From: Sphingomonas sp. SUN019
GTDB taxonomy: Bacteria; Pseudomonadota; Alphaproteobacteria; Sphingomonadales; Sphingomonadaceae
NCBI RefSeq assembly: GCF_024758705.1
Contig: NZ_CP096971.1
Coordinates: 3,501,501-3,565,500 of the forward strand
Direction of reading: 5' to 3'
DNA: 64,000 bases
The position numbers and the translations under genes are program-made. Under the pieces are notes generated by a model. That model saw only the letters and a program-made list of their open reading frames with translations. It searched no databases and had not been told where the DNA came from. This document shows, piece by piece, positions 1-64,000 of the stretch. Every line of letters begins with the position of its first letter. The first letter of the stretch is position 1.

Positions 1-228
1 AGCCGGATCGGCAGGCGCGGGCGCAGGTGCGGCCGGATCGGCTGGCGGTGTGGTCATCGTGTCAGCGGCGGGGGGCGTCGCCGCGTCGGCCGGGGGCGGC
101 GCGGTCTGGTCGGTCGGTGCAGGCGCTTCGCCAGCAGGTGCGGGCTGCGTGGTCTGGTCCTGCGCGATGGCCGGAACGGCGACTGGAACGGCGATTACCG
201 CCGCGGCGGCCAGAAGAAACGATTTCAT
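1..228 (-). CDS. Exported Pro/Ala-rich protein, N-terminal part (runs off the window)
   Basis: The reading frame starts at ATG (226-228, minus) and is open to the window edge, giving 76 residues. Residues 1-22 form a clear signal peptide (MKSFLLAAAAVIAV core, cleavage after AIA), followed by a low-complexity stretch of Pro, Ala, Asp and Thr (repeats of the type PADPAAPAPA). A GGAGAG ribosome site lies just upstream. Exported linkers like this precede a folded domain in many alphaproteobacterial envelope proteins, but that part is outside the window, so no function can be named. Confidence 0.6.
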   Translation of the reverse strand, partial: MKSFLLAAAAVIAVPVAVPAIAQDQTTQPAPAGEAPAPTDQTAPPPADAATPPAADTMTTPPADPAAPAPAPADPA

Positions 229-340
229 GCGGAACTCTCCTTTTGGGAACGACAGAAACGTCGAATTACGCGTGCTGGCCAACGCGCAAGTTCCGGGAAG
301 GGTCCATCGTTTCGTTAGCGATTCGAGATAGGGCGAATGA

Positions 341-1033
341 TTACGCGCCCGAATCGAGTGCGTAACCGGCCGAACGTACGGTGCGGATGATGTCGGGACG
401 TCCGCCGTCGTTGATCGCCTTGCGTAGCCGACGGATGTGAACGTCGACCGTCCGGCTCTCGATATCGCTGTCATGGCCCCATACCGCGTCGAGCAGACGC
501 TCGCGCGAGAACACCCAGCCGGGATGCTCCAGGAAATGCTTCAGCAGGCGGAATTCGGTCGGTCCGAGCGGGATGAATTCGCCCGAACGACGGACCTTGT
601 GCCCGACAGTATCCATCTCGAGATCACCGTAGATCAGCGATTCGCCTGCAAGCCCTGGCCGTACCCGCCGCAGCACCGCGCCGACGCGCGCGACCAGTTC
701 GCGCGGCGAAAACGGCTTGGTGACGTAATCGTCCGCGCCCGTCTCGAGCCCACGGACGCGATCTTCCTCTTCACCACGCGCGGTGAGCATGATGATCGGC
801 ACGTTCTGCGTTTCGGGCGTGCGGCGCAGCCGGCGGCAGACCTCGATTCCCGAAATCCCTTCGACCATCCAGTCGAGCAGGACGATGTCGGGCACCTTTT
901 CGCGCGCCAGCAGCAGCGCCTCCTCCCCATCGATCGTGTGCGCGATCTCAAAATCCTCGCGCTTGAAATGCCAGATCAACAGTTCGGCGAGGCTGGAATC
1001 ATCCTCAACCAACAACATACGGGCGCGTGCCAT
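341..1033 (-). CDS. phoB: Phosphate regulon response regulator PhoB
   Basis: A 230-residue OmpR/PhoB-type regulator. Residues 1-120 are a receiver domain with the acidic pocket D11/D12, phosphoacceptor D54 (VLLDW), T84 and K106 (TKPFSP). Residues about 130-228 form the winged-helix DNA-binding domain (DVHIRRLRKAI recognition region, ending RSAGYAL). When phosphorylated by PhoR it activates phosphate-starvation genes. It is last in the phoR-pstSCAB-phoU-phoB block and starts 11 bases after phoU. Length and all key residues are normal for the family. Confidence 0.97.
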   Translation of the reverse strand: MARARMLLVEDDSSLAELLIWHFKREDFEIAHTIDGEEALLLAREKVPDIVLLDWMVEGISGIEVCRRLRRTPETQNVPIIMLTARGEEEDRVRGLETGADDYVTKPFSPRELVARVGAVLRRVRPGLAGESLIYGDLEMDTVGHKVRRSGEFIPLGPTEFRLLKHFLEHPGWVFSRERLLDAVWGHDSDIESRTVDVHIRRLRKAINDGGRPDIIRTVRSAGYALDSGA

Positions 1034-1044
1034 CGTACTTCCTC

Positions 1045-1734
1045 TCAGTCGTATTCGGGCTTTTCGCGATCGGCCATCTGTGTGCCGGTCGCAGCGAAAT
1101 AAACCATTTCGGCGACGTTCGTCGCATGATCGCCGATGCGTTCAAGGTTCTTCGCAACGAACAGCAAATGCGCGACCTGACTGATCGTTTTCGGATTTTC
1201 GACCATGTGCGTGACGAGCGTGCGGAAGATGCTGTCGTAGAAATCGTCCAGCGCATTGTCGCGTTCGACGATCTCGATCGCGGCGTCCGCGTCGCGAGCG
1301 GCGAAGGCGTCGAGGATGTCGTGGACCATTTCCGACGCCATCTTCGCCATCGCGGGCAGTATCGAGATCGGCTCGATACGGTGTTCGCTCTCGATCATCG
1401 GCACGCGCTTCGCGATGTTCTTGGCGTAATCGCCGATCCGCTCGACCACTGCGGCGATCTTCAGCGCGGCGACGACTTCGCGCAGGTCGTTCGCCATCGG
1501 GGCGCGCAACGCGATGATGCGCACCGCCATTTTCTCGACCTCGGCCTCGATCGCGTCGATCTTCTTGTCGTCGGCCTTTACCTGCGCGGCGAGTTCCAGG
1601 TCGCCGCGCTGCAAAGCCTTCATCGCGCCCGCGATCGCTTCCTCGGCCAGTCCACCCATCTGGCTGATGAGCCCGCGGATTTCCCCGATGTCGTTGTCGA
1701 ACGCCTTGACGGTATGTTCCTGGCCGGTCGCCAT
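1045..1734 (-). CDS. phoU: Phosphate signalling protein PhoU
   Basis: A 229-residue all-helical protein with the two PhoU repeats, each around an RIGDYAKNIAKR or RIGDHATNVAE motif (E/DxxxD metal-binding type). PhoU links the Pst transporter to PhoR and represses the Pho response when phosphate is plentiful. It follows pstB by 16 bases and precedes phoB, the usual alphaproteobacterial order. Start ATG at 1732-1734 gives MATGQEHTVKAFD, a typical PhoU N-terminus. Confidence 0.96.
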   Translation of the reverse strand: MATGQEHTVKAFDNDIGEIRGLISQMGGLAEEAIAGAMKALQRGDLELAAQVKADDKKIDAIEAEVEKMAVRIIALRAPMANDLREVVAALKIAAVVERIGDYAKNIAKRVPMIESEHRIEPISILPAMAKMASEMVHDILDAFAARDADAAIEIVERDNALDDFYDSIFRTLVTHMVENPKTISQVAHLLFVAKNLERIGDHATNVAEMVYFAATGTQMADREKPEYD

Positions 1735-1750
1735 GCTCTGTTCCCCTCAC

Positions 1751-2518
1751 TCAGCCGTAGCGGCCGGTGATATAGTCCTTGGTGCGCTCCTGGCGCGGGT
1801 TCGTGAAGATGTCTGACGTATCGCCGTATTCGACCAATTGGCCGAGGTGGAAGAAGGCGGTCTTCTGGCTGACGCGCGCCGCCTGCTGCATATTGTGCGT
1901 GACGATGACGATCGCATAGCGGCCGCGCAGTTCGTGGATCAGTTCCTCGATCTTGGCGGTGGCGATCGGATCGAGCGCGCTGCACGGCTCGTCCATCAGG
2001 ATCACCTCCGGGTCGACCGCGATCGCGCGCGCGATGCACAGCCGCTGCTGCTGCCCGCCCGACAGTGCGGTGCCGCTGTCGGTCAGGCGGTCCTTGACCT
2101 CGTCCCACAGCCCGGCGCGGCGCAGCGACTGTTCGACGATCCGGTCGAGTTCGGCCTTGCCCGTGGCCAGCCCGTGGATGCGCGGGCCGTAGGCGACGTT
2201 CTCGTAGATCGATTTGGGGAACGGATTAGGCTTCTGGAACACCATGCCGACACGCGCGCGCAGCTGCACCACGTCCATGTCCTTCGAATAGATATCCTCG
2301 CCGTCGAGCTGGATATTGCCCTCGACCCGCGCGCTGGCGACCGTGTCGTTCATCCGGTTCAGCGTGCGCAGGAACGTGGATTTCCCGCAGCCGCTGGGGC
2401 CGATGAAGGCGGTGACATTGTCCTGATACACCTTGATCGAGACGTCGTTGATCGCCTGCTTCGCGCCATAGAACACGTTGACGTGATCGGCGGTCATCTT
2501 GGGCGCGTCGTTGATCAT
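1751..2518 (-). CDS. pstB: Phosphate ABC transporter ATP-binding protein PstB
   Basis: A 255-residue ABC ATPase that powers phosphate import through PstC/PstA. Visible motifs are Walker [10 protein letters not shown] (residues 40-48), the Q-loop region VFQKPNPFP, signature LSGGQQQRL, Walker [13 protein letters not shown] and switch His in IVTHNM. A much longer open frame extends upstream, but the ATG at 2516-2518 ([18 protein letters not shown]) is the natural start: it overlaps the pstA stop codon by one base (TGATG), as expected for coupled translation. Confidence 0.97.
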
Positions 2519-3789
2519 CACCAGCGGGTCTCGAATTTGTTGCGGAGGTAGATGGCGACGCCGTTCATCGCGAGCAGGAAGACGAGCAGCACGATGATCG
2601 CGGCGCTGGTCTTTTCGACGAAACCGCGGCTGACCTCGTCCGACCACAGGAAGATCTGTACCGGCAGGACGGTCGCGGGATCGCGGAAGCCGTCCGGCGG
2701 GGCGGCGATGAACGCGCGCATTCCGATCATCAGCAGCGGCGCGGTTTCGCCCAGCGCACGCGCCATGCCGATGATCGTGCCGGTCAGGATGCCGGGAAGC
2801 GCGAGCGGCAGGACGTGGTGGAAGACTACCTGCACCGGGCTGGCCCCGACGCCCAGCGCCGCGTCGCGGATCGATGGCGGCACGGCCTTGATCGCGTTGC
2901 GCCCGGCGATGACGATGACGGGCATCGTCATCAGCGCCAGCGTCAGCCCGCCGACGATCGGGGCGGAACGCGGCAGGCCGAAGGTGCCGAGGAAAACGGC
3001 CAGTCCCAGCAAGCCGAAAATGATCGACGGCACCGCGGCGAGATTGTTGATCGACACCTCGATCAGATCGGTCCAGCGATTCTTCGGCGCATATTCCTCG
3101 AGGTACAGCGCCGACAGCACGCCGATCGGGAAGGCGAGCGCGAGCGTGACGAGCATCGTCAGCAACGATCCCTTCAACGCGCCCCAGATGCCGACGCGGG
3201 TCGCATCGGTCGAATCCGCGCCGCCGAAGAAGTCGAAATTCAGCCCGCGCGACAGGCGGTCGCCGAGCTTCGCGACCACCGCTTCGGCCTCTGGCGCACC
3301 ATTGCCCTTGGCGGCGACGTCGATCGCGCTCGATACCGGCACTTCGATAGCGGCGCTGCGGCCCAGCAATGAGGGGTCGGCCTTCACCGCATCGCGCACG
3401 CGCACCCACGCCCCGTCGGACAGGATGTCAGACCCGCCGACCGCGCCGAACGCGGCTCCGGCGGCGGTGTCGACGACGCCTTCCAGACCGGCGCCCGAGA
3501 GTGCGAGGTCGGCGCCCGGACCGCGCAGGCGTTCCGGGTCTAGCGCCATGCCCGACTTCGCGAAGTCGATCGGCAGCGCCACGCGCGTTTCGGTGAACCC
3601 GCTCGCGCCTTGCGAAAACATCGAGATGAGCAGGAACGCCAGGAACGAGGCGGACACGATGATCGCGCCCAGCCCGAGCATCCGGAACCGGCGTTCCGCG
3701 GCATAGCGACCACGGATACGCCGCTGCATCGCGGCGGTCGTCCAGTTGGTCGGGGCGCGTTCCGGCGCGGCGGGCGCGGGCTTATTCAT
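2518..3789 (-). CDS. pstA: Phosphate ABC transporter permease PstA
   Basis: A 423-residue permease, longer than the roughly 280-300 residues of enterobacterial PstA. The N-terminus has one membrane helix (about 35-58) followed by a periplasmic region to about residue 195 of the DUF3333 type common in alphaproteobacteria. The C-terminal half has the five-to-six-helix permease core, with the EAA-like loop around [28 protein letters not shown] (shown in part: residues [10 protein letters not shown]). It starts inside the end of pstC (8-base overlap) and abuts pstB. Confidence 0.93.
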
Positions 3790-5158
3790 ACGCCTCCCGA
3801 TAGCGTTTCACGACCATCAGCGCGACGACGTTTAGGAGCAACGTGACGATGAACAAGGTCAGCCCCAGCGCGAAGGCGGCGAGCGTCTTGGCGCTGTCGA
3901 ACGCCGCTTCGCCGGTCAGCAGGTCGACGATCTGCTTGGTGACGGTGGTGGTGCTGGCGAAGGGGTTCAGCGTCAGCGTCGCGACGCCGGATGCGGCCAT
4001 GACCACGATCATTGTCTCGCCGATCGCGCGCGACACGGCGAGCAGCACGCCGCCGACCACACCGGGCAAGGCGGCGGGAACCAGCACTTTCTTGATCGTC
4101 TCCGAAGGCGTCGCGCCCATCGCCAGACTGCCGTCTCGCATCGAAGATGGCACGGCAGCGAGCGAATCGTCGGCCATCGACGAGACGAACGGGATGATCA
4201 TCACGCCCATCACCAGTCCCGCAGCGAGCGCGCTTTCGGACGACGCCCAACTGACCCCGAGCGCGACCGCAAAATCGCGCACCGCCGGCGCAACGGTCAG
4301 CGCGGCGAAATAGCCGTACACCACGGTCGGGACGCCCGCGAGAATTTCCAGCAGTGGTTTCATCCACTTGCGCGTGTTCGGCTTGGCGTATTGCGTCAGG
4401 TAGATCGCGCTCATCAGGCCGAACGGGATCGCGACCAGCATCGCGATGACCGCGCCGATAAAGAACGTGCCCCAGAACAGCGGCACCGCGCCAAGGCTCG
4501 CGCCCGGATCGCGCGCGTCGATGACCTGCGGGCTCCAATGCGTGCCGAACAGGAAATCGGCCACCGGCACGATCCGGAAGAACCGCGCGCTTTCGAACAC
4601 CAGGCTGGCGACGATGCCGATCGTAGTGAGGATCGCGATCAGCGAGGCGGCGAGCAGGAGCACCATGACGACGCGTTCGACCTGCGTGCGCGCCGAAAAG
4701 CGCGGCGCGACGCGCAGGAACGCGAACGCGCCGCCTGCGAAGGCCAGCAGCACCGACAAGGCGGTCGCGATCCAGTCGTAGCGCGATTGCGCCGAGGCAT
4801 AGGCCGGGGCAAGCGTGTTCGAGAGCTGGTTGAACGCGCCATAAGCGTCGCCGCGGGCGAGATTGCGCGCCTCCGACAGGATCGACGCGCGTTCGAACCC
4901 CGGCGGGGGAAGTTGCGCCGCGGCGGGGGTCGCCAAGACGGCATCGGTGACCAGCGCGGGCGAGGTGAAGGCCCAGACCGCGAGGAAGATCAGCGGCGGC
5001 AGGACGGTGCAGAGCGCGACCCACCAGCCGTAATGCCCGGTCAGCGAACTGAACCGCTCGCGCGATCCTTTGCGGAAGCGCGCCGCGCGCGCCCGCCCAC
5101 TGAGCCAGCCGATCAGGCCGAGCGCGACGACGAGGAAAAGGAGCGCGGAGGCAGACAT
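3782..5158 (-). CDS. pstC: Phosphate ABC transporter permease PstC
   Basis: A 458-residue permease with about eight membrane helices. Two N-terminal helices and a periplasmic segment (to about residue 220) precede the conserved permease core, which has the PstC-like sequence YLTQYAKPNTRKWMKP and the coupling loop DGSLAMGATPSETIKKVLVP. The enlarged N-terminus matches the extended PstC/PstA pairs of alphaproteobacteria. Its start codon overlaps the pstS stop (TGATG at 5156-5160). Confidence 0.93.
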   Translation of the reverse strand: MSASALLFLVVALGLIGWLSGRARAARFRKGSRERFSSLTGHYGWWVALCTVLPPLIFLAVWAFTSPALVTDAVLATPAAAQLPPPGFERASILSEARNLARGDAYGAFNQLSNTLAPAYASAQSRYDWIATALSVLLAFAGGAFAFLRVAPRFSARTQVERVVMVLLLAASLIAILTTIGIVASLVFESARFFRIVPVADFLFGTHWSPQVIDARDPGASLGAVPLFWGTFFIGAVIAMLVAIPFGLMSAIYLTQYAKPNTRKWMKPLLEILAGVPTVVYGYFAALTVAPAVRDFAVALGVSWASSESALAAGLVMGVMIIPFVSSMADDSLAAVPSSMRDGSLAMGATPSETIKKVLVPAALPGVVGGVLLAVSRAIGETMIVVMAASGVATLTLNPFASTTTVTKQIVDLLTGEAAFDSAKTLAAFALGLTLFIVTLLLNVVALMVVKRYREAYE

Positions 5159-6198
5159 CAGTGAAGCGCCGCGCCGTCGAGCGGAGTTTCGTCGCGGATG
5201 ATCGCGGCCGATTTCGCCTGCACGTCGGCGGGGGCCGCGATCAGCCCGCGTCGCACCAGCGGCCCGTCACGGTCCCACAGCCGGGCATATTGAATCAGGA
5301 AGCGCTTCAGCCCAGGAATCGCGTTCAGATGCGCCTTCTTGACGTAGATGTAGAGCGGCCGCGCGCCCGGATAGCTGCCGTCGGCGATCGCCTCATAGGT
5401 CGGCACGACGCCGTTCACCGCGACGCCGTTCACCGCATTCGCATTCTCTTCCAAGTAGCTGTAGCCGAAGATGCCGATCGCATTGGGGTTCGACTGCAGT
5501 TTCTGGACGATCAGATTGTCGTTCTCGCCTGCGTCGACATACGGCCCGTCCTCTCGCACGCGGATGCAGCGCGCCTCTTTCGCGTCGGTGTCGAGCGACT
5601 TCACCGCGGGGTCGTTCGCCTCGCAGCCCTTGGTCAGGATCAGTTCGGCCAGCGCGTCCCGAGTGCCGCTGGTCGATGGCGGGCCGTAAACCTGGATCGG
5701 GGTTGCGGGCAGCGCGGGGTTCACGTCGCGCCATGTCCGCGCGGTGTTGGGCTTGCCATCGGGCGCGGCGGCCAGCGCGCGATAAATGTCGGTCGTGGTC
5801 AAAGCCATTTTCGGCCCGTTCTTCGCCTCGACGAAGGCCAGCCCGTCGATCCCGACCTGGATTTCGAGCACCGCGCCGACATCGTTCTTCGCGCAGGTTT
5901 CGAACTCGCCCTTCTTCATCCGGCGCGATGCGTTGGCGATGTCGGGATGATTCGCGCCGACGCCCGCGCAGAACAATTTCATGCCGCCGCCAGTGCCGGT
6001 CGATTCGATCACCGGCGGCTTCGCGCCCGGATTGTTCGACAGATATTGTTCGGCGACGATCGTGGTGAAGGGATAGACCGTCGACGATCCGACCGCCTTT
6101 ATCTGGTCGCGTGATCCTGCGCCGCCGCCGCCCGCCTGATCGTGGCAGGCGGCGAGCGCGAGCATCGACATGGCGGCAAGCGCGCTGGCGCGAATCAT
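5158..6198 (-). CDS. pstS: Phosphate-binding lipoprotein PstS
   Basis: The periplasmic phosphate-binding component of the Pst importer. The open frame extends to 6255, but the ATG at 6196-6198 gives a proper lipoprotein signal, MIRASALAAMSMLALAAC, with lipidated Cys18, so the mature protein is about 329 residues. PstS signatures include VGSSTVYPFTTIVAEQY near the N-terminus, the ligand-binding ESTGTGGGMKLFC segment and YGPPSTSGTRDAL in the second lobe. It lies between phoR and pstC in the same operon. Confidence 0.95.
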   Translation of the reverse strand: MIRASALAAMSMLALAACHDQAGGGGAGSRDQIKAVGSSTVYPFTTIVAEQYLSNNPGAKPPVIESTGTGGGMKLFCAGVGANHPDIANASRRMKKGEFETCAKNDVGAVLEIQVGIDGLAFVEAKNGPKMALTTTDIYRALAAAPDGKPNTARTWRDVNPALPATPIQVYGPPSTSGTRDALAELILTKGCEANDPAVKSLDTDAKEARCIRVREDGPYVDAGENDNLIVQKLQSNPNAIGIFGYSYLEENANAVNGVAVNGVVPTYEAIADGSYPGARPLYIYVKKAHLNAIPGLKRFLIQYARLWDRDGPLVRRGLIAAPADVQAKSAAIIRDETPLDGAALH

Positions 6199-6260
6199 GA
6201 TTACCCCAAAGCGATCGGCGACGGCGCGACCGCGACGAGCGAGCCCGTGTGACATGCGCG

Positions 6261-7490
6261 TTACGCCTTGATGACAGACGCGGCCGAAACGGCCTCTACG
6301 CCGCGAAGCGTCACGGTGACGCGTGTGCCTTGACCCAATGTGCTGGCGATATCGAAGCGACCACGGTGGCGCTCGACGATATGCTTGACGATCGCGAGCC
6401 CGAGCCCGGTGCCGCCGAGCGAGCGGCTGCGACCCGGATCGACGCGGTAGAAGCGCTCGGTCAGCCTGGGCAGATGCTCGGGTGCGATGCCGTCGCCCTC
6501 GTCCGTCACCACCAGCCGGATCGTGCGCGACGCATCGGCGGTCAGCGTCACGCGGATCGGCGTGCCCGCCTTGCCGTATTTCATCGCATTGCCGATCAGA
6601 TTGTGGAGCAATTGCGACAATTGCACCCGGTCCCCCGTCACCAGCGGGATCGTGTTCGCGACATCGACCGTCACGTCGCGCCCGCGGCCGTCGTGCGCGT
6701 CGACCAGTTCGGCTTGCACTTCGTCGATCAGTTCGGACAGGTCGACGGTCGCGTCCGGCAGGCGGAATTTCTCCGCCTCGATGCGCGACAGGCTCATCAG
6801 ATCCTCGACCAGCCGCTCCATCCGGTGCGCCTCGTCCAGCACGATCTTCAGGAACCGCGCGCGGGTTTCGGGCTCTTCCCCCGCGGCGTCGGCGAGCGTT
6901 TCGACATAGCCGAGGATCGACGACAGCGGCGTGCGCAGTTCGTGGCTGGCGTTGGCGACGAAATCGACGCGCATCCGTTCCGCCGCATAGCTGCCGGTGC
7001 GATCGATCAGGTGGACGACGCGCGTGCCGTCGGTCAGTGCCGCGACGCGCATTTCCCAGCGCTGGTCTAGCGTGCCGAGCCCGACCAGTTCGATCGGTTG
7101 CAGCACGTCCCCCACGCGCTGGTCGAGCAGATGCCCGGCCGCAGCGGGATGGCGGATCGCGGTGCGCGCATCCTCGCCGACGATATGCGCGCCGAGCAAC
7201 GTCTTCGCCGCGCTGTTGGCGAAGGCGACGCGGCTGTCGCGGACCAGCAGCACCGGCTCGACGATCGCCTCCAGTATGGCGTCGGTCGGCGTCGTCGGCT
7301 CGTCCGGCATCACGACGCGATCGTCGGGTGCGGTGCGGTCGTCGCCGCTGGTCGCGGTCAGCAATGCCGCGACTCCGCCCGCGAGCATCAGCAAGGCCGC
7401 CTGGACATCGAACAGGACGAAGACGATCCCCGCGGTGATCGCGACGATGGCGGCCCCAAGCCAGGTCCGGAACGTGATTCCCTCTAACAC
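6261..7490 (-). CDS. phoR: Phosphate regulon sensor histidine kinase PhoR
   Basis: A 409-residue membrane sensor kinase and partner of PhoB. Two adjacent membrane helices lie at about 8-26 and 29-48, then a PAS-like domain (about 70-165), a HisKA domain with phospho-His183 (NASHELRTPL), and a HATPase domain with N box NLIGNAMKYG, G1 DEGDGIAP, F box RFYRVD and G2 GGTGLGLAIVKHI. There is no large periplasmic sensor, as expected for PhoR, which reads the Pst/PhoU state. It is the first gene of the block; 62 bases separate it from pstS. Confidence 0.95.
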   Translation of the reverse strand: MLEGITFRTWLGAAIVAITAGIVFVLFDVQAALLMLAGGVAALLTATSGDDRTAPDDRVVMPDEPTTPTDAILEAIVEPVLLVRDSRVAFANSAAKTLLGAHIVGEDARTAIRHPAAAGHLLDQRVGDVLQPIELVGLGTLDQRWEMRVAALTDGTRVVHLIDRTGSYAAERMRVDFVANASHELRTPLSSILGYVETLADAAGEEPETRARFLKIVLDEAHRMERLVEDLMSLSRIEAEKFRLPDATVDLSELIDEVQAELVDAHDGRGRDVTVDVANTIPLVTGDRVQLSQLLHNLIGNAMKYGKAGTPIRVTLTADASRTIRLVVTDEGDGIAPEHLPRLTERFYRVDPGRSRSLGGTGLGLAIVKHIVERHRGRFDIASTLGQGTRVTVTLRGVEAVSAASVIKA

Positions 7491-7613
7491 GCCACCCGCT
7501 TATCTGATCGCGCGTCCCGCGTCGTGGTTAACGTCCCGCTGTGGAACGTATCCGCGCATCTCCTTGTCCGCGCGTTAGGAATATGGAAGTGCGCATCAGC
7601 GATAAGGGATGCG
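7491..7613. promoter_or_regulatory. Divergent intergenic region phoR / Tat-like protein gene
   Basis: These 123 bases must hold the promoter of the phoR-pst-phoU-phoB block on the minus strand and that of the PqqD/HprK cassette on the plus strand. I looked for paired TGTCAT-type half-sites of a Pho box and found no convincing one on either strand. A single TGTCACA half-site lies nearer pstS, on the minus strand around 6248-6255. Assignment as regulatory is by position only. Confidence 0.4.
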
Positions 7614-8015
7614 ATGAGCGACATTACCGATCCTGACCAGCCGATCCATCCTACTCGGCGCCGCGCGTTGATGCTGGGCGCGGTCGGTGCGGCGTCGATC
7701 GTGTCGATCCGTCCCGCGATGGCGCAGACGATGGGGTCGGTGCTGACGTGCGAAATCCCGGTCCCCGACCCGAGCCGCGCGGGCGGCTATATCGACAAGG
7801 ACGGCAATGTCGTCGCCGCGGGCACCAAGGGCGCATATGCCCCGCCGCCGCGACCGTTGAAGGGCGAGGATGTGCGGCGAGCGTTGTCCGGCGGCGGCAA
7901 CCTGCCCGGTATCGAATATGAACGCAGCCGTGCGTATCTGAAATACGTGTCGCGATTGCGCAGCGGGACCAGCGGCTTCACCTGCTACGCCTCGCTCCAG
8001 ATGCCGCGGAAATAA
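7614..8015 (+). CDS. Tat-like exported protein, candidate partner of the HPr-rel-A cassette
   Basis: A 133-residue protein. The ATG at 7614 (MSDITDPDQP) was chosen over an upstream in-frame start at 7524 because it places a twin-arginine signal near the N-terminus: TRRRALMLG (residues 14-22), a hydrophobic stretch to about 33, and cleavage after AMA (37). The mature part is about 96 residues with only two cysteines (C46, C124), Pro-rich in the middle (APPPRPLKG), ending GTSGFTCYASLQMPRK. I do not recognise the family. It ends 2 bases before the PqqD-like gene and is probably co-transcribed with it, so it may be the substrate or cargo of the cassette. That role is inference. Confidence 0.65.
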   Translation: MSDITDPDQPIHPTRRRALMLGAVGAASIVSIRPAMAQTMGSVLTCEIPVPDPSRAGGYIDKDGNVVAAGTKGAYAPPPRPLKGEDVRRALSGGGNLPGIEYERSRAYLKYVSRLRSGTSGFTCYASLQMPRK

Positions 8016-8017
8016 CG

Positions 8018-8281
8018 GTGCCCGCGACGCGGTGGCGCGCGCCGCCCGCGGACGGCCTGCGCATCGTGCCGCTGGACGATATCGTCGCGATTTATCACCG
8101 CGCGTCGGCGACGACGCATCTCGTCGTGTCGCCCGTTCCCGAATTGCTCGACGAACTGGCAGGCCGGTGGCGGACGGCGGACGAGATCGAGGCGGCGTTC
8201 GACCTGGTCGACGGCGGGCGCGACGCGCTGATCGCGCGACTCGACGAACTGGGGGAAGCCGGGCTAGTCGAGGCGGCATGA
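8018..8281 (+). CDS. PqqD-like protein of the HPr-rel-A system
   Basis: An 87-residue protein starting at GTG (8018), 2 bases after the previous stop. Its profile fits the PqqD/RRE winged-helix fold: a two-stranded start (LRIVPLDDIVAIYHRAS), an LVVSPVPELLDELAG helix and a C-terminal DALIARLDELGEAGLVE segment. PqqD domains bind precursor peptides and present them to modifying enzymes. NCBI/TIGRFAM models describe a PqqD-like member linked to an HprK-related kinase ('HPr-rel-A system'), which matches this context. The stop overlaps the kinase start (ATGA). Confidence 0.75.
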   Translation: MPATRWRAPPADGLRIVPLDDIVAIYHRASATTHLVVSPVPELLDELAGRWRTADEIEAAFDLVDGGRDALIARLDELGEAGLVEAA

Positions 8282-9132
8282 GGCATGACTTTGCGGTGCG
8301 GATCGGCCCCGCGGGGTTTCGCATAGGATCGGACTGGCGCGCGCCGATCGACCAATTGCGCACGCTGTACGCCGGTTATCCCGCCCCCGCCGACGGCATC
8401 GCCGACTTCACCGTCCGGCTTGAGGCGGTGCGGCCGTGGCGGCGCTTTATCCGTCCGTCGATCCGCCTGACCGGCGATCACGAACTGCCCGACGCCTTGC
8501 CGTTGCCGCTGTCGCAGGGGCTGCTCGCGGCCGAGATGGGCATGAACCTGCAGATGGCGCTGGGGCAGCGGCGCTTCCTGCTGCTCCATGCCTCGGCGGT
8601 CGAGCGCGACGGGCGCGCGATCGTGATGACGGGCGAATCGGGCGCGGGGAAATCGACGCTCGCTGCGTTGCTTCAGGCGCGCGGCTGGCGGCTGATGGGC
8701 GACGAATTCGCGTTGCTCGATCCAGTGACGGGGCTGGTCCACGCTTTTCCGCGGCTGGTGAGTCTGAAGAACGAAGCGATTGCGGTGGCGCGTGCGGCCT
8801 TGCCCGCGGCCATGTTCGGTCCGTTGATCGCGGGAACGCCGAAGGGCGACATCCGGCATCTTGTGCCCGACGCGCGCGCGATCGCGATGATGGACACGCC
8901 CGCCACCTCCGCCTTGCTGCTGTTCCCGCGCTTCGGCAGCGTTGCCGAACAGCGGCCTGTAGGGGCGGGGGAGGCGTTCGTGCGGCTGACGCAGGCGTCG
9001 ACCAACTACGTCGCGTTGGGCGAACGCGGGTTCGACGCGCTGACCCGCTTCGTCTCGACCGTGCCGATGGCGGCGATCGACTATCCCGACATGGCTTCCG
9101 CCGCGCGGATGATCGAGGATCTGGTGCGGTGA
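8278..9132 (+). CDS. HprK-related kinase A
   Basis: A 284-residue P-loop protein resembling the catalytic domain of HPr kinase/phosphorylase. Visible are LLLHASAVERDGRAIVMTG with H104, Walker A GESGAGKST (119-127), and LMGDEFALLDP (D142, E143) in the place of the HprK acidic pair. The start ATG at 8278 overlaps the PqqD-like stop; longer frames upstream would run through the PqqD gene in another frame. HprK homologues phosphorylate serine, in HPr or at the C-terminus of some lasso peptides. No HPr or other PTS gene is seen here, so the substrate is unknown; the PqqD-like protein may recruit it. The stop overlaps the next start (GTGA). Confidence 0.8.
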   Translation: MRHDFAVRIGPAGFRIGSDWRAPIDQLRTLYAGYPAPADGIADFTVRLEAVRPWRRFIRPSIRLTGDHELPDALPLPLSQGLLAAEMGMNLQMALGQRRFLLLHASAVERDGRAIVMTGESGAGKSTLAALLQARGWRLMGDEFALLDPVTGLVHAFPRLVSLKNEAIAVARAALPAAMFGPLIAGTPKGDIRHLVPDARAIAMMDTPATSALLLFPRFGSVAEQRPVGAGEAFVRLTQASTNYVALGERGFDALTRFVSTVPMAAIDYPDMASAARMIEDLVR

Positions 9133-10151
9133 GCGACGCGACCCTGCTCGTCCGCACGCTCACCGATCCGGGGACGTGCCTGACGCTCGATCCCGCCGGA
9201 TGGGCCGAGTTGCTGACGATGGCGCGCGCGGAGCAATTGATTGGCAGCCTTGCGCATCGACTGAACGGCCTGGCCGTCCCGCCGCGCGCCGCCGCGATCC
9301 TTGAGGATGCGCGCGCCGATGCCGCCGAAGGTCGTCGCCACGCCTTGTGGGAAGCGGAGATGGCGCGGCGGGCGCTGACGCCGCTCGGCTGCCCGGTCGT
9401 GCTGTTGAAGGGCACGGCGTTCGTCGCTGCGGGGCTCGACGCGGGGCAGGGGCGGTCGATCGGTGATCTCGATATCCTCGTGCCGCGTGCGTCGCTCGAT
9501 GCGGTGGAGGCGGCGCTGCTCGCGGCGGGCTGGGAGTGGGTAAAGCCCGATCCCTATGACGACGATTACTATCGCCGCTGGATGCACGAACTGCCGCCGC
9601 TGATCCACCGCGAGCGCGACTGGATGATCGACGTCCACCATACGATCCTTCCCCCCACGGCCCGGATCACGCCCGACCCCGCGAAGCTGCTGGCGGCAGC
9701 CGAACCGCTGGAGGGCGGGCTTTCGATCCTGTCGCAGGAGGATATGGTCGTCCACGCGGCGATCCATCTGTTCGCGGACGGCGACCTGTCGGGGGGGCTG
9801 CGCAACCTGTGGGATATCGACCGGCTGCTGCGCGAGTTCTCGGACCGCGACGACTCCTTCTGGCTGAAACTCGCCGCGCGCGCCGCGGAGCATGAGGCGG
9901 GCGCGGTCGTGGCGCGGGCGGCGCGGCAGGCGAACGATCTGTACGGCACGCCGATCCCCGACGACTGGCGCCAGCGCGACGCGCTCGATCCGCTGATCCG
10001 GCGGCGGTTGCTGGCGCGCGACGGCTGGGGACGCGCGATCTGGCCGGTCACGCGATTGGGCTTCTACGTCCGCTCGCATTGGATGCGGATGCCGCCCGCG
10101 ATGCTGGCGCGGCATCTGTGGATCAAGGCGCGACGGCGCGACGGCTCCTGA
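9129..10151 (+). CDS. Nucleotidyltransferase family protein (NTP_transf_5-like)
   Basis: A 340-residue protein starting at GTG 9129, overlapping the kinase stop. The polymerase-beta-type nucleotidyltransferase signature is at residues 108-120, GRSIGDLDILVPR, with the catalytic pair D113/D115 and a preceding LLKGTAF loop. A later acidic/His stretch, ERDWMIDVHHTI, would supply the third carboxylate. Proteins of this type accompany HprK-like kinases in lasso-peptide and HPr-rel-A loci, where they may attach a nucleotide or extend phosphate groups. Membership of this system is from gene order; the reaction is not known. Confidence 0.78.
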   Translation: MSDATLLVRTLTDPGTCLTLDPAGWAELLTMARAEQLIGSLAHRLNGLAVPPRAAAILEDARADAAEGRRHALWEAEMARRALTPLGCPVVLLKGTAFVAAGLDAGQGRSIGDLDILVPRASLDAVEAALLAAGWEWVKPDPYDDDYYRRWMHELPPLIHRERDWMIDVHHTILPPTARITPDPAKLLAAAEPLEGGLSILSQEDMVVHAAIHLFADGDLSGGLRNLWDIDRLLREFSDRDDSFWLKLAARAAEHEAGAVVARAARQANDLYGTPIPDDWRQRDALDPLIRRRLLARDGWGRAIWPVTRLGFYVRSHWMRMPPAMLARHLWIKARRRDGS

Positions 10152-10479
10152 CGAGAGCGATCACCACCAGCACCGCGACGATCATCGACGTGTCCGCGAC
10201 CCAATCCAGTATGTCGCAATCGCGGTGTAGCGCAGGGATGGACTGCGCCACCTCGATCATCGCGCCCAGAAACGACAGCCGCTCGCCGATCCGATACAGC
10301 CGCGCCATCGGATAGGCGAGCGCGGACAGCACCGTCAGCACGCCGAATGCCGCCATGTGCTGGGTCTTGTCGCTGGCCGGGACCATCGGCGGGGTCGGCA
10401 GCAGCGCCATCACAATCGCGACGGTGATCGCCACGGCCAGCAGCAAGCGCCAGAAGGTCAGGTGTTCGCGCGCGGTCAT
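10123..10479 (-). CDS. VanZ-like small membrane protein
   Basis: A 118-residue protein with about four hydrophobic segments (LLLAVAITVAIVMALLP, FGVLTVLSALAYPM, LGAMIEVAQSI region, MIVAVLVVIALV). The DKTQHMAAFGVLTVL and DWVADT motifs are typical of VanZ-like proteins. The ATG at 10477-10479 overlaps the phosphatase stop (ATGA), so the two are coupled. Its 3' end overlaps the convergent nucleotidyltransferase gene by 29 bases. The biochemical role of such small VanZ-like proteins is unknown. Confidence 0.75.
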   Translation of the reverse strand: MTAREHLTFWRLLLAVAITVAIVMALLPTPPMVPASDKTQHMAAFGVLTVLSALAYPMARLYRIGERLSFLGAMIEVAQSIPALHRDCDILDWVADTSMIVAVLVVIALVRSRRAVAP

Positions 10480-11144
10480 ATGCGGTTCAGCACGGGTAGC
10501 AGTTCGTCGAAGTGATCGATGATCGCGTCCGCACCCAACTCCGCGACCGGACCCGTCACGAAGCCGAAGCTGCACGCGATCGCCGGCAGTCCCGCCGCGT
10601 GCGCCGCCGTGACGTCATAGATCGAATCGCCGACGAACACCGCACGTCCCCCGCCGCATCGCGCGACCATCGCCTCGATCAGGTCGGGTGCGGGCTTGCC
10701 TCTGCCCGGGCCGAGCGCATCGCCGCCTAAGATGCAGTCGAAGCGGTCGATCAGTCCGACCGCGCGCAATACCGACAGCGCGAAGGCTTCCTTCTTGTTC
10801 GTCACGACCGCCAGTTTTGGCCCCAATTCGGCCAGCGCATCCAGCGCTGCGATCACGCCAGGGTATGGCGCGGTGTGGACACAGATGTTCGCCTCATAGT
10901 AGCCGAGCAGCAGGTCGTGCAGCCGGTCGAGCTCCGCCTCGTCGCATCCGCCCGTCGCCGCCAATCCCTGCGCCAGCATATGCCGCGCGCCGCCGCCGAT
11001 CATCGGCTTCACCTGTTCGACGGTCAGCGGCGTGCGACCGATCGAGGCCAACGCATGGTTCACCGCCGCGGCGAGATCGCCGCTGGTGTCGAGCAATGTC
11101 CCGTCGAGATCGAACCCGACGATATCGAAGCGAAAGCTGGTCAT
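10476..11144 (-). CDS. gph: Phosphoglycolate phosphatase (HAD family)
   Basis: A 222-residue HAD hydrolase that would dephosphorylate 2-phosphoglycolate. Motif I is VGFDLDGTLLDTSGD (nucleophile Asp plus the +2 Asp), motif II AVVTNK, the lysine is in GRGKPAPD, and motif III is VFVGDSIYDV. A longer frame reaches 11456, but the ATG at 11142-11144 (MTSFRFDIVGFDLDG) places motif I where the family has it. It diverges from glmU with 60 bases between them. Confidence 0.9.
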   Translation of the reverse strand: MTSFRFDIVGFDLDGTLLDTSGDLAAAVNHALASIGRTPLTVEQVKPMIGGGARHMLAQGLAATGGCDEAELDRLHDLLLGYYEANICVHTAPYPGVIAALDALAELGPKLAVVTNKKEAFALSVLRAVGLIDRFDCILGGDALGPGRGKPAPDLIEAMVARCGGGRAVFVGDSIYDVTAAHAAGLPAIACSFGFVTGPVAELGADAIIDHFDELLPVLNRI

Positions 11145-11204
11145 CGTTGCGCGCGGTGACGCGTTGCTATGGAAATGGCAAGTTTCCGGTGGCAGGGCGT
11201 GGCG

Positions 11205-12563
11205 ATGACCAATCGCCCGCTTGCCGCGATCGTCCTTGCCGCCGGCAAGGGCACACGCATGAAATCCGATTTGCACAAGGTGCTGCATCCGATCGCGGGA
11301 CGGCCCATGCTGCTGCACCTGCTCGCCAGCGTGGAGGCGCTGTCGCCCGCGTGCACCGTGGTGGTGGTGGGGGCCGGGCGCGAACAGGTCGAATCGGCGG
11401 TCGCACCGCTGGGTGTCGCGGTCGCGCATCAGACCGAGCAACTCGGCACCGGTCATGCGGTGCTACAGGCGGAGCGTGCACTGGACGGCTTCACCGGCGA
11501 CGTGCTGATCCTGTATGGCGATGTCCCGCTGGTCGGGGTGGAGACGATGCGGCGGATGACCGAGCGGCTGCACGCCGATGATGCGCCGGCGGCGGTGGTG
11601 CTCGGCTTTTGTCCCGATGATCCGGGGGCGTATGGGCGGGTGATCGCGGACGCTGACGGCCGGATCGCACGGATGGTCGAGTATAAGGACGCCTCGCCTG
11701 AGGAGCGTGGCGTAACGCTATGTAATTCGGGACTGATGGCGGTGCGCAGCGACGATCTGTTCGCGCTGCTGGCCCGTGTCGGCAACGACAATGCGGCGGC
11801 CGAATATTACCTGCCCGACGTCGTGATGCTGGCCGCCGCCGATGGGCGCGGGTCCGCGGTGATAGAAACAGAAACGGACGAGGTCGCAGGCGTCAACAGT
11901 CGCGGGGAATTGGCGACGGTCGAACTCGGCTGGCAGCAGCGGCGGCGCGCGCAGGCGATGATCGATGGCGTGACGCTGACCGCGCCGGATACGGTGTGGT
12001 TCGCCTATGATACGGCGCTGGGGCGCGATGTTAGGATCGAGCCGAACGTCGTGTTCGGCCCCGGCGTGACCGTGGCGGATCGCGCGGTGATCCATGCGTT
12101 CAGCCATCTCGAAGGCGCGACCGTCGGCGAAGGCGCGTCGGTCGGCCCGTATGCCCGGCTGCGGCCCGGCGCGGTGCTCGGCAAGAACTCGCGCGTCGGC
12201 AATTTCGTCGAGGTGAAGAAGACGGTGCTGGGCGAGGGCGCGAAGGCGAACCATCTGACGTACCTCGGCGATGCTGATGTGGGGGCGGGCGCGAACATCG
12301 GGGCGGGGACGATCACCTGCAATTATGACGGTTTTTTCAAATATCGTACTGCGATCGGTGCGGGGGCGTTCATCGGATCGAATTCGGCGCTGGTCGCGCC
12401 GGTCACGATCGGCGATGGCGCGATCGTGGCGGCAGGATCGGTGGTAACTGCGGATGTCGAGGCCGACGCGCTGGCGCTGGTCCGACCGCCACAGACTGCC
12501 AAGCCCAACTGGGCAAAACGTTTTCGGGAAATGATGAGCGCGCGCAAGAAGGAAGCCCGCTAA
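11205..12563 (+). CDS. glmU: Bifunctional N-acetylglucosamine-1-P uridyltransferase / GlcN-1-P acetyltransferase GlmU
   Basis: A 452-residue cytosolic enzyme making UDP-GlcNAc for peptidoglycan and lipid A. The N-terminal pyrophosphorylase domain begins AAIVLAAGKGTRMKSDLHK and contains LYGDVPL. The C-terminal left-handed beta-helix (about 250-440) carries the acetyltransferase active site with LTYLGDADVG and ITCNYDG. The start at 11205 (MTNRPLAAIVLAAG) fits the family; an upstream in-frame ATG at 11169 would add 12 residues. The stop is directly followed by the glmS ATG, so the two act as an operon. Confidence 0.97.
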   Translation: MTNRPLAAIVLAAGKGTRMKSDLHKVLHPIAGRPMLLHLLASVEALSPACTVVVVGAGREQVESAVAPLGVAVAHQTEQLGTGHAVLQAERALDGFTGDVLILYGDVPLVGVETMRRMTERLHADDAPAAVVLGFCPDDPGAYGRVIADADGRIARMVEYKDASPEERGVTLCNSGLMAVRSDDLFALLARVGNDNAAAEYYLPDVVMLAAADGRGSAVIETETDEVAGVNSRGELATVELGWQQRRRAQAMIDGVTLTAPDTVWFAYDTALGRDVRIEPNVVFGPGVTVADRAVIHAFSHLEGATVGEGASVGPYARLRPGAVLGKNSRVGNFVEVKKTVLGEGAKANHLTYLGDADVGAGANIGAGTITCNYDGFFKYRTAIGAGAFIGSNSALVAPVTIGDGAIVAAGSVVTADVEADALALVRPPQTAKPNWAKRFREMMSARKKEAR

Positions 12564-14381
12564 ATGTGTGGTATCGTTGGAATACTCGGGCACGGTGATG
12601 TTGCCGACCGGTTGCTGGACGGTCTGAAGCGGCTGGAATATCGCGGCTATGATTCGGCCGGCATCTGCACCGTCCACGATGGCGATTTCGACCGTCGTCG
12701 CGCGCCGGGTAAGCTTGTGAACCTTGCCAAGCGGCTGGCCGAGGAACCGCTGCCCGGTGCGGCGGGGATCGCGCACACGCGTTGGGCGACGCATGGCGCG
12801 CCGACCGTGGACAATGCGCACCCGCATATCGTGGGTGACGTGGTGTTGGTGCACAACGGAATCATCGAGAATTTCAAACCCTTGCGCGACATGCTTGTCG
12901 CGGAAGGTCGCGAGTTTCGCAGCCAGACCGACACTGAGGTCGTCGCGCATCTGATCGCGCGAGAGATCGAGCGCGGGGCCGAGCCGCGCGCTGCGCTTGC
13001 TGCGGTCCTGCCGCAACTCCACGGCGCGTTCGCGCTGGGCGTCATGGTCCGTACGCATCCCGACCTGCTGCTCGGCGCACGGCTCGGCGCGCCGCTGACC
13101 GTCGGTTACGGCGACGGCGAGAACTACCTCGGCTCCGATGCGCTGGCGCTCGCGCCGTTAACGCAGCGTATTGCGTATCTGGAGGAGGGCGACTGGGTCG
13201 CGATCACGCGCGAGGGCGTAGAGGTGTACGATCGCGACAACAATGCGGTCGAGCGGCCGATCGTCAATTCGGGCGCGTCGGGCCAGTTGATGGACAAGGG
13301 CAACCACCGTCACTTCATGCAGAAGGAGATTTACGAACAGCCCGTGGTCGTCGCGCAGACGTTGCGGTCGTACCTCCGTCCGCTCGAGGCGCAGGTCGCA
13401 CTGCCCGATACCGATTTCGACCTGTCGACGGTCGAGCGCGTCGTGATCGTGGCGTGCGGCACCGCATCCTATGTCGGGATGATCGGGAAATACTGGATCG
13501 AGCAGATGGCCCGGCTGCCGGTCGAGGTCGATGTGGCGAGCGAATATCGCTACCGCGATCCGGTGTTGCTGCCCAACACGCTCGGCATCGTCATCTCGCA
13601 AAGCGGCGAAACCGCGGACACGCTCGCCGCGCTGCGCCATATGAAGGCCGGCGGTGTGACGACGGCGGGTATCATCAACGTGCCGACCAGTTCGATGGCG
13701 CGCGAGGTCGACCTGCTGCTCCCGACCCACGCGGGGCCGGAGATCGGCGTCGCCTCGACCAAGGCGTTCACGTGCCAACTCGCGGTGATGGCTGCGCTCG
13801 CCACCAACCTGGCGCGGGCGCGCGGTCGGCTGACCAACGAAGCCGAGGTCGTTGCGCACCTCCAGCAGGTGCCCGAAGCGATGAGCGCGGCGCTGGCGCA
13901 CGATGAGGAGATCGAGGCGATCGCACCAAAGATCGCGGCGGCGCGCGACGTGCTGTACCTGGGCCGCGGCCCCGAATATCCGCTGGCGCTGGAAGGTGCG
14001 TTGAAACTGAAGGAAATCAGCTACATCCACGCCGAAGGTTACGCGTCAGGTGAGATGAAGCACGGCCCGATCGCGCTGATCGACGATTCAGTACCGTTGA
14101 TCGTCATCGCTCCGTCCGGCCCTTTATTCGACAAGACCGTCAGCAACATGCAGGAGGCGCAAGCTCGCGGCGCGCAAGTGGTCCTGATTTCCGATGCGGA
14201 GGGGATCGCACAGGCGGGCGAGAACACGATCGCGACGATCGAGATGCCGAAAGTCCATCCGCTGATCGCGCCCTTGGTATATGCGGTGCCGGTGCAATTG
14301 CTAGCGTACCACGTCGCGGTCGCCAAGGGGACCGACGTGGATCAGCCGCGGAACCTGGCTAAATCGGTGACTGTCGAATAG
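12564..14381 (+). CDS. glmS: Glutamine--fructose-6-phosphate aminotransferase GlmS
   Basis: A 605-residue amidotransferase making glucosamine-6-phosphate, feeding GlmU in the same pathway. The N-terminal glutaminase domain starts MCGIVGILG, with catalytic Cys2 after Met removal; RGYDSAGIC, HTRWATHG and HNGIIEN follow. The synthase half has two SIS domains (ACGTASYVG and SQSGETADT; GRGPEYPLALEGALKLKE) and ends with the family C-terminus LAKSVTVE. It starts at the base after the glmU stop. No glmS ribozyme is present, as expected outside Firmicutes. Confidence 0.98.
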   Translation: MCGIVGILGHGDVADRLLDGLKRLEYRGYDSAGICTVHDGDFDRRRAPGKLVNLAKRLAEEPLPGAAGIAHTRWATHGAPTVDNAHPHIVGDVVLVHNGIIENFKPLRDMLVAEGREFRSQTDTEVVAHLIAREIERGAEPRAALAAVLPQLHGAFALGVMVRTHPDLLLGARLGAPLTVGYGDGENYLGSDALALAPLTQRIAYLEEGDWVAITREGVEVYDRDNNAVERPIVNSGASGQLMDKGNHRHFMQKEIYEQPVVVAQTLRSYLRPLEAQVALPDTDFDLSTVERVVIVACGTASYVGMIGKYWIEQMARLPVEVDVASEYRYRDPVLLPNTLGIVISQSGETADTLAALRHMKAGGVTTAGIINVPTSSMAREVDLLLPTHAGPEIGVASTKAFTCQLAVMAALATNLARARGRLTNEAEVVAHLQQVPEAMSAALAHDEEIEAIAPKIAAARDVLYLGRGPEYPLALEGALKLKEISYIHAEGYASGEMKHGPIALIDDSVPLIVIAPSGPLFDKTVSNMQEAQARGAQVVLISDAEGIAQAGENTIATIEMPKVHPLIAPLVYAVPVQLLAYHVAVAKGTDVDQPRNLAKSVTVE

Positions 14382-14414
14382 CTTACAAAGAAGCCATACG
14401 AACGAGCGCAAGCC

Positions 14415-15314
14415 TCAGGCGGCGCGGGCGAGCGGCGGTTTTGAAACCGTTTCAAACGCGTCGAGAACGACCGGGATCAATGCGCCGGGGAGGGTGTGGC
14501 CCATGCCGGGCACCTCGACATAACGCGCGCCGCAGATGCTCTCCGCGGTATCACGGCCGCCCGCCACGTTGACGAGCGGATCGTCGCTGCCGTGGATCAC
14601 GACGGTCGGCGCTGCGATCGTCCGGAGCCGATCGCGCCGGTCGCCGTCGGCGATGATCGCGGCCATCTGCCGCGTGAAGCCCGGCGGATAGTGGCCGCGT
14701 TCGGTTTCGGCGCGAACGCGCTCGGCCAGATCGGTATCGGCGATCGGATAGGCGGGGCTGCCGATGACCTTCGCCGCGAGTACCCCGTGCGCGACGATCG
14801 ATTCGATATCGTCGCCACGCGGCCGGCGCATCAATACCCCGGTCGCGCGCGGCCGTGCGAAGGGAAGCGACGGATTGCCGGTAGTCGACATGATCGAAGT
14901 AAGCGACAGCGTGCGAGCGGGCCAACCCGCCGCGATCAACTGCGCGATCATCCCGCCCATCGACGCGCCCATGATATGCGCGGCCCTGATGCCCAGCGCA
15001 TCGAGCAGTCCGATGCCGTCGGCCGCCATGTCGGTCAGCGTGTACGGCGCGACCGGCTTGCGGCCGAGAAATTTCGACGCCGCCATCATCACGATATTGG
15101 GCGTGCCTGCCGCGTCCAGCTTGGTGGAAAGCCCGACATCGCGATTGTCGTAGCGGATCACGCGATACCCGCGCTCGACGAGTTGGTCGACCAACGGCAT
15201 CGGCCAGCGCACCAGTTGCGCGCCGAGCCCCATGATCAGCAGGACCGGCGGGGCATCCCTGTCGCCGAAGTCCTCATATTCGATCTCGATACCGTTTGCC
15301 GCAACGCGCGCCAT
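14415..15314 (-). CDS. Alpha/beta hydrolase
   Basis: A 299-residue alpha/beta-hydrolase. The oxyanion-hole region is LLIMGLGAQ, followed by RVIRYDNRDVGLS; the nucleophile elbow is GASMGG, the acid lies in VIHGSDDPLV and the catalytic His in GMGHTLPG. The DNRDVGLS motif places it near the esterase/haloperoxidase-like group often annotated only as hydrolase. No signal peptide is seen. The substrate cannot be told. It is 57 bases downstream of the Rieske gene on the same strand. Confidence 0.85.
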   Translation of the reverse strand: MARVAANGIEIEYEDFGDRDAPPVLLIMGLGAQLVRWPMPLVDQLVERGYRVIRYDNRDVGLSTKLDAAGTPNIVMMAASKFLGRKPVAPYTLTDMAADGIGLLDALGIRAAHIMGASMGGMIAQLIAAGWPARTLSLTSIMSTTGNPSLPFARPRATGVLMRRPRGDDIESIVAHGVLAAKVIGSPAYPIADTDLAERVRAETERGHYPPGFTRQMAAIIADGDRRDRLRTIAAPTVVIHGSDDPLVNVAGGRDTAESICGARYVEVPGMGHTLPGALIPVVLDAFETVSKPPLARAA

Positions 15315-15371
15315 GTCGACTCCTGTTGACTGCGCAGTGTGCGTGCGACGTCACGGAATTGCAACATAAGC

Positions 15372-15719
15372 TCAAACGGTGAAGATTGTTCCGTGTCGAA
15401 CGGTGACCGGCCACGGCGTCAGCGCGGCGCCCGGGCATGGGCCGCCCAGACACTCGCCGCTGTCGATCGCGAAGATCGCGCCGTGCCAGCTGCACACGAT
15501 CCGGCCGCTCGCGACATAGTCGTCGAGCTTTTGTGCAAGCGGAAGCCCCATATGCGGGCAGCGATCGACATAACCGAAAACCGCATCACCCCGTCGCACG
15601 ACGAACCCGTGGAACCGGCCCGCGCGCATCTCCAGCACGAAATTCCGCGCCGCGCCGTCAACGATCTTGTCGAGTGGGCTCAATGCGATCCCGGCGGGTG
15701 TGGCGGCAAGGCGCTCCAT
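15372..15719 (-). CDS. Rieske [2Fe-2S] ferredoxin-like protein
   Basis: A 115-residue single-domain Rieske protein. The cluster ligands are in CPHMG (C54, H56) and CSWHG (C76, H79). There is no membrane anchor or signal, so it is likely a soluble electron carrier or a component of an oxygenase or nitrite-reductase-like system; no partner oxygenase is adjacent. It lies 21 bases downstream of the pseudo-dihydroorotase gene and may be co-transcribed with pyrB-pyrC'. Confidence 0.88.
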   Translation of the reverse strand: MERLAATPAGIALSPLDKIVDGAARNFVLEMRAGRFHGFVVRRGDAVFGYVDRCPHMGLPLAQKLDDYVASGRIVCSWHGAIFAIDSGECLGGPCPGAALTPWPVTVRHGTIFTV

Positions 15720-15740
15720 TCGAATATCCCCCGCGGTTCA

Positions 15741-16967
15741 CTAAAGGGCGGATCGGCTGCAGAGTTCGCGGCCGCCCTTGAAGACGCGGAGGACGCGGCC
15801 CTGAACCGGCAGGCCATCGAATGGGGTGTTGCCAGCCTGGCCAGTCAGTTCGTCCGAATCGATCCGCCACGGCGCATCCGGGTCGACCAGGATCAGGTCG
15901 GCCGGGAGTCCTGCCGCGCATCGTCCGGTTTCGACACCAAGTATCTGTGCGGGGTTGCTCGACGCGAGCTCGAACAATCGCACGCGCGTGACGACGCCGT
16001 CGCGCACCAGTCCCAGACCCAGCGCGAGCAGCGTCGCCGCGCCCGCCATTCCGGCGGCGGCGTCGGCATAAGGCAAGCGTTTTTCTTCCGGACCGCGTGG
16101 GTCGTGACCCGAGCAAAGGACGTCGATCGTGCCGTCGGCGAGTGCGGCGAGCGCGGCCTTGCGGTCGTCCTCCGAACGCAGTGGCGGCGACAGATGCGCG
16201 AAGGTGCGGAAGTCGCTCATCGCGATGTCCGACAGCAAAAGATGCGCAGGGGTGATGCCGCAGGTGACACGCACGCCGCGGCGTTTGGCGGCGCGGATCA
16301 GGTCGAACCCGGCTGCCGTCGTCACCTGCCGGATATGCAGCCGCGCGCCGGTTTCCTCGGCCAGCATCATATCGCGAGCGATCGCCAGCGGCTCGGCCAG
16401 CGACGGCGCAGCGGGCAGCCCTAGGCGGGTGGCGGTCTCGCCTTCCGTGGCGACCGCATCGGCGACGAGGCCGCCGTCCTCGGCATGGACGATCACCGCC
16501 AGGTCGAGGTCGCGCGCATAGGCCAGCACGCGCCGCATCACGCCCGAATCGGCGATCCAGCGCCGTCCGGTGCCGACCGCGCGCGCGCCCGCCGAGGTGC
16601 AGATCGCCATCTCCGCGAGGTCGAGCCCGGCGAGGCCGCGGGTGGCGGCGGCGATCGGGTGAATCCAAAGGTCGGGGCGGCCGATCAACGCCGAACGCTG
16701 GACGATGCCGGGTTCGTCGAGCACCGGCGACTGATCGGGCATCAGCCCGACACGAACGATTCCCCCTGCACGGAAGGCGGCGTGATCGATCGCCGCGACG
16801 CCGAGGTCGACGATCGCGGGCGCGAGCAACTTGCCGCCGCAGTCGATCACCGTCGCCCCGTTGGCGTGGTCGGCGGAACCGGCGATGACGCCGTCGCGAA
16901 CGAACAATTCTTTGCCGCCGCCCAGCACATCGGCGTTGACGAAATGGAGCGCTGGCACCGCGCTCAT
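15741..16967 (-). CDS. pyrC: Dihydroorotase-like protein PyrC' (probably catalytically inactive)
   Basis: A 408-residue amidohydrolase-fold protein of the class I dihydroorotase family. The ATG at 16965-16967 ([13 protein letters not shown]) overlaps the pyrB stop (ATGA), favouring it over an upstream TTG. The metal-binding residues are missing: where DHOase has an HxH after the first strand this protein reads [13 protein letters not shown]; the ligand His of the HxxH region is replaced (LHIRQVTTA); TPHH reads TPAH; and the catalytic Asp region reads LCSGHDPRG. The family also contains inactive PyrC' subunits that hold aspartate transcarbamoylase together (known in Pseudomonas, gene adjoining pyrB). 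That role fits here and implies that an active DHOase is encoded elsewhere. Confidence 0.85.
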
Positions 16968-17950
16968 GCCCAACCCTCCACACCGCGCGCGCGGCGTGTG
17001 AGCACGTCGAGGCAGGCCATGCGGACTGCGACGCCCATCGCGACCTGTTCGGTGATGGCGGATTGATCGGCATGATCGGCGACCGCGGAATCGATCTCCA
17101 CCCCGCGATTCATCGGCCCCGGATGCATGACCAGCGCCCCCGGCGTCCGCTTCAGCCGGTCGAGCGTCAGGCCGTAGCGCAGGCGATATTCACGGCTGGA
17201 CGGGACATACCCGCCCGCCATCCGTTCGGTCTGCAGGCGGAGCATCATCACGACGTCGGCCCCCTCCAGCGCGGCGTCGAAATCGGTGAAGGCGGTGACG
17301 CCCATCCGGTCAATCGCGGTGGGCATCAGCGTCGACGGCGCGCAGACGCGCACCTCTGCCGCAAGCGCGGTCAGCGCCAGGATGTTCGATCGCGCGACGC
17401 GGCTGTGGAGCAGGTCGCCGCAGATCACGACGCGCTTGTTGGCGATTCCGCCCCGCCGCCGCCGGATCGTCAGCGCGTCGAGCAGGGCCTGCGTCGGATG
17501 TTCGTGCCGACCGTCACCAGCATTCAATACCGGGCAGTCGACCTTGTCCGCGATCAGCGCGACCGCTCCGCTGGACATATGGCGGATCACGATCACGTCG
17601 GCGCGCATCGCGTTCAGCGTCATCGCGGTGTCGATCAGCGTTTCGCCCTTCTTCACGCTGGATTGCGCGGCGTGCATGTTGACCACGTCCGCGCCGAGGC
17701 GCTTTCCCGCAATCTCGAACGACAACAGCGTCCGGGTGGAATTTTCGAAGAAGGCGTTGATCTGCGTCAGGCCCGCCAGGCGTTTGTCGGGCTCGGCATG
17801 CGCGCGGTTCGCGGCGATCCACTGTTCCGCTTCGTCGAGTAGGAAGGTGATCTGGTGCGGCTCCAGCCCTTCGATACCCAGCAGGTGGCGGTGCGGGAAG
17901 ACGGTGCCGCCGGGAATCAACGTGGCGGGGCGGTGGTCCGATGGCTGCAT
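16964..17950 (-). CDS. pyrB: Aspartate carbamoyltransferase catalytic subunit
   Basis: A 328-residue enzyme forming carbamoyl-aspartate from carbamoyl phosphate and aspartate in pyrimidine synthesis. The carbamoyl-phosphate site is [13 protein letters not shown]; other motifs are the [10 protein letters not shown] loop, [10 protein letters not shown], the [12 protein letters not shown] segment and [11 protein letters not shown]. The N-terminal extension of about 20 residues before HLLGIEGL is usual in alphaproteobacteria. It overlaps the downstream pyrC' by four bases. No pyrI regulatory gene is nearby. Confidence 0.95.
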
Positions 17951-18005
17951 CGAGGGCGCGGGTTAGCGCCGCGTTGCGCGGCGGGCAAGGTCGGTCCGCC
18001 CGGGA

Positions 18006-18680
18006 TCAGTCGGACGGCACGGCGGGCTTTGCGCCCGGCACCTGCGGCGGGACCGGAACCAGTTCGTACATGTCGAGCGCGCCGTCGCCCCCGGCGCGCG
18101 ACAGGATCAGCCGCCAGCGAAACGACGATACGCGTTCCACGATGCCGACGATATTCTCGCCCGTGGCCGCGCCATAGCCGCCTCCTTCAGGCTCTCCTGC
18201 GGTGCGGAACGTGCCGAGAAACACCGCCCGCGAATCGCCATCGTCGTAAATGTATCCTTCGGGCAGGTTGGAACCCGTCTGCTTGCTGAACGCCAGCGCA
18301 TCCTTGGCGGGAGCGACGTAGCAGAGATCGGGCGCGAAAGAGGCCACGCCGCGGCGTCCGCCGAGCCGGACCAGGCGGCAGTAATAGGGACCGGGGGGCA
18401 GCGCCGGCAGGGTCTGCGCTGCGGCCGGATCAAGCAGCGGGCCTTCGTCCGAGGCCATGCGGACGGCGCGTCTGGGCAGAGCGGCGCGGGCGCGTGCGAA
18501 GCGATCGTGCAGGCCATCGACCAGCAGTTGATCTCCCTCAACCGCCACCTTGCGCCATGCGCGGTCGGCCTTCGTCGGCTCGATCGCGACCGTGGCCCCC
18601 ATATCGAGCGCGTTGGGCCGCGTGGCGCAGCCGACGAGCGTCGGCCCCAGAAGAGCTAGCGCGATGATGGCGCGATACAT
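18006..18680 (-). CDS. Lipoprotein of unknown function (possibly DUF4893)
   Basis: A 224-residue protein. The ATG at 18678-18680 gives a lipoprotein signal, MYRAIIALALLGPTLVGC, with lipobox Cys18; the open frame upstream has no signal. The mature part includes ADRAWRKVAVEGDQLLVDGL, GPYYCRLVRLG and FRWRLILSRAG. It resembles DUF4893-type proteins, which are frequent in sphingomonads, but I hold that only loosely. It is oriented against pyrB's upstream flank, with 55 bases between them. Role unknown, presumably in the envelope. Confidence 0.7.
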   Translation of the reverse strand: MYRAIIALALLGPTLVGCATRPNALDMGATVAIEPTKADRAWRKVAVEGDQLLVDGLHDRFARARAALPRRAVRMASDEGPLLDPAAAQTLPALPPGPYYCRLVRLGGRRGVASFAPDLCYVAPAKDALAFSKQTGSNLPEGYIYDDGDSRAVFLGTFRTAGEPEGGGYGAATGENIVGIVERVSSFRWRLILSRAGGDGALDMYELVPVPPQVPGAKPAVPSD

Positions 18681-18777
18681 TTCGAATGACTCCCGTGGCG
18701 TGCCCGCCGCCGTGGAAACAGCGCGTGTCCGCCTTACCGAAGGATGACGGAATTTGGTTAACGAAAGGTAAAGCGGA

Positions 18778-19236
18778 TCAGTCGCGCACCAAGGCGTCGA
18801 TCGCGGCCTGCAGGATATGCGCGGCGGCCAGGTTGTCGATCCGTTCGGCGCGTTTGGCACGGCTCATGTCCTGTTCGATCATCACGCGTTCGACCGCGAC
18901 GGTCGACCAGCGTTCGTCCCAAAGCAGCACCGGGCCGAGATCGGAGACGTTACGGGCGAAGGCGCGGGTCGACTGGCTGCGCGGGCTTTCGCTGCCGTCC
19001 AGGTTGATCGGCAGCCCGATGACCAGCCCGACCACCGCCTGCGCGCGGATCAGGTCGGCGAGCAGCGCTTTGTCCTTCTGGAATTTGGTGCGACGGATGA
19101 GGGTGGCGGGGCTGGCGAAGCTCCATCCGGCGTCGCACAGCGCGGTGCCGATGGTCTTGCTGCCGACATCCAGCCCGATCAGCCGTCCGCCGTTCGGCAG
19201 CACCGCGCGAAAATCCGCTGCGGCGGAGGTGATCAT
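18778..19236 (-). CDS. ruvX: Holliday junction resolvase-like protein RuvX/YqgF
   Basis: A 152-residue RNase H-fold protein of the YqgF/RuvX family, linked to 16S rRNA 5' processing and proposed as a resolvase. It contains [15 protein letters not shown] (first catalytic Asp), [26 protein letters not shown] and the terminal [18 protein letters not shown] helix ([15 protein letters not shown]). The ATG at 19234-19236 overlaps the stop of the DUF3089 gene (ATGA). The open frame extends much further upstream but only as a shadow of that gene. Confidence 0.9.
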
Positions 19237-20333
19237 CGAGCCGCGAGCCGCCGTGCTGCGTCGGCGCGGACGTTGGCCCAGAACAGGCTGTAGTCGTATA
19301 CATGATAGTTGTTGCCGGGCAGCACGTACGGCCCGACCTCTGGCGGTTCGCCGATCAGCAGGAAACCACGGTCGGCACATCGCGCGCTCACGCGGCCTGG
19401 GGTGATGACCGCATTCGCCAGGTCGCTGGACGGAAAGAGCGTGCCGAGGTTGGCGCTGGCGGGCGCGTCGCCGCCGATTATCCCGGTCAGCGGGTTGGTG
19501 CAGAGGATCGGCGTATCCTTGCGCGGCCGCCCGTCTAAGCCGGTCGTGCGATCGTAGGTGTCCAGCACCAGCGACGGATCGGCGGGTTCGGCGAAACTCT
19601 CCCACGACAGCACGCAGCCGCGCTGATCGGGGGCGGTGCAGGCGGGCATCCCGAGCGCCTTCAGGTCGGTGTCGACCGACACAGGCCAGCCGACCACATA
19701 GGCCGCGACGATGCGTCGTGCGAGCGGTGTGCCGGCGACCTTGTCCTTCAGCAAATGCGTCAGGTGGAGCGCGCCTTGGCTGTGCCCGGCCAGGATGATC
19801 GGACGGGTCGGGCCGACCTGTCGCAGGAAAGATTCGAACGCCGCCTGTACGTCGCCGTACGCCAGGTTCAGCGCGCGGGTGGCGTCGGCGGCGCTGGTCA
19901 GGAACGCGCCGAAGGTCGCTTGGCGGTACCGCGGCGCCCACACATCGCCCGCTTCGTTGAACGCGCTCGCTTGTCCGCGCAGGAACAGCGCCGCGCGGCC
20001 GTTCGCTTCGGCATCGTCGAGCGGGGCGTTCCAGTGATCGTCGGATAGGTAGGAGGTGGGGTGGATGAAGAAGATCGCCGCGCCGTTGCCCGGTTGCTGC
20101 GCCCTGTAGCCCGCGGGCGTCCAGCGGGCGGGGTTTTGCGCGATATCCGGGCGGGCCAACCACATCTTCTGGTCGTCGTAGATCGCGCGCGGAACCGGCG
20201 GTTTCGCCTCGAACGGGGCGGCAGGGACGAAGCGCCAGCGGATGATCTCGTTGCCCCAGATGCGATAGGTGATCGCCCCGGCAAGGACGAGGACGATGAG
20301 GAACGCGACGACGTAGAGGAACTTGCGGGCCAT
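19233..20333 (-). CDS. DUF3089 alpha/beta-hydrolase-like membrane-anchored protein
   Basis: A 366-residue protein with an N-terminal membrane anchor ([17 protein letters not shown], about 5-21). The outer domain has [15 protein letters not shown] and a lipase-like nucleophile elbow [10 protein letters not shown], both typical of DUF3089 proteins. A late [10 protein letters not shown] segment may carry the catalytic His. It is probably a periplasmic esterase or lipase; the substrate is unknown. The ATG at 20331-20333 is chosen because the membrane helix follows directly. It is divergent from gatC (81 bases apart). Confidence 0.85.
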
Positions 20334-20414
20334 GCCGCGCCCGTGCCCGACCACTCGCTTTCGCGCAACCGCGGGCATTGCGCCGACGCGCCGCGTGGTG
20401 GTAGCGGCGCGGCC

Positions 20415-20717
20415 ATGTCCGTAGATATTGCCACCGTGAAGAAGGTCGCGAGCCTGGCGCGCATCGCGATCGACGATGCCGCCGCCGAGCGGCTCGTCCC
20501 CGAACTCAACAACATTCTCGGCTGGATCGAGCAATTGTCCGAGGTCGATACCGAGGGCGTCGCGCCGATGACCGCGGTGATCCCGAACACGCTTCGGCTG
20601 CGCGACGATGTCGTCAACGCCGATCCGCTGACCGGCGGCGGCATCCGCGACGCGGTGCTGGCGAACGCGCCACAGGCCGAGCACGGGTTTTTCACCGTGC
20701 CGAAGGTGATCGAATAA
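20415..20717 (+). CDS. gatC: Asp-tRNA(Asn)/Glu-tRNA(Gln) amidotransferase subunit GatC
   Basis: A 100-residue protein and the small subunit of the GatCAB amidotransferase, which converts misacylated Glu-tRNA(Gln) or Asp-tRNA(Asn). It begins [20 protein letters not shown] and has the family's [19 protein letters not shown] and FFTVPKVIE ending. The start at 20415 fits the family; a longer upstream frame is coding on the other strand. Its stop shares a base with the gatA start (TAATG). Confidence 0.96.
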
Positions 20718-22201
20718 TGACCGTTCTGACCGACCTTGGCATTCGCGAAATCCGCGATGGCGTGCGTGTAGGGACTTTCTCTGCGCGCGACGTGGCCGAT
20801 GCGTTCGTCGTCGCGGTCAGCAAGGCCAAGCCGTTGAACGCGTTCCTTGTCGAAACCCCCGATCACGCGATCGCCGCAGCCACGGCGACCGACGATGCGC
20901 GGGCGTCGGGCGAGGTGCTGAAGCCGCTGGCGGGCGTGCCGATCGGCATGAAGGATCTGTTCTGCACGAAGGGCGTGACGACCACCGCGGCCAGCCACAT
21001 CCTGGGCGGCTTCACCCCGCAGTATGAATCGACCGTTTCGCAGAATTTGTGGGATGCGGGCGCGGGGATGCTCGGCAAGCTGAACATGGACCAGTTCGCG
21101 ATGGGTTCGTCGAACGAGACCAGCGCGTTCGGCAATGTCATCAGTCCGTGGCGGCGGAGCGACGGCGGCAACGCACCGCTCGCCCCCGGCGGATCGTCGG
21201 GCGGGTCGGCGGCGGCGGTTGCTGCACGCATCTGCCCCGGCGCGACCGGCACCGACACCGGCGGCTCGATCCGTCAGCCTGCGGCGTTCGTCGGCATTTC
21301 TGGCATCAAGCCCACCTATGGCCGCTGCTCGCGTTGGGGCACGATCGCGTTCGCCTCGTCGCTCGACCAGGCGGGACCGATGGCGCGCGACGTGCGTGAC
21401 TGCGCGATCCTGCTGGAGGCGATGGCCGGGTTCGACGCGAAGGACGCGACGTCGCTCAAGCTCGACGTGCCGCAGTGGGAGGCGGGGCTGAACGCGTCGC
21501 TGGCGGGCAAGCGCGTCGGTATCCCGAAGGAATACCGCGTCGATGATATGCCCGAGGAGATCGAGGCGCTGTGGAAGCAGGGCATCGAATGGGTGAAGGA
21601 TGCGGGCGCGGAAGTGGTCGAAGTATCGCTGCCGCACACGAAATACGCGCTGCCGGCCTATTACATCATCGCGCCGGCTGAGGCGTCGTCGAACCTGGCG
21701 CGCTATGACGGCGTGCGCTTCGGCCTGCGCGATCTGCCCGAGGGGGCGGGGCTGCAGGACATGTACGCCGCGACGCGTGCGGCGGGCTTTGGCGAAGAAG
21801 TGAAGCGGCGCATTCTGATCGGAACTTATGTCCTTTCTGCAGGGTTTTATGATGCCTATTTCACGCAGGCGTCGAAGATCAGGACGCTGATCGCGCGCGA
21901 TTTCGAGCGAGCGTTCGAACAGTGCGACGTGCTGCTGACCCCGACCGCGCCGTCCGCCGCCTTCGCGCTGGGCGACAAGAGCGCCGATCCGCTCGCGATG
22001 TATCTGAACGACGTCTTCACGGTGCCATCGTCGCTGGCGGGATTGCCCGCGATGAGCGTGCCCGGCGGGGTCGACAAGGCGGGACTGCCGCTGGGGTTGC
22101 AGATCATCGGGCGAGCGTTGGACGAGCAAGGCGTGCTGAACGCCGCCCTCGCGATCGAGGAACGCGCCGGGTTCGTCGCGCGGCCGGAGGCTTGGTGGTA
22201 A
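20717..22201 (+). CDS. gatA: GatCAB amidotransferase subunit A
   Basis: A 494-residue amidase-signature enzyme that releases ammonia from glutamine for transamidation. It has the catalytic Lys in [10 protein letters not shown], the Gly/Ser-rich amidase signature around [13 protein letters not shown] and [14 protein letters not shown] (cis-Ser and nucleophile Ser). It also has the GatA-specific [18 protein letters not shown]. It is translationally coupled to gatC and followed by gatB after one base. Confidence 0.98.
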
Positions 22202-22202
22202 A

Positions 22203-23654
22203 ATGAGCGACTATCGTATTCAGGGTGCAACGGGCGAGTGGGAGGTCGTGATCGGCCTGGAGGTCCATGCGCAGGTGACATCGAACGCCAAGCTGTTCTC
22301 CGGCGCGGCGACCGAATTCGGGGCGGAGCCGAACACGCAGGTGTCGCTGGTCGATGCCGCGATGCCGGGAATGTTGCCGGTGCCGAACCGCGAATGCATC
22401 CGTCAGGCGGTGCGCACCGGCATGGCGATCGACGCGCAGATCAATAAATGGTCGCGGTTCGACCGGAAGAATTATTTCTACGCCGATCTGCCGCAGGGTT
22501 ACCAGATTTCGCAGCTTTATCATCCGATTGTCGGCGAAGGTTCGCTGGAGATCGAGGATGGCGACCGGGTCAAGACGATCGGTGTCGAGCGCATCCATGT
22601 CGAGCAGGACGCGGGCAAACTGATGCACGATCAGCATCCGACGCGATCCTATGTCGACCTGAACCGGTCGGGCGTGGCGCTGATGGAGATCGTCAGCCGT
22701 CCCGACATGGCGTCGCCGTCGGAGGCGGGGGCGTATCTGCGCAAGCTGCGCGCGATCCTGCGCTACGTCGGGTCGTGCGACGGCAATATGGAAGAAGGAT
22801 CGATGCGCGCCGACGTCAACGTCAGCGTGCGTAGGGCGGGCGAGGAGCTTGGCACGCGGACCGAGACGAAGAACGTCAATTCGGTGCGCTTCGTGATGGC
22901 CGTGGTCGAGCAGGAGGCGAAACGCCAGATCGGTGTGCTGGAGGACGGTGGCCGCATCGTACAGGAAACGCGGCTGTACGATCCCGATCGCAACGAAACG
23001 CGGTCGATGCGGTCGAAGGAGGACGCGCACGATTACCGTTACTTCCCCGATCCCGATCTGCTGCCGCTCGAACTGGACGACGCGTTCCTCGACGAATGTC
23101 GTGCGTCGTTGCCGGAGTTGCCGGGCGCGAAACGCGCGCGATACGAGGCGCTGGGAATCACGCGCTACAATGCCCACGTGCTGACCGCGGAGGTCGAATC
23201 TGCGCGCTGGTTCGATGCGCTGCTAGATGCTGGCGCGCCCGCGGTTGCCGGGGCGAACTGGATGACCGGCGAGTTGTTCGGCGCGCTCAACCGACTGGAT
23301 AAGCCGATCGAAGAGTCGCCCGTAACGCCCGGACAGGCGGCGGAATTGCTGGCGCTGGTCGCGGACGGGACGTTGTCGGGCAGCCTTGCCAAGCAGGTGT
23401 TCGAGATCATGCTCGAAACCGGCGACGCGCCGGGCAGAATCGTCGAGGAGCGCGGACTGAAGCAGACGAGCGACACCGGCGCGATCGAAGCGGTGATCGC
23501 CGAGGTGATGGCGGCGAACGGCGACAAGGTGGCGGATTATCGTGGCGGCAAGGACAAATTGTTCGGGTTCTTCGTCGGCCAGACGATGCGCGCGATGGGC
23601 GGAAAGGCCAATCCGGGCGTGGTCAACGACCTGCTGAAGAAGGCGTTAGGGTAA
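22203..23654 (+). CDS. gatB: GatCAB amidotransferase subunit B
   Basis: A 483-residue kinase-like subunit that activates the tRNA-bound carboxylate. GatB motifs are [42 protein letters not shown] (in part), [14 protein letters not shown] and KNVNS. A C-terminal YqeY-like tail ends [13 protein letters not shown]. The gene order gatC-gatA-gatB, with 1 base or less between genes, means a single operon. A hairpin overlaps the stop region. Confidence 0.98.
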
Positions 23655-23673
23655 GGAATTTCAGTTTCCTTAC
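23651..23673 (+). terminator. Hairpin at the end of gatCAB
   Basis: GTAAGGAA (23651-23658) pairs exactly with TTCCTTAC (23666-23673) around a 7-base loop. It includes the gatB stop codon. No run of T follows, so it is not a classic intrinsic terminator, but its place at the end of the operon suggests a role in transcript ending or stability. Confidence 0.45.
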
Positions 23674-23739
23674 CGTCGGCATCTCTTGACAGGCTGACCA
23701 CCAAGTGGCTCCTTATCCCCTCGAATCGGGGGGATAACA

Positions 23740-24132
23740 ATGAAAATTCTATGGGTTGCGCCATTGTGCGCAGCGCTAGTCGCGTGCGCGACCGCGGTCG
23801 CGCCGGTCGACCAGCGCAACAGCGCGCTGACGCAAGGTAATGTCCAGCTGAACTTGCAGGTGGGGCAGACATCAAAGGCTGAAGTGCTCGAAAAGTTCGG
23901 TTCGCCAAACATCACGACGCGGGACGGCGCGGGGCAGGAGGTCTGGAGCTATCAGCGGATGGCGACGGTATCTCAATCCAGTTCATCGTCTAGCTATTGG
24001 ACGATCCTTCTCACCGGCGGCGGCAGATCGGCGGACGGATTTTCGCAAACGTCGCGGACGATGACCCTGATCATCAAGTTCGACAAATCTGATGTGGTCG
24101 CGGACTTCCGTAGCCGCACCAGTGATTTTTAA
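23740..24132 (+). CDS. Small lipoprotein with BamE/SmpA-like features
   Basis: A 130-residue protein with a lipoprotein signal, MKILWVAPLCAALVAC (Cys16), after a GGGGGAT ribosome site. The segment LQVGQTSKAEVLEKFGSPNI (near residues 39-58) is the classic BamE/SmpA-like 'G-x-T-xx-V-xxx-F-G-x-P' pattern, followed by EVWSYQ. A Ser-rich patch SQSSSSSSYW precedes the last strands. It is probably an outer-membrane or periplasmic-facing lipoprotein. It forms a trio with the next two genes; no function can be named. Confidence 0.7.
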   Translation: MKILWVAPLCAALVACATAVAPVDQRNSALTQGNVQLNLQVGQTSKAEVLEKFGSPNITTRDGAGQEVWSYQRMATVSQSSSSSSYWTILLTGGGRSADGFSQTSRTMTLIIKFDKSDVVADFRSRTSDF

Positions 24133-24141
24133 GGGGGATTG

Positions 24142-24741
24142 ATGATGCGCAATATCGCCGCCGTTTTCGTTGCAGGACTGCTTTTCGTCGCTCCAAGTCA
24201 GTCGGAGGCAAAGAAGAAGCCGCAACTGACTCCGATGGAACTGCAGGCGCTACAGTCTCACGAATACGAAACGAGCAAGGAGGTGTTGTTCGCTTCGGTC
24301 GTCAGCGTTTTCCAGGATCTCGGATATCAGCTCGAAAACGCCGACATGCCGAGTGGCTTCATCACGGCCTCAAGCGCCACGCAGAACAAAACCAATTTCC
24401 TGGAGGCTTTTGCGGGTCAGCGATCCAGCGGCAATACCCGGGCGACTGCGTTCGTCGAGGCTATGCCGAACAAGATGGCCCGGGTTCGGCTCAACTTCCT
24501 GAATTCGAAGTCGTCATCGAGCGCCTATGGTCAGCAGTCGAAGAACGACAAGCCGATCCTCGATCCGCTGACCTACAAGGTCGCTTGGGACAAGATCGAC
24601 GAAGCGATTTTCGTGCGGAACGCGACCAATGCCTCAGCGCAACCGGGAACGCCGGCAACGGCGACCGCCTCACCCGCGGCGATCAGCGTCCCAGTCACGC
24701 CCGGAACCAGCGTCACCGTCGTCAACCCGCCCAAGAATTAG
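24142..24741 (+). CDS. Exported protein of unknown function
   Basis: A protein of about 199 residues with signal peptide RNIAAVFVAGLLFVAPSQSEA. Two adjacent ATGs (24142, 24145) follow the strong AAGGGGGA site at 24131-24138; either may be used. The mature part has a conserved-looking VLFASVVSVFQDLGYQLE motif, then a MARVRLNFL strand, and ends in a Thr/Pro/Ala-rich tail (about 165-200). The FQDLGY motif is seen in lipoproteins that accompany SmpA-like ones, so the pair probably work together. Ten bases separate it from the previous gene. Confidence 0.6.
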   Translation: MMRNIAAVFVAGLLFVAPSQSEAKKKPQLTPMELQALQSHEYETSKEVLFASVVSVFQDLGYQLENADMPSGFITASSATQNKTNFLEAFAGQRSSGNTRATAFVEAMPNKMARVRLNFLNSKSSSSAYGQQSKNDKPILDPLTYKVAWDKIDEAIFVRNATNASAQPGTPATATASPAAISVPVTPGTSVTVVNPPKN

Positions 24742-24742
24742 C

Positions 24743-25477
24743 GTGTTCAGCCCGAGCGTCACCCGCCAGAGGCCGATCACCAGATCGCTATGTCGAATGC
24801 TGTTGATTGTCGGTCTTTCGGCGTCGGCGGCGGCCAATGCTTCCGCTCAGTCCGCGGGCGCTGAGGTTGGCCTCGATCAGTCTGCGGCTGGCGAGTCCGC
24901 TGCCGAGCCGACGTATTCAGTGGCCCCACTACGGTTTGAAATCACGTCCGACATCGTCGTTGGACGACGCAAATCGGGTGTGTTTTGCCTTCCGGCAGGT
25001 GACCTTCGCTGGAGCGATGCGGCACCGGACCCTGCGCGCGCCGCCAGTATGCTGGCGCGCGCGCTCCATCGGTCCGGCGTCGACATATCGGTCGACGGTG
25101 ACGATTGGCTCGGGGATAAGCAAAGGCAAGGAGAACTGCGGCTGATCGTCGCGGTGAAGCGCGTTCGGTTGAATGCTTGTTTCCCGCAATGGGGGCCGGC
25201 GAAGCTGACGAGCCGTACGCGCAAATTCAATGGCGAGGGCGTCGCCGAGATTTCATGGCGCGTCTATGACGGAACGTCCCGTAAACGGATCGCTGCGGGA
25301 CACCTCTGCCAGAACCTGCGTATTTCATCGGACCAACTGTCGATGCCCGATGCGATGGCGGAAGGGCTCGCCGGAGCTGCGCCGGAAATCGCGATTTCTA
25401 TCAAGTCGGAAAGACAGCCGGAGACGAAAGGCGTCGCTGAGAACGATTCGACCGTCCCGATATGCCACGAACTCTAG
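24743..25477 (+). CDS. Exported protein of unknown function
   Basis: A protein of up to 244 residues. A GTG start at 24743, two bases after the previous stop, gives a positively charged n-region (TRQRPITRSLCR) before the hydrophobic LLIVGLSASAAANASAQ. The internal ATG at 24797 would give a signal with no positive charge and is less likely. The mature region has FCLPAGDLRWSD and ELRLIVAVKRVRLNACFPQWG, an uncharged-strand pattern with a few Cys. I do not recognise it. Being third in the run, it probably serves the same envelope function as its two neighbours. Confidence 0.55.
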   Translation: MFSPSVTRQRPITRSLCRMLLIVGLSASAAANASAQSAGAEVGLDQSAAGESAAEPTYSVAPLRFEITSDIVVGRRKSGVFCLPAGDLRWSDAAPDPARAASMLARALHRSGVDISVDGDDWLGDKQRQGELRLIVAVKRVRLNACFPQWGPAKLTSRTRKFNGEGVAEISWRVYDGTSRKRIAAGHLCQNLRISSDQLSMPDAMAEGLAGAAPEIAISIKSERQPETKGVAENDSTVPICHEL

Positions 25478-25680
25478 CGCCAGCGGCCGGTCTCCATCCA
25501 GCGGAGCAGCGGTTTCAACGGGGTGATCCAGACGATGCCGGTGACGAGGTAGAAGACGAGTTGCGCCAGCCAGTGCCAGCCGCCGATCGTGCCCGAGAAA
25601 CTGACGATCGCGATGCACCACAAGGCGATCAGCAGCAGGATCGCGAGCATTCCCGCGGGTTTGCGCCAGGTTGGCGTCAT
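25474..25680 (-). CDS. DUF2842 small membrane protein
   Basis: A 68-residue protein with two membrane helices (AGMLAILLLIALWCIAIVSF and LAQLVFYLVTGIVWITPL region) and the ending PLKPLLRWMETGRW. This WxxP...GWHWLAQ...PLKPLLRWM layout is that of the DUF2842 family of alphaproteobacteria. The ATG at 25678-25680 overlaps the stop of the cyclo-ligase gene (ATGA), so it is co-translated with it. Function unknown. Its end overlaps the convergent exported-protein gene by 4 bases. Confidence 0.8.
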   Translation of the reverse strand: MTPTWRKPAGMLAILLLIALWCIAIVSFSGTIGGWHWLAQLVFYLVTGIVWITPLKPLLRWMETGRWR

Positions 25681-26219
25681 GGGGTGATCCATTCGATTTC
25701 GGTGGCGATCGCGTGAAGCGCGACGTCCCAGGGGTCGGTCGGGACTTCGCCCACTTCCTGTACGCTCCAGGCGACGCCGATACGATGTGCGTCTGGAAAG
25801 CGGGTGAAGGCGCGGTCGTAATAGCCTGCGCCCTGACCGAGTCGACCCAGACGTCGATCGAACGCGATGAGTGGCGTCAGCACGATGTCGGGGGCCAGTT
25901 CCTCGGCGCTTTCGGCGGGCTGATGCAATCCCATTGGCCCAGCGACCAGAGCGGCCTCCGTATCCCATGCGAGAAAGCGCAATGGGGCGGTGCGGTCGGT
26001 GACGTGAGGCAATGCGATGACGCAACCGGCCGCGACGGCGGCACGGGCGAGGGGAGTCGGGTCGGCCTCTCCGCGAACGGGCACGTAGCTGGCCACGGTC
26101 AGCCCGCGCGAAAGCATCGCGAGGTAAGTATCTGAAACGATGATATCGGGGTGCGGCGATGCGGCGAACGCCTCGCGCGCGGCGCGGCCCGTGACGCGGA
26201 TCGTCTCCTTATTGGTCAT
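25677..26219 (-). CDS. 5-formyltetrahydrofolate cyclo-ligase
   Basis: A 180-residue enzyme converting 5-formyl-THF to methenyl-THF with ATP. Family motifs are LPHVTDRTAPLRFLAWD, DIVLTPLIAFDRRLGRLGQGAGYYDR (key part GQGAGYYDR) and IGVAWSVQ. The ATG at 26217-26219 (MTNKETIRVTGR) is chosen: a slightly longer frame would run into the 6S RNA stem. In many proteobacteria this gene (ygfA/fau) lies directly behind the 6S RNA gene, as here. Confidence 0.93.
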   Translation of the reverse strand: MTNKETIRVTGRAAREAFAASPHPDIIVSDTYLAMLSRGLTVASYVPVRGEADPTPLARAAVAAGCVIALPHVTDRTAPLRFLAWDTEAALVAGPMGLHQPAESAEELAPDIVLTPLIAFDRRLGRLGQGAGYYDRAFTRFPDAHRIGVAWSVQEVGEVPTDPWDVALHAIATEIEWITP

Positions 26220-26221
26220 GG

Positions 26222-26390
26222 GGTGTGGCGGGACCACCGTGGCCGTGTGCAAGAATATCCTCTGACGCTTGTAACGTCAGGTGGGAACCATGTGCGTCGG
26301 ACCAGGATCCGGGCAGGGACAGCCCCCATGGAAGATGAATAGCCTCAGGGATGTTCGCTCGCTCGTACCGGGCAGTACCCGCCACCACCA
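26222..26390 (-). ncRNA. ssrS: 6S RNA (ssrS)
   Basis: The space between zapA and the formyl-THF cyclo-ligase gene is where proteobacteria keep 6S RNA, and the sequence folds accordingly. The closing stem pairs GTGGCGGG (minus strand, 26385 to 26378) with CCCGCCAC (26232 to 26225). The inner region has ATCCCTGAGGC-like and GGGGCTGTCCCTGCCCG-like segments on the 5' arm, and a terminal-side hairpin CTGACG-TTACAAG-CGTCAG (minus strand, about 26280-26262). The length of about 165 is normal. 6S RNA binds sigma70 RNA polymerase and tunes transcription in stationary phase. Exact ends are estimates. Confidence 0.82.
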
Positions 26391-26392
26391 AT

Positions 26393-26701
26393 CTAGGCGT
26401 TCCCGACGCTTTCCTCAAGAGCGATGGCGAGCGCTTCGAGCCTTACCGCCAAACGGTCGAGCGTCGCGTCGTCGACCGAGCGTGGTTGAATGGCAGCGGC
26501 CTTGGCATCGGCTAGGTCATCGGCCAGCATCAGCGCCATCAACAGCATCTCTCGCACGGTGCCCGCATTGCCCGCGGCCTTTTGCGCATCGGGAAAGCGT
26601 TCGGCGAGCATCGCACCGAGCATTTCGAGCCGCGATTCCTCGCCATCGCGGCAGGCGACGGGATATTCCTGATCGCCGATCTTGAGCACCACGCGTCCCA
26701 T
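26393..26701 (-). CDS. zapA: Cell division protein ZapA
   Basis: A 102-residue protein of the ZapA family, which bundles FtsZ at the division site. The N-terminal part VVLKIGDQEYPVACRDGEESRLEML (shown in part: KIGDQEYPVACRDGEE) is typical, and the C-terminal half is a coiled-coil helix (MLLMALMLADDLADAKAAA ... LDRLAVRLEALAIALEE). It sits upstream of 6S RNA in the well-known zapA-ssrS-cyclo-ligase arrangement. It is coupled to the small gene upstream (stop and start overlap at 26699-26703). Confidence 0.92.
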   Translation of the reverse strand: MGRVVLKIGDQEYPVACRDGEESRLEMLGAMLAERFPDAQKAAGNAGTVREMLLMALMLADDLADAKAAAIQPRSVDDATLDRLAVRLEALAIALEESVGNA

Positions 26702-26886
26702 CAGGCGTCGATCCGGTTCGTGTCCTGACGCGCGACCTGCTCGTCCAGCGCAGCCACTGCGGCGGTCATTGCCTCGTGCAGCGCAGCGTGACGACGGCGC
26801 AACGCTTCATTGTCTTCCAGGCACACGCTGGCGGCGGCCACGATACGGTCGATGGCGGCATCGATACGGGAAGCGGGATCGGCCAT
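26701..26886 (-). CDS. Small coiled-coil protein upstream of zapA
   Basis: A 61-residue protein, nearly all helix, with heptad-like ASRIDAAIDRIVAAA and EALRRRHAALHEAMTAAVAALDEQVARQ. It overlaps zapA by one base and would be made with it. Short helical proteins of this kind often precede zapA in alphaproteobacteria and may act in the divisome (ZapB-like in style), but I cannot assign a family. Divergent from gap (125 bases apart). Confidence 0.65.
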   Translation of the reverse strand: MADPASRIDAAIDRIVAAASVCLEDNEALRRRHAALHEAMTAAVAALDEQVARQDTNRIDA

Positions 26887-27011
26887 ATCCGCGGGGAATA
26901 GGTCGCGCGCGCGATGACGACAAGCCGCTTTAGTACCGTCCCAAGGTTGACGGGTGCGGCGTCAGTCGCGCAAAGGCCGCGGCAAAACGGGGCATGGGAG
27001 AACGTGGCGAC

Positions 27012-28016
27012 ATGACGAAGGTAGCGATCAACGGGTTCGGGCGAATCGGCCGTCTGGTGGCGCGCGCGCTGATCGAGCGTGGCGGCGATCTGGAACTGGT
27101 GACGATCAACGATCTGGCCGACGCCAAATCGAACGCATGGCTGTTCAGCCGCGACAGCGTGCATGGCCGCTATCCCGGCACGGTCGAGGCCGACGGCGAC
27201 GATCTGGTGATCGACGGCAAGCGCATCCGCGTCACCGCCGAGCGCGACCCCGCGAATCTGCCGCACAAGGAACTGGGCGTCGAACTGGTGCTGGAATGCA
27301 CCGGCTTCTTCACAGACCGCGAGAGCTGCCAGAAGCACATTGATGCGGGCGCGAAAAAGGTGCTGATCTCCGCGCCGGGCAAGGGCGTCGACCTGACCGT
27401 CGTGTTCGGCGTGAACCACGACAAGTTGGAGAGCAAACACACGATCGTGTCGAACGCGTCATGCACCACCAATTGCCTGGCCCCCGTCGCCAAGGTGCTG
27501 AACGATTCGATCGGGATCGAACGCGGGCTGATGACGACGGTCCATGCCTACACGAACGATCAGAAGATCCTCGATCAGATCCATCCCGACCTGCGCCGTG
27601 CGCGGGCGGCGGCGATGAGCATGATCCCGACCACCACCGGGGCCGCGCGCGCCGTGGGCGAAGTGTTGCCGGAACTGAAGGGCAAGCTGGACGGATCGGC
27701 GATCCGCGTGCCGGTGCCCGACGGCAGCCTTGTCGACCTGACCTTCACGCCGAAGCGCGACACGACGAAGGAAGAGGTCAATGCGATCCTGAAGGCGGCG
27801 TCGGAGAGCGGGCCGTTGAAGGGCGTTCTGGTCTATTCGGACGAACCGCTGGTTTCGATCGACATCGTCCACACACCCGCGTCGTCGACGATCGACAGCC
27901 TGGAGACGACGGTGCTGGACGGCAAGCTGGTGCGCGTCGTCAGCTGGTACGACAACGAATGGGGTTTCTCCAACCGCATGGTCGACACCGCGAGCGTGAT
28001 GGCGAAGCTGGGGTGA
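27012..28016 (+). CDS. gap: Glyceraldehyde-3-phosphate dehydrogenase, type I
   Basis: A 334-residue NAD-dependent GAPDH. NAD site: [16 protein letters not shown]; active-site Cys in [17 protein letters not shown]; substrate loop [10 protein letters not shown]-terminal [16 protein letters not shown]. The ATG at 27012 ([10 protein letters not shown]) is the family start; an in-frame ATG six codons upstream is not needed. It leads the gap-MOSC-pgk run of central carbon metabolism, with the next gene overlapping its stop (GTGA). Confidence 0.97.
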
Positions 28017-28552
28017 ACCCGTCCGGGCGCCTCGTCGGAATCGCTCGTCACGCCTTTTCGAAGGCGCCGATGGAGACGCTCGATGCGGTGGAGGTGACTG
28101 TCAAGGGCGGCATCCACGGTGATTTCCGCGGGGCCTTGAAGCCCGGCGGGAAGGGGCGGCGGCAGGTCACGCTGATAGAGCGCAGCGACTGGGACGCGGC
28201 GATGGCCGAGGTCGGGCACGTGATTTCGTGGGCCGAGCGGCGCGCGAACCTGCTGGTCGAGGGGCTCGATCTGCCGCAGGTCGCAGGTGTGCGGCTGCGT
28301 ATCGGCGCGGAGGTGTTGCTGGAGATCACGCGCGAATGCGATCCGTGCGAGCGGATGGAGGCATTGGCGGCGGGGCTGCGTGCGGCGCTGACCCCCGATT
28401 GGCGCGGTGGCGTGTGTACGCGGGTGAAAGCGGGCGGCAGGATCGCCGTCGGCGATGAAATCAGGATCGAAGAAGCATGGCGAAGTCCTTCCGAACGCTC
28501 GACGACATCGGCGATGTGCGTGGCAAACGAGTCCTCGTCCGCGAGGATCTGA
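28013..28552 (+). CDS. MOSC domain protein between gap and pgk
   Basis: A 179-residue protein starting at GTG 28013, overlapping the gap stop. The MOSC fold is suggested by [43 protein letters not shown], and the conserved-Cys region [16 protein letters not shown] domains bind sulfur or a molybdenum cofactor-like ligand. The domain should end near GDEIRIEE, yet the frame continues 76 bases into pgk, so the last 25 or so residues are translated from DNA that also encodes PGK. The gap-pgk location is unusual for its presumed function. Confidence 0.8.
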
Positions 28553-29667
28553 ACGTCCCCGTCGCGGACGGGAAGGTCACCGACGACACGCGCTTTCGGG
28601 CGACCGTTCCGACCGTCGCGGAACTGTCCGACAAGGGCGCGATCGTGCTGATCCTGGCGCATTTCGGAAGGCCCAAGGGCGTGCCGAGCGCCGACCTTTC
28701 GCTGGAGCCGATCGCAAAGGCGTATGAGGGCGTGCTGGGGCGGCCGGTGCGCTACATCGATTGGGAGGGCGACGCGGCGGCGGTCGCGACGTTGCAACCC
28801 GGGGATGTCGCGGTGCTGGAGAATACGCGGTTCTTCGGCGGCGAGGAGAAGAACGATCCGGCAGTGGTCGAACGCTTCGCGGCGCTGGGCGAGATGTACG
28901 TCAACGACGCCTTCTCCGCCGCGCACCGCGCGCACGCCTCGACCGAGGGGCTGGCGCACAAGTTGCCGTCGTTTGCGGGACGGGCGATGCAGGCCGAACT
29001 CGACGCGCTGGAAAAGGCGCTGGGTGCACCGGAACATCCGGTCGCGGCGGTCGTCGGGGGGGCGAAGGTGTCGACCAAGCTCGACGTGCTGAGGCATCTG
29101 GTGGGCAAGGTCGATCACCTCATTATCGGCGGGGGTATGGCGAACACGTTTCTCGCCGCGCGGGGGGTGAATGTCGGCAAAAGCCTGTGCGAACATGACC
29201 TGACCGGCACCGCGGAGGAGATACTGGCGGCGGCGGAGAAAGCGAATTGCACCGTCCATCTGCCGTATGACATAGTGGTCGCCAAGGAGTTCAGGGCGAA
29301 CCCGGCGACGCGCACGGTCAACGTGCATGAGGTGGCGGCGAACGAGATGATCCTGGACGTTGGCCCCGCCGCGATCGAGGCGCTGGCGGATGTGCTGAAG
29401 AATTGCCGCACCTTGGTGTGGAACGGCCCGATGGGCGCGTTCGAAACACCCCCGTTCGACACCGCGACGGTCGCGCTGGCCAAGACCGCCGCGGCGCTGA
29501 CGCAGGACGGCAGCTTGGTGTCGGTCGCGGGGGGCGGGGATACCGTCGCGGCGCTGAACCATGCGGGCGTGGCGGACGACTTCACTTTCGTGTCGACCGC
29601 AGGCGGGGCGTTCCTGGAATGGATGGAGGGACGGGAGTTGCCGGGGGTGGCCGCGTTGACGCGATAG
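28477..29667 (+). CDS. pgk: Phosphoglycerate kinase
   Basis: A 396-residue glycolytic enzyme. N-terminal motif [21 protein letters not shown] (in part), [24 protein letters not shown]; hinge and nucleotide domain with [25 protein letters not shown] and [11 protein letters not shown]-terminal [13 protein letters not shown]. The ATG at 28477 starts inside the MOSC gene, implying translational coupling. Length is normal. Confidence 0.98.
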
Positions 29668-29680
29668 GCCACGAGGTTTA

Positions 29681-29698
29681 CGTTCAACATGTTGAACG
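29681..29698. promoter_or_regulatory. Perfect 18-base palindrome, likely operator of the toxin-antitoxin pair
   Basis: CGTTCAACATGTTGAACG is its own reverse complement over all 18 bases. It sits 10 bases before the antitoxin ATG and touches the ribosome site (CGGAGG). Ribbon-helix-helix antitoxins usually repress their own operon by binding such inverted repeats, so this is the expected autoregulatory operator. The binding is inferred. Confidence 0.7.
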
Positions 29699-29707
29699 GA
29701 GGCTGAG

Positions 29708-29941
29708 ATGCTGGGCGTTAGGCTGGACAGCGAGACGGAACGCGCGCTCGAATCCCTGTCGCGGCGCACGAAGCGCCCCAAAAGTCAGATCGCGCGTGAT
29801 GCGATCCGCGCCTATGTCGCGCGGAGCGACGCCGTATCGCTGGCGCGCGAGGAATGGCGGCGGATCAGTGAGCGCGAGCGCGACGATCCCGAGGTCGGCG
29901 ACGTTCTGGACGGTGCGGCAAGGGAACTCGATCTGCCGTGA
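29708..29941 (+). CDS. Ribbon-helix-helix (CopG-type) antitoxin
   Basis: A 77-residue protein. The N-terminal strand MLGVRLDSETERALESLSRR and helix SQIARDAIRAYVA are the CopG/RHH DNA-binding pattern; the acidic C-terminal tail (SERERDDPEVGDVLDGAARELDLP, in part) would wrap the toxin. The stop overlaps the GTG of the toxin gene (GTGA), the standard coupling of antitoxin and toxin. It sits behind pgk, with its own palindromic operator upstream. Confidence 0.85.
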   Translation: MLGVRLDSETERALESLSRRTKRPKSQIARDAIRAYVARSDAVSLAREEWRRISERERDDPEVGDVLDGAARELDLP

Positions 29942-30261
29942 AGCGCGGCGACGTCGTGATTGCGGGCGAACGCGGCAGCTTTGCGGGTAAGCCGCGACCG
30001 TGGCTGGTGCTTCAGGCCGACGATTTTCTGGATGACCCGTTTTCCATAACAGTCGCGATGATCTCCTCCACGGCCGACGCGGCGCTATTCCGCGTTTCGG
30101 TCTTGCCGACCGCGACGAACGGATTGGAAGAGGCGTCGTTTGTCCTGGCGGACAAGATCATCACGCTGCGGGCGGCATCGGTTTCCCGGGTCGCGGGGGC
30201 GATCGACCGGTCGTCGATGATCCAGGTCGAGAATGCGGTGCGGATGTGGCTGGACCTCTAG
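29938..30261 (+). CDS. PemK/MazF-type toxin (endoribonuclease)
   Basis: A 107-residue protein starting at GTG 29938. It begins MKRGDVVIAGERGSFAGKPRPWLVLQ, the beta-barrel start of the MazF/PemK family (conserved GDVV and KPRP.LV.Q), followed by ITVAMIS, VSVLPTATNGLEEASFVLADKI (in part; the catalytic-face S/T region) and VENAVRMWLDL. MazF-type toxins cut mRNA at short sequences. Coupled to the RHH antitoxin. The combination RHH plus MazF fold is common on alphaproteobacterial chromosomes. Confidence 0.85.
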   Translation: MKRGDVVIAGERGSFAGKPRPWLVLQADDFLDDPFSITVAMISSTADAALFRVSVLPTATNGLEEASFVLADKIITLRAASVSRVAGAIDRSSMIQVENAVRMWLDL

Positions 30262-30321
30262 CCGATCGCGGCCTGCCCCGCTAACAGCCACCGCAACATA
30301 CGTATGCGATAGGAAACGACG

Positions 30322-31230
30322 ATGACGCCGGCGGTGAAGACGATCCTGGACAAATACGAATCGGACAGCCCCGCCACGAAGGCGAATCTCGCGAAAATCC
30401 TGATGCATGGCCGCCTTGGCGGGACCGGCAAGCTGGTGATCCTGCCGGTTGATCAGGGGTTTGAACATGGCCCGGCGCGCAGCTTCGCGATCAACCCGGC
30501 GGCGTACGATCCGCATTACCATTACCAGATCGCGATCGACGCGAGGCTCAGCGCCTATGCCGCGCCGCTCGGGATGCTGGAGGCCGGGGCGAGCACGTTC
30601 GCGGGGCAGATCCCGACGATCCTGAAGGTCAATTCGTCGAACAGCTGGGCGACCAGCGTCGATCAGGGCGTGACCGGCGGGGTCGAGGATGCGTTGCGGC
30701 TGGGCTGCGCGGCGATCGGCTTCACTATCTATCCCGGCTCCGAGCACATCTTCGAGATGATGGAGGAATTCCGCGAACTGGCGGCGCACGCCAAGGCGGT
30801 CGGGCTGGCGACGGTGTTGTGGTCCTATCCGCGTGGCGGCGATTTGCCGAAGTCGGGCGAACTGGCGCTGGATGTCGGAGCCTATGCGGCGCACATGGCG
30901 GCGCTGTTGGGCGCGCACATCATCAAGGTGAAGCTGCCGGGCGACCATATCGAGCAGAAGGACGCCAAGAAGGCGTATGAGGGCTTCGATTCGTCGACGC
31001 AGGCCAAGCGCGTCGCGCACGTCGTGCAGGCGTGCTTCGCGGGGCGGCGGATCGTGGTGTTTTCGGGCGGCGCGGCGAAGGGCGCCGACGACGTGTATCA
31101 GGACGCGCGCGACATTCGCGACGGCGGCGGCAACGGTTCGATCATTGGCCGCAACACGTTCCAACGTGAACGCGGCGAGGCGCTGGCGATGCTCGACCGG
31201 CTGGTGAGCATCTATCAGGGCGCGGAATAA
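30322..31230 (+). CDS. Class I fructose-bisphosphate aldolase (DhnA type)
   Basis: A 302-residue aldolase of the archaeal/DhnA class I group, which uses a Schiff-base lysine and no metal. Visible are LVILPVDQGFEHGPARSF, YHYQIAIDARLSAYAAPLG, LKVNSSNSW and the Schiff-base strand HIIKVKLPGDH. The end has SGGAAKGADD and GGNGSIIGRNTFQR, the phosphate-binding loop. With gap and pgk it completes a short glycolytic/gluconeogenic set, separated by the toxin-antitoxin pair. Confidence 0.93.
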   Translation: MTPAVKTILDKYESDSPATKANLAKILMHGRLGGTGKLVILPVDQGFEHGPARSFAINPAAYDPHYHYQIAIDARLSAYAAPLGMLEAGASTFAGQIPTILKVNSSNSWATSVDQGVTGGVEDALRLGCAAIGFTIYPGSEHIFEMMEEFRELAAHAKAVGLATVLWSYPRGGDLPKSGELALDVGAYAAHMAALLGAHIIKVKLPGDHIEQKDAKKAYEGFDSSTQAKRVAHVVQACFAGRRIVVFSGGAAKGADDVYQDARDIRDGGGNGSIIGRNTFQRERGEALAMLDRLVSIYQGAE

Positions 31231-31232
31231 TC

Positions 31233-31619
31233 GTGATCGACCGCCGCGGCTTCGTCGTGTCGGCGTCGGTGGCTACGCTGCTGGGCGGCTCGGCGGTCGC
31301 GGCGACGGCCGAGGGCCAGATGTACGGGATGATCGGGAAGGTCACCACCAAGCCGGGGCAGCGGGAGGCGCTGGCGCGGCTGTTGCTGTCGGGCAGCGCG
31401 GCGATGCCGGGGTGTCTCAGCTATGTCGTGTCCGAAGACCTGGCGAACGCCGACGCGCTTTGGGTGTCGGAAGCATGGGACAGCAAGGAAAGCCATGCCG
31501 CGTCGCTGTCGCTGCCCGCGGTGCGTGCCGCGATCGCGGCGGCGAGGCCGCTGATCGCGGGCTTCGACACCGCCGCCGAGCTGCGCCCGATCGGCGGCGT
31601 CGGGCTGGGTAGGGGCTAG
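31233..31619 (+). CDS. Exported ABM-domain (antibiotic biosynthesis monooxygenase-like) protein
   Basis: A 128-residue protein starting at GTG 31233. The N-terminus MIDRRGFVVSASVATLLGG is a twin-arginine-like signal. The remainder is a single ABM ferredoxin-like domain: YGMIGKVTTKPGQREALARLLL, MPGCLSYVVSEDL, ALWVSEAWDSKESHAASL. ABM proteins are small dimeric oxygenases or ligand-binding proteins; export is less common. Two bases from the aldolase stop and 3 from the O-methyltransferase start, so possibly one transcript. Confidence 0.8.
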   Translation: MIDRRGFVVSASVATLLGGSAVAATAEGQMYGMIGKVTTKPGQREALARLLLSGSAAMPGCLSYVVSEDLANADALWVSEAWDSKESHAASLSLPAVRAAIAAARPLIAGFDTAAELRPIGGVGLGRG

Positions 31620-31622
31620 CCG

Positions 31623-32312
31623 ATGGTCGAGCGCCTGAACGAACCCGACGCGGGCTGGGTGGCGGTCGATCGATACATCGCGGACAAGCTGATCGGTGAC
31701 GATCCGGTCGCTGCGCTGGCCGCCAATGCCGCGGTCGGGCTGCCCGACATCGACGTGTCGGCGGCGCAGGGGAAGATGCTCCACCTGTTCGCGATGATGG
31801 CCGGGGCGCGGCGCGTGCTGGAGGTCGGCACGCTCGGCGGCTATTCGACGATCTGGCTGGCGCGCGCGGTGGGCGATGGCGGCGAGGTCGTGACGCTGGA
31901 GGTCGATCCGCACCATGCTTCGGTCGCGCGCGGTAATGTCGATGCGGCGGGCGTGGGCGAGCGCGTCGACATCCGCGTCGGGCCGGCGGTGGAGACCTTG
32001 GCGACGCTGGACGGCGCGTTCGACCTGATCTTCGTCGACGCCGACAAGCCGTCGAACGTCGTCTATCTGCGCGAGGCGCTCACGCTGTCGCGGCCGGGGA
32101 CGGTGATCGTCTTCGACAATGTCGTGCGCGAGGGCGGCGTGCTGGAGGCGGACAGCGACGACGACCGCATCCGGGGCACCCGCGCGCTGTTCGATGCGGT
32201 AGCCGCCGAACCGCGGCTGTCCGCGACCGCGGTGCAGACAGTGGGGGCGAAGAAATGGGACGGGTTCCTGCTCGCGGTGGTCGGAGCGTCGCCGGATCGC
32301 ACGGAAAGTTAG
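31623..32312 (+). CDS. SAM-dependent O-methyltransferase (family 3)
   Basis: A 229-residue methyltransferase of the catechol/caffeoyl-CoA O-methyltransferase type. SAM motif I is VLEVGTLGGYSTIWLARA; the acidic motif VVTLEVDPHH follows; the metal-linked motif is FDLIFVDADKPSN, and FDNVVREGGV is the family's metal-ligand segment. The substrate is probably a small catechol-like or related hydroxyl compound but cannot be named. It follows the ABM gene closely. Confidence 0.88.
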   Translation: MVERLNEPDAGWVAVDRYIADKLIGDDPVAALAANAAVGLPDIDVSAAQGKMLHLFAMMAGARRVLEVGTLGGYSTIWLARAVGDGGEVVTLEVDPHHASVARGNVDAAGVGERVDIRVGPAVETLATLDGAFDLIFVDADKPSNVVYLREALTLSRPGTVIVFDNVVREGGVLEADSDDDRIRGTRALFDAVAAEPRLSATAVQTVGAKKWDGFLLAVVGASPDRTES

Positions 32313-32832
32313 TCTAAGGTTAGGCCAAGACGCGTTTTCGGCGGGCGCCAAAAGTCAGGAAAGTCGCACCTGCGTACGCGCGTCGGACGCGTTCTGCGGT
32401 GGTCCGATGATCACGAACCGGCCGTTTGACGGCGCAGCGCCACATGGCTCCATGCCCGCGAATGTTGAGAATGTTGAGACGCTGGCGTTATTTTCGTCGC
32501 GAACGTTGAACGTACGGTTTCGCGCGCTGGTGACGGAGTGCGGTCAGCGAAGAGCGTCGGCGCGGCGGTGCGCGGGAAAACGCTAGTACCTCCGGTATCC
32601 ATTGACAGGCGCGGACGACCAAAGTTCACACAAGTTCACACGAAACGCGTCGCTTGAACGATTTTGACCAATTATGTGAAAGAGCGAGGCGTATGGTGCC
32701 CGGCAATGAAATACCACAAGTCTCGATCTGTAGGAAAGCGCGCGGTTCGCATCTGCAAATGCCTGCTTGAAGACATTCGCGATTGCCGGATGATCGTCCT
32801 GTCGAGTTTGTAGGTACCCGAAGGCCAATCAC
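32313..32832. other. 520-base non-coding stretch with two short tandem repeats
   Basis: No open frame here looks coding. The stretch is visibly less GC-rich than its surroundings. It holds two tandem direct repeats: GAATGTTGA twice at 32460-32477 and AAGTTCACAC twice at 32622-32641. A TTGACA hexamer lies at 32602-32607. The repeats may be regulator-binding sites for the following gene at 32833, or remains of inserted DNA. Confidence 0.5.
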
Positions 32833-33483
32833 ATGAATTCGCTGGATGCAGCCGAAGCGTATCTGACGGATTCCGGTCTGATCGACCGTTCGGGGGCCGT
32901 CCTGTATTCCGCCGACGTCACGCTCGTGGCGGGACCGGTCTATCTGCTTGGGCTCAATCCGGGCGGTGCGGCCGGTGCCACGCTCGCGGAGTCGATCGCC
33001 GGAAGCCGAGCAGCGAAAAACGCCTATCTCGATGAGGAATGGGTGCCGGGTGGACGGCGCTATCGTAAGGGCGAAGCGCCGCTTCAAAGGCGCATTCAAG
33101 CCCTTTGCAAGGCCATGGGCCGGGACACCCGCGATGTTCCGGCATCAAACCTGGCCTTCACGCGATCCACGGGCATCTCCAGCCATCCCGGATTTCAGGG
33201 GGCCATCGATCTATGCGAACCCGTCCACCGCATCTTCATCGCCGCGATCAACCCACGGTTCGTCATGACCTTTGGCAACCTCAAGCACTTCTCGCGAGGG
33301 GTTGAGATTCTGACGATGGAGAGCATCGATGCGCGACACGGCAAGTGGCAGGCGCATCGGGGAGCCGCGATCGCCTTCGGGCATCGTGTCGCATTCGGAA
33401 ATGTGCCGCACCTGTCATTTTGGGCGAGCGAGTATCGCGGCGATGTGGTGGATTGGGTGGTCGAAGCAGCTAGGCCCGCTTGA
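32833..33483 (+). CDS. Protein of unknown function, possibly uracil-DNA-glycosylase-like
   Basis: A 216-residue protein. VYLLGLNPGGAAG (about 36-48) resembles motif A of the uracil-DNA-glycosylase superfamily (G-x-N-P-G), and FGNVPHLSFWAS near the C-terminus could hold the second motif with its His; VMTFGNLKHFSR lies between. The match is weak and I would call it only UDG-fold-like. Its codon use is more AT-tolerant than the neighbours, and it stands alone after a 520-base gap, which hints at acquisition by transfer. Confidence 0.55.
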   Translation: MNSLDAAEAYLTDSGLIDRSGAVLYSADVTLVAGPVYLLGLNPGGAAGATLAESIAGSRAAKNAYLDEEWVPGGRRYRKGEAPLQRRIQALCKAMGRDTRDVPASNLAFTRSTGISSHPGFQGAIDLCEPVHRIFIAAINPRFVMTFGNLKHFSRGVEILTMESIDARHGKWQAHRGAAIAFGHRVAFGNVPHLSFWASEYRGDVVDWVVEAARPA

Positions 33484-33656
33484 TCACCTTTGGCGGAGTA
33501 AAGCGGTTAAAATCGGTGTGCCCCTTCTTTAGCGGGCAGCGCCATTCAGCAGCGGTATGGGGGATGGATTGCTTCACGCCGAAGCAGGCGGAGTACGGGT
33601 ATTAAAGATTTGCCGCCCGATCCCCCGCGAGGATCTCGGTCAGATAATCGGCGCGG

Positions 33657-34841
33657 TCAGCGGGGTTCGGTAATCCGGTCTTCATTGACAGGCGGGACGA
33701 TCGGCCTGTCGGCAGGGTCTGATGGGGGTGCAGCCGGAACTGGCGAGGTCGCGACCGGCGGCGCAGGCGCGTCCGCCGGTATCGGCGTGGGCGGTGACAC
33801 TTCTGGCAATACGCCGCTCGACGTATCGACGGGCATGGAAGGCGTTGTTGCTGCAGGCGGCTGGACGCTGGTCTTCGCCGGAGCGGACGTTCCCGCCGCT
33901 GGCGGCGTGCTGCCGATGCCGAAGCCGACGGTTTCGCAGCGTGGCGTCGTTTTTCTGACCCGGCCCTTCAGATGGTCGATCTCGGCCTGGCGACGCTCCA
34001 GATAGAAAGCGCGGGACGACGTATAGGGATCGGTGCTGTCGTCGTGCAGGCATTTCAGCGTTTCGTCGAACTCCGCGCGATGATCCAGCGCGCCCAGCGC
34101 ACCCGCGGGTGCGGTGAATTCGGTGCTGGTGAAGGGCTTTCCGACCGCAACCGGCAAGAACAGGCGGTCGATCGTCCCGCCGATCAGGTCGCGGACCGTC
34201 GTCGGCCCGACGAGGGGCAGGAACAGGAACGGGCCGTTCTTCACCCCATGAAAGCCCAGCGTGTTGGCAAAACCGTTCGATCGGCGCGGCAGGCGGAAAG
34301 GTTTTCGCTTGGCGATGTCGATCAGCCCCGCCGCACCGACCGTGGAATTGATCGCGAACCGGCCCGCAGTCTCGGCCGCCTTGCCGACCTTGAACTGCAG
34401 CAGGAAGTTCACGAACACGATCGGTTCACGCAGGTTGTAGAGGAAATTGTGGATCCCGCTGCGGATCGGCGAGGGGATGGAGCGTTTGTAGGCGAGCGAG
34501 ACCGGGCCGACGAAGGCCCTGTCGACCGCCTGCGTCGCGCCGAACGCCTTGGCGTTGACCGAGATCAGGGGATCGCCGGCGGCGTCCCGCTTTCCGACGA
34601 CGACGACGTCGGTTTGGGAATCGGCCTTTGCAATGGGCGGCACGGGCAGATCGATGGGCTGAACCACCGGTGGCAGCGGGGTGGCCGGTTCGGGCGTCGC
34701 TTCCACCGGTGGAATCGTCGCGACCGGCGGCACCGGGTCGATCGTCACGGAAATAGGCGGCGGCGTAATAGTCGGCGGGGGCGACGCGCCGGTCTGGGCG
34801 AACGTCCCCGCCATGAGGATCGCGGTCGTCGTGGCGATCAT
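33657..34841 (-). CDS. MlaA (VacJ)-family protein with proline-rich ends
   Basis: A 394-residue protein. The central part (about 90-270) is MlaA/VacJ-like: DPLISVNAKAFGATQAVDRA, NFLYNLREPIVFVNFLLQ, RFAINSTVGAAGLIDIA, FANTLGFHGVKNGPFLFLPL and GPTTVRDLIG. MlaA with OmpC removes phospholipids from the outer leaflet. Unlike classic MlaA there is no lipobox Cys: the N-terminus is MIATTTAILMAGTFAQTG, followed by about 60 residues rich in Pro, and the last 100 residues are again Pro/Ala-rich. Stands alone; no other mla gene nearby. Confidence 0.85.
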   Translation of the reverse strand: MIATTTAILMAGTFAQTGASPPPTITPPPISVTIDPVPPVATIPPVEATPEPATPLPPVVQPIDLPVPPIAKADSQTDVVVVGKRDAAGDPLISVNAKAFGATQAVDRAFVGPVSLAYKRSIPSPIRSGIHNFLYNLREPIVFVNFLLQFKVGKAAETAGRFAINSTVGAAGLIDIAKRKPFRLPRRSNGFANTLGFHGVKNGPFLFLPLVGPTTVRDLIGGTIDRLFLPVAVGKPFTSTEFTAPAGALGALDHRAEFDETLKCLHDDSTDPYTSSRAFYLERRQAEIDHLKGRVRKTTPRCETVGFGIGSTPPAAGTSAPAKTSVQPPAATTPSMPVDTSSGVLPEVSPPTPIPADAPAPPVATSPVPAAPPSDPADRPIVPPVNEDRITEPR

Positions 34842-35076
34842 ATCTACGCGTTACCCACTTTGTCGTCCCGCTCCGCTCGACATCGATACGGTAACCCGGC
34901 CGGGCCGACATTCGATCGTTTCGCTCTTGTGGCAAATGGCGTGGTAAAGGCAAGCGACGACATCGGAACGCCGCTCTACCATATGCGAGTTGCCGATCCG
35001 TCAATGTCCGCGCGATCGCCTGTGCGCCGAATCGTGGTCATTTCGCTTCGACGACCGACGCGCTAGAGCGCGGGGC
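34842..35076. other. Divergent intergenic region mlaA / thiE
   Basis: These 235 bases must contain the promoters of mlaA (minus) and thiE (plus). I looked for a TPP riboswitch upstream of thiE (CTGAGA and ACCTGA-type core elements) and did not find one. Nothing else in the stretch stands out. Confidence 0.4.
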
Positions 35077-35757
35077 ATGGACACCCAAGACCCGCTCGGC
35101 CCGCTCGATCCCAATTTCGCCGCCGCCTTCAAACGCGATGTACGGCGGCCGCCGTGCCAGCTTTATCTGATATCGCCGCTGGACGTGACCGGCGGGTTCG
35201 CCGACCGGTTGCGGCGCGCGCTGGAGGCGGGGCCGGTGGCGGCGTTCCAGTTCCGGGTTAAGGATGTCGATCAGCATCAGGCGGCGGCGCTGGCCGAGCC
35301 GTTGCAGCGGATATGCGCCGATGCGGACGTCGCGTTCATCGTCAACGACAGCGTCAGCCTGGCGAAGCGGCTGGGGGCGGACGGGGTGCATCTGGGGCAG
35401 GAGGATGGCGACGTTCGTGAAGCCCGCAGCGTGCTGGGGCCGTCGGTGCAGATCGGCGTGACGTGCCACGACAGCCGTCATCTGGCGATGGAAGCGGGCG
35501 AGGCGGGGGCGGATTATGTCGCGTTCGGCAGCTTCTATCCGACGACGACGAAGGAGGTGAAGCACACGCCCGAGCCGGTGATCCTGTCGTGGTGGGCGGC
35601 ATTGTTCGAGATGCCGTCGGTCGCGATCGGCGGGATCACGCCCGCCAACGCCGCGCCGCTGGTGAAGGCGGGGGCGGACTTCATCGCGGTCAGCAACGCG
35701 GTGTGGGGCGGGGACGAGGCGGCGGCGGTGAAGGCGTTTCAGGAGGTGCTGGGATGA
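35077..35757 (+). CDS. thiE: Thiamine phosphate synthase
   Basis: A 226-residue TIM-barrel enzyme joining HMP-pyrophosphate and THZ-phosphate. Motifs: LYLISPLDVTGG, AFQFRVKDVDQ (in place of the usual Q.R.K), FIVNDSVSLAKRLGADGVHLGQEDGD (in part: GADGVHLGQED), GVTCHDS, ADYVAFGSFYPTTTK, and AIGGITPANAAPLVKAGADFIAV (in part). The ATG at 35077 (MDTQDPLG) is preferred to one 29 codons upstream. It overlaps the GFA gene start (ATGA). No other thi gene is in view. Confidence 0.93.
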   Translation: MDTQDPLGPLDPNFAAAFKRDVRRPPCQLYLISPLDVTGGFADRLRRALEAGPVAAFQFRVKDVDQHQAAALAEPLQRICADADVAFIVNDSVSLAKRLGADGVHLGQEDGDVREARSVLGPSVQIGVTCHDSRHLAMEAGEAGADYVAFGSFYPTTTKEVKHTPEPVILSWWAALFEMPSVAIGGITPANAAPLVKAGADFIAVSNAVWGGDEAAAVKAFQEVLG

Positions 35758-36248
35758 TGGGCGGCGGGTGCGAATGTGGCGACGTGCGCTACCGGATCAC
35801 CGCCGAACCGATGATGGTCAATTGCTGTCACTGCCGCGATTGCCAACGGATCACGGGTTCGGCCTTTGCGCTGAACGCGATGATCGAGACGGCGTGCGTC
35901 GAGGTCACGACCGGCGAGCCGGTGGTGCGCAGCCTGCAGCGTGAGGGATCGGGCGAAACGCGCGCGTGGCGTTGCGGCCGATGCGAGACGTTGCTGTGGG
36001 CGGACCATCCGATGCTGGGCGATGCGATCCGTTTCGTGCGGGCGGGGACGCTGGACGAGAACCAGCGGCTATCGCCCGACGCGCATTTCTTCGTTCGGAG
36101 CAAGCATCCGTGGGTGACGATTCCGGCGGGCGTTCCGGCGCACGATACGTTGCCGAACGATGGCGTGGGCGCGCGACTACCGCCCGAGCGTCAGGCGCGG
36201 CTTGAAATCGCGATGGCTCGTTCCGGGGTGGAAACAAAACCGCGCTGA
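35754..36248 (+). CDS. GFA / CENP-V-like zinc-binding protein
   Basis: A 164-residue protein of the Gfa (glutathione-dependent formaldehyde-activating-like) fold. Cysteine pairs appear as GGGCECGDVRY, NCCHCRDCQRITGS and WRCGRCETLLW, the zinc-ligand arrangement of the family. The end carries RSKHPWVTIPAG, also typical. The start overlaps thiE by four bases (ATG 35754; a second ATG at 35757). The real substrate of most family members is unknown. Confidence 0.88.
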   Translation: MMGGGCECGDVRYRITAEPMMVNCCHCRDCQRITGSAFALNAMIETACVEVTTGEPVVRSLQREGSGETRAWRCGRCETLLWADHPMLGDAIRFVRAGTLDENQRLSPDAHFFVRSKHPWVTIPAGVPAHDTLPNDGVGARLPPERQARLEIAMARSGVETKPR

Positions 36249-36288
36249 TCCGTTCGGCCTCATAGCGTATCAGTAAGGGGTCAGGTTC

Positions 36289-37299
36289 ATGCGGAAATTC
36301 ATTGTGGCGGCGCTTGGCGCGGGCTTGGCGCTATCGGCGGCGCAGGCGCAGAACCAGGCGGCTCCGGCGCAGGAGCCGGTGCAGGTCGATCGCAATATCC
36401 TGCACGTTCAGGTGATCCTCGACAAGCTGGGCTTCGGGCCGGGTGTGCTCGACGGGCGCGGCGGGCAGTCTTTGGTTGCCGCGCTGAAGGGGTTTCAGGA
36501 GAGCCGGGGTCTGCCGAAGACGGGGAAAGCGGATGCGGCGACGCTGAAGGCGCTGTACCCGTATCGTGCCGCGCGCCCGACGGTGACGCTGGCGCTGAGC
36601 AAGGCGGCGCTGGCGGGGCCGTTCCTCAATCCGACGCCAAAGGATTATGCCGATCAGGCCGCGTTGAAGGCGGTGCCATACCGCACGCCGATCGAGAAAC
36701 TGGCGGAGATGTTCCATACCACGCCCGAGGTGCTGGTGGCGTTGAACGGGCCGGGGACGCGGCTGGCGGTGGGGCAGAAAATGGTGTTCCCCAACGCGCT
36801 GCCGTCGTCGCGCGACTATCCGGCGGATGTGAAGGACGATTTCCGCGCGACGCTGGCCAGCCTGAACGTCGATGCGCGCCAGCCGAAGGGCGCGAAGATC
36901 GTCGTCGACAAATCGGACGGCGTGCTGCGCGTGCTGGACGCGCAGGGCAAACTGGTCGCGCAATTCTCCGCGACGATGGGGTCGAACACCGATCCGCTGC
37001 CGCTGGGGAACTGGAAGGTGCTGGGCGTCGCGCCGAACCCCGATTGGCGGATGACGCCGAAGCTGTTGAAGGGTGTCAAGGACACCAAGGAAACGCAACT
37101 CATCCCGCCCGGGCCGAACAATCCGGTCGGCGTGGTTTGGATCGATCTGTCGAAGGATCATTACGGCATTCATGGCACCAGCGAGCCGAAGGAGATCGGG
37201 CGCGCGGAGAGCAACGGCTGCATCCGGCTGACCAATTGGGACGTGGCGCGGCTGAGCCTTATGGTGAAGGCGGGGACGCCCGCGTTGTTCCAGGCGTGA
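36289..37299 (+). CDS. L,D-transpeptidase with peptidoglycan-binding domain
   Basis: A 336-residue periplasmic enzyme. Signal peptide MRKFIVAALGAGLALSAAQAQ; a peptidoglycan-binding domain (about 35-95: LDKLGFGPGVLDGRGGQSL); a LysM-like segment (EKLAEMFHTTPEVLVALN); and a YkuD catalytic domain with HGTSEPKEIGRAESNGCIRL, where His and Cys are the active-site residues. Such enzymes make 3-3 cross-links or attach proteins to peptidoglycan. The next gene is a peptidase of the same compartment, 4 bases on. Confidence 0.94.
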   Translation: MRKFIVAALGAGLALSAAQAQNQAAPAQEPVQVDRNILHVQVILDKLGFGPGVLDGRGGQSLVAALKGFQESRGLPKTGKADAATLKALYPYRAARPTVTLALSKAALAGPFLNPTPKDYADQAALKAVPYRTPIEKLAEMFHTTPEVLVALNGPGTRLAVGQKMVFPNALPSSRDYPADVKDDFRATLASLNVDARQPKGAKIVVDKSDGVLRVLDAQGKLVAQFSATMGSNTDPLPLGNWKVLGVAPNPDWRMTPKLLKGVKDTKETQLIPPGPNNPVGVVWIDLSKDHYGIHGTSEPKEIGRAESNGCIRLTNWDVARLSLMVKAGTPALFQA

Positions 37300-37303
37300 A
37301 GCC

Positions 37304-37891
37304 GTGACGAAGCTCGGCTGGACGATCCTGACGCTGATCGTTTTGTCGGTGCTGGCGTTCGGATCGATGCTGTCGTTCGGCCCCGGTAATGGACCGTCAC
37401 CGGTCGCACGCATGAAGGCGCGGTTTGAGAAAGCGACGCCGAACGACCTAGGGCTGGTGATCCCGGTCGCGGGCGTGGCGCGCGCCTCGCTGGTCGATAC
37501 ATGGGGTGCGCCGCGCGGGGGTGGCACGCGGCATCACGAGGCGGTCGATATTATGGCGCCGGGCGGCGCGCCGGTTGTCGCGGCGGCGGCGGGAACGGTG
37601 GAGAAACTGTTCCAGAGCGACGCGGGGGGCATCACCGCCTACGTCCGCTCGCCGAGCCGCGGTTGGGTTTATTATTACGCCCATCTCAGCGGCTATGCGC
37701 CGGGGCTGGCGGAGGGAAAGCGGCTGGCGGCGGGTGATCCGGTCGGGTTCGTCGGCGATACCGGCAATGCGGGGCCGGGCAACACGCACCTTCATTTCGG
37801 GGTATCGCGAATGCGCGCAGGCGATGGCTGGTGGGGAGGGGAGCCGGTCAATCCCTACCCGCTGCTTGCCGGAAAAGCCTCTCCCCGCTAA
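37304..37891 (+). CDS. M23-family metallopeptidase (LytM-like)
   Basis: A 195-residue protein starting at GTG 37304 with one N-terminal membrane anchor ([16 protein letters not shown]). The peptidase domain has [19 protein letters not shown], where the first zinc ligands fall (H..D), [10 protein letters not shown], and [10 protein letters not shown] with the HxH pair. The Zn-binding set is intact. It probably cuts cell-wall crosslinks and is paired with the L,D-transpeptidase upstream. Confidence 0.9.
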
Positions 37892-37943
37892 GGCCCGCGC
37901 TTCACTCTTTCCCCCACGCTCTTTTCAACGTCACAGGCATTTC

Positions 37944-38507
37944 ATGAAGATCAACGCGGTCGAGGTTCGTCCCGGCAACATCCTCGAATATGAAGGCGGC
38001 ATCTGGCGCGCGGTCAAGATCCAGCACACCCAGCCCGGCAAGGGCGGCGCGTATATGCAGGTCGAGATGAAGAACCTGATCGACGGGCGAAAGAACAACG
38101 TCCGTTTCCGTTCGGCGGAAAGTCTTGAGCGCGTGCGGCTCGACACGGTCGATTTCCAGTTCCTGTTCCGTGAGGGCGATACGCTGACCTTCATGGACAA
38201 GCAGAATTACGAGCAGATCACGCTGGACGCCGATATCCTGGGCGATGCCGCGGCCTTCCTGCAGGACGGCATGGATGTGGTGATGGAATTGTGGGAGGAA
38301 CGCCCGATCTCGGTGCAGCTGCCCGACACGATCGAGGCGCTGATCGTCGAGGCCGACGCGGTGGTGAAGGGGCAGACCGCCTCGTCCAGCTACAAGCCCG
38401 CGATCCTGGAAAACGGCGTGCGCGTGATGGTCCCGCCGCATATCGGCGCGGGGACGCGGATTGTCGTGGATGTGTATGAGCAGACGTACGTTCGTCGCGC
38501 GGACTGA
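37944..38507 (+). CDS. efp: Translation elongation factor P
   Basis: A 187-residue elongation factor that rescues ribosomes stalled on polyproline. It begins [20 protein letters not shown], and the loop [20 protein letters not shown] holds the conserved Lys that may be modified. The end is [18 protein letters not shown] and [11 protein letters not shown]. The ATG at 37944 is chosen; the open frame upstream is a shadow of the peptidase gene. Several proteins here are proline-rich (MlaA, the partial protein at 1-228), which fits a need for EF-P. Confidence 0.96.
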
Positions 38508-38511
38508 CCTG

Positions 38512-38631
38512 TCTCCCTCTCCCCGACGGGGATAGGGTGGCCGAGCGTAGCGAGGTCGGGAGAGGGGCAGTGCGCCACCGTCCGACTGCCCCTCTCCCCG
38601 ACCCTCTCCCCGAAGGGGAGAGGGAGAAGGA
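38512..38631. repeat. Palindromic intergenic element, type C (efp-suhB)
   Basis: About 120 bases of nested inverted repeats. Outer arms TCTCCCTCTCCCC (from 38512) and GGGGAGAGGGAGA (to about 38628); inner arms GGGAGAGGGGCAGT and ACTGCCCCTCTCCC. The two halves would fold into one long hairpin. The right end (GAGGGAGAAGGA) lies a few bases before the suhB ATG and can act as its ribosome site. Only one copy in the window, but its layout matches the other elements here. Confidence 0.8.
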
Positions 38632-38637
38632 TTAGAA

Positions 38638-39450
38638 ATGCCCAGCCATTCCGGCATCATGTCCGTCATCGAACGCGCCGCGCGCAAGGCTGCGCCGCGG
38701 TTGCGTCGTGACTTCAACGAAGTGCAGCATCTGCAGGTCAGCAAGAAAGGCCCGGCCGACTTCGTCACGCAGGCCGACCAGCGCGCCGAGCAGACGCTGT
38801 ACGAGGAACTCAGCAAGGCGCGGCCCGACTGGGGTTTCCTGATGGAGGAGCGCGGCGAGATCGCGGGCGATCCGAACAAGCCGCGCTTCATCGTCGATCC
38901 GCTGGATGGGACGAGTAATTTCCTGCACGGCATTCCGCATTTCGCGATGTCGATCGCGGTTGAGGAAATGCTGCCGAACGGCAAGCGCGAGATCACGACG
39001 GCACTCGTCTATCAACCGCTGACCGACGAGAGCTTCTGGGCCGAAAAGGGCCGCGGGGCGTGGAATACCGATACGCGGCTGCGCGTGTCGGCGCGGCGCG
39101 ATATGTCGGAAACGCTGATCGCGACGGGTATTCCGTTCATGGGGCACGGCGATTTCGTGCAGTGGAGCCGCATCTTCGGTGCGGTGGCGCCACAGGTGGC
39201 GGGCATCCGGCGGCTGGGGTCGGCTGCGCTTGATCTCGCGTGGGTCGCGGCGGGGCGGTTCGATGGCTATTGGGAAAGCGACCTGAAGCCGTGGGACGTG
39301 GCGGCCGGGATATTGCTGGTGAAGGAAGCTGGCGGTTTCGTCACCGATTTCCGCGGCGGCGATCGGGCGATGGAGCGGAACGAGTTCCTGGCGGCGAACG
39401 ATGTGATTCATTCCAAGCTGCACAAGCTTGTGGCTGGGGCGCTCAGGTAA
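38638..39450 (+). CDS. suhB: Inositol monophosphatase family protein (SuhB-like)
   Basis: A 270-residue Mg-dependent phosphatase. Motifs of the family: DFVTQADQRAEQTLYEEL, FLMEERGE (first acidic ligand), IVDPLDGTSNFLHGIP (the DPLDGT metal site) and YWESDLKPWDVAAGILLVKEAGG (in part; WDVAAG). Cleaves inositol-1-phosphate or a related sugar phosphate, and SuhB homologues also act in rRNA antitermination. ATG 38638, 7 bases after the palindromic element. Confidence 0.93.
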   Translation: MPSHSGIMSVIERAARKAAPRLRRDFNEVQHLQVSKKGPADFVTQADQRAEQTLYEELSKARPDWGFLMEERGEIAGDPNKPRFIVDPLDGTSNFLHGIPHFAMSIAVEEMLPNGKREITTALVYQPLTDESFWAEKGRGAWNTDTRLRVSARRDMSETLIATGIPFMGHGDFVQWSRIFGAVAPQVAGIRRLGSAALDLAWVAAGRFDGYWESDLKPWDVAAGILLVKEAGGFVTDFRGGDRAMERNEFLAANDVIHSKLHKLVAGALR

Positions 39451-39451
39451 G

Positions 39452-39590
39452 CTAATTCCTCCCCGGAACGGGGAGGTGGCTCGCGACGCGAGACGGAGGG
39501 GCAGCCACACGCGACAGACTTGCTTGGCTGCCCCTCCACCATTCGCTGAAGAAGCGAATGGTCCCCCTCTCCGTGCCGGGGAGGAATTAG
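39452..39590. repeat. Palindromic intergenic element, type A copy 1 (suhB-nuoA)
   Basis: A 139-base element with perfect 15-base ends: CTAATTCCTCCCCGG (39452-39466) and CCGGGGAGGAATTAG (39576-39590). Inside is a second pair, GGAGGGGCAGCCA and TGGCTGCCCCTCC, and a hairpin CCATTCGCT/AGCGAATGG. It shares its ends and inner pair with the element at 59257-59385. It lies 97 bases before nuoA, the head of the complex I operon. Confidence 0.9.
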
Positions 39591-39687
39591 TGGGTTTTGC
39601 GATTCATTCTCACCGCCCCAACGCCTTGCCCCTCATATCCCACGCGCCTAAAGCGGCCCCGTTCCGTTCGCACTTGCGAGATACGCC

Positions 39688-40062
39688 TTGGTTGACCTGT
39701 CGCAATATCTGCCGATCCTGCTGTTTCTGGGCGTCGCGCTGGCGCTGTCGGGGACGTTCGTGTTCGCGCCGATGGTCGTGTCGCGGCTGACCGGCAGCCA
39801 CAAGCCGACGGTCGAAAAGCTCAGCGAATATGAATGCGGTTTCCCCGCGTTCGAGGACAGCCGCAGTCAATTCGACGTGCGTTTCTATCTGGTCGCGATC
39901 CTGTTCATCATCTTCGACCTGGAGGCCGCATTCCTGTATCCCTGGGCGGTGACGGTGTTCGATCTCGGCTGGACCGCGTGGATCAGCATGATGATCTTCA
40001 TCGCCGAACTCGCGCTCGGCCTCGTTTACGCCTGGAAGAAGGGAGCACTCGATTGGGAGTAG
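39688..40062 (+). CDS. nuoA: NADH-quinone oxidoreductase subunit A
   Basis: A 124-residue membrane subunit with three helices. Family motifs [41 protein letters not shown] (in part: [27 protein letters not shown]). The start is TTG at 39688 (MVDLSQYLP); no ATG is in position. It opens the nuo operon. The stop lies 10 bases inside nuoB. Confidence 0.95.
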
Positions 40063-40595
40063 AACTTACGCCTGCACCGGGTGCGGCGATCCTGCCGCCC
40101 GATCAGGGTTTCTTCGACGGTCTGAACGGCGAGCTGAACGACAAGGGTTTCCTGGTCACCTCGACCGAGGATCTGTTCCAATGGGCGCGCACCGGCAGCC
40201 TGTGGTGGATGACGTTCGGGCTGGCGTGCTGCGCGGTCGAGATGATCCACGTCAACATGCCGCGCTATGATCTGGAGCGGTTCGGTGCCGCACCGCGCGC
40301 GAGCCCACGCCAGTCGGACGTGATGATCGTGGCGGGGACGCTCTGCAACAAGATGGCCCCCGCGCTGCGCCGCGTATATGATCAGATGAGCGAGCCGAAA
40401 TACGTGATCTCGATGGGATCGTGCGCGAACGGCGGCGGGTACTATCATTATAGCTACAGCGTCGTGCGCGGGTGCGACCGGATCGTGCCGGTCGACATCT
40501 ACGTCCCCGGCTGCCCGCCGACCGCGGAGGCGTTGTTGTACGGCATCATGCAGTTGCAGCGTAAGATCCGCCGGAGCGGGAGCATCGAACGGTGA
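40053..40595 (+). CDS. nuoB: NADH-quinone oxidoreductase subunit B
   Basis: A 180-residue peripheral subunit carrying cluster N2. It has [11 protein letters not shown] (CC pair of N2), [34 protein letters not shown] and [17 protein letters not shown] ([16 protein letters not shown]). The start is TTG at 40053 ([12 protein letters not shown]), overlapping nuoA; there is no better ATG. N2 passes electrons to quinone at the NuoB/NuoD interface. Confidence 0.95.
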
Positions 40596-40608
40596 TTGTC
40601 TCCTATCT

Positions 40609-40724
40609 AAATCCTCCCCTGCAAGGGGAGGTGGCGCGCAGCGCCGGAGGGGTGTCGCGCTGTCGAGAGGGTGTCACCCCTCCGTCGCGCTGCGCGCGCC
40701 ACCTCCCCTTGCAGGGGAGGATTT
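40609..40724. repeat. Palindromic element, type B copy 1 (between nuoB and nuoC)
   Basis: A perfect 31-base inverted repeat: AAATCCTCCCCTGCAAGGGG... (40609-40639) against its exact reverse complement at 40694-40724, with further pairing inside (AGCG/CGCT, GGAGGGGTG/CACCCCTCC). Its right end, GGGGAGGATTT, lies 2 bases before the nuoC ATG at 40726, so the nuoC Shine-Dalgarno sequence is part of the element. A second copy lies before nuoH. Confidence 0.93.
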
Positions 40725-40725
40725 C

Positions 40726-41556
40726 ATGAGGTCGCCCGCGCCCGCCTTCACCACCAACGACGGCATTATCGACGCGGCTGCGGCGGCGATCGGGTCGGCG
40801 CTCGTCCATTCCTGTGAACGGGCGGGGGAGATCGCGCTGCACGTCCACCGCGACGGGATCGTCGCGGCGCTGACTGCGCTCCGCGATACGCCGGGGCTGG
40901 AATATCAGCAGCTGATGGAGATCGCAGGCGTCGACTATCCCGATCGCGCGGAGCGGTTCGAGGTCGTCTATTGCCTGCTCAGCCTGACGCGCAACCACCG
41001 GTTGCACGTTCACGTATCGACCGACGAGGACAGCCCGGTTCCGTCGGTCACCGGGCTGTGGCCGGTCGCGGGATGGCTGGAGCGCGAGGTGTACGACATG
41101 TACGGCGTGCTGTTCACCGGCAACACCGACCTGCGCCGCATCCTGACCGATTACGGTTTCCGCGGGCATCCGCAGCGCAAGGATTTCCCGCTGACGGGCT
41201 TCGTCGAGCTGCGGTATTCGGAAGAAGCGAAGCGCGTGGTGTACGAGCCGGTGAAGCTGGCGCAGGATTTCCGCACGTTCGATTTCACGTCCCCGTGGGA
41301 GGGCGCGGAATACGTCCTGCCGGGTGACGAGAAGGCGGCGTTGCCTGAAGCGAAGGGCGCGCCGACGCCGCTGAAGGCGGATCAGATCATGAAGGCCGAC
41401 GCGAAGGAAACGCCGGTGAAGCAGCCGGTCGAGGCGAAGACCTCCGACAGCACCGCGAAGACCGGCGCGGGCGAATCGCATCCCGGAAACGCGCCGCAGG
41501 GCAAGCCGCGCGATCCTGATGTGGTCAAGGGTGACGGATCGGAGAAGAGCGAGTGA
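40726..41556 (+). CDS. nuoC: NADH-quinone oxidoreductase subunit C
   Basis: A 276-residue peripheral-arm subunit. The conserved core reads [44 protein letters not shown] (in part), [20 protein letters not shown] and [13 protein letters not shown]. After about residue 205 comes a roughly 70-residue tail rich in Ala, Lys, Pro and Glu ([20 protein letters not shown]) absent from short NuoC; this tail is common in sphingomonads. Separate from nuoD, unlike the enterobacterial NuoCD fusion. Confidence 0.95.
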
Positions 41557-41582
41557 GTATGCTGTATCTCTTCGCCCACTTG

Positions 41583-41698
41583 CACCTCCCCGGCGAACGC
41601 CGGGGTCCAGTTGCGACCGCTTTGTTGGCTGGAACGTCGCTCGGTGACCTCGGCCTTGGCAACTGGGCCCCGGCCTTCGCCGGGGTGGTGTGGGGAGT
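41583..41698. repeat. Palindromic element, type D (between nuoC and nuoD)
   Basis: Two large arms, CACCTCCCCGGCGAACGCCG...TCCAGTTG (41583 on) and CAACTGGGCCCCGGCCTTCG...GGTG (to about 41698), pair imperfectly. Each arm has its own short hairpin (CCCCGGCGAACGCCGGGG; CCCCGGCCTTCGCCGGGG). The right end, GGTGTGGGGAG, falls just before the nuoD ATG and probably helps form its ribosome site. Sequence unlike types A-C. Confidence 0.8.
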
Positions 41699-41703
41699 TG
41701 GGC

Positions 41704-42963
41704 ATGATTGATACGCTCCACGACACGCTGGACCCCGCGGTGGCGAAGATTCTCCACCAGACCGACGATGCGCACGACACCGTCGGCGATGTCGCGATCC
41801 AGAATTACACGATCAATTTCGGCCCGCAGCATCCCGCGGCGCACGGCGTGCTGCGGCTGGTGATGGAGCTGGACGGGGAGATCATCGAACGGATCGATCC
41901 GCACGTCGGGCTGCTCCACCGCGGCACCGAAAAGTTGATCGAATACAAGACCTACGCGCAGGCGATCCCGTATTTCGACCGGCTCGATTATTGCTCGCCG
42001 CTCTGCATGGAGCACAGCTTCGTGCTGGCGATCGAGAAACTGCTCGATCTGGAGGTGCCGGTCCGGGCGCAATATTTGCGCGTGTTCTTCGCCGAGCTGA
42101 CGCGCATCTCTAACCATATGCTGAACCTCGGGTCGCATGTCATGGACGTCGGCGCGATGACGCCGAACCTGTGGCTGTTCGAAATCCGCGAAGACTGCAT
42201 GAACTTCTTCGAACGTGTCAGCGGCGCGCGGATGCATTCGAACTATTTCCGGCCCGGCGGGGTGCATCAGGATGCGCCGCTGAAGCTGCTGACCGACATC
42301 GGCGACTGGCTCGACACGCGGCTGCCCCGGCTGTTCGAGGATGCGATTTCGCTGGTCGCGGACAACCGCATCTTCAAGCAGCGCAACGTCGATATCGCGA
42401 CGGTCAGCCGTGATGACGCGATCCGGTGGGGCTTTTCCGGCCCCATGATCCGGGCCGCGGGCATTCCGTGGGATCTGCGCAAGTCGCAGCCGTATGACGT
42501 TTATGCGAAGATGGATTTCGACGTGCCGGTCGGCACGCGCGGCGACTGCTATGACCGCTTCATGGTGCGCGTCGAGGAGGTCCGCCAGTCGGCGCGGATC
42601 ATGAAGCAGTGCCTGCGCGATATGCCCGAGGGGCCGATCGCATCGCTCGATCGCAAGGTCGTGCCGCCCAAGCGCGCCGAGATGAAGCAGTCGATGGAGG
42701 CGCTGATTCATCACTTCAAGCTGTATACCGAAGGCTATCATGTCCCCGCGGGCGAAGTGTATGTCGCGACCGAAAGTCCGAAGGGCGAGTTCGGGGTGTA
42801 TCTGGTGTCGGACGGGTCGAACAAGCCGTACCGCTGCAAGATCAGGCCGACCGCGTTTTCGCATTTACAGGCGATGGATTTCATGAGCCGCGGGCATATG
42901 CTGGCGGACACGACGGCTATTCTTGGCGCGATGGATATCGTGTTCGGGGAGTGTGACCGGTGA
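41704..42963 (+). CDS. nuoD: NADH-quinone oxidoreductase subunit D
   Basis: A 419-residue subunit forming the quinone site with NuoB. Family motifs: [22 protein letters not shown] (in part: [13 protein letters not shown]), [21 protein letters not shown] (in part: HRGTEKLIE), [19 protein letters not shown] (in part), [19 protein letters not shown] (in part) and [19 protein letters not shown] (in part). The ATG at 41704 ([10 protein letters not shown]) begins right after the palindromic element. Confidence 0.96.
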
Positions 42964-43244
42964 GTGTACTCGGTTCGCTCGTTGGTTTTGTCGATCGTGA
43001 CGTGGCGCGTTGGTCAGGTACGCCGCTCGCAACTTGGGGTATCGGTGTCGCTCCGTTGTTGATTTGGGCGTTAGCAATCGGCGTGCCGGCCGATGCAGAG
43101 CCCATGCACCTTTGGTTGATGATTGGGTTTGCCGGATTTTGGCTTGCGCTCGGAACGTGGCGAATGGCGCTTCACGGATGGCGAGAGTTCTGGCGTATCA
43201 GAGCATTGGGCGCTGCCGAGGCACTGGAAAAGAAGAATGGCTGA
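42960..43244 (+). CDS. Small membrane protein of unknown function inside the nuo operon
   Basis: A 94-residue protein starting at GTG 42960, overlapping the nuoD stop, and ending 8 bases into nuoE, so it is woven into the operon. It has two or three hydrophobic segments ([39 protein letters not shown]) and a charged tail. I know no standard complex I subunit with this sequence. It is less GC-rich and uses different codons from nuoD and nuoE. Confidence 0.65.
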
Positions 43245-43902
43245 CGCAATCCAAATTCCTGACGAAGCCGAAACCCGCGCCCGCTGGGGCGGATTTGCGT
43301 GGTCCGAGGACAGCCAGCGCAAGGCGAACGAGATCCTCGCGCGCTATCCGAAGGGCCGCGAGCAGTCGGCGTCGATCCCGTTCCTCGATCTGGCGCAGCG
43401 GCAGGTCGGGGCGGAGACGAATACGCAAGGGTGGCTGCCCGTGCCGGTGATCGAGTTCGTCGCGCGCGCGATCGGCGTGCCGTACATGCGCGTGTACGAG
43501 GTCGCGACCTTCTACACGATGTTCAATCTGGCCCCGGTCGGGCGCTATCACGTGCAGGTGTGCGGGACGACGCCGTGCATGCTGCGCGGGTCGGACGACG
43601 TGCTGTCGGCGTGCAAGAACCGCGGGCTGGTGAAGGGCGGAACGACCCCCGACGGCCTGTTCACGCTGACCGAGGTCGAATGCCTGGGCGCGTGCGCCAA
43701 TGCGCCGATGGTGCAGATCAACGATGATAATTACGAAGACCTGGACTATGACCGGACGGTCGCGGTGCTGGAGGCGCTGGCCAACGGCGAGCGGCCCGAG
43801 CCGGGATCGACGATCGGCAGGCGGGTGAGTTGTCCGGAGGGTGGGCCGACGAGCCTGCGCGAGATGGTCGACGCGAACCATGATTACCGGGATCAGTGGT
43901 AA
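43237..43902 (+). CDS. nuoE: NADH-quinone oxidoreductase subunit E
   Basis: A 221-residue thioredoxin-like [2Fe-2S] subunit. N1a ligands are in [13 protein letters not shown] and [16 protein letters not shown], with four Cys. The core begins [20 protein letters not shown] and includes [16 protein letters not shown]. The C-terminal 40 residues are an extra tail. The ATG at 43237 is chosen ([14 protein letters not shown]). Its stop shares a base with the nuoF start (TAATG). Confidence 0.95.
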
Positions 43903-45203
43903 TGCTAGCCGACAAGGACCGCATCTTCACCAACGTGTACGGGTTCCAGCCGTGGAACCTGGACGCCGCGCGCAAGCGGGGGGACTGGGACGATACGAAG
44001 GCGCTGATGCTGCGCGGGCAGGATGCGATCATCGATTGCATCAAGGCCAGCGGCCTGCGCGGGCGTGGCGGGGCGGGGTTTCCGACCGGCACGAAATGGT
44101 CGTTCATGCCCAAGGAGCCGAAGCCCGACCGGCCGAACTTCCTGGTCATCAACGCCGATGAATCCGAGCCCGGTTCGTGCAAGGACCGCGAGATCATCCG
44201 TCACGATCCGCACAAGCTGATCGAGGGCGCGCTGATCGCGGGGTTCGCGATGCGCGCGCGCGCCGCGTACATCTACATCCGCGGCGAATATATCCGTGAG
44301 GCCGAAGTGCTGTTCGCGGCGATCGCCGAGGCGTACGACGCCGGGCTGATCGGCAAGAATGCCTGCGGTTCGGGCTATGACTTCGACGTGTTCTGCCACC
44401 GCGGCGCTGGCGCGTACATCTGCGGCGAAGAAACCGCGATGCTCGAATCGCTCGAGGGCAAGAAGGGCCAGCCGCGGCTGAAGCCGCCGTTTCCGGCCGG
44501 GGCGGGGCTGTACGGCTGCCCGACGACGGTCAACAACGTCGAATCGATCGCGGTCGCGCCGACGATCCTGCGCCGCGGCGAGGACTGGTTCGCCAGCTTC
44601 GGCGCGGAGAACAACCGCGGCACGAAGCTGTTCCAGATCAGTGGCCATGTGAACAAACCCTGCGTGGTCGAGGAAGCGATGAGCATCCCGTTCCGCCAGC
44701 TGATCGACGAACATTGCGGCGGCATCCGCGGCGGGTGGGACAATCTGCTCGCGGTGATCCCCGGCGGATCGTCGGTGCCGCTGGTGCCCGCGAAGGACAT
44801 CATGGACGCGCCGATGGATTTCGACGGGCTGAAGGCGGTCGGATCGGGCCTGGGCACCGCGGCGATCATCGTCATGGACAAATCGACCGACATCGTCCGC
44901 GCGATCAGCCGCATCTCGTACTTCTACAAGCACGAAAGCTGCGGCCAGTGCACCCCGTGCCGCGAGGGCACCGGATGGATGTGGCGCGTGATGGAGCGCC
45001 TGCGCACCGGCGACGCCGAGATCGGTGAGATCGATATGCTGCAGCAGGTGACGAAGCAGGTCGAGGGCCATTCGATCTGCGCGCTGGGCGACGCCGCGGC
45101 GTGGCCGATCCAAGGTTTGATCAAGCATTTCCGGCCCGAGCTGGAGCGGCGGATCACCGAGCGTGGCGGTGACCTTGCGCCGATGCAGGAGGCGGCGGAG
45201 TGA
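43902..45203 (+). CDS. nuoF: NADH-quinone oxidoreductase subunit F
   Basis: A 433-residue subunit that binds FMN, NADH and cluster N3. [20 protein letters not shown] is the NADH/FMN site, [15 protein letters not shown] the FMN loop, and [17 protein letters not shown] the N3 ligands, completed later by a Cys in [10 protein letters not shown]. The ATG at 43902 ([14 protein letters not shown]) is preferred over a GTG two codons upstream. Confidence 0.97.
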
Positions 45204-45268
45204 AATCCGCGGCGTTGGGTGATAACACTATCGGAAGTTCGGTCGGAATAATCGTGAAGGAGGGTGCA

Positions 45269-45919
45269 ATGACTGTTGTGACGTTCCGTTCCCTGGCGGC
45301 GATCGCCGTCGCGATGACCGCATTGCCCGCCGCCGCGCAGATGCAAACCGAAATTCCCAAGGCGGTGGGGACGATGAGCCAGGCGCAGCAGGCGCGCCGC
45401 GCGCTGGCCACGGGTGCGCAGTGCCTGTTGCGGGAAAAGCCGAGCAACGTCCGCAGCTTCCTGAGGATGGATCCCGACAGCCGCGATGCGGCGCGGACCG
45501 CGACCTATCTGAACCGTGGCGACTGCGTCGACGGGTCGACCGGTTCGATCTCGATGCAATTCAGCGCGGCGGCGCTTCGCGGCGCGTTGTTCAAGGCGTC
45601 GTACATCAATGACTATGCAGACGCCGCGCCGCCGCTGACAAACACGCCGGTGGCTGTTCAGGGCGATGTGTCGGCGGGGCAAGATAATCCCGTGAAGCAA
45701 CGCCGATTCACTGAATGTGTCATACGGCGCGATCCAGCGGCCGCACGGGCGGTGGTGTTGGCCGATACTGAAAGCGCGGCGGAACAGGCTGCGCTGATCG
45801 CGTTGCAGCCGGCGTTCGAGGCGTGCCTGTCCGAAAAAAGCGGCGACATGACCAAATCGATGTTCGCCGGGGTGCTCGCGGAAACGCTGTACCAGATGGC
45901 AGGTCCGACCGGTGGTTGA
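45269..45919 (+). CDS. Exported protein of unknown function between nuoF and nuoG
   Basis: A 216-residue protein. The ATG at 45269 follows an AAGGAGG ribosome site and gives a signal peptide ending LPAAAQ (residues about 1-24: RSLAAIAVAMTALPAAAQ). A longer frame opens at 45200 inside the nuoF end but lacks a signal. The mature part has Cys at AQCLLREKP, RGDCVDG, ECVIRR and EACLSEK, which could form two disulfides in the periplasm. It has no similarity that I know to complex I parts, yet it sits in the operon, 66 bases after nuoF. Confidence 0.7.
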   Translation: MTVVTFRSLAAIAVAMTALPAAAQMQTEIPKAVGTMSQAQQARRALATGAQCLLREKPSNVRSFLRMDPDSRDAARTATYLNRGDCVDGSTGSISMQFSAAALRGALFKASYINDYADAAPPLTNTPVAVQGDVSAGQDNPVKQRRFTECVIRRDPAAARAVVLADTESAAEQAALIALQPAFEACLSEKSGDMTKSMFAGVLAETLYQMAGPTGG

Positions 45920-45991
45920 GCGGTAACCGGACCCACGACGCTTGCGCGCGGCGGCAAGCCGGGGCAAGCGCCGCGCGTCAACTGAACGAAA

Positions 45992-46010
45992 CGCCGCGGG
46001 GGCCGCGGCG
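45992..46010 (+). other. Strong GC hairpin ahead of nuoG
   Basis: CGCCGCGG (45992-45999) pairs perfectly with CCGCGGCG (46003-46010) around GGG. It lies in the 137 bases between the exported-protein gene and nuoG. There is no T run, so it is unlikely to be a full terminator; it may attenuate transcription or protect the mRNA end. Confidence 0.45.
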
Positions 46011-46056
46011 ATGATGGAAAGCGACGACGCGCACGCGGGTCGTCAGGGAAGAATTG

Positions 46057-48051
46057 ATGCCCTTAGTCAAGGTCGACGGCGTAGAGATCGAAGTCCCGCA
46101 GGGCGCGACCGTGCTGCAGGCGTGCGAGCTGGCGGGGAAGGAAATCCCGCGCTTTTGCTATCACGAACGGCTGAGCATCGCAGGCAATTGCCGGATGTGT
46201 CTGGTCGAGGTGAAGCCGGGTCCGCCGAAGCCCCAGGCGTCGTGCGCGCTGCCCGCCGCGGACAAGCAGGAGATCTTCACCAACACGCCGATGGTGAAGC
46301 ACGCGCGCGAAGGGATGATGGAGTTCTTGCTCATCAACCACCCGCTCGATTGCCCGATCTGTGACCAGGGCGGCGAATGCGATCTGCAGGACCAGTCGAT
46401 CGCCTACGGCCGCGGGCACACGCGTTACCTCGAGAACAAGCGCGCGGTGACCGAGAAATATATGGGGCCGATCGTGAAGACGGTGATGACGCGGTGCATC
46501 CAATGCACGCGCTGCATCCGCTTCGCCGAGGAGGTCGCGGGGGTCGAGGAGATCGGTGCGATCTATCGCGGCGAGAACATGCAGATCACGTCGTACCTCG
46601 AAGAGGCGGTGACGAGCGAATTGTCGGGCAACGTCGTCGATCTGTGCCCGGTCGGTGCGCTGACCTCGAAGCCCTATGCGTTCGAGGCGCGGCCGTGGGA
46701 GCTGAAGAAGACGCTGACGATAGACGTCATGGACGCGGTCGGCACCAACATCCGGCTCGACAGCCGCGGGCGGCAGGTGCTGCGCTGCGTGCCGCGCGTG
46801 AACGACGACGTGAACGAGGAATGGGCGACCGACAAGACGCGCCACGCGGTCGACGGGCTGGTGCGGCGGCGGCTCGACCGGCCGTTCGTGCGGCGTGACG
46901 GGCGGTTGGTCGAGGCGACGTGGGACGAGGCGTTCGCGGCGATTGCGGCGGTGGACGCAGGGTCGAGCGCTGCGGCGGTCGCGGGCGATCTGGTCGATTG
47001 CGAGACGATGTATGCGGCCAAGGCGTTGCTGGCGTCGCTCGGCTCCGATCTGCTCGAAGGGCGGCAGACCGGGATGGACTACGATACGTCCAGCCTGGCC
47101 GCGGTGAATTTCAACACGACGATCGCTGGCGTCGAGGAAGCGGACGCGATCCTGCTGGTCGGCACCAATCTGCGCTGGGAAGCGTCGCTGGTGAACACGC
47201 GGGTGCGCAAAGCGATCAAGAAGGGCGCGAAGGTCTTCGCGATCGGGCCGGAGACCGAGCTGACCTACAAGGTCGAATGGCTCGGCGACGATCTGGCGTT
47301 GTTGAACGATTTGCCCGAGGCGGTGGCTGAAGTGTTCGGCAAGGCCGAGCGGCCGGTGATGATCGTCGGCGGCGCGGCGTTGAAGGGCGGGCAGGGGGCG
47401 ACGCTGGCGCTCGCCAAGACGCTGAACGTCGTTCGTGAGGGCTGGAACGGTTACAACGTCGTGCATTTCTCGGCCGCGCGGATGGGTGGGCTGATGCTCG
47501 GCTATGCGCAGAAGGCGGGAATTTCGGCGCTGCATGATGCGAAGCTGACGTTCTTCCTGGGCGCAGACGAGGCGGATTTCGGCAAGTTTGCGGGCTTCAA
47601 GGTCTATGTCGGGCATCACGGCGACAAGGGCGCAGCGGCGGCGGATGTCGTGCTGCCGGGCGCGAGCTATGCCGAGAAATCGGGGACGTGGGTCAATCTG
47701 GAGGGTCGCGTCCAGCGTGGCGAACGCGCGGTATTCCCGCCGGGCGATGCGCGCGAGGACTGGACGATCTTCCGTGCCTTGTCGGAACGGATGGAAAAGA
47801 CGTTGCCTTTCGACACGATCGAACAATTGCGTAGCGCGATGGCGGCGGAGCAGCCGTTGCTGGCCGAGCCGGGGTTGAAGACGTTCGACTGGTCGCCGCC
47901 ATCGCTCGATGCGAAGGCGGAGGGGGTGCTGGCAGGGTATCCGATCCAGGACTTCTACCTGACAAATGCCATCTGCCGCGCCAGCCCGACGATGCAGCGT
48001 TGTTCGGCGGAACTGCTGCACGGCGAGGAATTCGCGGAGGCAGCAGAGTGA
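46057..48051 (+). CDS. nuoG: NADH-quinone oxidoreductase subunit G
   Basis: A 664-residue iron-sulfur subunit. Fe-S ligands: CYHERLSIAGNCRMCLVEV and ASCALP (N1b), the HxxxC site HPLDCPICDQGGECDLQD (N5), and CIQCTRCIRF with CPVGAL (N4). The rest is the molybdopterin oxidoreductase-like domain without a cofactor, as in all NuoG. The ATG at 46057 is chosen over a TTG one codon earlier. Length is normal for alphaproteobacteria. Confidence 0.96.
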   Translation: MPLVKVDGVEIEVPQGATVLQACELAGKEIPRFCYHERLSIAGNCRMCLVEVKPGPPKPQASCALPAADKQEIFTNTPMVKHAREGMMEFLLINHPLDCPICDQGGECDLQDQSIAYGRGHTRYLENKRAVTEKYMGPIVKTVMTRCIQCTRCIRFAEEVAGVEEIGAIYRGENMQITSYLEEAVTSELSGNVVDLCPVGALTSKPYAFEARPWELKKTLTIDVMDAVGTNIRLDSRGRQVLRCVPRVNDDVNEEWATDKTRHAVDGLVRRRLDRPFVRRDGRLVEATWDEAFAAIAAVDAGSSAAAVAGDLVDCETMYAAKALLASLGSDLLEGRQTGMDYDTSSLAAVNFNTTIAGVEEADAILLVGTNLRWEASLVNTRVRKAIKKGAKVFAIGPETELTYKVEWLGDDLALLNDLPEAVAEVFGKAERPVMIVGGAALKGGQGATLALAKTLNVVREGWNGYNVVHFSAARMGGLMLGYAQKAGISALHDAKLTFFLGADEADFGKFAGFKVYVGHHGDKGAAAADVVLPGASYAEKSGTWVNLEGRVQRGERAVFPPGDAREDWTIFRALSERMEKTLPFDTIEQLRSAMAAEQPLLAEPGLKTFDWSPPSLDAKAEGVLAGYPIQDFYLTNAICRASPTMQRCSAELLHGEEFAEAAE

Positions 48052-48062
48052 TGGCATACCTT

Positions 48063-48180
48063 AAATCCTGCCCTGCAAGGGGAGGTGGCGCGCAGCGTCG
48101 GAGGGGTATCACCTTCTCGATGGCGCAACACCCCTCCGTCAGCGCTTCGCGCTGCCACCTCCCCTTGCAGGGGAGGATTT
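48063..48180. repeat. Palindromic element, type B copy 2 (between nuoG and nuoH)
   Basis: Same type as the element before nuoC: left end AAATCCTGCCCTGCAAGGGG from 48063, right end CCCCTTGCAGGGGAGGATTT to 48180. The arms pair with one mismatch. Inner part differs more from copy 1. The right end lies 4 bases before the nuoH GTG at 48185; a TTG start would begin inside it. So the element supplies the nuoH ribosome site. Confidence 0.92.
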
Positions 48181-48184
48181 GCTG

Positions 48185-49231
48185 GTGACCGCGTTCTTCA
48201 CCTCTTACGGCATGAACTACGGCTGGGCATGGTTCCTCGCTACGATCATCGGTATCCTGGTCATCGCGCTGCCGCTGATGTTGGCGGTGGCGATGATCAT
48301 TTATGCCGACCGGAAGATCTGGGCGGCGATGGCGCTGCGGCGGGGGCCGAACGTCGTCGGGCCGTTCGGGCTGCTGCAGTCGTTCGCCGACGGGTTGAAG
48401 GTGTTCCTGCAGGAAACGATCATCCCGACCGCGGCGAACCGCGGGTTGTTCCTGCTCGCGCCGATCATCACCTTCACCGTCGCGCTGATCGTGTGGGCGG
48501 TGGTGCCGTTCCAACCTGAGGTCGTACTCGCCAACATCAACGTCGGGCTGCTGTACGTGCTCGCGGCGTCGTCATTGGGCGTGTACGGGATCATCCTGGC
48601 GGGCTGGTCGTCGAACTCGAAATATCCGTTCTTCTCCGCGATCCGCGCCGCGGCGCAGATGGTCAGTTACGAGGTCGCGATCGGCTTCATCCTGATCTCG
48701 GTTGTGCTGTGGGCGGGCAGCTTCAACATGACCGCGATCGTCGAGGCGCAGCGCAGCGTGCTGAACAGCGGCATCAACGGCTTCTTCCTGAACCCGTTGC
48801 TGTTCCCGATGGCGATCATGTTCCTGATCTCGAGCCTCGCCGAAACGCAGCGCGCGCCGTTCGACCTGACCGAGGCTGAGAGCGAACTGGTCGCGGGGTA
48901 TCAGACCGAATATTCGTCCATGTCGTTCGCGCTCTACTGGCTCGGCGAATATGCCAACGTCATCCTGATGTGCACGCTGAACGCGACGTTGTTCTGGGGC
49001 GGATATTTGCCCCCGATCGACTGGGCGCCGCTGTACATGGTGCCGGGCATCCTGTGGCTGTTCGCGAAGATCCTGTTCTTCTTCTTCGTGTTCAGCTGGA
49101 TCAAGGCGACGGTGCCGCGGTACCGCTACGATCAGCTGATGCGGCTGGGCTGGAAGGTGTTCCTGCCAGTGTCGCTGTTCTGGGTGTTCCTCGTTTCCGG
49201 CGTGCTCATGTGGCAGCGGGTGGGATTCTAA
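48185..49231 (+). CDS. nuoH: NADH-quinone oxidoreductase subunit H
   Basis: A 348-residue membrane subunit with eight helices, forming the quinone-chamber end of the membrane arm. Family motifs: [39 protein letters not shown] (in part), [20 protein letters not shown] and [20 protein letters not shown]. The exact start is uncertain: GTG 48185 has the best spacing to GGGGAGGA in the upstream palindrome, but a TTG at 48179 is also in frame. Confidence 0.95.
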
Positions 49232-49233
49232 GC

Positions 49234-49719
49234 ATGAGTATCGCTTCGACAATCAAGGCGTTCACGCTCTGGGAGTTCGTGAAGGCGCACGCGCTGACGC
49301 TGAAGTATTTCTTCAAGGCGAAGGCGACGATCAACTATCCGTTCGAGAAGAACCCGATCTCGCCCCGTTTCCGCGGTGAACACGCGTTGCGGCGGTATCC
49401 GAACGGCGAGGAGCGGTGCATCGCGTGCAAATTGTGCGAGGCGATCTGCCCTGCACAGGCGATCACGATCGAGGCCGAGCCGCGTGACGACGGCAGCCGC
49501 CGCACGACGCGCTACGACATCGACATGACCAAGTGCATCTATTGCGGGCTGTGCGCGGAGGCGTGCCCGGTCGATGCGATCGTCGAGGGGCCGAATTTCG
49601 AATTCGCGACAGAGACGCGCGAGGAACTGATCTACGACAAGGCGAAGCTGCTCGACAACGGCGACCGCTGGGAACGCGCGATCGCGGCGAACCTTGCCGC
49701 CGATGCGGCATACCGGTAG
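49234..49719 (+). CDS. nuoI: NADH-quinone oxidoreductase subunit I
   Basis: A 161-residue ferredoxin-like subunit with two [4Fe-4S] clusters (N6a, N6b): [16 protein letters not shown] and [16 protein letters not shown]. The start [21 protein letters not shown] (in part) is an amphipathic membrane-surface helix, normal for the family. Two bases after nuoH. Confidence 0.97.
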
Positions 49720-49729
49720 GCGCGCCGAC

Positions 49730-50341
49730 ATGATTCAGGCGATCGCCTTTTACCTCTTCGCGTTCACTGTGATCGTGTCCGGCGCGATGACGATTTCGTC
49801 GCGCAATCCGGTGCATTCGGTGCTGTGGCTGATCCTGGCGTTCTTCAACGCCGCAGGGCTGATGGTGCTGGTCGGCGCGGAGTTCATCGCGATGCTGCTG
49901 GTCATCGTCTATGTTGGCGCGGTTGCGGTATTGTTCCTGTTCGTCGTGATGATGCTCGACGTCGATTTCGCCGAATTGCGCGCCGGGTTCGTGCGCTATG
50001 CGTGGATCGGGCTGGCGCTGGCGGTGGCGCTCGTCGCCGAGATATTCATTGCGGTCGGCGCGTGGAGTGCGGGTGGGGTCGACCTGGCACGACGCGCTGC
50101 CCCGATGCGCGACGAGGTGCCGAACATCGAGGCGATCGGGCAATTGCTCTACACGCGCTATCTGTTCGTGTTCGAGGGTGCGGGGCTGGTCCTGCTGGTC
50201 GCCATGATCGGCGCGATCGTGCTGACGCATCGCGAACGGACCGGCGTGCTGAAACAGAATATCGCGCGCCAGATCGCGCGCCGTCCGCAAGATGCGACCC
50301 GCAATGTGCGGCCTGAAATCGGTGCGGGGGTGCAGTTGTGA
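49730..50341 (+). CDS. nuoJ: NADH-quinone oxidoreductase subunit J
   Basis: A 203-residue membrane subunit with five helices. It has the conserved [22 protein letters not shown] region (in part: [12 protein letters not shown]), the [17 protein letters not shown] helix and a later ARYLFVFE-like [17 protein letters not shown]. The helix interruption in TM3 takes part in coupling quinone reduction to proton pumping. GTG of nuoK overlaps its stop. Confidence 0.95.
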
Positions 50342-50652
50342 ACGCGTCGATCGGGCTGATTCACTATCTGGTCGTTGCGGCGATCCTGTTCACGATGGGG
50401 GTGCTGGGCATCTTCCTGAACCGCAAGAACATCATCGTCATCCTCATGGCGATCGAGTTGATCCTGCTGGCGGTGAACATCAATCTGGTCGCGTTCTCGG
50501 CCGCGCTGAACGATCTGGTCGGGCAGGTCTTCGCGATGTTCGTGCTGACCGTCGCGGCGGGGGAGGCGGCGATCGGCCTCGCCATCCTGGTCATCTATTT
50601 CCGCGGTCGGGGGACGATTTCGGTCGACGATCCCAGCCGGATGAAGGGGTAA
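50338..50652 (+). CDS. nuoK: NADH-quinone oxidoreductase subunit K
   Basis: A 104-residue subunit with three helices. It carries the two membrane glutamates of the proton path in [15 protein letters not shown] and [15 protein letters not shown]. Starts at GTG 50338 in the standard GTGA overlap with nuoJ. Confidence 0.97.
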
Positions 50653-50656
50653 TCCG

Positions 50657-52741
50657 TTGATCCTTTTCATCGTCTTCCTGCCGCTTCTGGCGGCGATCGT
50701 CGCTGGGCTTGGCAATCGCGCGATTGGCAACGTGCCTGCGAAGGTCATTACGACCGGCGCGCTGTTCGCGTCGTGCCTGTTGTCATGGCCGGTATTCATC
50801 GGCTTCCTGAGCGGCACGAACGCGCCGAGCGTCACGCCGGTGCTGCATTTTATCAGCTCAGGGTCATTCGACGTGTCGTGGGCGCTGAAGGTCGATGCGC
50901 TGACCGCGGTCATGCTGGTCGTCATCACCAGCGTCTCCGCGCTCGTCCACCTCTATAGCTGGGGCTATATGGAGGAAGACCCGGATCAGCCGCGGTTCTT
51001 CGCCTATCTCTCGCTGTTCACCTTCGCGATGCTGATGCTGGTGACGGCGGACAATCTGATCCAGATGTTCTTCGGCTGGGAAGGCGTCGGCCTCGCCAGT
51101 TATCTGCTGATCGGCTTCTGGTTCAGGAAACCAAGCGCCAACGCCGCGGCGATCAAGGCGTTCGTGGTGAACCGCGTCGGCGATCTCGGCTTCATGCTCG
51201 GCATCTTCGGCACCTATCTGGTGTTCGACACCGTCTCGATCCCCGAGATCCTCGCCGCCGCACCCGGCATGGCGGGCAGCACGATCGGCTTCCTCGGCTA
51301 TCGTTTCGACACTATGACCGTGCTGTGCCTGCTGCTGTTCGTCGGCGCGATGGGCAAATCGGCGCAATTGGGGCTGCACACCTGGCTGCCCGATGCGATG
51401 GAGGGGCCGACGCCGGTGTCGGCTTTGATCCACGCCGCGACGATGGTCACCGCGGGCGTGTTCATGGTGTGCCGCCTGTCGCCGATGTTCGAGACGTCGC
51501 CGACTGCGCTGGCGGTGGTGACCGGCGTCGGGGCGGCGACCTGCCTGTTCGCGGCGACCGTCGGCACGACGCAGACCGACATCAAGCGTGTCATCGCTTA
51601 TTCGACCTGCTCGCAGCTCGGCTATATGTTCTTCGCGGCGGGCGTCGGCGCATACGGCGCGGCGATGTTCCATCTGTTCACGCACGCATTCTTCAAGGCG
51701 TTGCTGTTCCTGGGTGCAGGATCGGTGATCCACGCGATGCACCACGAACAGGATATGCGGTTCTACGGTGGCCTGCGGAAGGAAATCCCGATCACTTTCT
51801 GGGCGATGCTGCTCGGCACGCTGGCGATCACCGGGGTCGGCATCTATGGTGTCGGCGGGTTTGCGGGCTATCATTCGAAGGATGCGATCCTCGAGGTGAG
51901 CTGGGCCGCGGGTCAGCCGGGGGCGTTCTGGGTCGGGACGTTCGCGGCGCTGCTGACGAGTTTCTATTCGTGGCGGCTGATGTTCCTGACCTTCTGGGGC
52001 AAGCCGCGCTGGGCGGCGAGCGAGCATATCCAGCACGCGCTTCACGACGCGCACGGGCACGACGATCATGGCCATGATAGTAGTGGGGAGGCGCATCACG
52101 GCGACGTGGCGCATGAGGATGCGAGCCACGCGCCGAATGCGCACGCGGCGGGCGCGGCGGAGACGCCTGCGGGGACAGGCGGCTATCATCCGCACGAGAG
52201 CCCGTGGTCGATGCTGGTGCCGCTGATCCTGCTGTCGGTTGGCGCGGTCGCGGCGGGCTTCGTGTTCCATCACTGGTTCATCGAGCCCGAGGCGGGCGAA
52301 GGCTTCTGGCGCGGGTCGATCGCGTTCCGCGAGGAATTGATGCATCACATGCATGAGGTGCCGTTGCTGGTGAAGCTGGCTGCGACGATCGCGATGGTGA
52401 TCGGGTTCGCGATCGCGTGGATGGCGTATATCCGCTCGACCAATATCCCGGCGAAGTTCACCGCGACGTTCGACGTGCTGTACGATTTCGTGCATCACAA
52501 ATGGTATTTCGACGAGCTGTACCATCTGCTGTTCGTCCGTCCCGCCTTCGCGATCGGACGTCTGCTCTGGCACAAGGGTGACGAGAGGACGATCGACCGG
52601 TTCGGGCCGAACGGCTCGGCGTGGCTGGTGCAGATGGGCAGCCGCGCGGCGGGCAAGCTCCAGACCGGATATGTCTATACCTATGCCTTCGTCATGCTGA
52701 TCGGACTGACCGCCGCGGTAACCTGGGTGATCGCGTCGTGA
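50657..52741 (+). CDS. nuoL: NADH-quinone oxidoreductase subunit L
   Basis: A 694-residue antiporter-like subunit with about 16 helices and the long lateral helix. Motifs: FFGWEGVGLASYLLIGFWF, AFVVNRVGDLGFMLG, MGKSAQLGLHTWLPDAMEGPTPVSALIHAATMV (in part: HTWLPDAMEGPTPVSALIHA). Start TTG 50657 (MILFIVFLP). Residues about 455-515 hold an unusual His-rich stretch (HGHDDHGHDSSGEAHHGDV) in a loop. This subunit pumps at the tip of the membrane arm. Confidence 0.96.
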   Translation: MILFIVFLPLLAAIVAGLGNRAIGNVPAKVITTGALFASCLLSWPVFIGFLSGTNAPSVTPVLHFISSGSFDVSWALKVDALTAVMLVVITSVSALVHLYSWGYMEEDPDQPRFFAYLSLFTFAMLMLVTADNLIQMFFGWEGVGLASYLLIGFWFRKPSANAAAIKAFVVNRVGDLGFMLGIFGTYLVFDTVSIPEILAAAPGMAGSTIGFLGYRFDTMTVLCLLLFVGAMGKSAQLGLHTWLPDAMEGPTPVSALIHAATMVTAGVFMVCRLSPMFETSPTALAVVTGVGAATCLFAATVGTTQTDIKRVIAYSTCSQLGYMFFAAGVGAYGAAMFHLFTHAFFKALLFLGAGSVIHAMHHEQDMRFYGGLRKEIPITFWAMLLGTLAITGVGIYGVGGFAGYHSKDAILEVSWAAGQPGAFWVGTFAALLTSFYSWRLMFLTFWGKPRWAASEHIQHALHDAHGHDDHGHDSSGEAHHGDVAHEDASHAPNAHAAGAAETPAGTGGYHPHESPWSMLVPLILLSVGAVAAGFVFHHWFIEPEAGEGFWRGSIAFREELMHHMHEVPLLVKLAATIAMVIGFAIAWMAYIRSTNIPAKFTATFDVLYDFVHHKWYFDELYHLLFVRPAFAIGRLLWHKGDERTIDRFGPNGSAWLVQMGSRAAGKLQTGYVYTYAFVMLIGLTAAVTWVIAS

Positions 52742-54273
52742 GTTTCCCGATCCTTTCCGTCATGCTCGCGGTACCCGCGATTGCCGCGGTCGCGTGCCTA
52801 TTCCTGTCTGCGCCCTCCGCACGCTGGCTGGCGCTGGCGGCGACGCTGGTCGACCTCGCGCTCGGCGTGATCCTGTGGACCAGCTACGACATCGGCGGCG
52901 CGCAGTGGCAGTTCGTCGAATATGCGCCGCTGTTCGGGCGGTTCGGCTGGGCGCTGGGCATCGACGGGTTTGCGCTGCTGCTCATCATGCTCAGCGTGTT
53001 CCTGATGCCGATCTGCATCGGCGCATCGTGGGCCGCGATCGAAAAGCGCGTGCCCGAATATATGGCCGCGTTCCTGCTGACCGAGGTGCTGATGATCGGC
53101 ACCTTTGCGGCGCAGGATCTGTTCCTGTTCTACATCTTCTTCGAAGCCGGGCTGATCCCGATGTATCTGATCATCGGCATCTGGGGCGGGCAGAACCGGA
53201 TCTACGCGAGCTACAAGTTCTTCCTCTACACCCTGCTCGGCTCGCTGCTGATGTTTATCGCGATGCTCTACATGAGCATCGAAGCGGGCACGACGAGCAT
53301 CCCCGCGCTGATGGCGTATGATTTCCCGGCCAGCGTGCAGACATGGCTGTGGCTGGCGTTCTTCGCGTCGTTCGCGGTGAAGATGCCGATGTGGCCGGTC
53401 CACACCTGGCTGCCGGACGCGCACGTGCAGGCCCCGACCGCCGGGTCGGTGATCCTGGCGGGGGTGTTGCTGAAGCTGGGCGGCTACGGCTTCCTGCGTT
53501 TCAGCCTGCCGATGTTTCCCGAGGCGTCGGCGCAGTTCGTGTGGCTGGTGTTTGGCCTGTCGGCGGTGGCGGTGATCTACACCAGTCTGGTCGCGCTGGT
53601 GCAATCGGACATGAAGAAGCTGATCGCTTATTCGTCGGTCGCGCACATGGCGATCGTGACGATCGGGCTGTTCGCGTTCAACCAGCAGGGCATCGAAGGC
53701 GCGATGCTGGTGATGCTCGGCCACGGGCTCGTGTCGGGCGCGTTGTTCCTGTGCGTCGGCGTGATCTACGACCGGTTGCATACCCGTGAGATCAGCCGTT
53801 ACGGCGGGCTGGCGATCAACATGCCGCGCTACGCGTTACTCTTCATGTTGTTCACGATGGCTTCGGTCGGCTTGCCGGGGACGAGCAATTTCCCCGGCGA
53901 GATCCTGGCGCTGATGGGCACGTATCAGGTCTCGACCACGATCACCTTGCTGTGCACGACCGGCATCATCCTGGGTGCGGCATATATGCTGTACCTCTAT
54001 CGCCGCGTCGTATTCGGCGAGATCAAATCGGAGGACGTGCGTGCGATGACCGATCTGTCGCGGCGTGAAGTCTGGCTGCTCGCGCCGATCGCGGCGGTGG
54101 TGCTGTGGATGGGCGTCTATCCCGAAAGCTTCCTCGCGCCGATGCGCAAGGATACGCAGACGCTGCTGGCGCGGATCGGTCGCGCGAAGCCTGCGGGGGA
54201 TTCCTTGCCGACCGCCGGAAGCGGGGTCGTCCCCGCCGCGCCCGCTGAAACCGCGCATGGGGGCGCGCACTAA
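52738..54273 (+). CDS. nuoM: NADH-quinone oxidoreductase subunit M
   Basis: A 511-residue antiporter-like subunit with about 14 helices. Motifs: LFYIFFEAGLIPMYLIIGIWGG (in part), KMPMWPVHTWLPDAHVQAPTAGSVILAGVLLKLGGYGFLR (in part: VHTWLPDAHVQAPTAGSVIL) and SDMKKLIAYSSVAHMA. The GTG at 52738 overlaps the nuoL stop. The open frame upstream is a nuoL shadow. Confidence 0.97.
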   Translation: MSFPILSVMLAVPAIAAVACLFLSAPSARWLALAATLVDLALGVILWTSYDIGGAQWQFVEYAPLFGRFGWALGIDGFALLLIMLSVFLMPICIGASWAAIEKRVPEYMAAFLLTEVLMIGTFAAQDLFLFYIFFEAGLIPMYLIIGIWGGQNRIYASYKFFLYTLLGSLLMFIAMLYMSIEAGTTSIPALMAYDFPASVQTWLWLAFFASFAVKMPMWPVHTWLPDAHVQAPTAGSVILAGVLLKLGGYGFLRFSLPMFPEASAQFVWLVFGLSAVAVIYTSLVALVQSDMKKLIAYSSVAHMAIVTIGLFAFNQQGIEGAMLVMLGHGLVSGALFLCVGVIYDRLHTREISRYGGLAINMPRYALLFMLFTMASVGLPGTSNFPGEILALMGTYQVSTTITLLCTTGIILGAAYMLYLYRRVVFGEIKSEDVRAMTDLSRREVWLLAPIAAVVLWMGVYPESFLAPMRKDTQTLLARIGRAKPAGDSLPTAGSGVVPAAPAETAHGGAH

Positions 54274-55733
54274 TGGATTACGCAGCGCAGATCGCGATGA
54301 CCCTGCCAGAGGTTGTGCTGACACTCGGCGCACTGGCGTTGATGCTGGTCGCTGCCTGGGGCGGAACCGCGTCGACGAAGGCGGTGTCGTGGACCGCGGT
54401 CGCAGTGCTGCTCGGCGCGTGCCTGTCGCTGATCGGCCCGGCCTCGACCGGCGGCGACGCGTTCGACGGCCTGTACCGCGCCGACGCCTTCGCCGGGTTC
54501 GCCAAGGTGCTGATCTACATCGCGTCCGCGGTGGCGATCGTGATGGCGCCGGGGTTCTTCAAACGCACCGCGGGCGACGACCTGCGGCCCGAATATCCGG
54601 TGCTGATCCTGCTGTCGGCGTGCGGCATGGGGATCATGGTGTCGGCGGCGGATATGCTGACGCTGTATGTCGGGCTCGAGTTGCAGAGCCTTGCCGCCTA
54701 CGTGCTGGCCAGCTTCATGCGGCGCGATTCGCGCTCGGCCGAGGCGGGGTTGAAGTATTTCGTGCTGGGCGCGCTGGCGAGCGGCATCCTGCTGTACGGC
54801 ATCAGCCTGGTGTATGGGTTCACCGGCTCTACGTTGTTCAACGAAATCGCCGGGGCATATGCCGCCGCGCCGATGACAGGTGATGCGAAGTCGCTCGGCC
54901 TGCTGTTCGGGCTGGTGTTCGTGTTCGCAGGAATCGCGTTCAAGATCAGCGCGGTGCCGTTCCATATGTGGACGCCCGACGTCTACGAAGGCGCGCCGAC
55001 CCCGGTCACCGCGTTCTTCGCCTCGGCCCCGAAGGTCGCGGCGATGGGTCTCGCCGTGCGCGTGGCGGTCGAGGCGATGGGACCGGCCGACGATCAGTGG
55101 CGGCAGATCGTGATCTTCGCCGCACTCGCCTCGATCGTGCTCGGCGCGGTCGCGGCGATCGGGCAGTCGAACATCAAGCGCCTGCTGGCCTATTCCAGCA
55201 TCAACAATGTCGGCTTCGCGCTGATCGGCCTCGCCGCTGGCACGCCCGAGGGCGTCGCGGCGGTGATGACGTATATGGCGATCTATGTCGCGATGACGCT
55301 CGGGTCGTTCCTGGTCGTGCTCCAGATGCGCGGCGAGGACGGTCAGCCGGTCGAGACGATCGAGAGCCTGTCGGGTCTGTCGCGGTCGCGGCCGGGGCTG
55401 GCGGCGGCGCTGGCCATCTTCATGTTCTCGCTCGCGGGCATCCCGCCGCTGTTCGGCTTCTACGCCAAGTTCGCGGTATTCTACGCCGCGGTCGAGGCGG
55501 GGCTGTTCCCGCTGGCGGTGATCGGCATCGCGGCGTCGGTGATCGGGGCCTATTACTACCTGCGCATCGTGAAGACGATGTACTTCGACGAACCCGCCGC
55601 GGCGTTCGCACCGACCGACAAGGTCGAAGGCGGGCTGATCGCGGTGGCGGCGGTGCTGGTGTCGCCGCTCGGTTATCTGGCGATCCCCGCGCTGGCGCTG
55701 TGGACCAACGCGGCGGCGGCGTCGCTGTTCTGA
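54273..55733 (+). CDS. nuoN: NADH-quinone oxidoreductase subunit N
   Basis: A 486-residue antiporter-like subunit, the last of the 14. Motifs: [48 protein letters not shown] (in part: [20 protein letters not shown]), [20 protein letters not shown] and [13 protein letters not shown]. Its ATG shares a base with the nuoM stop (TAATG). birA follows by 2 bases. Confidence 0.97.
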
Positions 55734-55735
55734 CC

Positions 55736-56440
55736 GTGATCCGGACCGTCGCGGAGACGGGGTCGACCAACGCCGATCTCCTGCTGCTGGCGCGCAGCGG
55801 GGCCGACGACGGCCTGTGGCTGCGCGCCGAGCGGCAAACCGCGGGGCGCGGGCGGCAGGGCAGGGCGTGGGATTCACCGGAAGGAAATTTGTACGCCAGC
55901 ACGTTGGTGCGGTTACGGCCGGGCGATCCGCCACCGGCGACACTGGCGCTGGTCGCGGCGGTGACGCTGGAGGAGGTGGTTCGCCTGCTCCTGCCGACAC
56001 CCCGCGGGCTGGTGCTGAAATGGCCGAACGACCTGTTGCTCGATGGCGCGAAGCTGTCCGGCATCCTGCTCGAACGCGCCGACGATGCGATCGTGATCGG
56101 GTTCGGGGTCAACATCGCGCATCATCCCGATCTGCCCGATCGCGTCACGACCAGCTTGGCCGAACAGGGCGTTGCGGTGACGCCTGCCGAGTTCGTCACG
56201 CGGCTGGCGGAGATGTTCGCCGCGTGGCTGCACCATTGGCGGCACGACGGCCTGTCCCCGATCGTCGCGCGCTGGACCGAGCGCGCGCATCCGCCGGGCA
56301 CCCCGCTGATCGCGCGATTGCCCGATGGCGAAGCGGTCGAGGGGACGTTCGACACGCTCGCCGCCGACGGGGCGCTGGTGCTGCGCTTGGCGGACGGCGG
56401 CGTCCGTGTCATTCACGCCGCCGACGTGTTTCTGGTCTGA
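55736..56440 (+). CDS. birA: Biotin--[acetyl-CoA-carboxylase] ligase
   Basis: A 234-residue ligase that attaches biotin to the carboxylase carrier. Motifs [35 protein letters not shown] (biotin-binding GRGRQGR), [19 protein letters not shown] and a C-terminal SH3-like domain (about 185-232). There is no N-terminal HTH, so it does not repress transcription like E. coli BirA. GTG start at 55736, two bases after nuoN; the order nuoN-birA-coaX-rnj is common in alphaproteobacteria. Confidence 0.95.
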
Positions 56441-56451
56441 AAGGTCCGCTT

Positions 56452-57246
56452 ATGCTGCTCGCGATCGATGCCGGAAACACGAATGTCGTCTTCGCGCTGG
56501 TGGCCAATGAGAATGGGGGCCGCGAGATCAAGGCGCGGTGGCGCATCGCGACCGATCCGCGCCGCACCGCGGACGAATATGCGGTGTGGCTCAGCCAGCT
56601 GCTGAGCCTGGAGGGCTATGACCGTAGCCAGGTCGACGGGGTCATCGTATCCACCGTCGTCCCGCGCGCGCAGCACAATCTGGAGGTGCTGGCGTCGAAA
56701 TATTTCAAGACCGACGCGCTGATCGCGGGCAAGCCGCCGGTGGAATGGGGCGTCGCGATCGACGTCGACGAACCCGCGTCGCTGGGCGCGGACCGCGCGG
56801 TCAACACGATCGCGGCGCACGCGCTACACGACGGCGACCTGATCGTGATCGATTTCGGCACCGCGACGACGTTCGACCTGTCCGACTATAACGGCGCGTA
56901 CAAGGGCGGGATCATCGCGCCGGGAATCAACCTGTCGCTCGACGCGCTGGTTGCCGCCGCGGCGAAACTGCCACGGATCGCGATCGAGGCGCCCGCAAGC
57001 CTGTCGGTGATCGGCCGCAACACGGTCGATCAAATGAACATCGGCATCTATTGGGGCTATATCGGGATGATCGAAGGGCTGGTCGGCCGGATGAAGGCCG
57101 AGGTCGGACGCCCCGTCAAAGTCATCGCAACCGGCGGACTCGCCACGCTTTTCGAACAACATACCAACGTATTCGATACGATCGAACCCGATCTGACGAT
57201 CCAGGGACTGGCGATCATGTGGGAACGCGCCCATATCACGCCGTAA
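56452..57246 (+). CDS. coaX: Type III pantothenate kinase
   Basis: A 264-residue kinase for the first step of CoA synthesis. [17 protein letters not shown] is the phosphate-binding strand of the ASKHA fold; [31 protein letters not shown] and [15 protein letters not shown] follow. It is insensitive to CoA feedback as a type. The ATG at 56452 gives the family start. Confidence 0.96.
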
Positions 57247-57344
57247 GTATCGCCCGCCGCGCGCGGCGCGTCCCAGATAAATGAAGCGCCGCATGATGCG
57301 GCATGGGCCTCGGCATACGCCGCGGCGACGAAGCTAGGAATATA

Positions 57345-58982
57345 ATGACTCCCAAGAACGAACTACTTTTCTGCGCCCTTGGCGGCTCGGGCGAGATCGG
57401 CATGAACGTCAACCTCTACGGCACCCAGGGAAAGTGGGTGATGGTGGACATGGGCGTGACCTTTGCCGACCACGCCTATCCGGGCATCGATCTGGTGCTG
57501 CCCGACCTGGCCTTCATCGAGGAACGCCGCGACGATCTGGTCGGGATCGTCATCACGCACGGGCATGAGGATCATATCGGCGCGCTGCCGTATCTGGCCG
57601 AAGACCTTGGCGTGCCGCTGTACTGCACGCCGTTCACCGCCGGGCTGATCCGGGGGAAGCTGGACGAAGAGCGTATCGCCGATCGCGTCCAGATCAAGGT
57701 CATGAAGCCGCGCGCGCCGTTCAAGGTGGGGCCATTCGGGTTCGAATTCGTGCCGATGGCGCATTCGATCCCCGAAGCGAACGCGCTGATCATCGACACG
57801 CCGCATGGCCGCGTGTTTCACACCGGCGACTGGAAGCTCGACTCCGCGCCGGTCATCGGTTCGCCCGCGACCGGCGAGCAATTGGCGGCGATCGGCGAGA
57901 AGGGGATCGATTTCCTCGTCTGCGATTCGACCAACACGTTCAACGCCGAGGCGTCCGGCTCCGAGGCCGAGGTCCGGCTTGGCCTGTCGCAGACCGTCGC
58001 CAAGGCCAAGGGCCGCGTGCTGGTGACGACGTTCGCGTCGAATGCGGCGCGGCTGCACACATTGGGCGAGGTCGCGAAAGAAACGGGGCGCAAGCTGTGC
58101 GTCGCGGGGCGGTCGCTCGACCGGATCATCCGCGTGGCGCAGGCGACCGGCTATCTGAAGGGTCTGCCCGACACGATCGATGCGGAAACCGCGATGCGGC
58201 TGCCGCGCGACAAGGTGCTGATCGTGGCGACCGGCGGGCAGGGCGAGGCGCGTGCGGCGCTGTCGCGCGTTGCCGAGGGATCGCATCCGATCAAGCTGGA
58301 CGCGGGCGACACCGTGATCTTCTCGTCCAAGCAGATTCCGGGCAACGAAGTCGCGATCGGCCGCATCCAGAACATTCTGGCTGGACGCGGCGTGGAGATG
58401 GTCACCGAGAAGCAGGCGCATGTCCACGTGTCCGGCCATCCCGGGCGCCCCGAACTGGCCGCGCTATATGGCTGGATGAAGCCCGAGGTGCTGATCCCGG
58501 TGCACGGCGAGATGCGGCATCTGATGGAGCAGGCGCGGTTCGCGCTGTCGCAGGGCGTGCCGCGCGCGCTGGTGCAGACCAATGGCGATATCGTGCGGCT
58601 CGCGCCCGGCGCGCCGCAGAAGGTCGGCAACGCCGCAATCGGGCGGCTGGTGCTGGACGGCGATGTGATCCTGCCCGCCGACGGCACGACGATCAACGAA
58701 CGCCGCCGGCTGGGGCTGCACGGGATGATCGCCGTCGCGGTCGCGGTCGGGCGTGATGGGCGGCTGGCGGGCAATCCGCAGGTGCGCGTGCAGGGCGTGC
58801 CGGTCGAAGAAGACCGCGAACCGTTCGTCGCCGATGCCGAAGAGGCCGCGAGCGAGGCGGCGCGCAAGAACGCGCGCAATCTCGACCGGATGCGCGAGGA
58901 CATCCGCCTGGCGGTACGCCGCGTCGCGACGCGCTGGACCGGCAAGAAGCCCGTCGTCGACGTGCTGATCGTCGAGGTCTGA
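57345..58982 (+). CDS. rnj: Ribonuclease J
   Basis: A 545-residue metallo-beta-lactamase/beta-CASP nuclease with 5'-exonuclease and endonuclease activity on mRNA and rRNA. The zinc motif is VITHGHEDHIGALPYL (HxHxDH), with further ligands in MAHSIPEANAL and VFHTGDWKLD; the beta-CASP motifs are CDSTNTF, TTFASNAARL, ATGGQGEARAAL and HVSGHPGRPEL. The start at 57345 (MTPKNELLFCALGG) is preferred. 98 bases of gap after coaX may hold a separate promoter. Confidence 0.95.
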   Translation: MTPKNELLFCALGGSGEIGMNVNLYGTQGKWVMVDMGVTFADHAYPGIDLVLPDLAFIEERRDDLVGIVITHGHEDHIGALPYLAEDLGVPLYCTPFTAGLIRGKLDEERIADRVQIKVMKPRAPFKVGPFGFEFVPMAHSIPEANALIIDTPHGRVFHTGDWKLDSAPVIGSPATGEQLAAIGEKGIDFLVCDSTNTFNAEASGSEAEVRLGLSQTVAKAKGRVLVTTFASNAARLHTLGEVAKETGRKLCVAGRSLDRIIRVAQATGYLKGLPDTIDAETAMRLPRDKVLIVATGGQGEARAALSRVAEGSHPIKLDAGDTVIFSSKQIPGNEVAIGRIQNILAGRGVEMVTEKQAHVHVSGHPGRPELAALYGWMKPEVLIPVHGEMRHLMEQARFALSQGVPRALVQTNGDIVRLAPGAPQKVGNAAIGRLVLDGDVILPADGTTINERRRLGLHGMIAVAVAVGRDGRLAGNPQVRVQGVPVEEDREPFVADAEEAASEAARKNARNLDRMREDIRLAVRRVATRWTGKKPVVDVLIVEV

Positions 58983-58988
58983 GCGGCC

Positions 58989-59252
58989 ATGCGCTGGACA
59001 TCGATGCTGGCGATATATTTGCTGTTCTGGGCGTTTTCGGTGTTCCTGGTCCTGCCCTTCGGGGTTCGGACCAGCGCCGAGGCGGGTGCGGCTCTGGTGC
59101 CGGGCCAAGCCGAAAGCGCGCCGCATGAGTTCAGCGTGAAGCGGATCGCGGTGCGGGTGACCATGGTGGCGACGGCGTTGTTCGCGTTGTTCTATGCGAA
59201 CTATGTGTTCGGGTGGGTGACGCCGCAGACGTTTTCGGCGTTGATGCCCTGA
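58989..59252 (+). CDS. DUF1467 family membrane protein
   Basis: An 87-residue protein with two helices: MLAIYLLFWAFSVFLVLPFGV and VTMVATALFALFYANYVFGWV. The segment VRTSAEAG...GQAESAPHEFSVKRI between them is characteristic of DUF1467, found behind RNase J in many alphaproteobacteria. Function unknown. Six bases from the rnj stop, so probably co-transcribed. Confidence 0.88.
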   Translation: MRWTSMLAIYLLFWAFSVFLVLPFGVRTSAEAGAALVPGQAESAPHEFSVKRIAVRVTMVATALFALFYANYVFGWVTPQTFSALMP

Positions 59253-59256
59253 TCTA

Positions 59257-59385
59257 AATTCCTCCCCGGAACGGGGAGGGGGACCATGCGCAGCATGGTG
59301 GAGGGGTAGCCACAAGCGACGGAATTGCTTGGCTGCCCCTCCGTCCGCGCTGCGCGCTGCCACCTCCCCGTTCCGGGGAGGAATT
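59257..59385. repeat. Palindromic intergenic element, type A copy 2
   Basis: A 129-base element with perfect 23-base ends: AATTCCTCCCCGGAACGGGG... (59257-59279) and its reverse complement at 59363-59385. A middle pair (GGAGGGGTAGCCA / TGGCTGCCCCTCC) and CCATGCGCAGCATGG lie inside. The ends and middle match copy 1 at 39452. It lies at the convergent junction of the DUF1467 gene and the large membrane protein gene, and may act there as a bidirectional terminator. Confidence 0.92.
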
Positions 59386-59391
59386 ACTGAA

Positions 59392-61689
59392 TCACCGCAG
59401 CCGCTCGATCGCCTGCGCCAGCGCGACGTAGAGCTTGCCCATATCCGACGACAGCAACGTTACGCCCAGCGACGACCCGTCGCGCTGGATCAGGATCGTG
59501 CGCAGCATCGCCTCGAAATCGTGGATGTAGCGGTTCACCTGATCGCGGAAGCCGGGGTCGCTGTCGTACAGGTCGCCGATCTCGCGCGCTTCGGTGGCCT
59601 CCAATAGACGCACCGCGCGGCGCGTGAAGACGCCGCGATCGCCCTTCAGATACGCCGCCCATGCGCTGTCGGCGACTTCCGGGCCGAAGCTGCGCGTGAT
59701 GTCGATCGCGGCGGAGTTCATCGCCTCTATCAGCAGCGTCGAGCGGCGGGCGAAGCTGTCCTGTTCGCCTTCCTCGCGTTCGGCGCGCGCGAGGTCGATG
59801 CGCGTGTCGAGCAATGCGGCGGCGTCGTCGATCGTGCGAATCTGGCGATCGAGCCGGTCGGCAGCGCGCGACGCCGCGCCGACCGCGGTTTCGGCGACGG
59901 TCGCAATCTGCGCGATCTGCTGGTCCAGCCCGTCCTCCACCGCGCGCGCGAGTGCCGCGGACCCGGAGCGTTCGAGCGCCTCGGCGGCTTCGGGGATGAC
60001 CCGCGCCAGCGTGTCGCGCGCGTGTTCCGCGGCCGCGGTCGCGGTGTCGCGGACGCGCATCAGCACCTCGATCAGGCGCGGCGCGGCTTCGTCGGCGAAG
60101 CGATTGGCGCGTTCGGCCGCCTCGTCGACCATCACGCCCATCGCGTCCGCCTTGGTGCGGCCGCTGGTCAGCGCGTTGAGCAAGGTCGCGGTCAGCGTGT
60201 CGACGTTGCGGCGCTGATCCGCGATGACCTGCGCGATCGCCTCGATCGCGTCATGCGTGCTTTCGGCGGCGGTGACGAGCGCGAGCAGTTCGGGCTTCGC
60301 CGACACGACGATCGCCTTGGATGCGGCGACGCGGCCATCCAGCCGGTCGATCGCGGCGGGCATCGTCTCGTCGATCTCGCGCGCCGCGGCGTCGAGCGCC
60401 AGCAGCAGCGTTTCGGTGGTGGCGATCGTCTTGGTCGCCATCGTGTCACCGGCCTGCAGCGCCAGCGTCATCGCGTCGGCCGACCCGCCGAGCGCGCTGA
60501 TCGAAGCGGCGAGCATCTGCGATCGTTCGACGCCCTGCGCGTGAAGCGCCTCGATCCGCTGTTCGACGCGGCCCAGCCCGCCTTCGAGGTCGGACACCAG
60601 ACCGTCGCCTGCGACACGCTGCGTATCCAGCCGCTTGGCGATCCGGTCGATGACGATTTCGATGATCGCGATCCGTTCGGCGAGCGATTCGGCGCTTTCG
60701 CGCGCGGCGGTGTCGAGCGCGGCCTGGTTCGCTCCGACCATCGCCAGCATCGCATCGCCCTGCGCGGCGATGCCACGACGCGATTCGTCGACCGCATCGG
60801 CGGTGCGATTGAGCAGCGCGTCGACCGACCGCGCCATGTCCGCGGTGACCGATTCGAGCCGAGCGCCCGCGGTTTCGCTGGTCGATTCCATCTTCGCCAT
60901 GTGCGCGGCAAGCTTCTGCGCCGCGCCGCCCGCGACCGCTTCCGCCTCGCGACCACGTTCGGTCAGCGCGACGATCTGCGCGTCGAGCGCCGAGACGTGC
61001 TGGCTGGCGGCAAGGCCGGTGCGGTCGAGCAGCATCGACAGCGCTTCGGTGTCAGTCTGCGCGCGCGGCATCGTCGACAGCAGCACCGACAGCGCGTTCT
61101 GCGCAGTCTCCGCCGCCTGCGCCAGCGAGCGCGCGTGGACGTCGGCCTGATCGATCTCCTCCGACAGACCACGGCCGACCTGGGTCAGTTTCGCGGTCGC
61201 GCCGTCGCCGAGCGAGCCTAGCATCCGCGACTGTTCGGTCAGCCGTTCGAGATTGGCGTCGAGCGTTTGCGTCAGCACCGCGACGGTCGCCTCCAGCGCG
61301 ACAGCTTCTTCGCGCATGGCGCGTGCGGTGGTCGCAAAACGCTGTGCCTCCGCGGTGCTGCTGCGGAGCAGGACCAGCCAGACGATGCCCGCCAGCGCCG
61401 GGATGGTCGCGAGCGCGGCGGCGAATTGCGCGAGCGCCAGCGGCGGCATCGTGCCGAGCGATCCGCGCGCGAGCCACAGCAACCCCAGCACCCACGCCGC
61501 CGACAGCGCGACGAGCAGGATCGGTCCGGCCATCCGCCACGGCGACGGCGCGACGTAACCATCGCCGTAGTCGCCATGATCCGGCGTTTCGGACACGAAT
61601 CCCTCCTGCGCCTCCACCGCTGCTGGTTGTTGCGTTTCCACCGCATCGGCCTCGGCCGCGCGGATCCCGACGATCGTTCCCCCATTCAT
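59392..61689 (-). CDS. Large membrane-anchored coiled-coil protein of unknown function
   Basis: A 765-residue protein; ATG at 61687-61689 (MNGGTIVGIRAAEAD), an upstream TTG being less likely. Two helices at about 53-75 (ILLVALSAAWVLGLLWLA) and 86-106 anchor it; the long middle (about 115-640) is an Ala/Glu/Leu/Arg-rich helical region like the signalling part of chemoreceptors or tape-measure proteins, without an MCP signature. The C-terminal 110 residues are different, with FGPEVADSAWAAYLKGDRG, EIGDLYDSDPGFRDQVNRYI and LGVTLLSSDMGKLYVALA. No known domain recognised. It is divergent from the HPt-like gene (81 bases). Confidence 0.65.
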   Translation of the reverse strand: MNGGTIVGIRAAEADAVETQQPAAVEAQEGFVSETPDHGDYGDGYVAPSPWRMAGPILLVALSAAWVLGLLWLARGSLGTMPPLALAQFAAALATIPALAGIVWLVLLRSSTAEAQRFATTARAMREEAVALEATVAVLTQTLDANLERLTEQSRMLGSLGDGATAKLTQVGRGLSEEIDQADVHARSLAQAAETAQNALSVLLSTMPRAQTDTEALSMLLDRTGLAASQHVSALDAQIVALTERGREAEAVAGGAAQKLAAHMAKMESTSETAGARLESVTADMARSVDALLNRTADAVDESRRGIAAQGDAMLAMVGANQAALDTAARESAESLAERIAIIEIVIDRIAKRLDTQRVAGDGLVSDLEGGLGRVEQRIEALHAQGVERSQMLAASISALGGSADAMTLALQAGDTMATKTIATTETLLLALDAAAREIDETMPAAIDRLDGRVAASKAIVVSAKPELLALVTAAESTHDAIEAIAQVIADQRRNVDTLTATLLNALTSGRTKADAMGVMVDEAAERANRFADEAAPRLIEVLMRVRDTATAAAEHARDTLARVIPEAAEALERSGSAALARAVEDGLDQQIAQIATVAETAVGAASRAADRLDRQIRTIDDAAALLDTRIDLARAEREEGEQDSFARRSTLLIEAMNSAAIDITRSFGPEVADSAWAAYLKGDRGVFTRRAVRLLEATEAREIGDLYDSDPGFRDQVNRYIHDFEAMLRTILIQRDGSSLGVTLLSSDMGKLYVALAQAIERLR

Positions 61690-61770
61690 ATCCAAGGTGT
61701 AACAGGTTTCGCGCCCCGAAAAACCCGCCCAGGCAACGCGCGGTTAACGTTTTCGACGTACCGTTAAGAA

Positions 61771-62064
61771 ATGGCCTATGATCCGGGAGCTATCGACGCG
61801 ACGCTGGCCGCAGCCGTGGGCGACGAGCCCGGGCTGATCGCCGAATTGCGTGAAGCCTTCACTGATTCGGCGCAGCGCGCGCTGATCGCGCTCGAATCGG
61901 CGAACGGGGCGGACGACTGGCGCGCCGCGGCGTGGCGGCTGAAAGGGCTGGCGGCGAGCTTCGGCGCGGTCCGCCTGATGTCGCTGGCGACAGAGGCCGC
62001 GACGGGGCCTTCGCGCGATGCGGTCATGTTGCGCAAGCTGAAGCGCGCGGTGGCGCGGCTTTAG
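61771..62064 (+). CDS. HPt-like protein lacking the phospho-histidine
   Basis: A 97-residue helical protein fitting a histidine phosphotransfer (HPt) domain: LIAELREAFTDSAQRALIALE, then DDWRAAAWRLKGLAASFGAVRL. The usual core is A-H-x-L-K-G, but here Trp stands where the phospho-His should be (AAWRLKG). If the alignment is right, it cannot relay phosphate and would be a decoy or binding module. Start ATG 61771. Neighbours are unknown proteins. Confidence 0.65.
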   Translation: MAYDPGAIDATLAAAVGDEPGLIAELREAFTDSAQRALIALESANGADDWRAAAWRLKGLAASFGAVRLMSLATEAATGPSRDAVMLRKLKRAVARL

Positions 62065-62110
62065 CGTTCATCCCTTTGCCATTGGCGGGATCGCGCCCTA
62101 ACAGCGCGTC

Positions 62111-63286
62111 ATGCTCGCAGGGTTGATCTTCGCCGTTCAGGATGCCGATGACCGTCCCGGGACGCTGGCCGCGACGCTGCCGTTCGCGGGGCTGACGGTG
62201 ATCGAATATCAGGCGCGACTGCTGATCGACGCAGGCGCGTCGCAGATCGTCGTCGTCGTCGCGCGGCTGACCCCCGAACTGCTGGGCGCAGTGGCGCGGA
62301 TCGGGCGGCGCGGGGTGACGGTCGATACCGTGCGCACCGCGGCCGAGGCGGCGGCGAAGCTTCACCCGCTCGCGCGGCTGTTGATGCTCGCCGACGGGCT
62401 GGTCACGACCGAGCCGGTGATCGCGCCGCTGTCGGGCGAGGGCCGCGATACGTTGCTGGTGGTGTCGGACGAGGATGTTTCGGGCGGGTTCGAGCGGATC
62501 GGCGGCGGCTGGTTGTGGGCAGGCGCGGCGCGGCTCGATGCACGCCGTCTGGGCGAGGTGGCGGCGATGCCGCGCGATTACGACGTCCAATCGGCGTTGC
62601 TCCACGCCGCGGCGCAGGCGGGCGCGGTGCATCTGCCGCTGTCCGATGGCGAAGCGCGCGCCGGGCACGGGATCGAACGGCGTGGTGCGGCGCTCGACGA
62701 GCGCAGCCGTGCGGTGATGGCGGCGACGATCGCGGCGCGGCCGGGGTGGTTCGATCGCTGGGTCGTCCGGCCGCTCGCGCGGATCGTATTGCCGCACGCG
62801 CTGCGCCGCACGGTGCCCGGAGCAGCGGTGGCGGCGGGGGCGGGCGCGCTTGCGCTGTCGGGCTGGATCGGGATCGCGGCGAGTTACGAGACATTGGGGC
62901 TGGCGCTGACGCTGGCCGGAGTGACGCTCGCCAGTCTCGGGTCGGCCTATGCCTGGCTGCGCGACGAGGCGGGCGTGTCGCGCGCGCTGACGATCGGCGC
63001 GTCGGTCGCGCCCGCGGTGGCGGCGCTGCTGCTGGGACGCGCGGTGGACCTGACCGCCGGGGGCGCGACCGCGGAAGTGATCGCGGTCGCGCTGGTCGCC
63101 GTCGGTGCGATGGGCGAACGCGCGATGAAGGGCCTGGCGCGCCCGATCTGGTGGGGCAGTCCGCCCGGTTACCTGATCATCGTCACGCTGCTGACCCTGC
63201 TCGGCGCGCCGACGCTGGGGCTGTCGATCGCCGCGCTCTATGCGACCGCGACCTTGGCGGCGGCGATCGAAGCGTTGAAACGCTGA
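62111..63286 (+). CDS. Nucleotidyltransferase-like protein with membrane helices
   Basis: A 391-residue protein. The first 200 residues resemble a GT-A/MobA-type nucleotidyltransferase fold in layout (FAVQDADDRPGTLAATLPFAGLTVIEYQARLLIDAGASQIVVVV, in part), but the usual GG.S.RMG..K loop is altered to DADDRPGTLA. The last 190 residues hold about five or six membrane helices (AAVAAGAGALALSGWIGIAA, LALTLAGVTLASLGSAYAWL, and others). A CDP-alcohol transferase-like arrangement is possible but I see no DG..AR motif. Function unknown. Confidence 0.6.
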   Translation: MLAGLIFAVQDADDRPGTLAATLPFAGLTVIEYQARLLIDAGASQIVVVVARLTPELLGAVARIGRRGVTVDTVRTAAEAAAKLHPLARLLMLADGLVTTEPVIAPLSGEGRDTLLVVSDEDVSGGFERIGGGWLWAGAARLDARRLGEVAAMPRDYDVQSALLHAAAQAGAVHLPLSDGEARAGHGIERRGAALDERSRAVMAATIAARPGWFDRWVVRPLARIVLPHALRRTVPGAAVAAGAGALALSGWIGIAASYETLGLALTLAGVTLASLGSAYAWLRDEAGVSRALTIGASVAPAVAALLLGRAVDLTAGGATAEVIAVALVAVGAMGERAMKGLARPIWWGSPPGYLIIVTLLTLLGAPTLGLSIAALYATATLAAAIEALKR

Positions 63287-63317
63287 GGCTTAGCGGCGCT
63301 TTAACGACATTCGCCGT

Positions 63318-64000
63318 ATGGCCCGGTTCATGACGGTCGAATCCAACGACCCCGCAAGGGCAGTCCCCCCGGACGCCGCGCCGATTTTCGCGCGCGCGGT
63401 CGCCGCGGAGGCGTGGGCGGAGGCGCGGCTGGGCACGGCGATCGACGATTTCTTCTTGCACGAGGACGGGCGGCTCGACGATCGCACGCGTGCCGCGATG
63501 ACCGAACGCGTGCGCAGCGTCGTGACCAGCGTGGAACGCGAGATTGCGGCGCACGCCGGGCGGACGCTGGCGACGCAGGGCTTCGCCGGACAGGCGGCGT
63601 CGTTCGGCGATCCCGCCGCGTCGGTCTTCGCGCGGCTGATCGATTCGGGATTGCTGCGCGATGGCGAACTGATGGCCGAATTGCTTGGGCAGGTACGGCA
63701 GGAATTGCTCGGCGATGCGCTGGCCGCCAACCGTCAGCCTGGGTCTGCGCCGCTCCTGTTGCCGCGGCTGGTGGATTTCGGCGACGGGGTGATCGCACAG
63801 GCCGCTACCGCCTATCTGGTCGCCGACAGCCGCCGCCGCGCGGTCGGACGACGCAGCGAGCTGCCCGCCGAACTGCATCACCGCGTGGTGTGGTGGACGG
63901 CGGCGGCCCTGCGCGAGCGTCACGAAGGCGGCGTCGCGCAGCCCGCGGTCGATCGCGCGCTGGCCGATGCGGCGGAGCGCAGCCTGTCCGCGCATGACGA
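63318..64000 (+). CDS. Protein of unknown function, N-terminal part (possibly DUF2336)
   Basis: ATG 63318 opens a frame that runs past the window end, giving 227 residues. It is mostly helical, with FARAVAAEAWAEARLGTAIDD (in part), SVFARLIDSGLLRDGELMAE and RRAVGRRSELPAELHHRVVW. The repeated R/L-rich helical segments resemble DUF2336 proteins of alphaproteobacteria; I hold this loosely. 31 bases after the NTase-like gene. Confidence 0.5.
   Translation, partial: MARFMTVESNDPARAVPPDAAPIFARAVAAEAWAEARLGTAIDDFFLHEDGRLDDRTRAAMTERVRSVVTSVEREIAAHAGRTLATQGFAGQAASFGDPAASVFARLIDSGLLRDGELMAELLGQVRQELLGDALAANRQPGSAPLLLPRLVDFGDGVIAQAATAYLVADSRRRAVGRRSELPAELHHRVVWWTAAALRERHEGGVAQPAVDRALADAAERSLSAHD

Follow-up and report, generated by a model that had tools for sequence, protein, structure and literature searches.

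The window, by which we mean the whole 64,000-nt stretch of DNA analyzed, carries at positions 7614 to 10151 a cassette of four plus-strand genes whose ORFs are separated by gaps of 2, −4, and −4 bases (Table 1). A sequence-only reading of the same stretch had taken this spacing to mark one translational unit, and the ORF coordinates confirm it.

Table 1. Genes and sequence features of the cassette, in window positions
Feature	Position	Strand	Details
Tat-signal precursor, proposed substrate	7614..8015	+	ATG, 133 aa, T-R-R-R at residues 14-17
PqqD-like (RRE) protein	8018..8281	+	GTG start, 87 aa; TIGR04353
HprK-related kinase A	8278..9132	+	ATG, 284 aa; TIGR04352
NTP_transf_5-type nucleotidyltransferase	9129..10151	+	GTG start, 340 aa; PF14907
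Leader motif S31-I-R-P34 in signal peptide, proposed grip for PqqD-like protein	7704..7715	+	
Ser42, first candidate phospho-acceptor	7737..7739	+	11 residues after S31
T123-C-Y-A-S127, rival candidate acceptor	7980..7994	+	C-terminal

The last three genes encode members of an already known, itself uncharacterized, set of families. The kinase scores 245.3 bits against the NCBIfam model TIGR04352 (cut-off, 200) and the transferase 178.6 bits against the Pfam model PF14907 (cut-off, 31.2); the PqqD-like protein, which has no Pfam match, narrowly passes TIGR04353 (36.2 bits; cut-off, 35), in keeping with the identity first read from its sequence. Against the full HPr kinase/phosphorylase model TIGR00679, the kinase reaches 22.3 bits (cut-off, 240), and searches of the PDB by sequence return weak HprK matches for the kinase (best E, 2e-4) and no match for the transferase. 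The earlier description of an intact HprK-type kinase and an intact DLD pair in the transferase is borne out by alignments that include the window's sequences: kinase residues H104, K125, D142, E143, K189, and N243 are kept in 102 of 102 sequences and transferase residues D113 and D115 in 97 of 97 (D168 in 96), relatives thus retaining the catalytic residues throughout. Among 90 aligned PqqD-like proteins, T33 is kept in 89 and H34 in 87. At one locus (L122, from a draft genome with 8% contamination listed), kinase and transferase are fused in a single 706-aa frame.

For the protein encoded by the first gene, neither NCBIfam nor Pfam gives a match at E ≤ 1; a search returned 2558 homologues, the closest named ones from Sphingomonas. 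It displays a T-R-R-R motif, a hydrophobic stretch, and an A-M-A motif, with predicted cleavage after A37, and by sequence criteria (twin Arg, hydrophobic stretch, A-x-A, and TatC in the genome), it is a putative Tat substrate. When the query is aligned with the best 119 of the 2558 matches, R16, R17, A35, and A37 are invariant (120/120), which confirms the reading of a 133-residue protein with a twin-arginine signal; I32-R33-P34, Ser42, and Cys46 are equally invariant. The C-terminus, the conservation of which had been singled out for checking, is kept as G-F-T-C..S.Q in all 120 of these sequences, with T123, C124, and S127 each present in every one. The two invariant cysteines, Cys46 and Cys124, may join the Ser42 and C-terminal sites.

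The source genome (3.8 Mb) encodes TatC, a single exosortase located ~90 kb from the cassette, and no TIGR04352 protein over the cut-off other than the kinase of the window. The divergent neighbors upstream of the cassette encode a PhoR-like kinase and phosphate-transporter-like proteins, and the downstream side has a HAD hydrolase gene and GlmU-like and GlmS-like genes (names read from domains). Across the window and 63 further family loci, 56 of the 64 have a window-type phoR ORF upstream and 53 a glmU-like ORF downstream, so the cassette mostly occupies one fixed place. The four cassette genes and 10 scanned neighbors include no lasso macrolactam cyclase or leader protease, as the sequence-only reading had noted, and the 10 neighbors, 2 of which match no family, include no SpI-like peptidase or MsbA-like exporter. 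A Pho-box upstream of the Tat-signal gene is not convincing (mean best score of 9.3, versus 8.7 for shuffled sequence, over 60 loci).

Association of the Tat-signal gene with the trio

We searched 199 genomes of the window's family, probably the Sphingomonadaceae, with both the kinase model and a Tat-gene profile built from 32 relatives. The kinase exceeds its cut-off in 64 genomes and the Tat gene is matched in 64, of which 63 are shared, an overlap much larger than chance would give (hypergeometric probability, ~7e-50, uncorrected for relatedness). In G094, the remaining kinase genome, an iterated profile detects a diverged copy; a Tat-gene homologue is thus present in 64/64 kinase genomes, versus one doubtful match (G112; E = 9.8e-4) in the 135 others. 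Matches are weak in 6 of the 63 shared genomes (G005, G036, G080, G143, G152, and G190; E values of 1e-8 to 2e-5, with G152 just below), in all of which the iterated profile places the gene correctly. The Tat gene lies on the same strand as the kinase, upstream and within 1.62 kb, in 60 of 64 genomes, and likewise by profile in G094; it is far from the trio in G038 and G116, and in G036 the operon is split between two contigs, one with the Tat and PqqD genes and the other with the kinase and transferase. Far from being absent beside most trios, the exported protein is therefore a dedicated partner, as had been claimed, and the role of substrate is its most likely one.

Of 397 genomes sampled across the phylum, 51 carry the kinase over the cut-off, including 38 (39 loci) outside the family. 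A Tat-signal ORF, recognized by test, profile, or eye, lies upstream of the kinase in 36 of these 39 loci; the exceptions are L095, L144, and L120, the last being a kinase that stands alone, beside TIGR03087 and FemAB, in an operon of exosortase type. Among the 38 phylum loci with wide flanks, the transferase is present in 33 and PqqD, by profile, in 26, and a PqqD-sized ORF occupies the PqqD place in some of the others (e.g., L137). A scan of named genomes, restricted to the best 80 of 165 relatives and mainly covering Beta- and Gammaproteobacteria, recovered the transferase in 80/80 loci, PqqD by profile in 74, and a Tat-signal ORF in 73, counting two (L149 and L179) that were found by profile and in which the twin Arg was not parsed. 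Where the Tat-signal ORF was missed, three loci (L189, L190, and L201) have <800 bases of upstream sequence, and four (L163, L171, L181, and L218) have the sequence and no such gene. The picks at L163 and L181 were false and excluded as substrates, whereas the gene of L113, missed by the picker, is present by profile; L212 has two tandem substrate genes.

Outside the family, the mature parts of these upstream Tat-signal proteins are often unrelated to that of the window. A strict Tat test is passed by 80 of 3542 ORFs of at least 85 aa situated away from the cassette, by 58 of 64 cassette picks in the family, and by 51 of 108 outside it, where the picks that fail the test rest on a looser test, profile, or eye.

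Substrate classes, leader motif, and serine spacing

The motif patterns used below were written after inspection of the sequences, and the counts are descriptive. Class I is defined by a C-terminal [ST]C[WFYLI]xS[FLIVM] and includes 63 of 64 family proteins (position 123 being T in 58 and S in 5), the one miss, L026, having a broken frame; the same motif occurs in 23 of 108 non-family substrates, versus 0.05 expected by shuffling. A median of 6 residues (range, 1 to 14) separates the motif Ser from the end of the protein, and Nitrosomonas-type proteins have lost the motif Cys and kept the Ser. This C-terminal motif is as conserved as Ser42, which counts against a mechanism acting on Ser42. Nine substrates without the full motif form class Ib, one of them (L141) probably by chance. 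The remaining 76 include class II: 49 have C-x(1,3)-S-[GA] near the mature start (3.4 when shuffled) and 53 have [ST]Px(1,2)[YFW] (15.7 expected by shuffling), with 13 having neither. For one class II protein aligned with its relatives (best 120 of 247 homologues), C52, S56, and S60 are invariant, and the leader residues T40 and S43 are present in 117 and 116. On a FastTree phylogeny of 127 kinases, including 13 of the 64 from the family, the class label changes 4 times over 122 labeled tips (L192, L194, and L197, labeled class II, end in the Ser motif and may belong to Ib). Substrate type follows the kinase, a pattern that either coevolution or plain common descent would give.

Leaders could be parsed in 159 of 174 substrates, and the other 15 were dropped. 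A motif, [ST][LIV]x[SP]...[AVG]x[AG], adopted in place of a looser pattern (99/159), is present in 120 of the 159 and in 0/10 and 0/24 control leaders; both control sets are small, and the 24 include several frames that are clearly not genuine Tat proteins. At the column of S31, 60 of 61 parsed family leaders have [ST]. There is no [Y/W] corresponding to that of the canonical RRE motif, an observation that counts against the mechanism proposed below. Overall identity was set aside as proof of a leader code: leaders of different classes are 0.358 identical (0.225 shuffled), versus 0.222 (0.221 shuffled) for mature parts, but unrelated Tat signals are about as alike (0.356 within the same genome and 0.345 in relatives). 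A second cross-class value, 0.367, is likewise close to these, although it exceeds that of controls against class II (0.300 to 0.309), so only the position-specific motif and its spacing were used.

With substrates aligned on the leader-motif [ST] and L141 left out of class Ib, a Ser is found at +11 in 53/60 family proteins, 20/23 of class I, and 7/8 of class Ib (80/91 in total; 30/40 after thinning to <35% identity), and Ser frequencies are lower at nearby offsets. In class II, the +11 Ser occurs in 4 of 57 proteins, and in 3 of the 25 whose leaders have the Pro. This Pro, at −4 from the [ST], is present in 31/31 class I/Ib leaders outside the family; 27 of these also have the +11 Ser, giving a Pro-to-Ser distance of 15, the same as that between leader P-13 and the phosphorylated S3 of the Bacillota LPPs (PMC13381572), with the candidate Ser in the place of the latter. 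Within the family, 52 of 60 leaders, that of the window included, lack the −4 Pro; the +11 Ser is present in 52/52 leaders with neither gap nor Pro and in 1/8 with Pro, and 4 of the other 7 Pro-bearing leaders have glycine-rich inserts. As Pro and the +11 Ser hardly meet there, the LPP distance is confined to substrates outside the family, and a single LPP register for all substrates is ruled out (27/31 in class I/Ib, 1/8 in the family, and 3/25 in class II); the family and class II exceptions likewise speak against a rigid distance rule. The end of the A-x-A shifts, from +6 in 51/60 family proteins to +8 in 22/31 of class I/Ib, while the Ser stays at +11, which suggests that the leader, and not the cleavage site, sets the reference point for the distance.

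Proposed mechanism and its alternatives

From the gene set, catalytic residues, recurrent leader motif, and candidate residues observed, we infer binding, phosphorylation, capping, and an order of events. The cassette probably serves to tailor, in the cytoplasm, a single dedicated protein destined for export. The PqqD-like protein, as an RRE, would bind the hydrophobic part of the precursor's Tat signal and present the precursor to the HprK-like kinase, which would then phosphorylate a serine, most likely Ser42, 5 residues past the predicted cleavage site; the NTP_transf_5 enzyme would add a hexose or a nucleotide to the phosphate; and the modified protein would exit via Tat and lose its signal outside. 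That the Tat and PqqD genes stay together in the split operon of G036 fits this reading; the remote Tat genes of G038 and G116 and the phylum loci lacking a transferase or a profile-detected PqqD speak against it. The step after phosphorylation is modeled on pseudomycoidin, whose Ser phosphate is extended with one or two hexoses by a nucleotidyltransferase (PMC8498205), and it is the least certain because LppN, the NTP transferase of LPP makers, showed no activity in its test host (PMC13381572).

A more tentative proposal is that the Tat signal doubles as a RiPP leader: the RRE could bind its hydrophobic core, space the kinase to the Ser, and hide the signal until the protein is modified. If this is true, the RRE would be a Tat proofreading chaperone within a set of four genes found across Alpha-, Beta-, and Gammaproteobacteria, through which proteins of several unrelated kinds would be exported in phosphorylated or phosphoglycosylated form. 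We know of no such chaperone (REMP) with a PqqD/RRE fold.

Ser42 is the first candidate acceptor, plausible if short of probable. The sequence-only reading had favored the C-terminus, and Ser127 or Thr123, a possible second candidate within the same system, would parallel paeninodin, in which a C-terminal Ser is phosphorylated (PMC8498205). Its case is built on the invariance of T123, C124, and S127, the recurrence of the motif among other substrates far above the shuffled expectation, and the Ser kept by Nitrosomonas-type proteins; yet the residues that follow the Ser make it mostly not terminal, class II proteins without the motif are served by kinases of the same family, and the LPP site sits at the core N-terminus (PMC13381572). 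The conservation of the C-terminus thus stands, whereas the choice of site does not follow from it, the LPP comparison favoring Ser42 as much or more.

We regard it as unlikely that the trio modifies a polysaccharide, a lipid, or another protein, with the Tat protein acting as a periplasmic partner of the product. PrsT adjoins the class II locus L109, the lone kinase of L120 has the neighbors described above, and an exosortase accompanies 63/64 kinase genomes, versus 107/135 others, a partly inferred count in which 9 no-match genomes are deduced from absence. The exosortase is common family-wide, however (170/199 genomes), so that 63/64 says little, and this link was set aside. An RRE implies a peptide substrate, as in PqqD and the lasso RREs; the Tat gene comes first, beside PqqD, in most loci; and the window's own cassette sits between phosphate-transport-like and GlmU/GlmS-like genes. 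Least probable by far is a regulatory role in the PTS for a kinase of the HPr type, its neighbors present by chance or loosely related: homology to HprK speaks for it, but the gene set is kept across 64 family, 36 phylum, and 73 named loci (among the best 80 of 165), and the genome has a separate, weak HprK-like match (C1:233113-233310; 31.3 bits).

The tailoring of a dedicated exported protein, the reading we prefer, assigns a concrete proposed substrate to a widespread trio and narrows the modified site to a few candidate residues, making its function decidable by one mass-spectrometry experiment. If it is true, bacteria export proteins with a phosphate or phosphosugar attached before Tat transport, and peptide-tailoring RREs reach beyond small natural products to whole exported proteins.

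Comparison with known systems

Two of the window's proteins, the kinase and the PqqD-like protein, belong to the HPr-rel-A system (TIGR04352 and TIGR04353), whose model descriptions name no substrate; new here is the proposed Tat-signal partner of this trio in many Proteobacteria. In the open-access literature searched, no paper was found under HPr-rel-A, HprK-related kinase A, TIGR04352, or TIGR04353, or under pairs drawn from HprK, PqqD, and exosortase or from NTP_transf_5, PF14907, and HprK. PqqD-related papers among the open-access matches listed make no mention of an HprK-related kinase, and the titles and abstract openings of those listed for twin-arginine signals with RiPPs or RREs contain no such system. 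The available text of an RRE survey (PMC12710340) names PqqD, with no HPr, Tat, or kinase in it, and the main text of the LPP paper (PMC13381572) makes no mention of Tat, twin, Proteobacteria, or Pseudomonadota. The earlier statement that the biochemistry does not exist therefore agrees with our finding none for this family but needs amending for its relatives: a related trio, with linear peptides as its substrates, was characterized in 2026 (PMC13381572).

Two further systems share individual steps with the one proposed. In phosphorylated and phosphoglycosylated lasso peptides (PMC8498205), a kinase phosphorylates Ser and a nucleotidyltransferase extends it, as we propose for the cassette; their substrates are short and accompanied by a cyclase and a protease, whereas here the substrate would be a 133-aa protein and neither enzyme is among the scanned genes. 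REMP chaperones bind the Tat signals of redox pre-proteins before transport (PMC3316669), just as the PqqD-like protein is proposed to do.

Among the systems described in these sources, the closest characterized one is the LPP family, said to be restricted to Bacillota. In LPP makers, the RRE is LppB, the HprK-like kinase LppK, and the NTP transferase LppN, alongside a peptidase and an exporter; LppB grips leader residues P-13 and V-11, and LppK puts phosphates on core Ser3, the proven site (PMC13381572). The dedicated SpI-like peptidase and MsbA-like exporter have no counterpart among the window's scanned neighbors, the leader here is a Tat signal, and the window's leader does not match the LPP pattern YxxPxVLxHQxIxFETxxS, with no Y/W found by eye and the Pro absent. 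The LPP set (LppA/K/B/S/D/N) and the window both link a discrete RRE, an HprK-like kinase, and an NTP transferase without a macrolactam cyclase, and both systems combine a conserved leader with a variable core, have 1 to 3 precursors per cluster, and are frequently found at polysaccharide loci.

Variation in the substrate, kinase and transferase genes

Among kinase loci in other genomes, the proposed substrates at L192, L194 and L197 have Ser-rich tails without Cys, which may represent another form of the C-terminal Ser motif. At L212, paralogous Tat-signal genes stand in tandem ahead of one kinase, and at L026 (genome G192) the Tat gene is split over two frames, a disruption that is either genuine or an assembly error. 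Kinase and transferase are joined in a single open frame at L122, in a draft genome with a listed contamination of 8%.

Coordinates of features at the cassette and at kinase loci elsewhere
Sequence	Position	Strand	Feature
Window	10123-10575	-	Convergent ORF after the cassette, 150 aa
L122	7944-10064		Kinase-transferase frame, 706 aa
L212	5868-6599		Tat-signal gene
L212	7250-7798		Tat-signal gene
L026	7218-7633		Split Tat gene
L120	7989-11251		Stretch around the kinase

Downstream ORF and exosortase-type surroundings

The convergent ORF has no Pfam match at 1e-5; judged by eye, its product looks like a small membrane protein.

In two family genomes (L012 in G048; L014 in G052), the kinase shares its contig with exosortase matches at a distance of ~13 kb. 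No PqqD, transferase or Tat gene was found in the tabulated stretch of L120, a locus outside the family, where a kinase of the cassette's family adjoins a TIGR03087 glycosyltransferase and FemAB, both of the XrtA/PEP-CTERM system.
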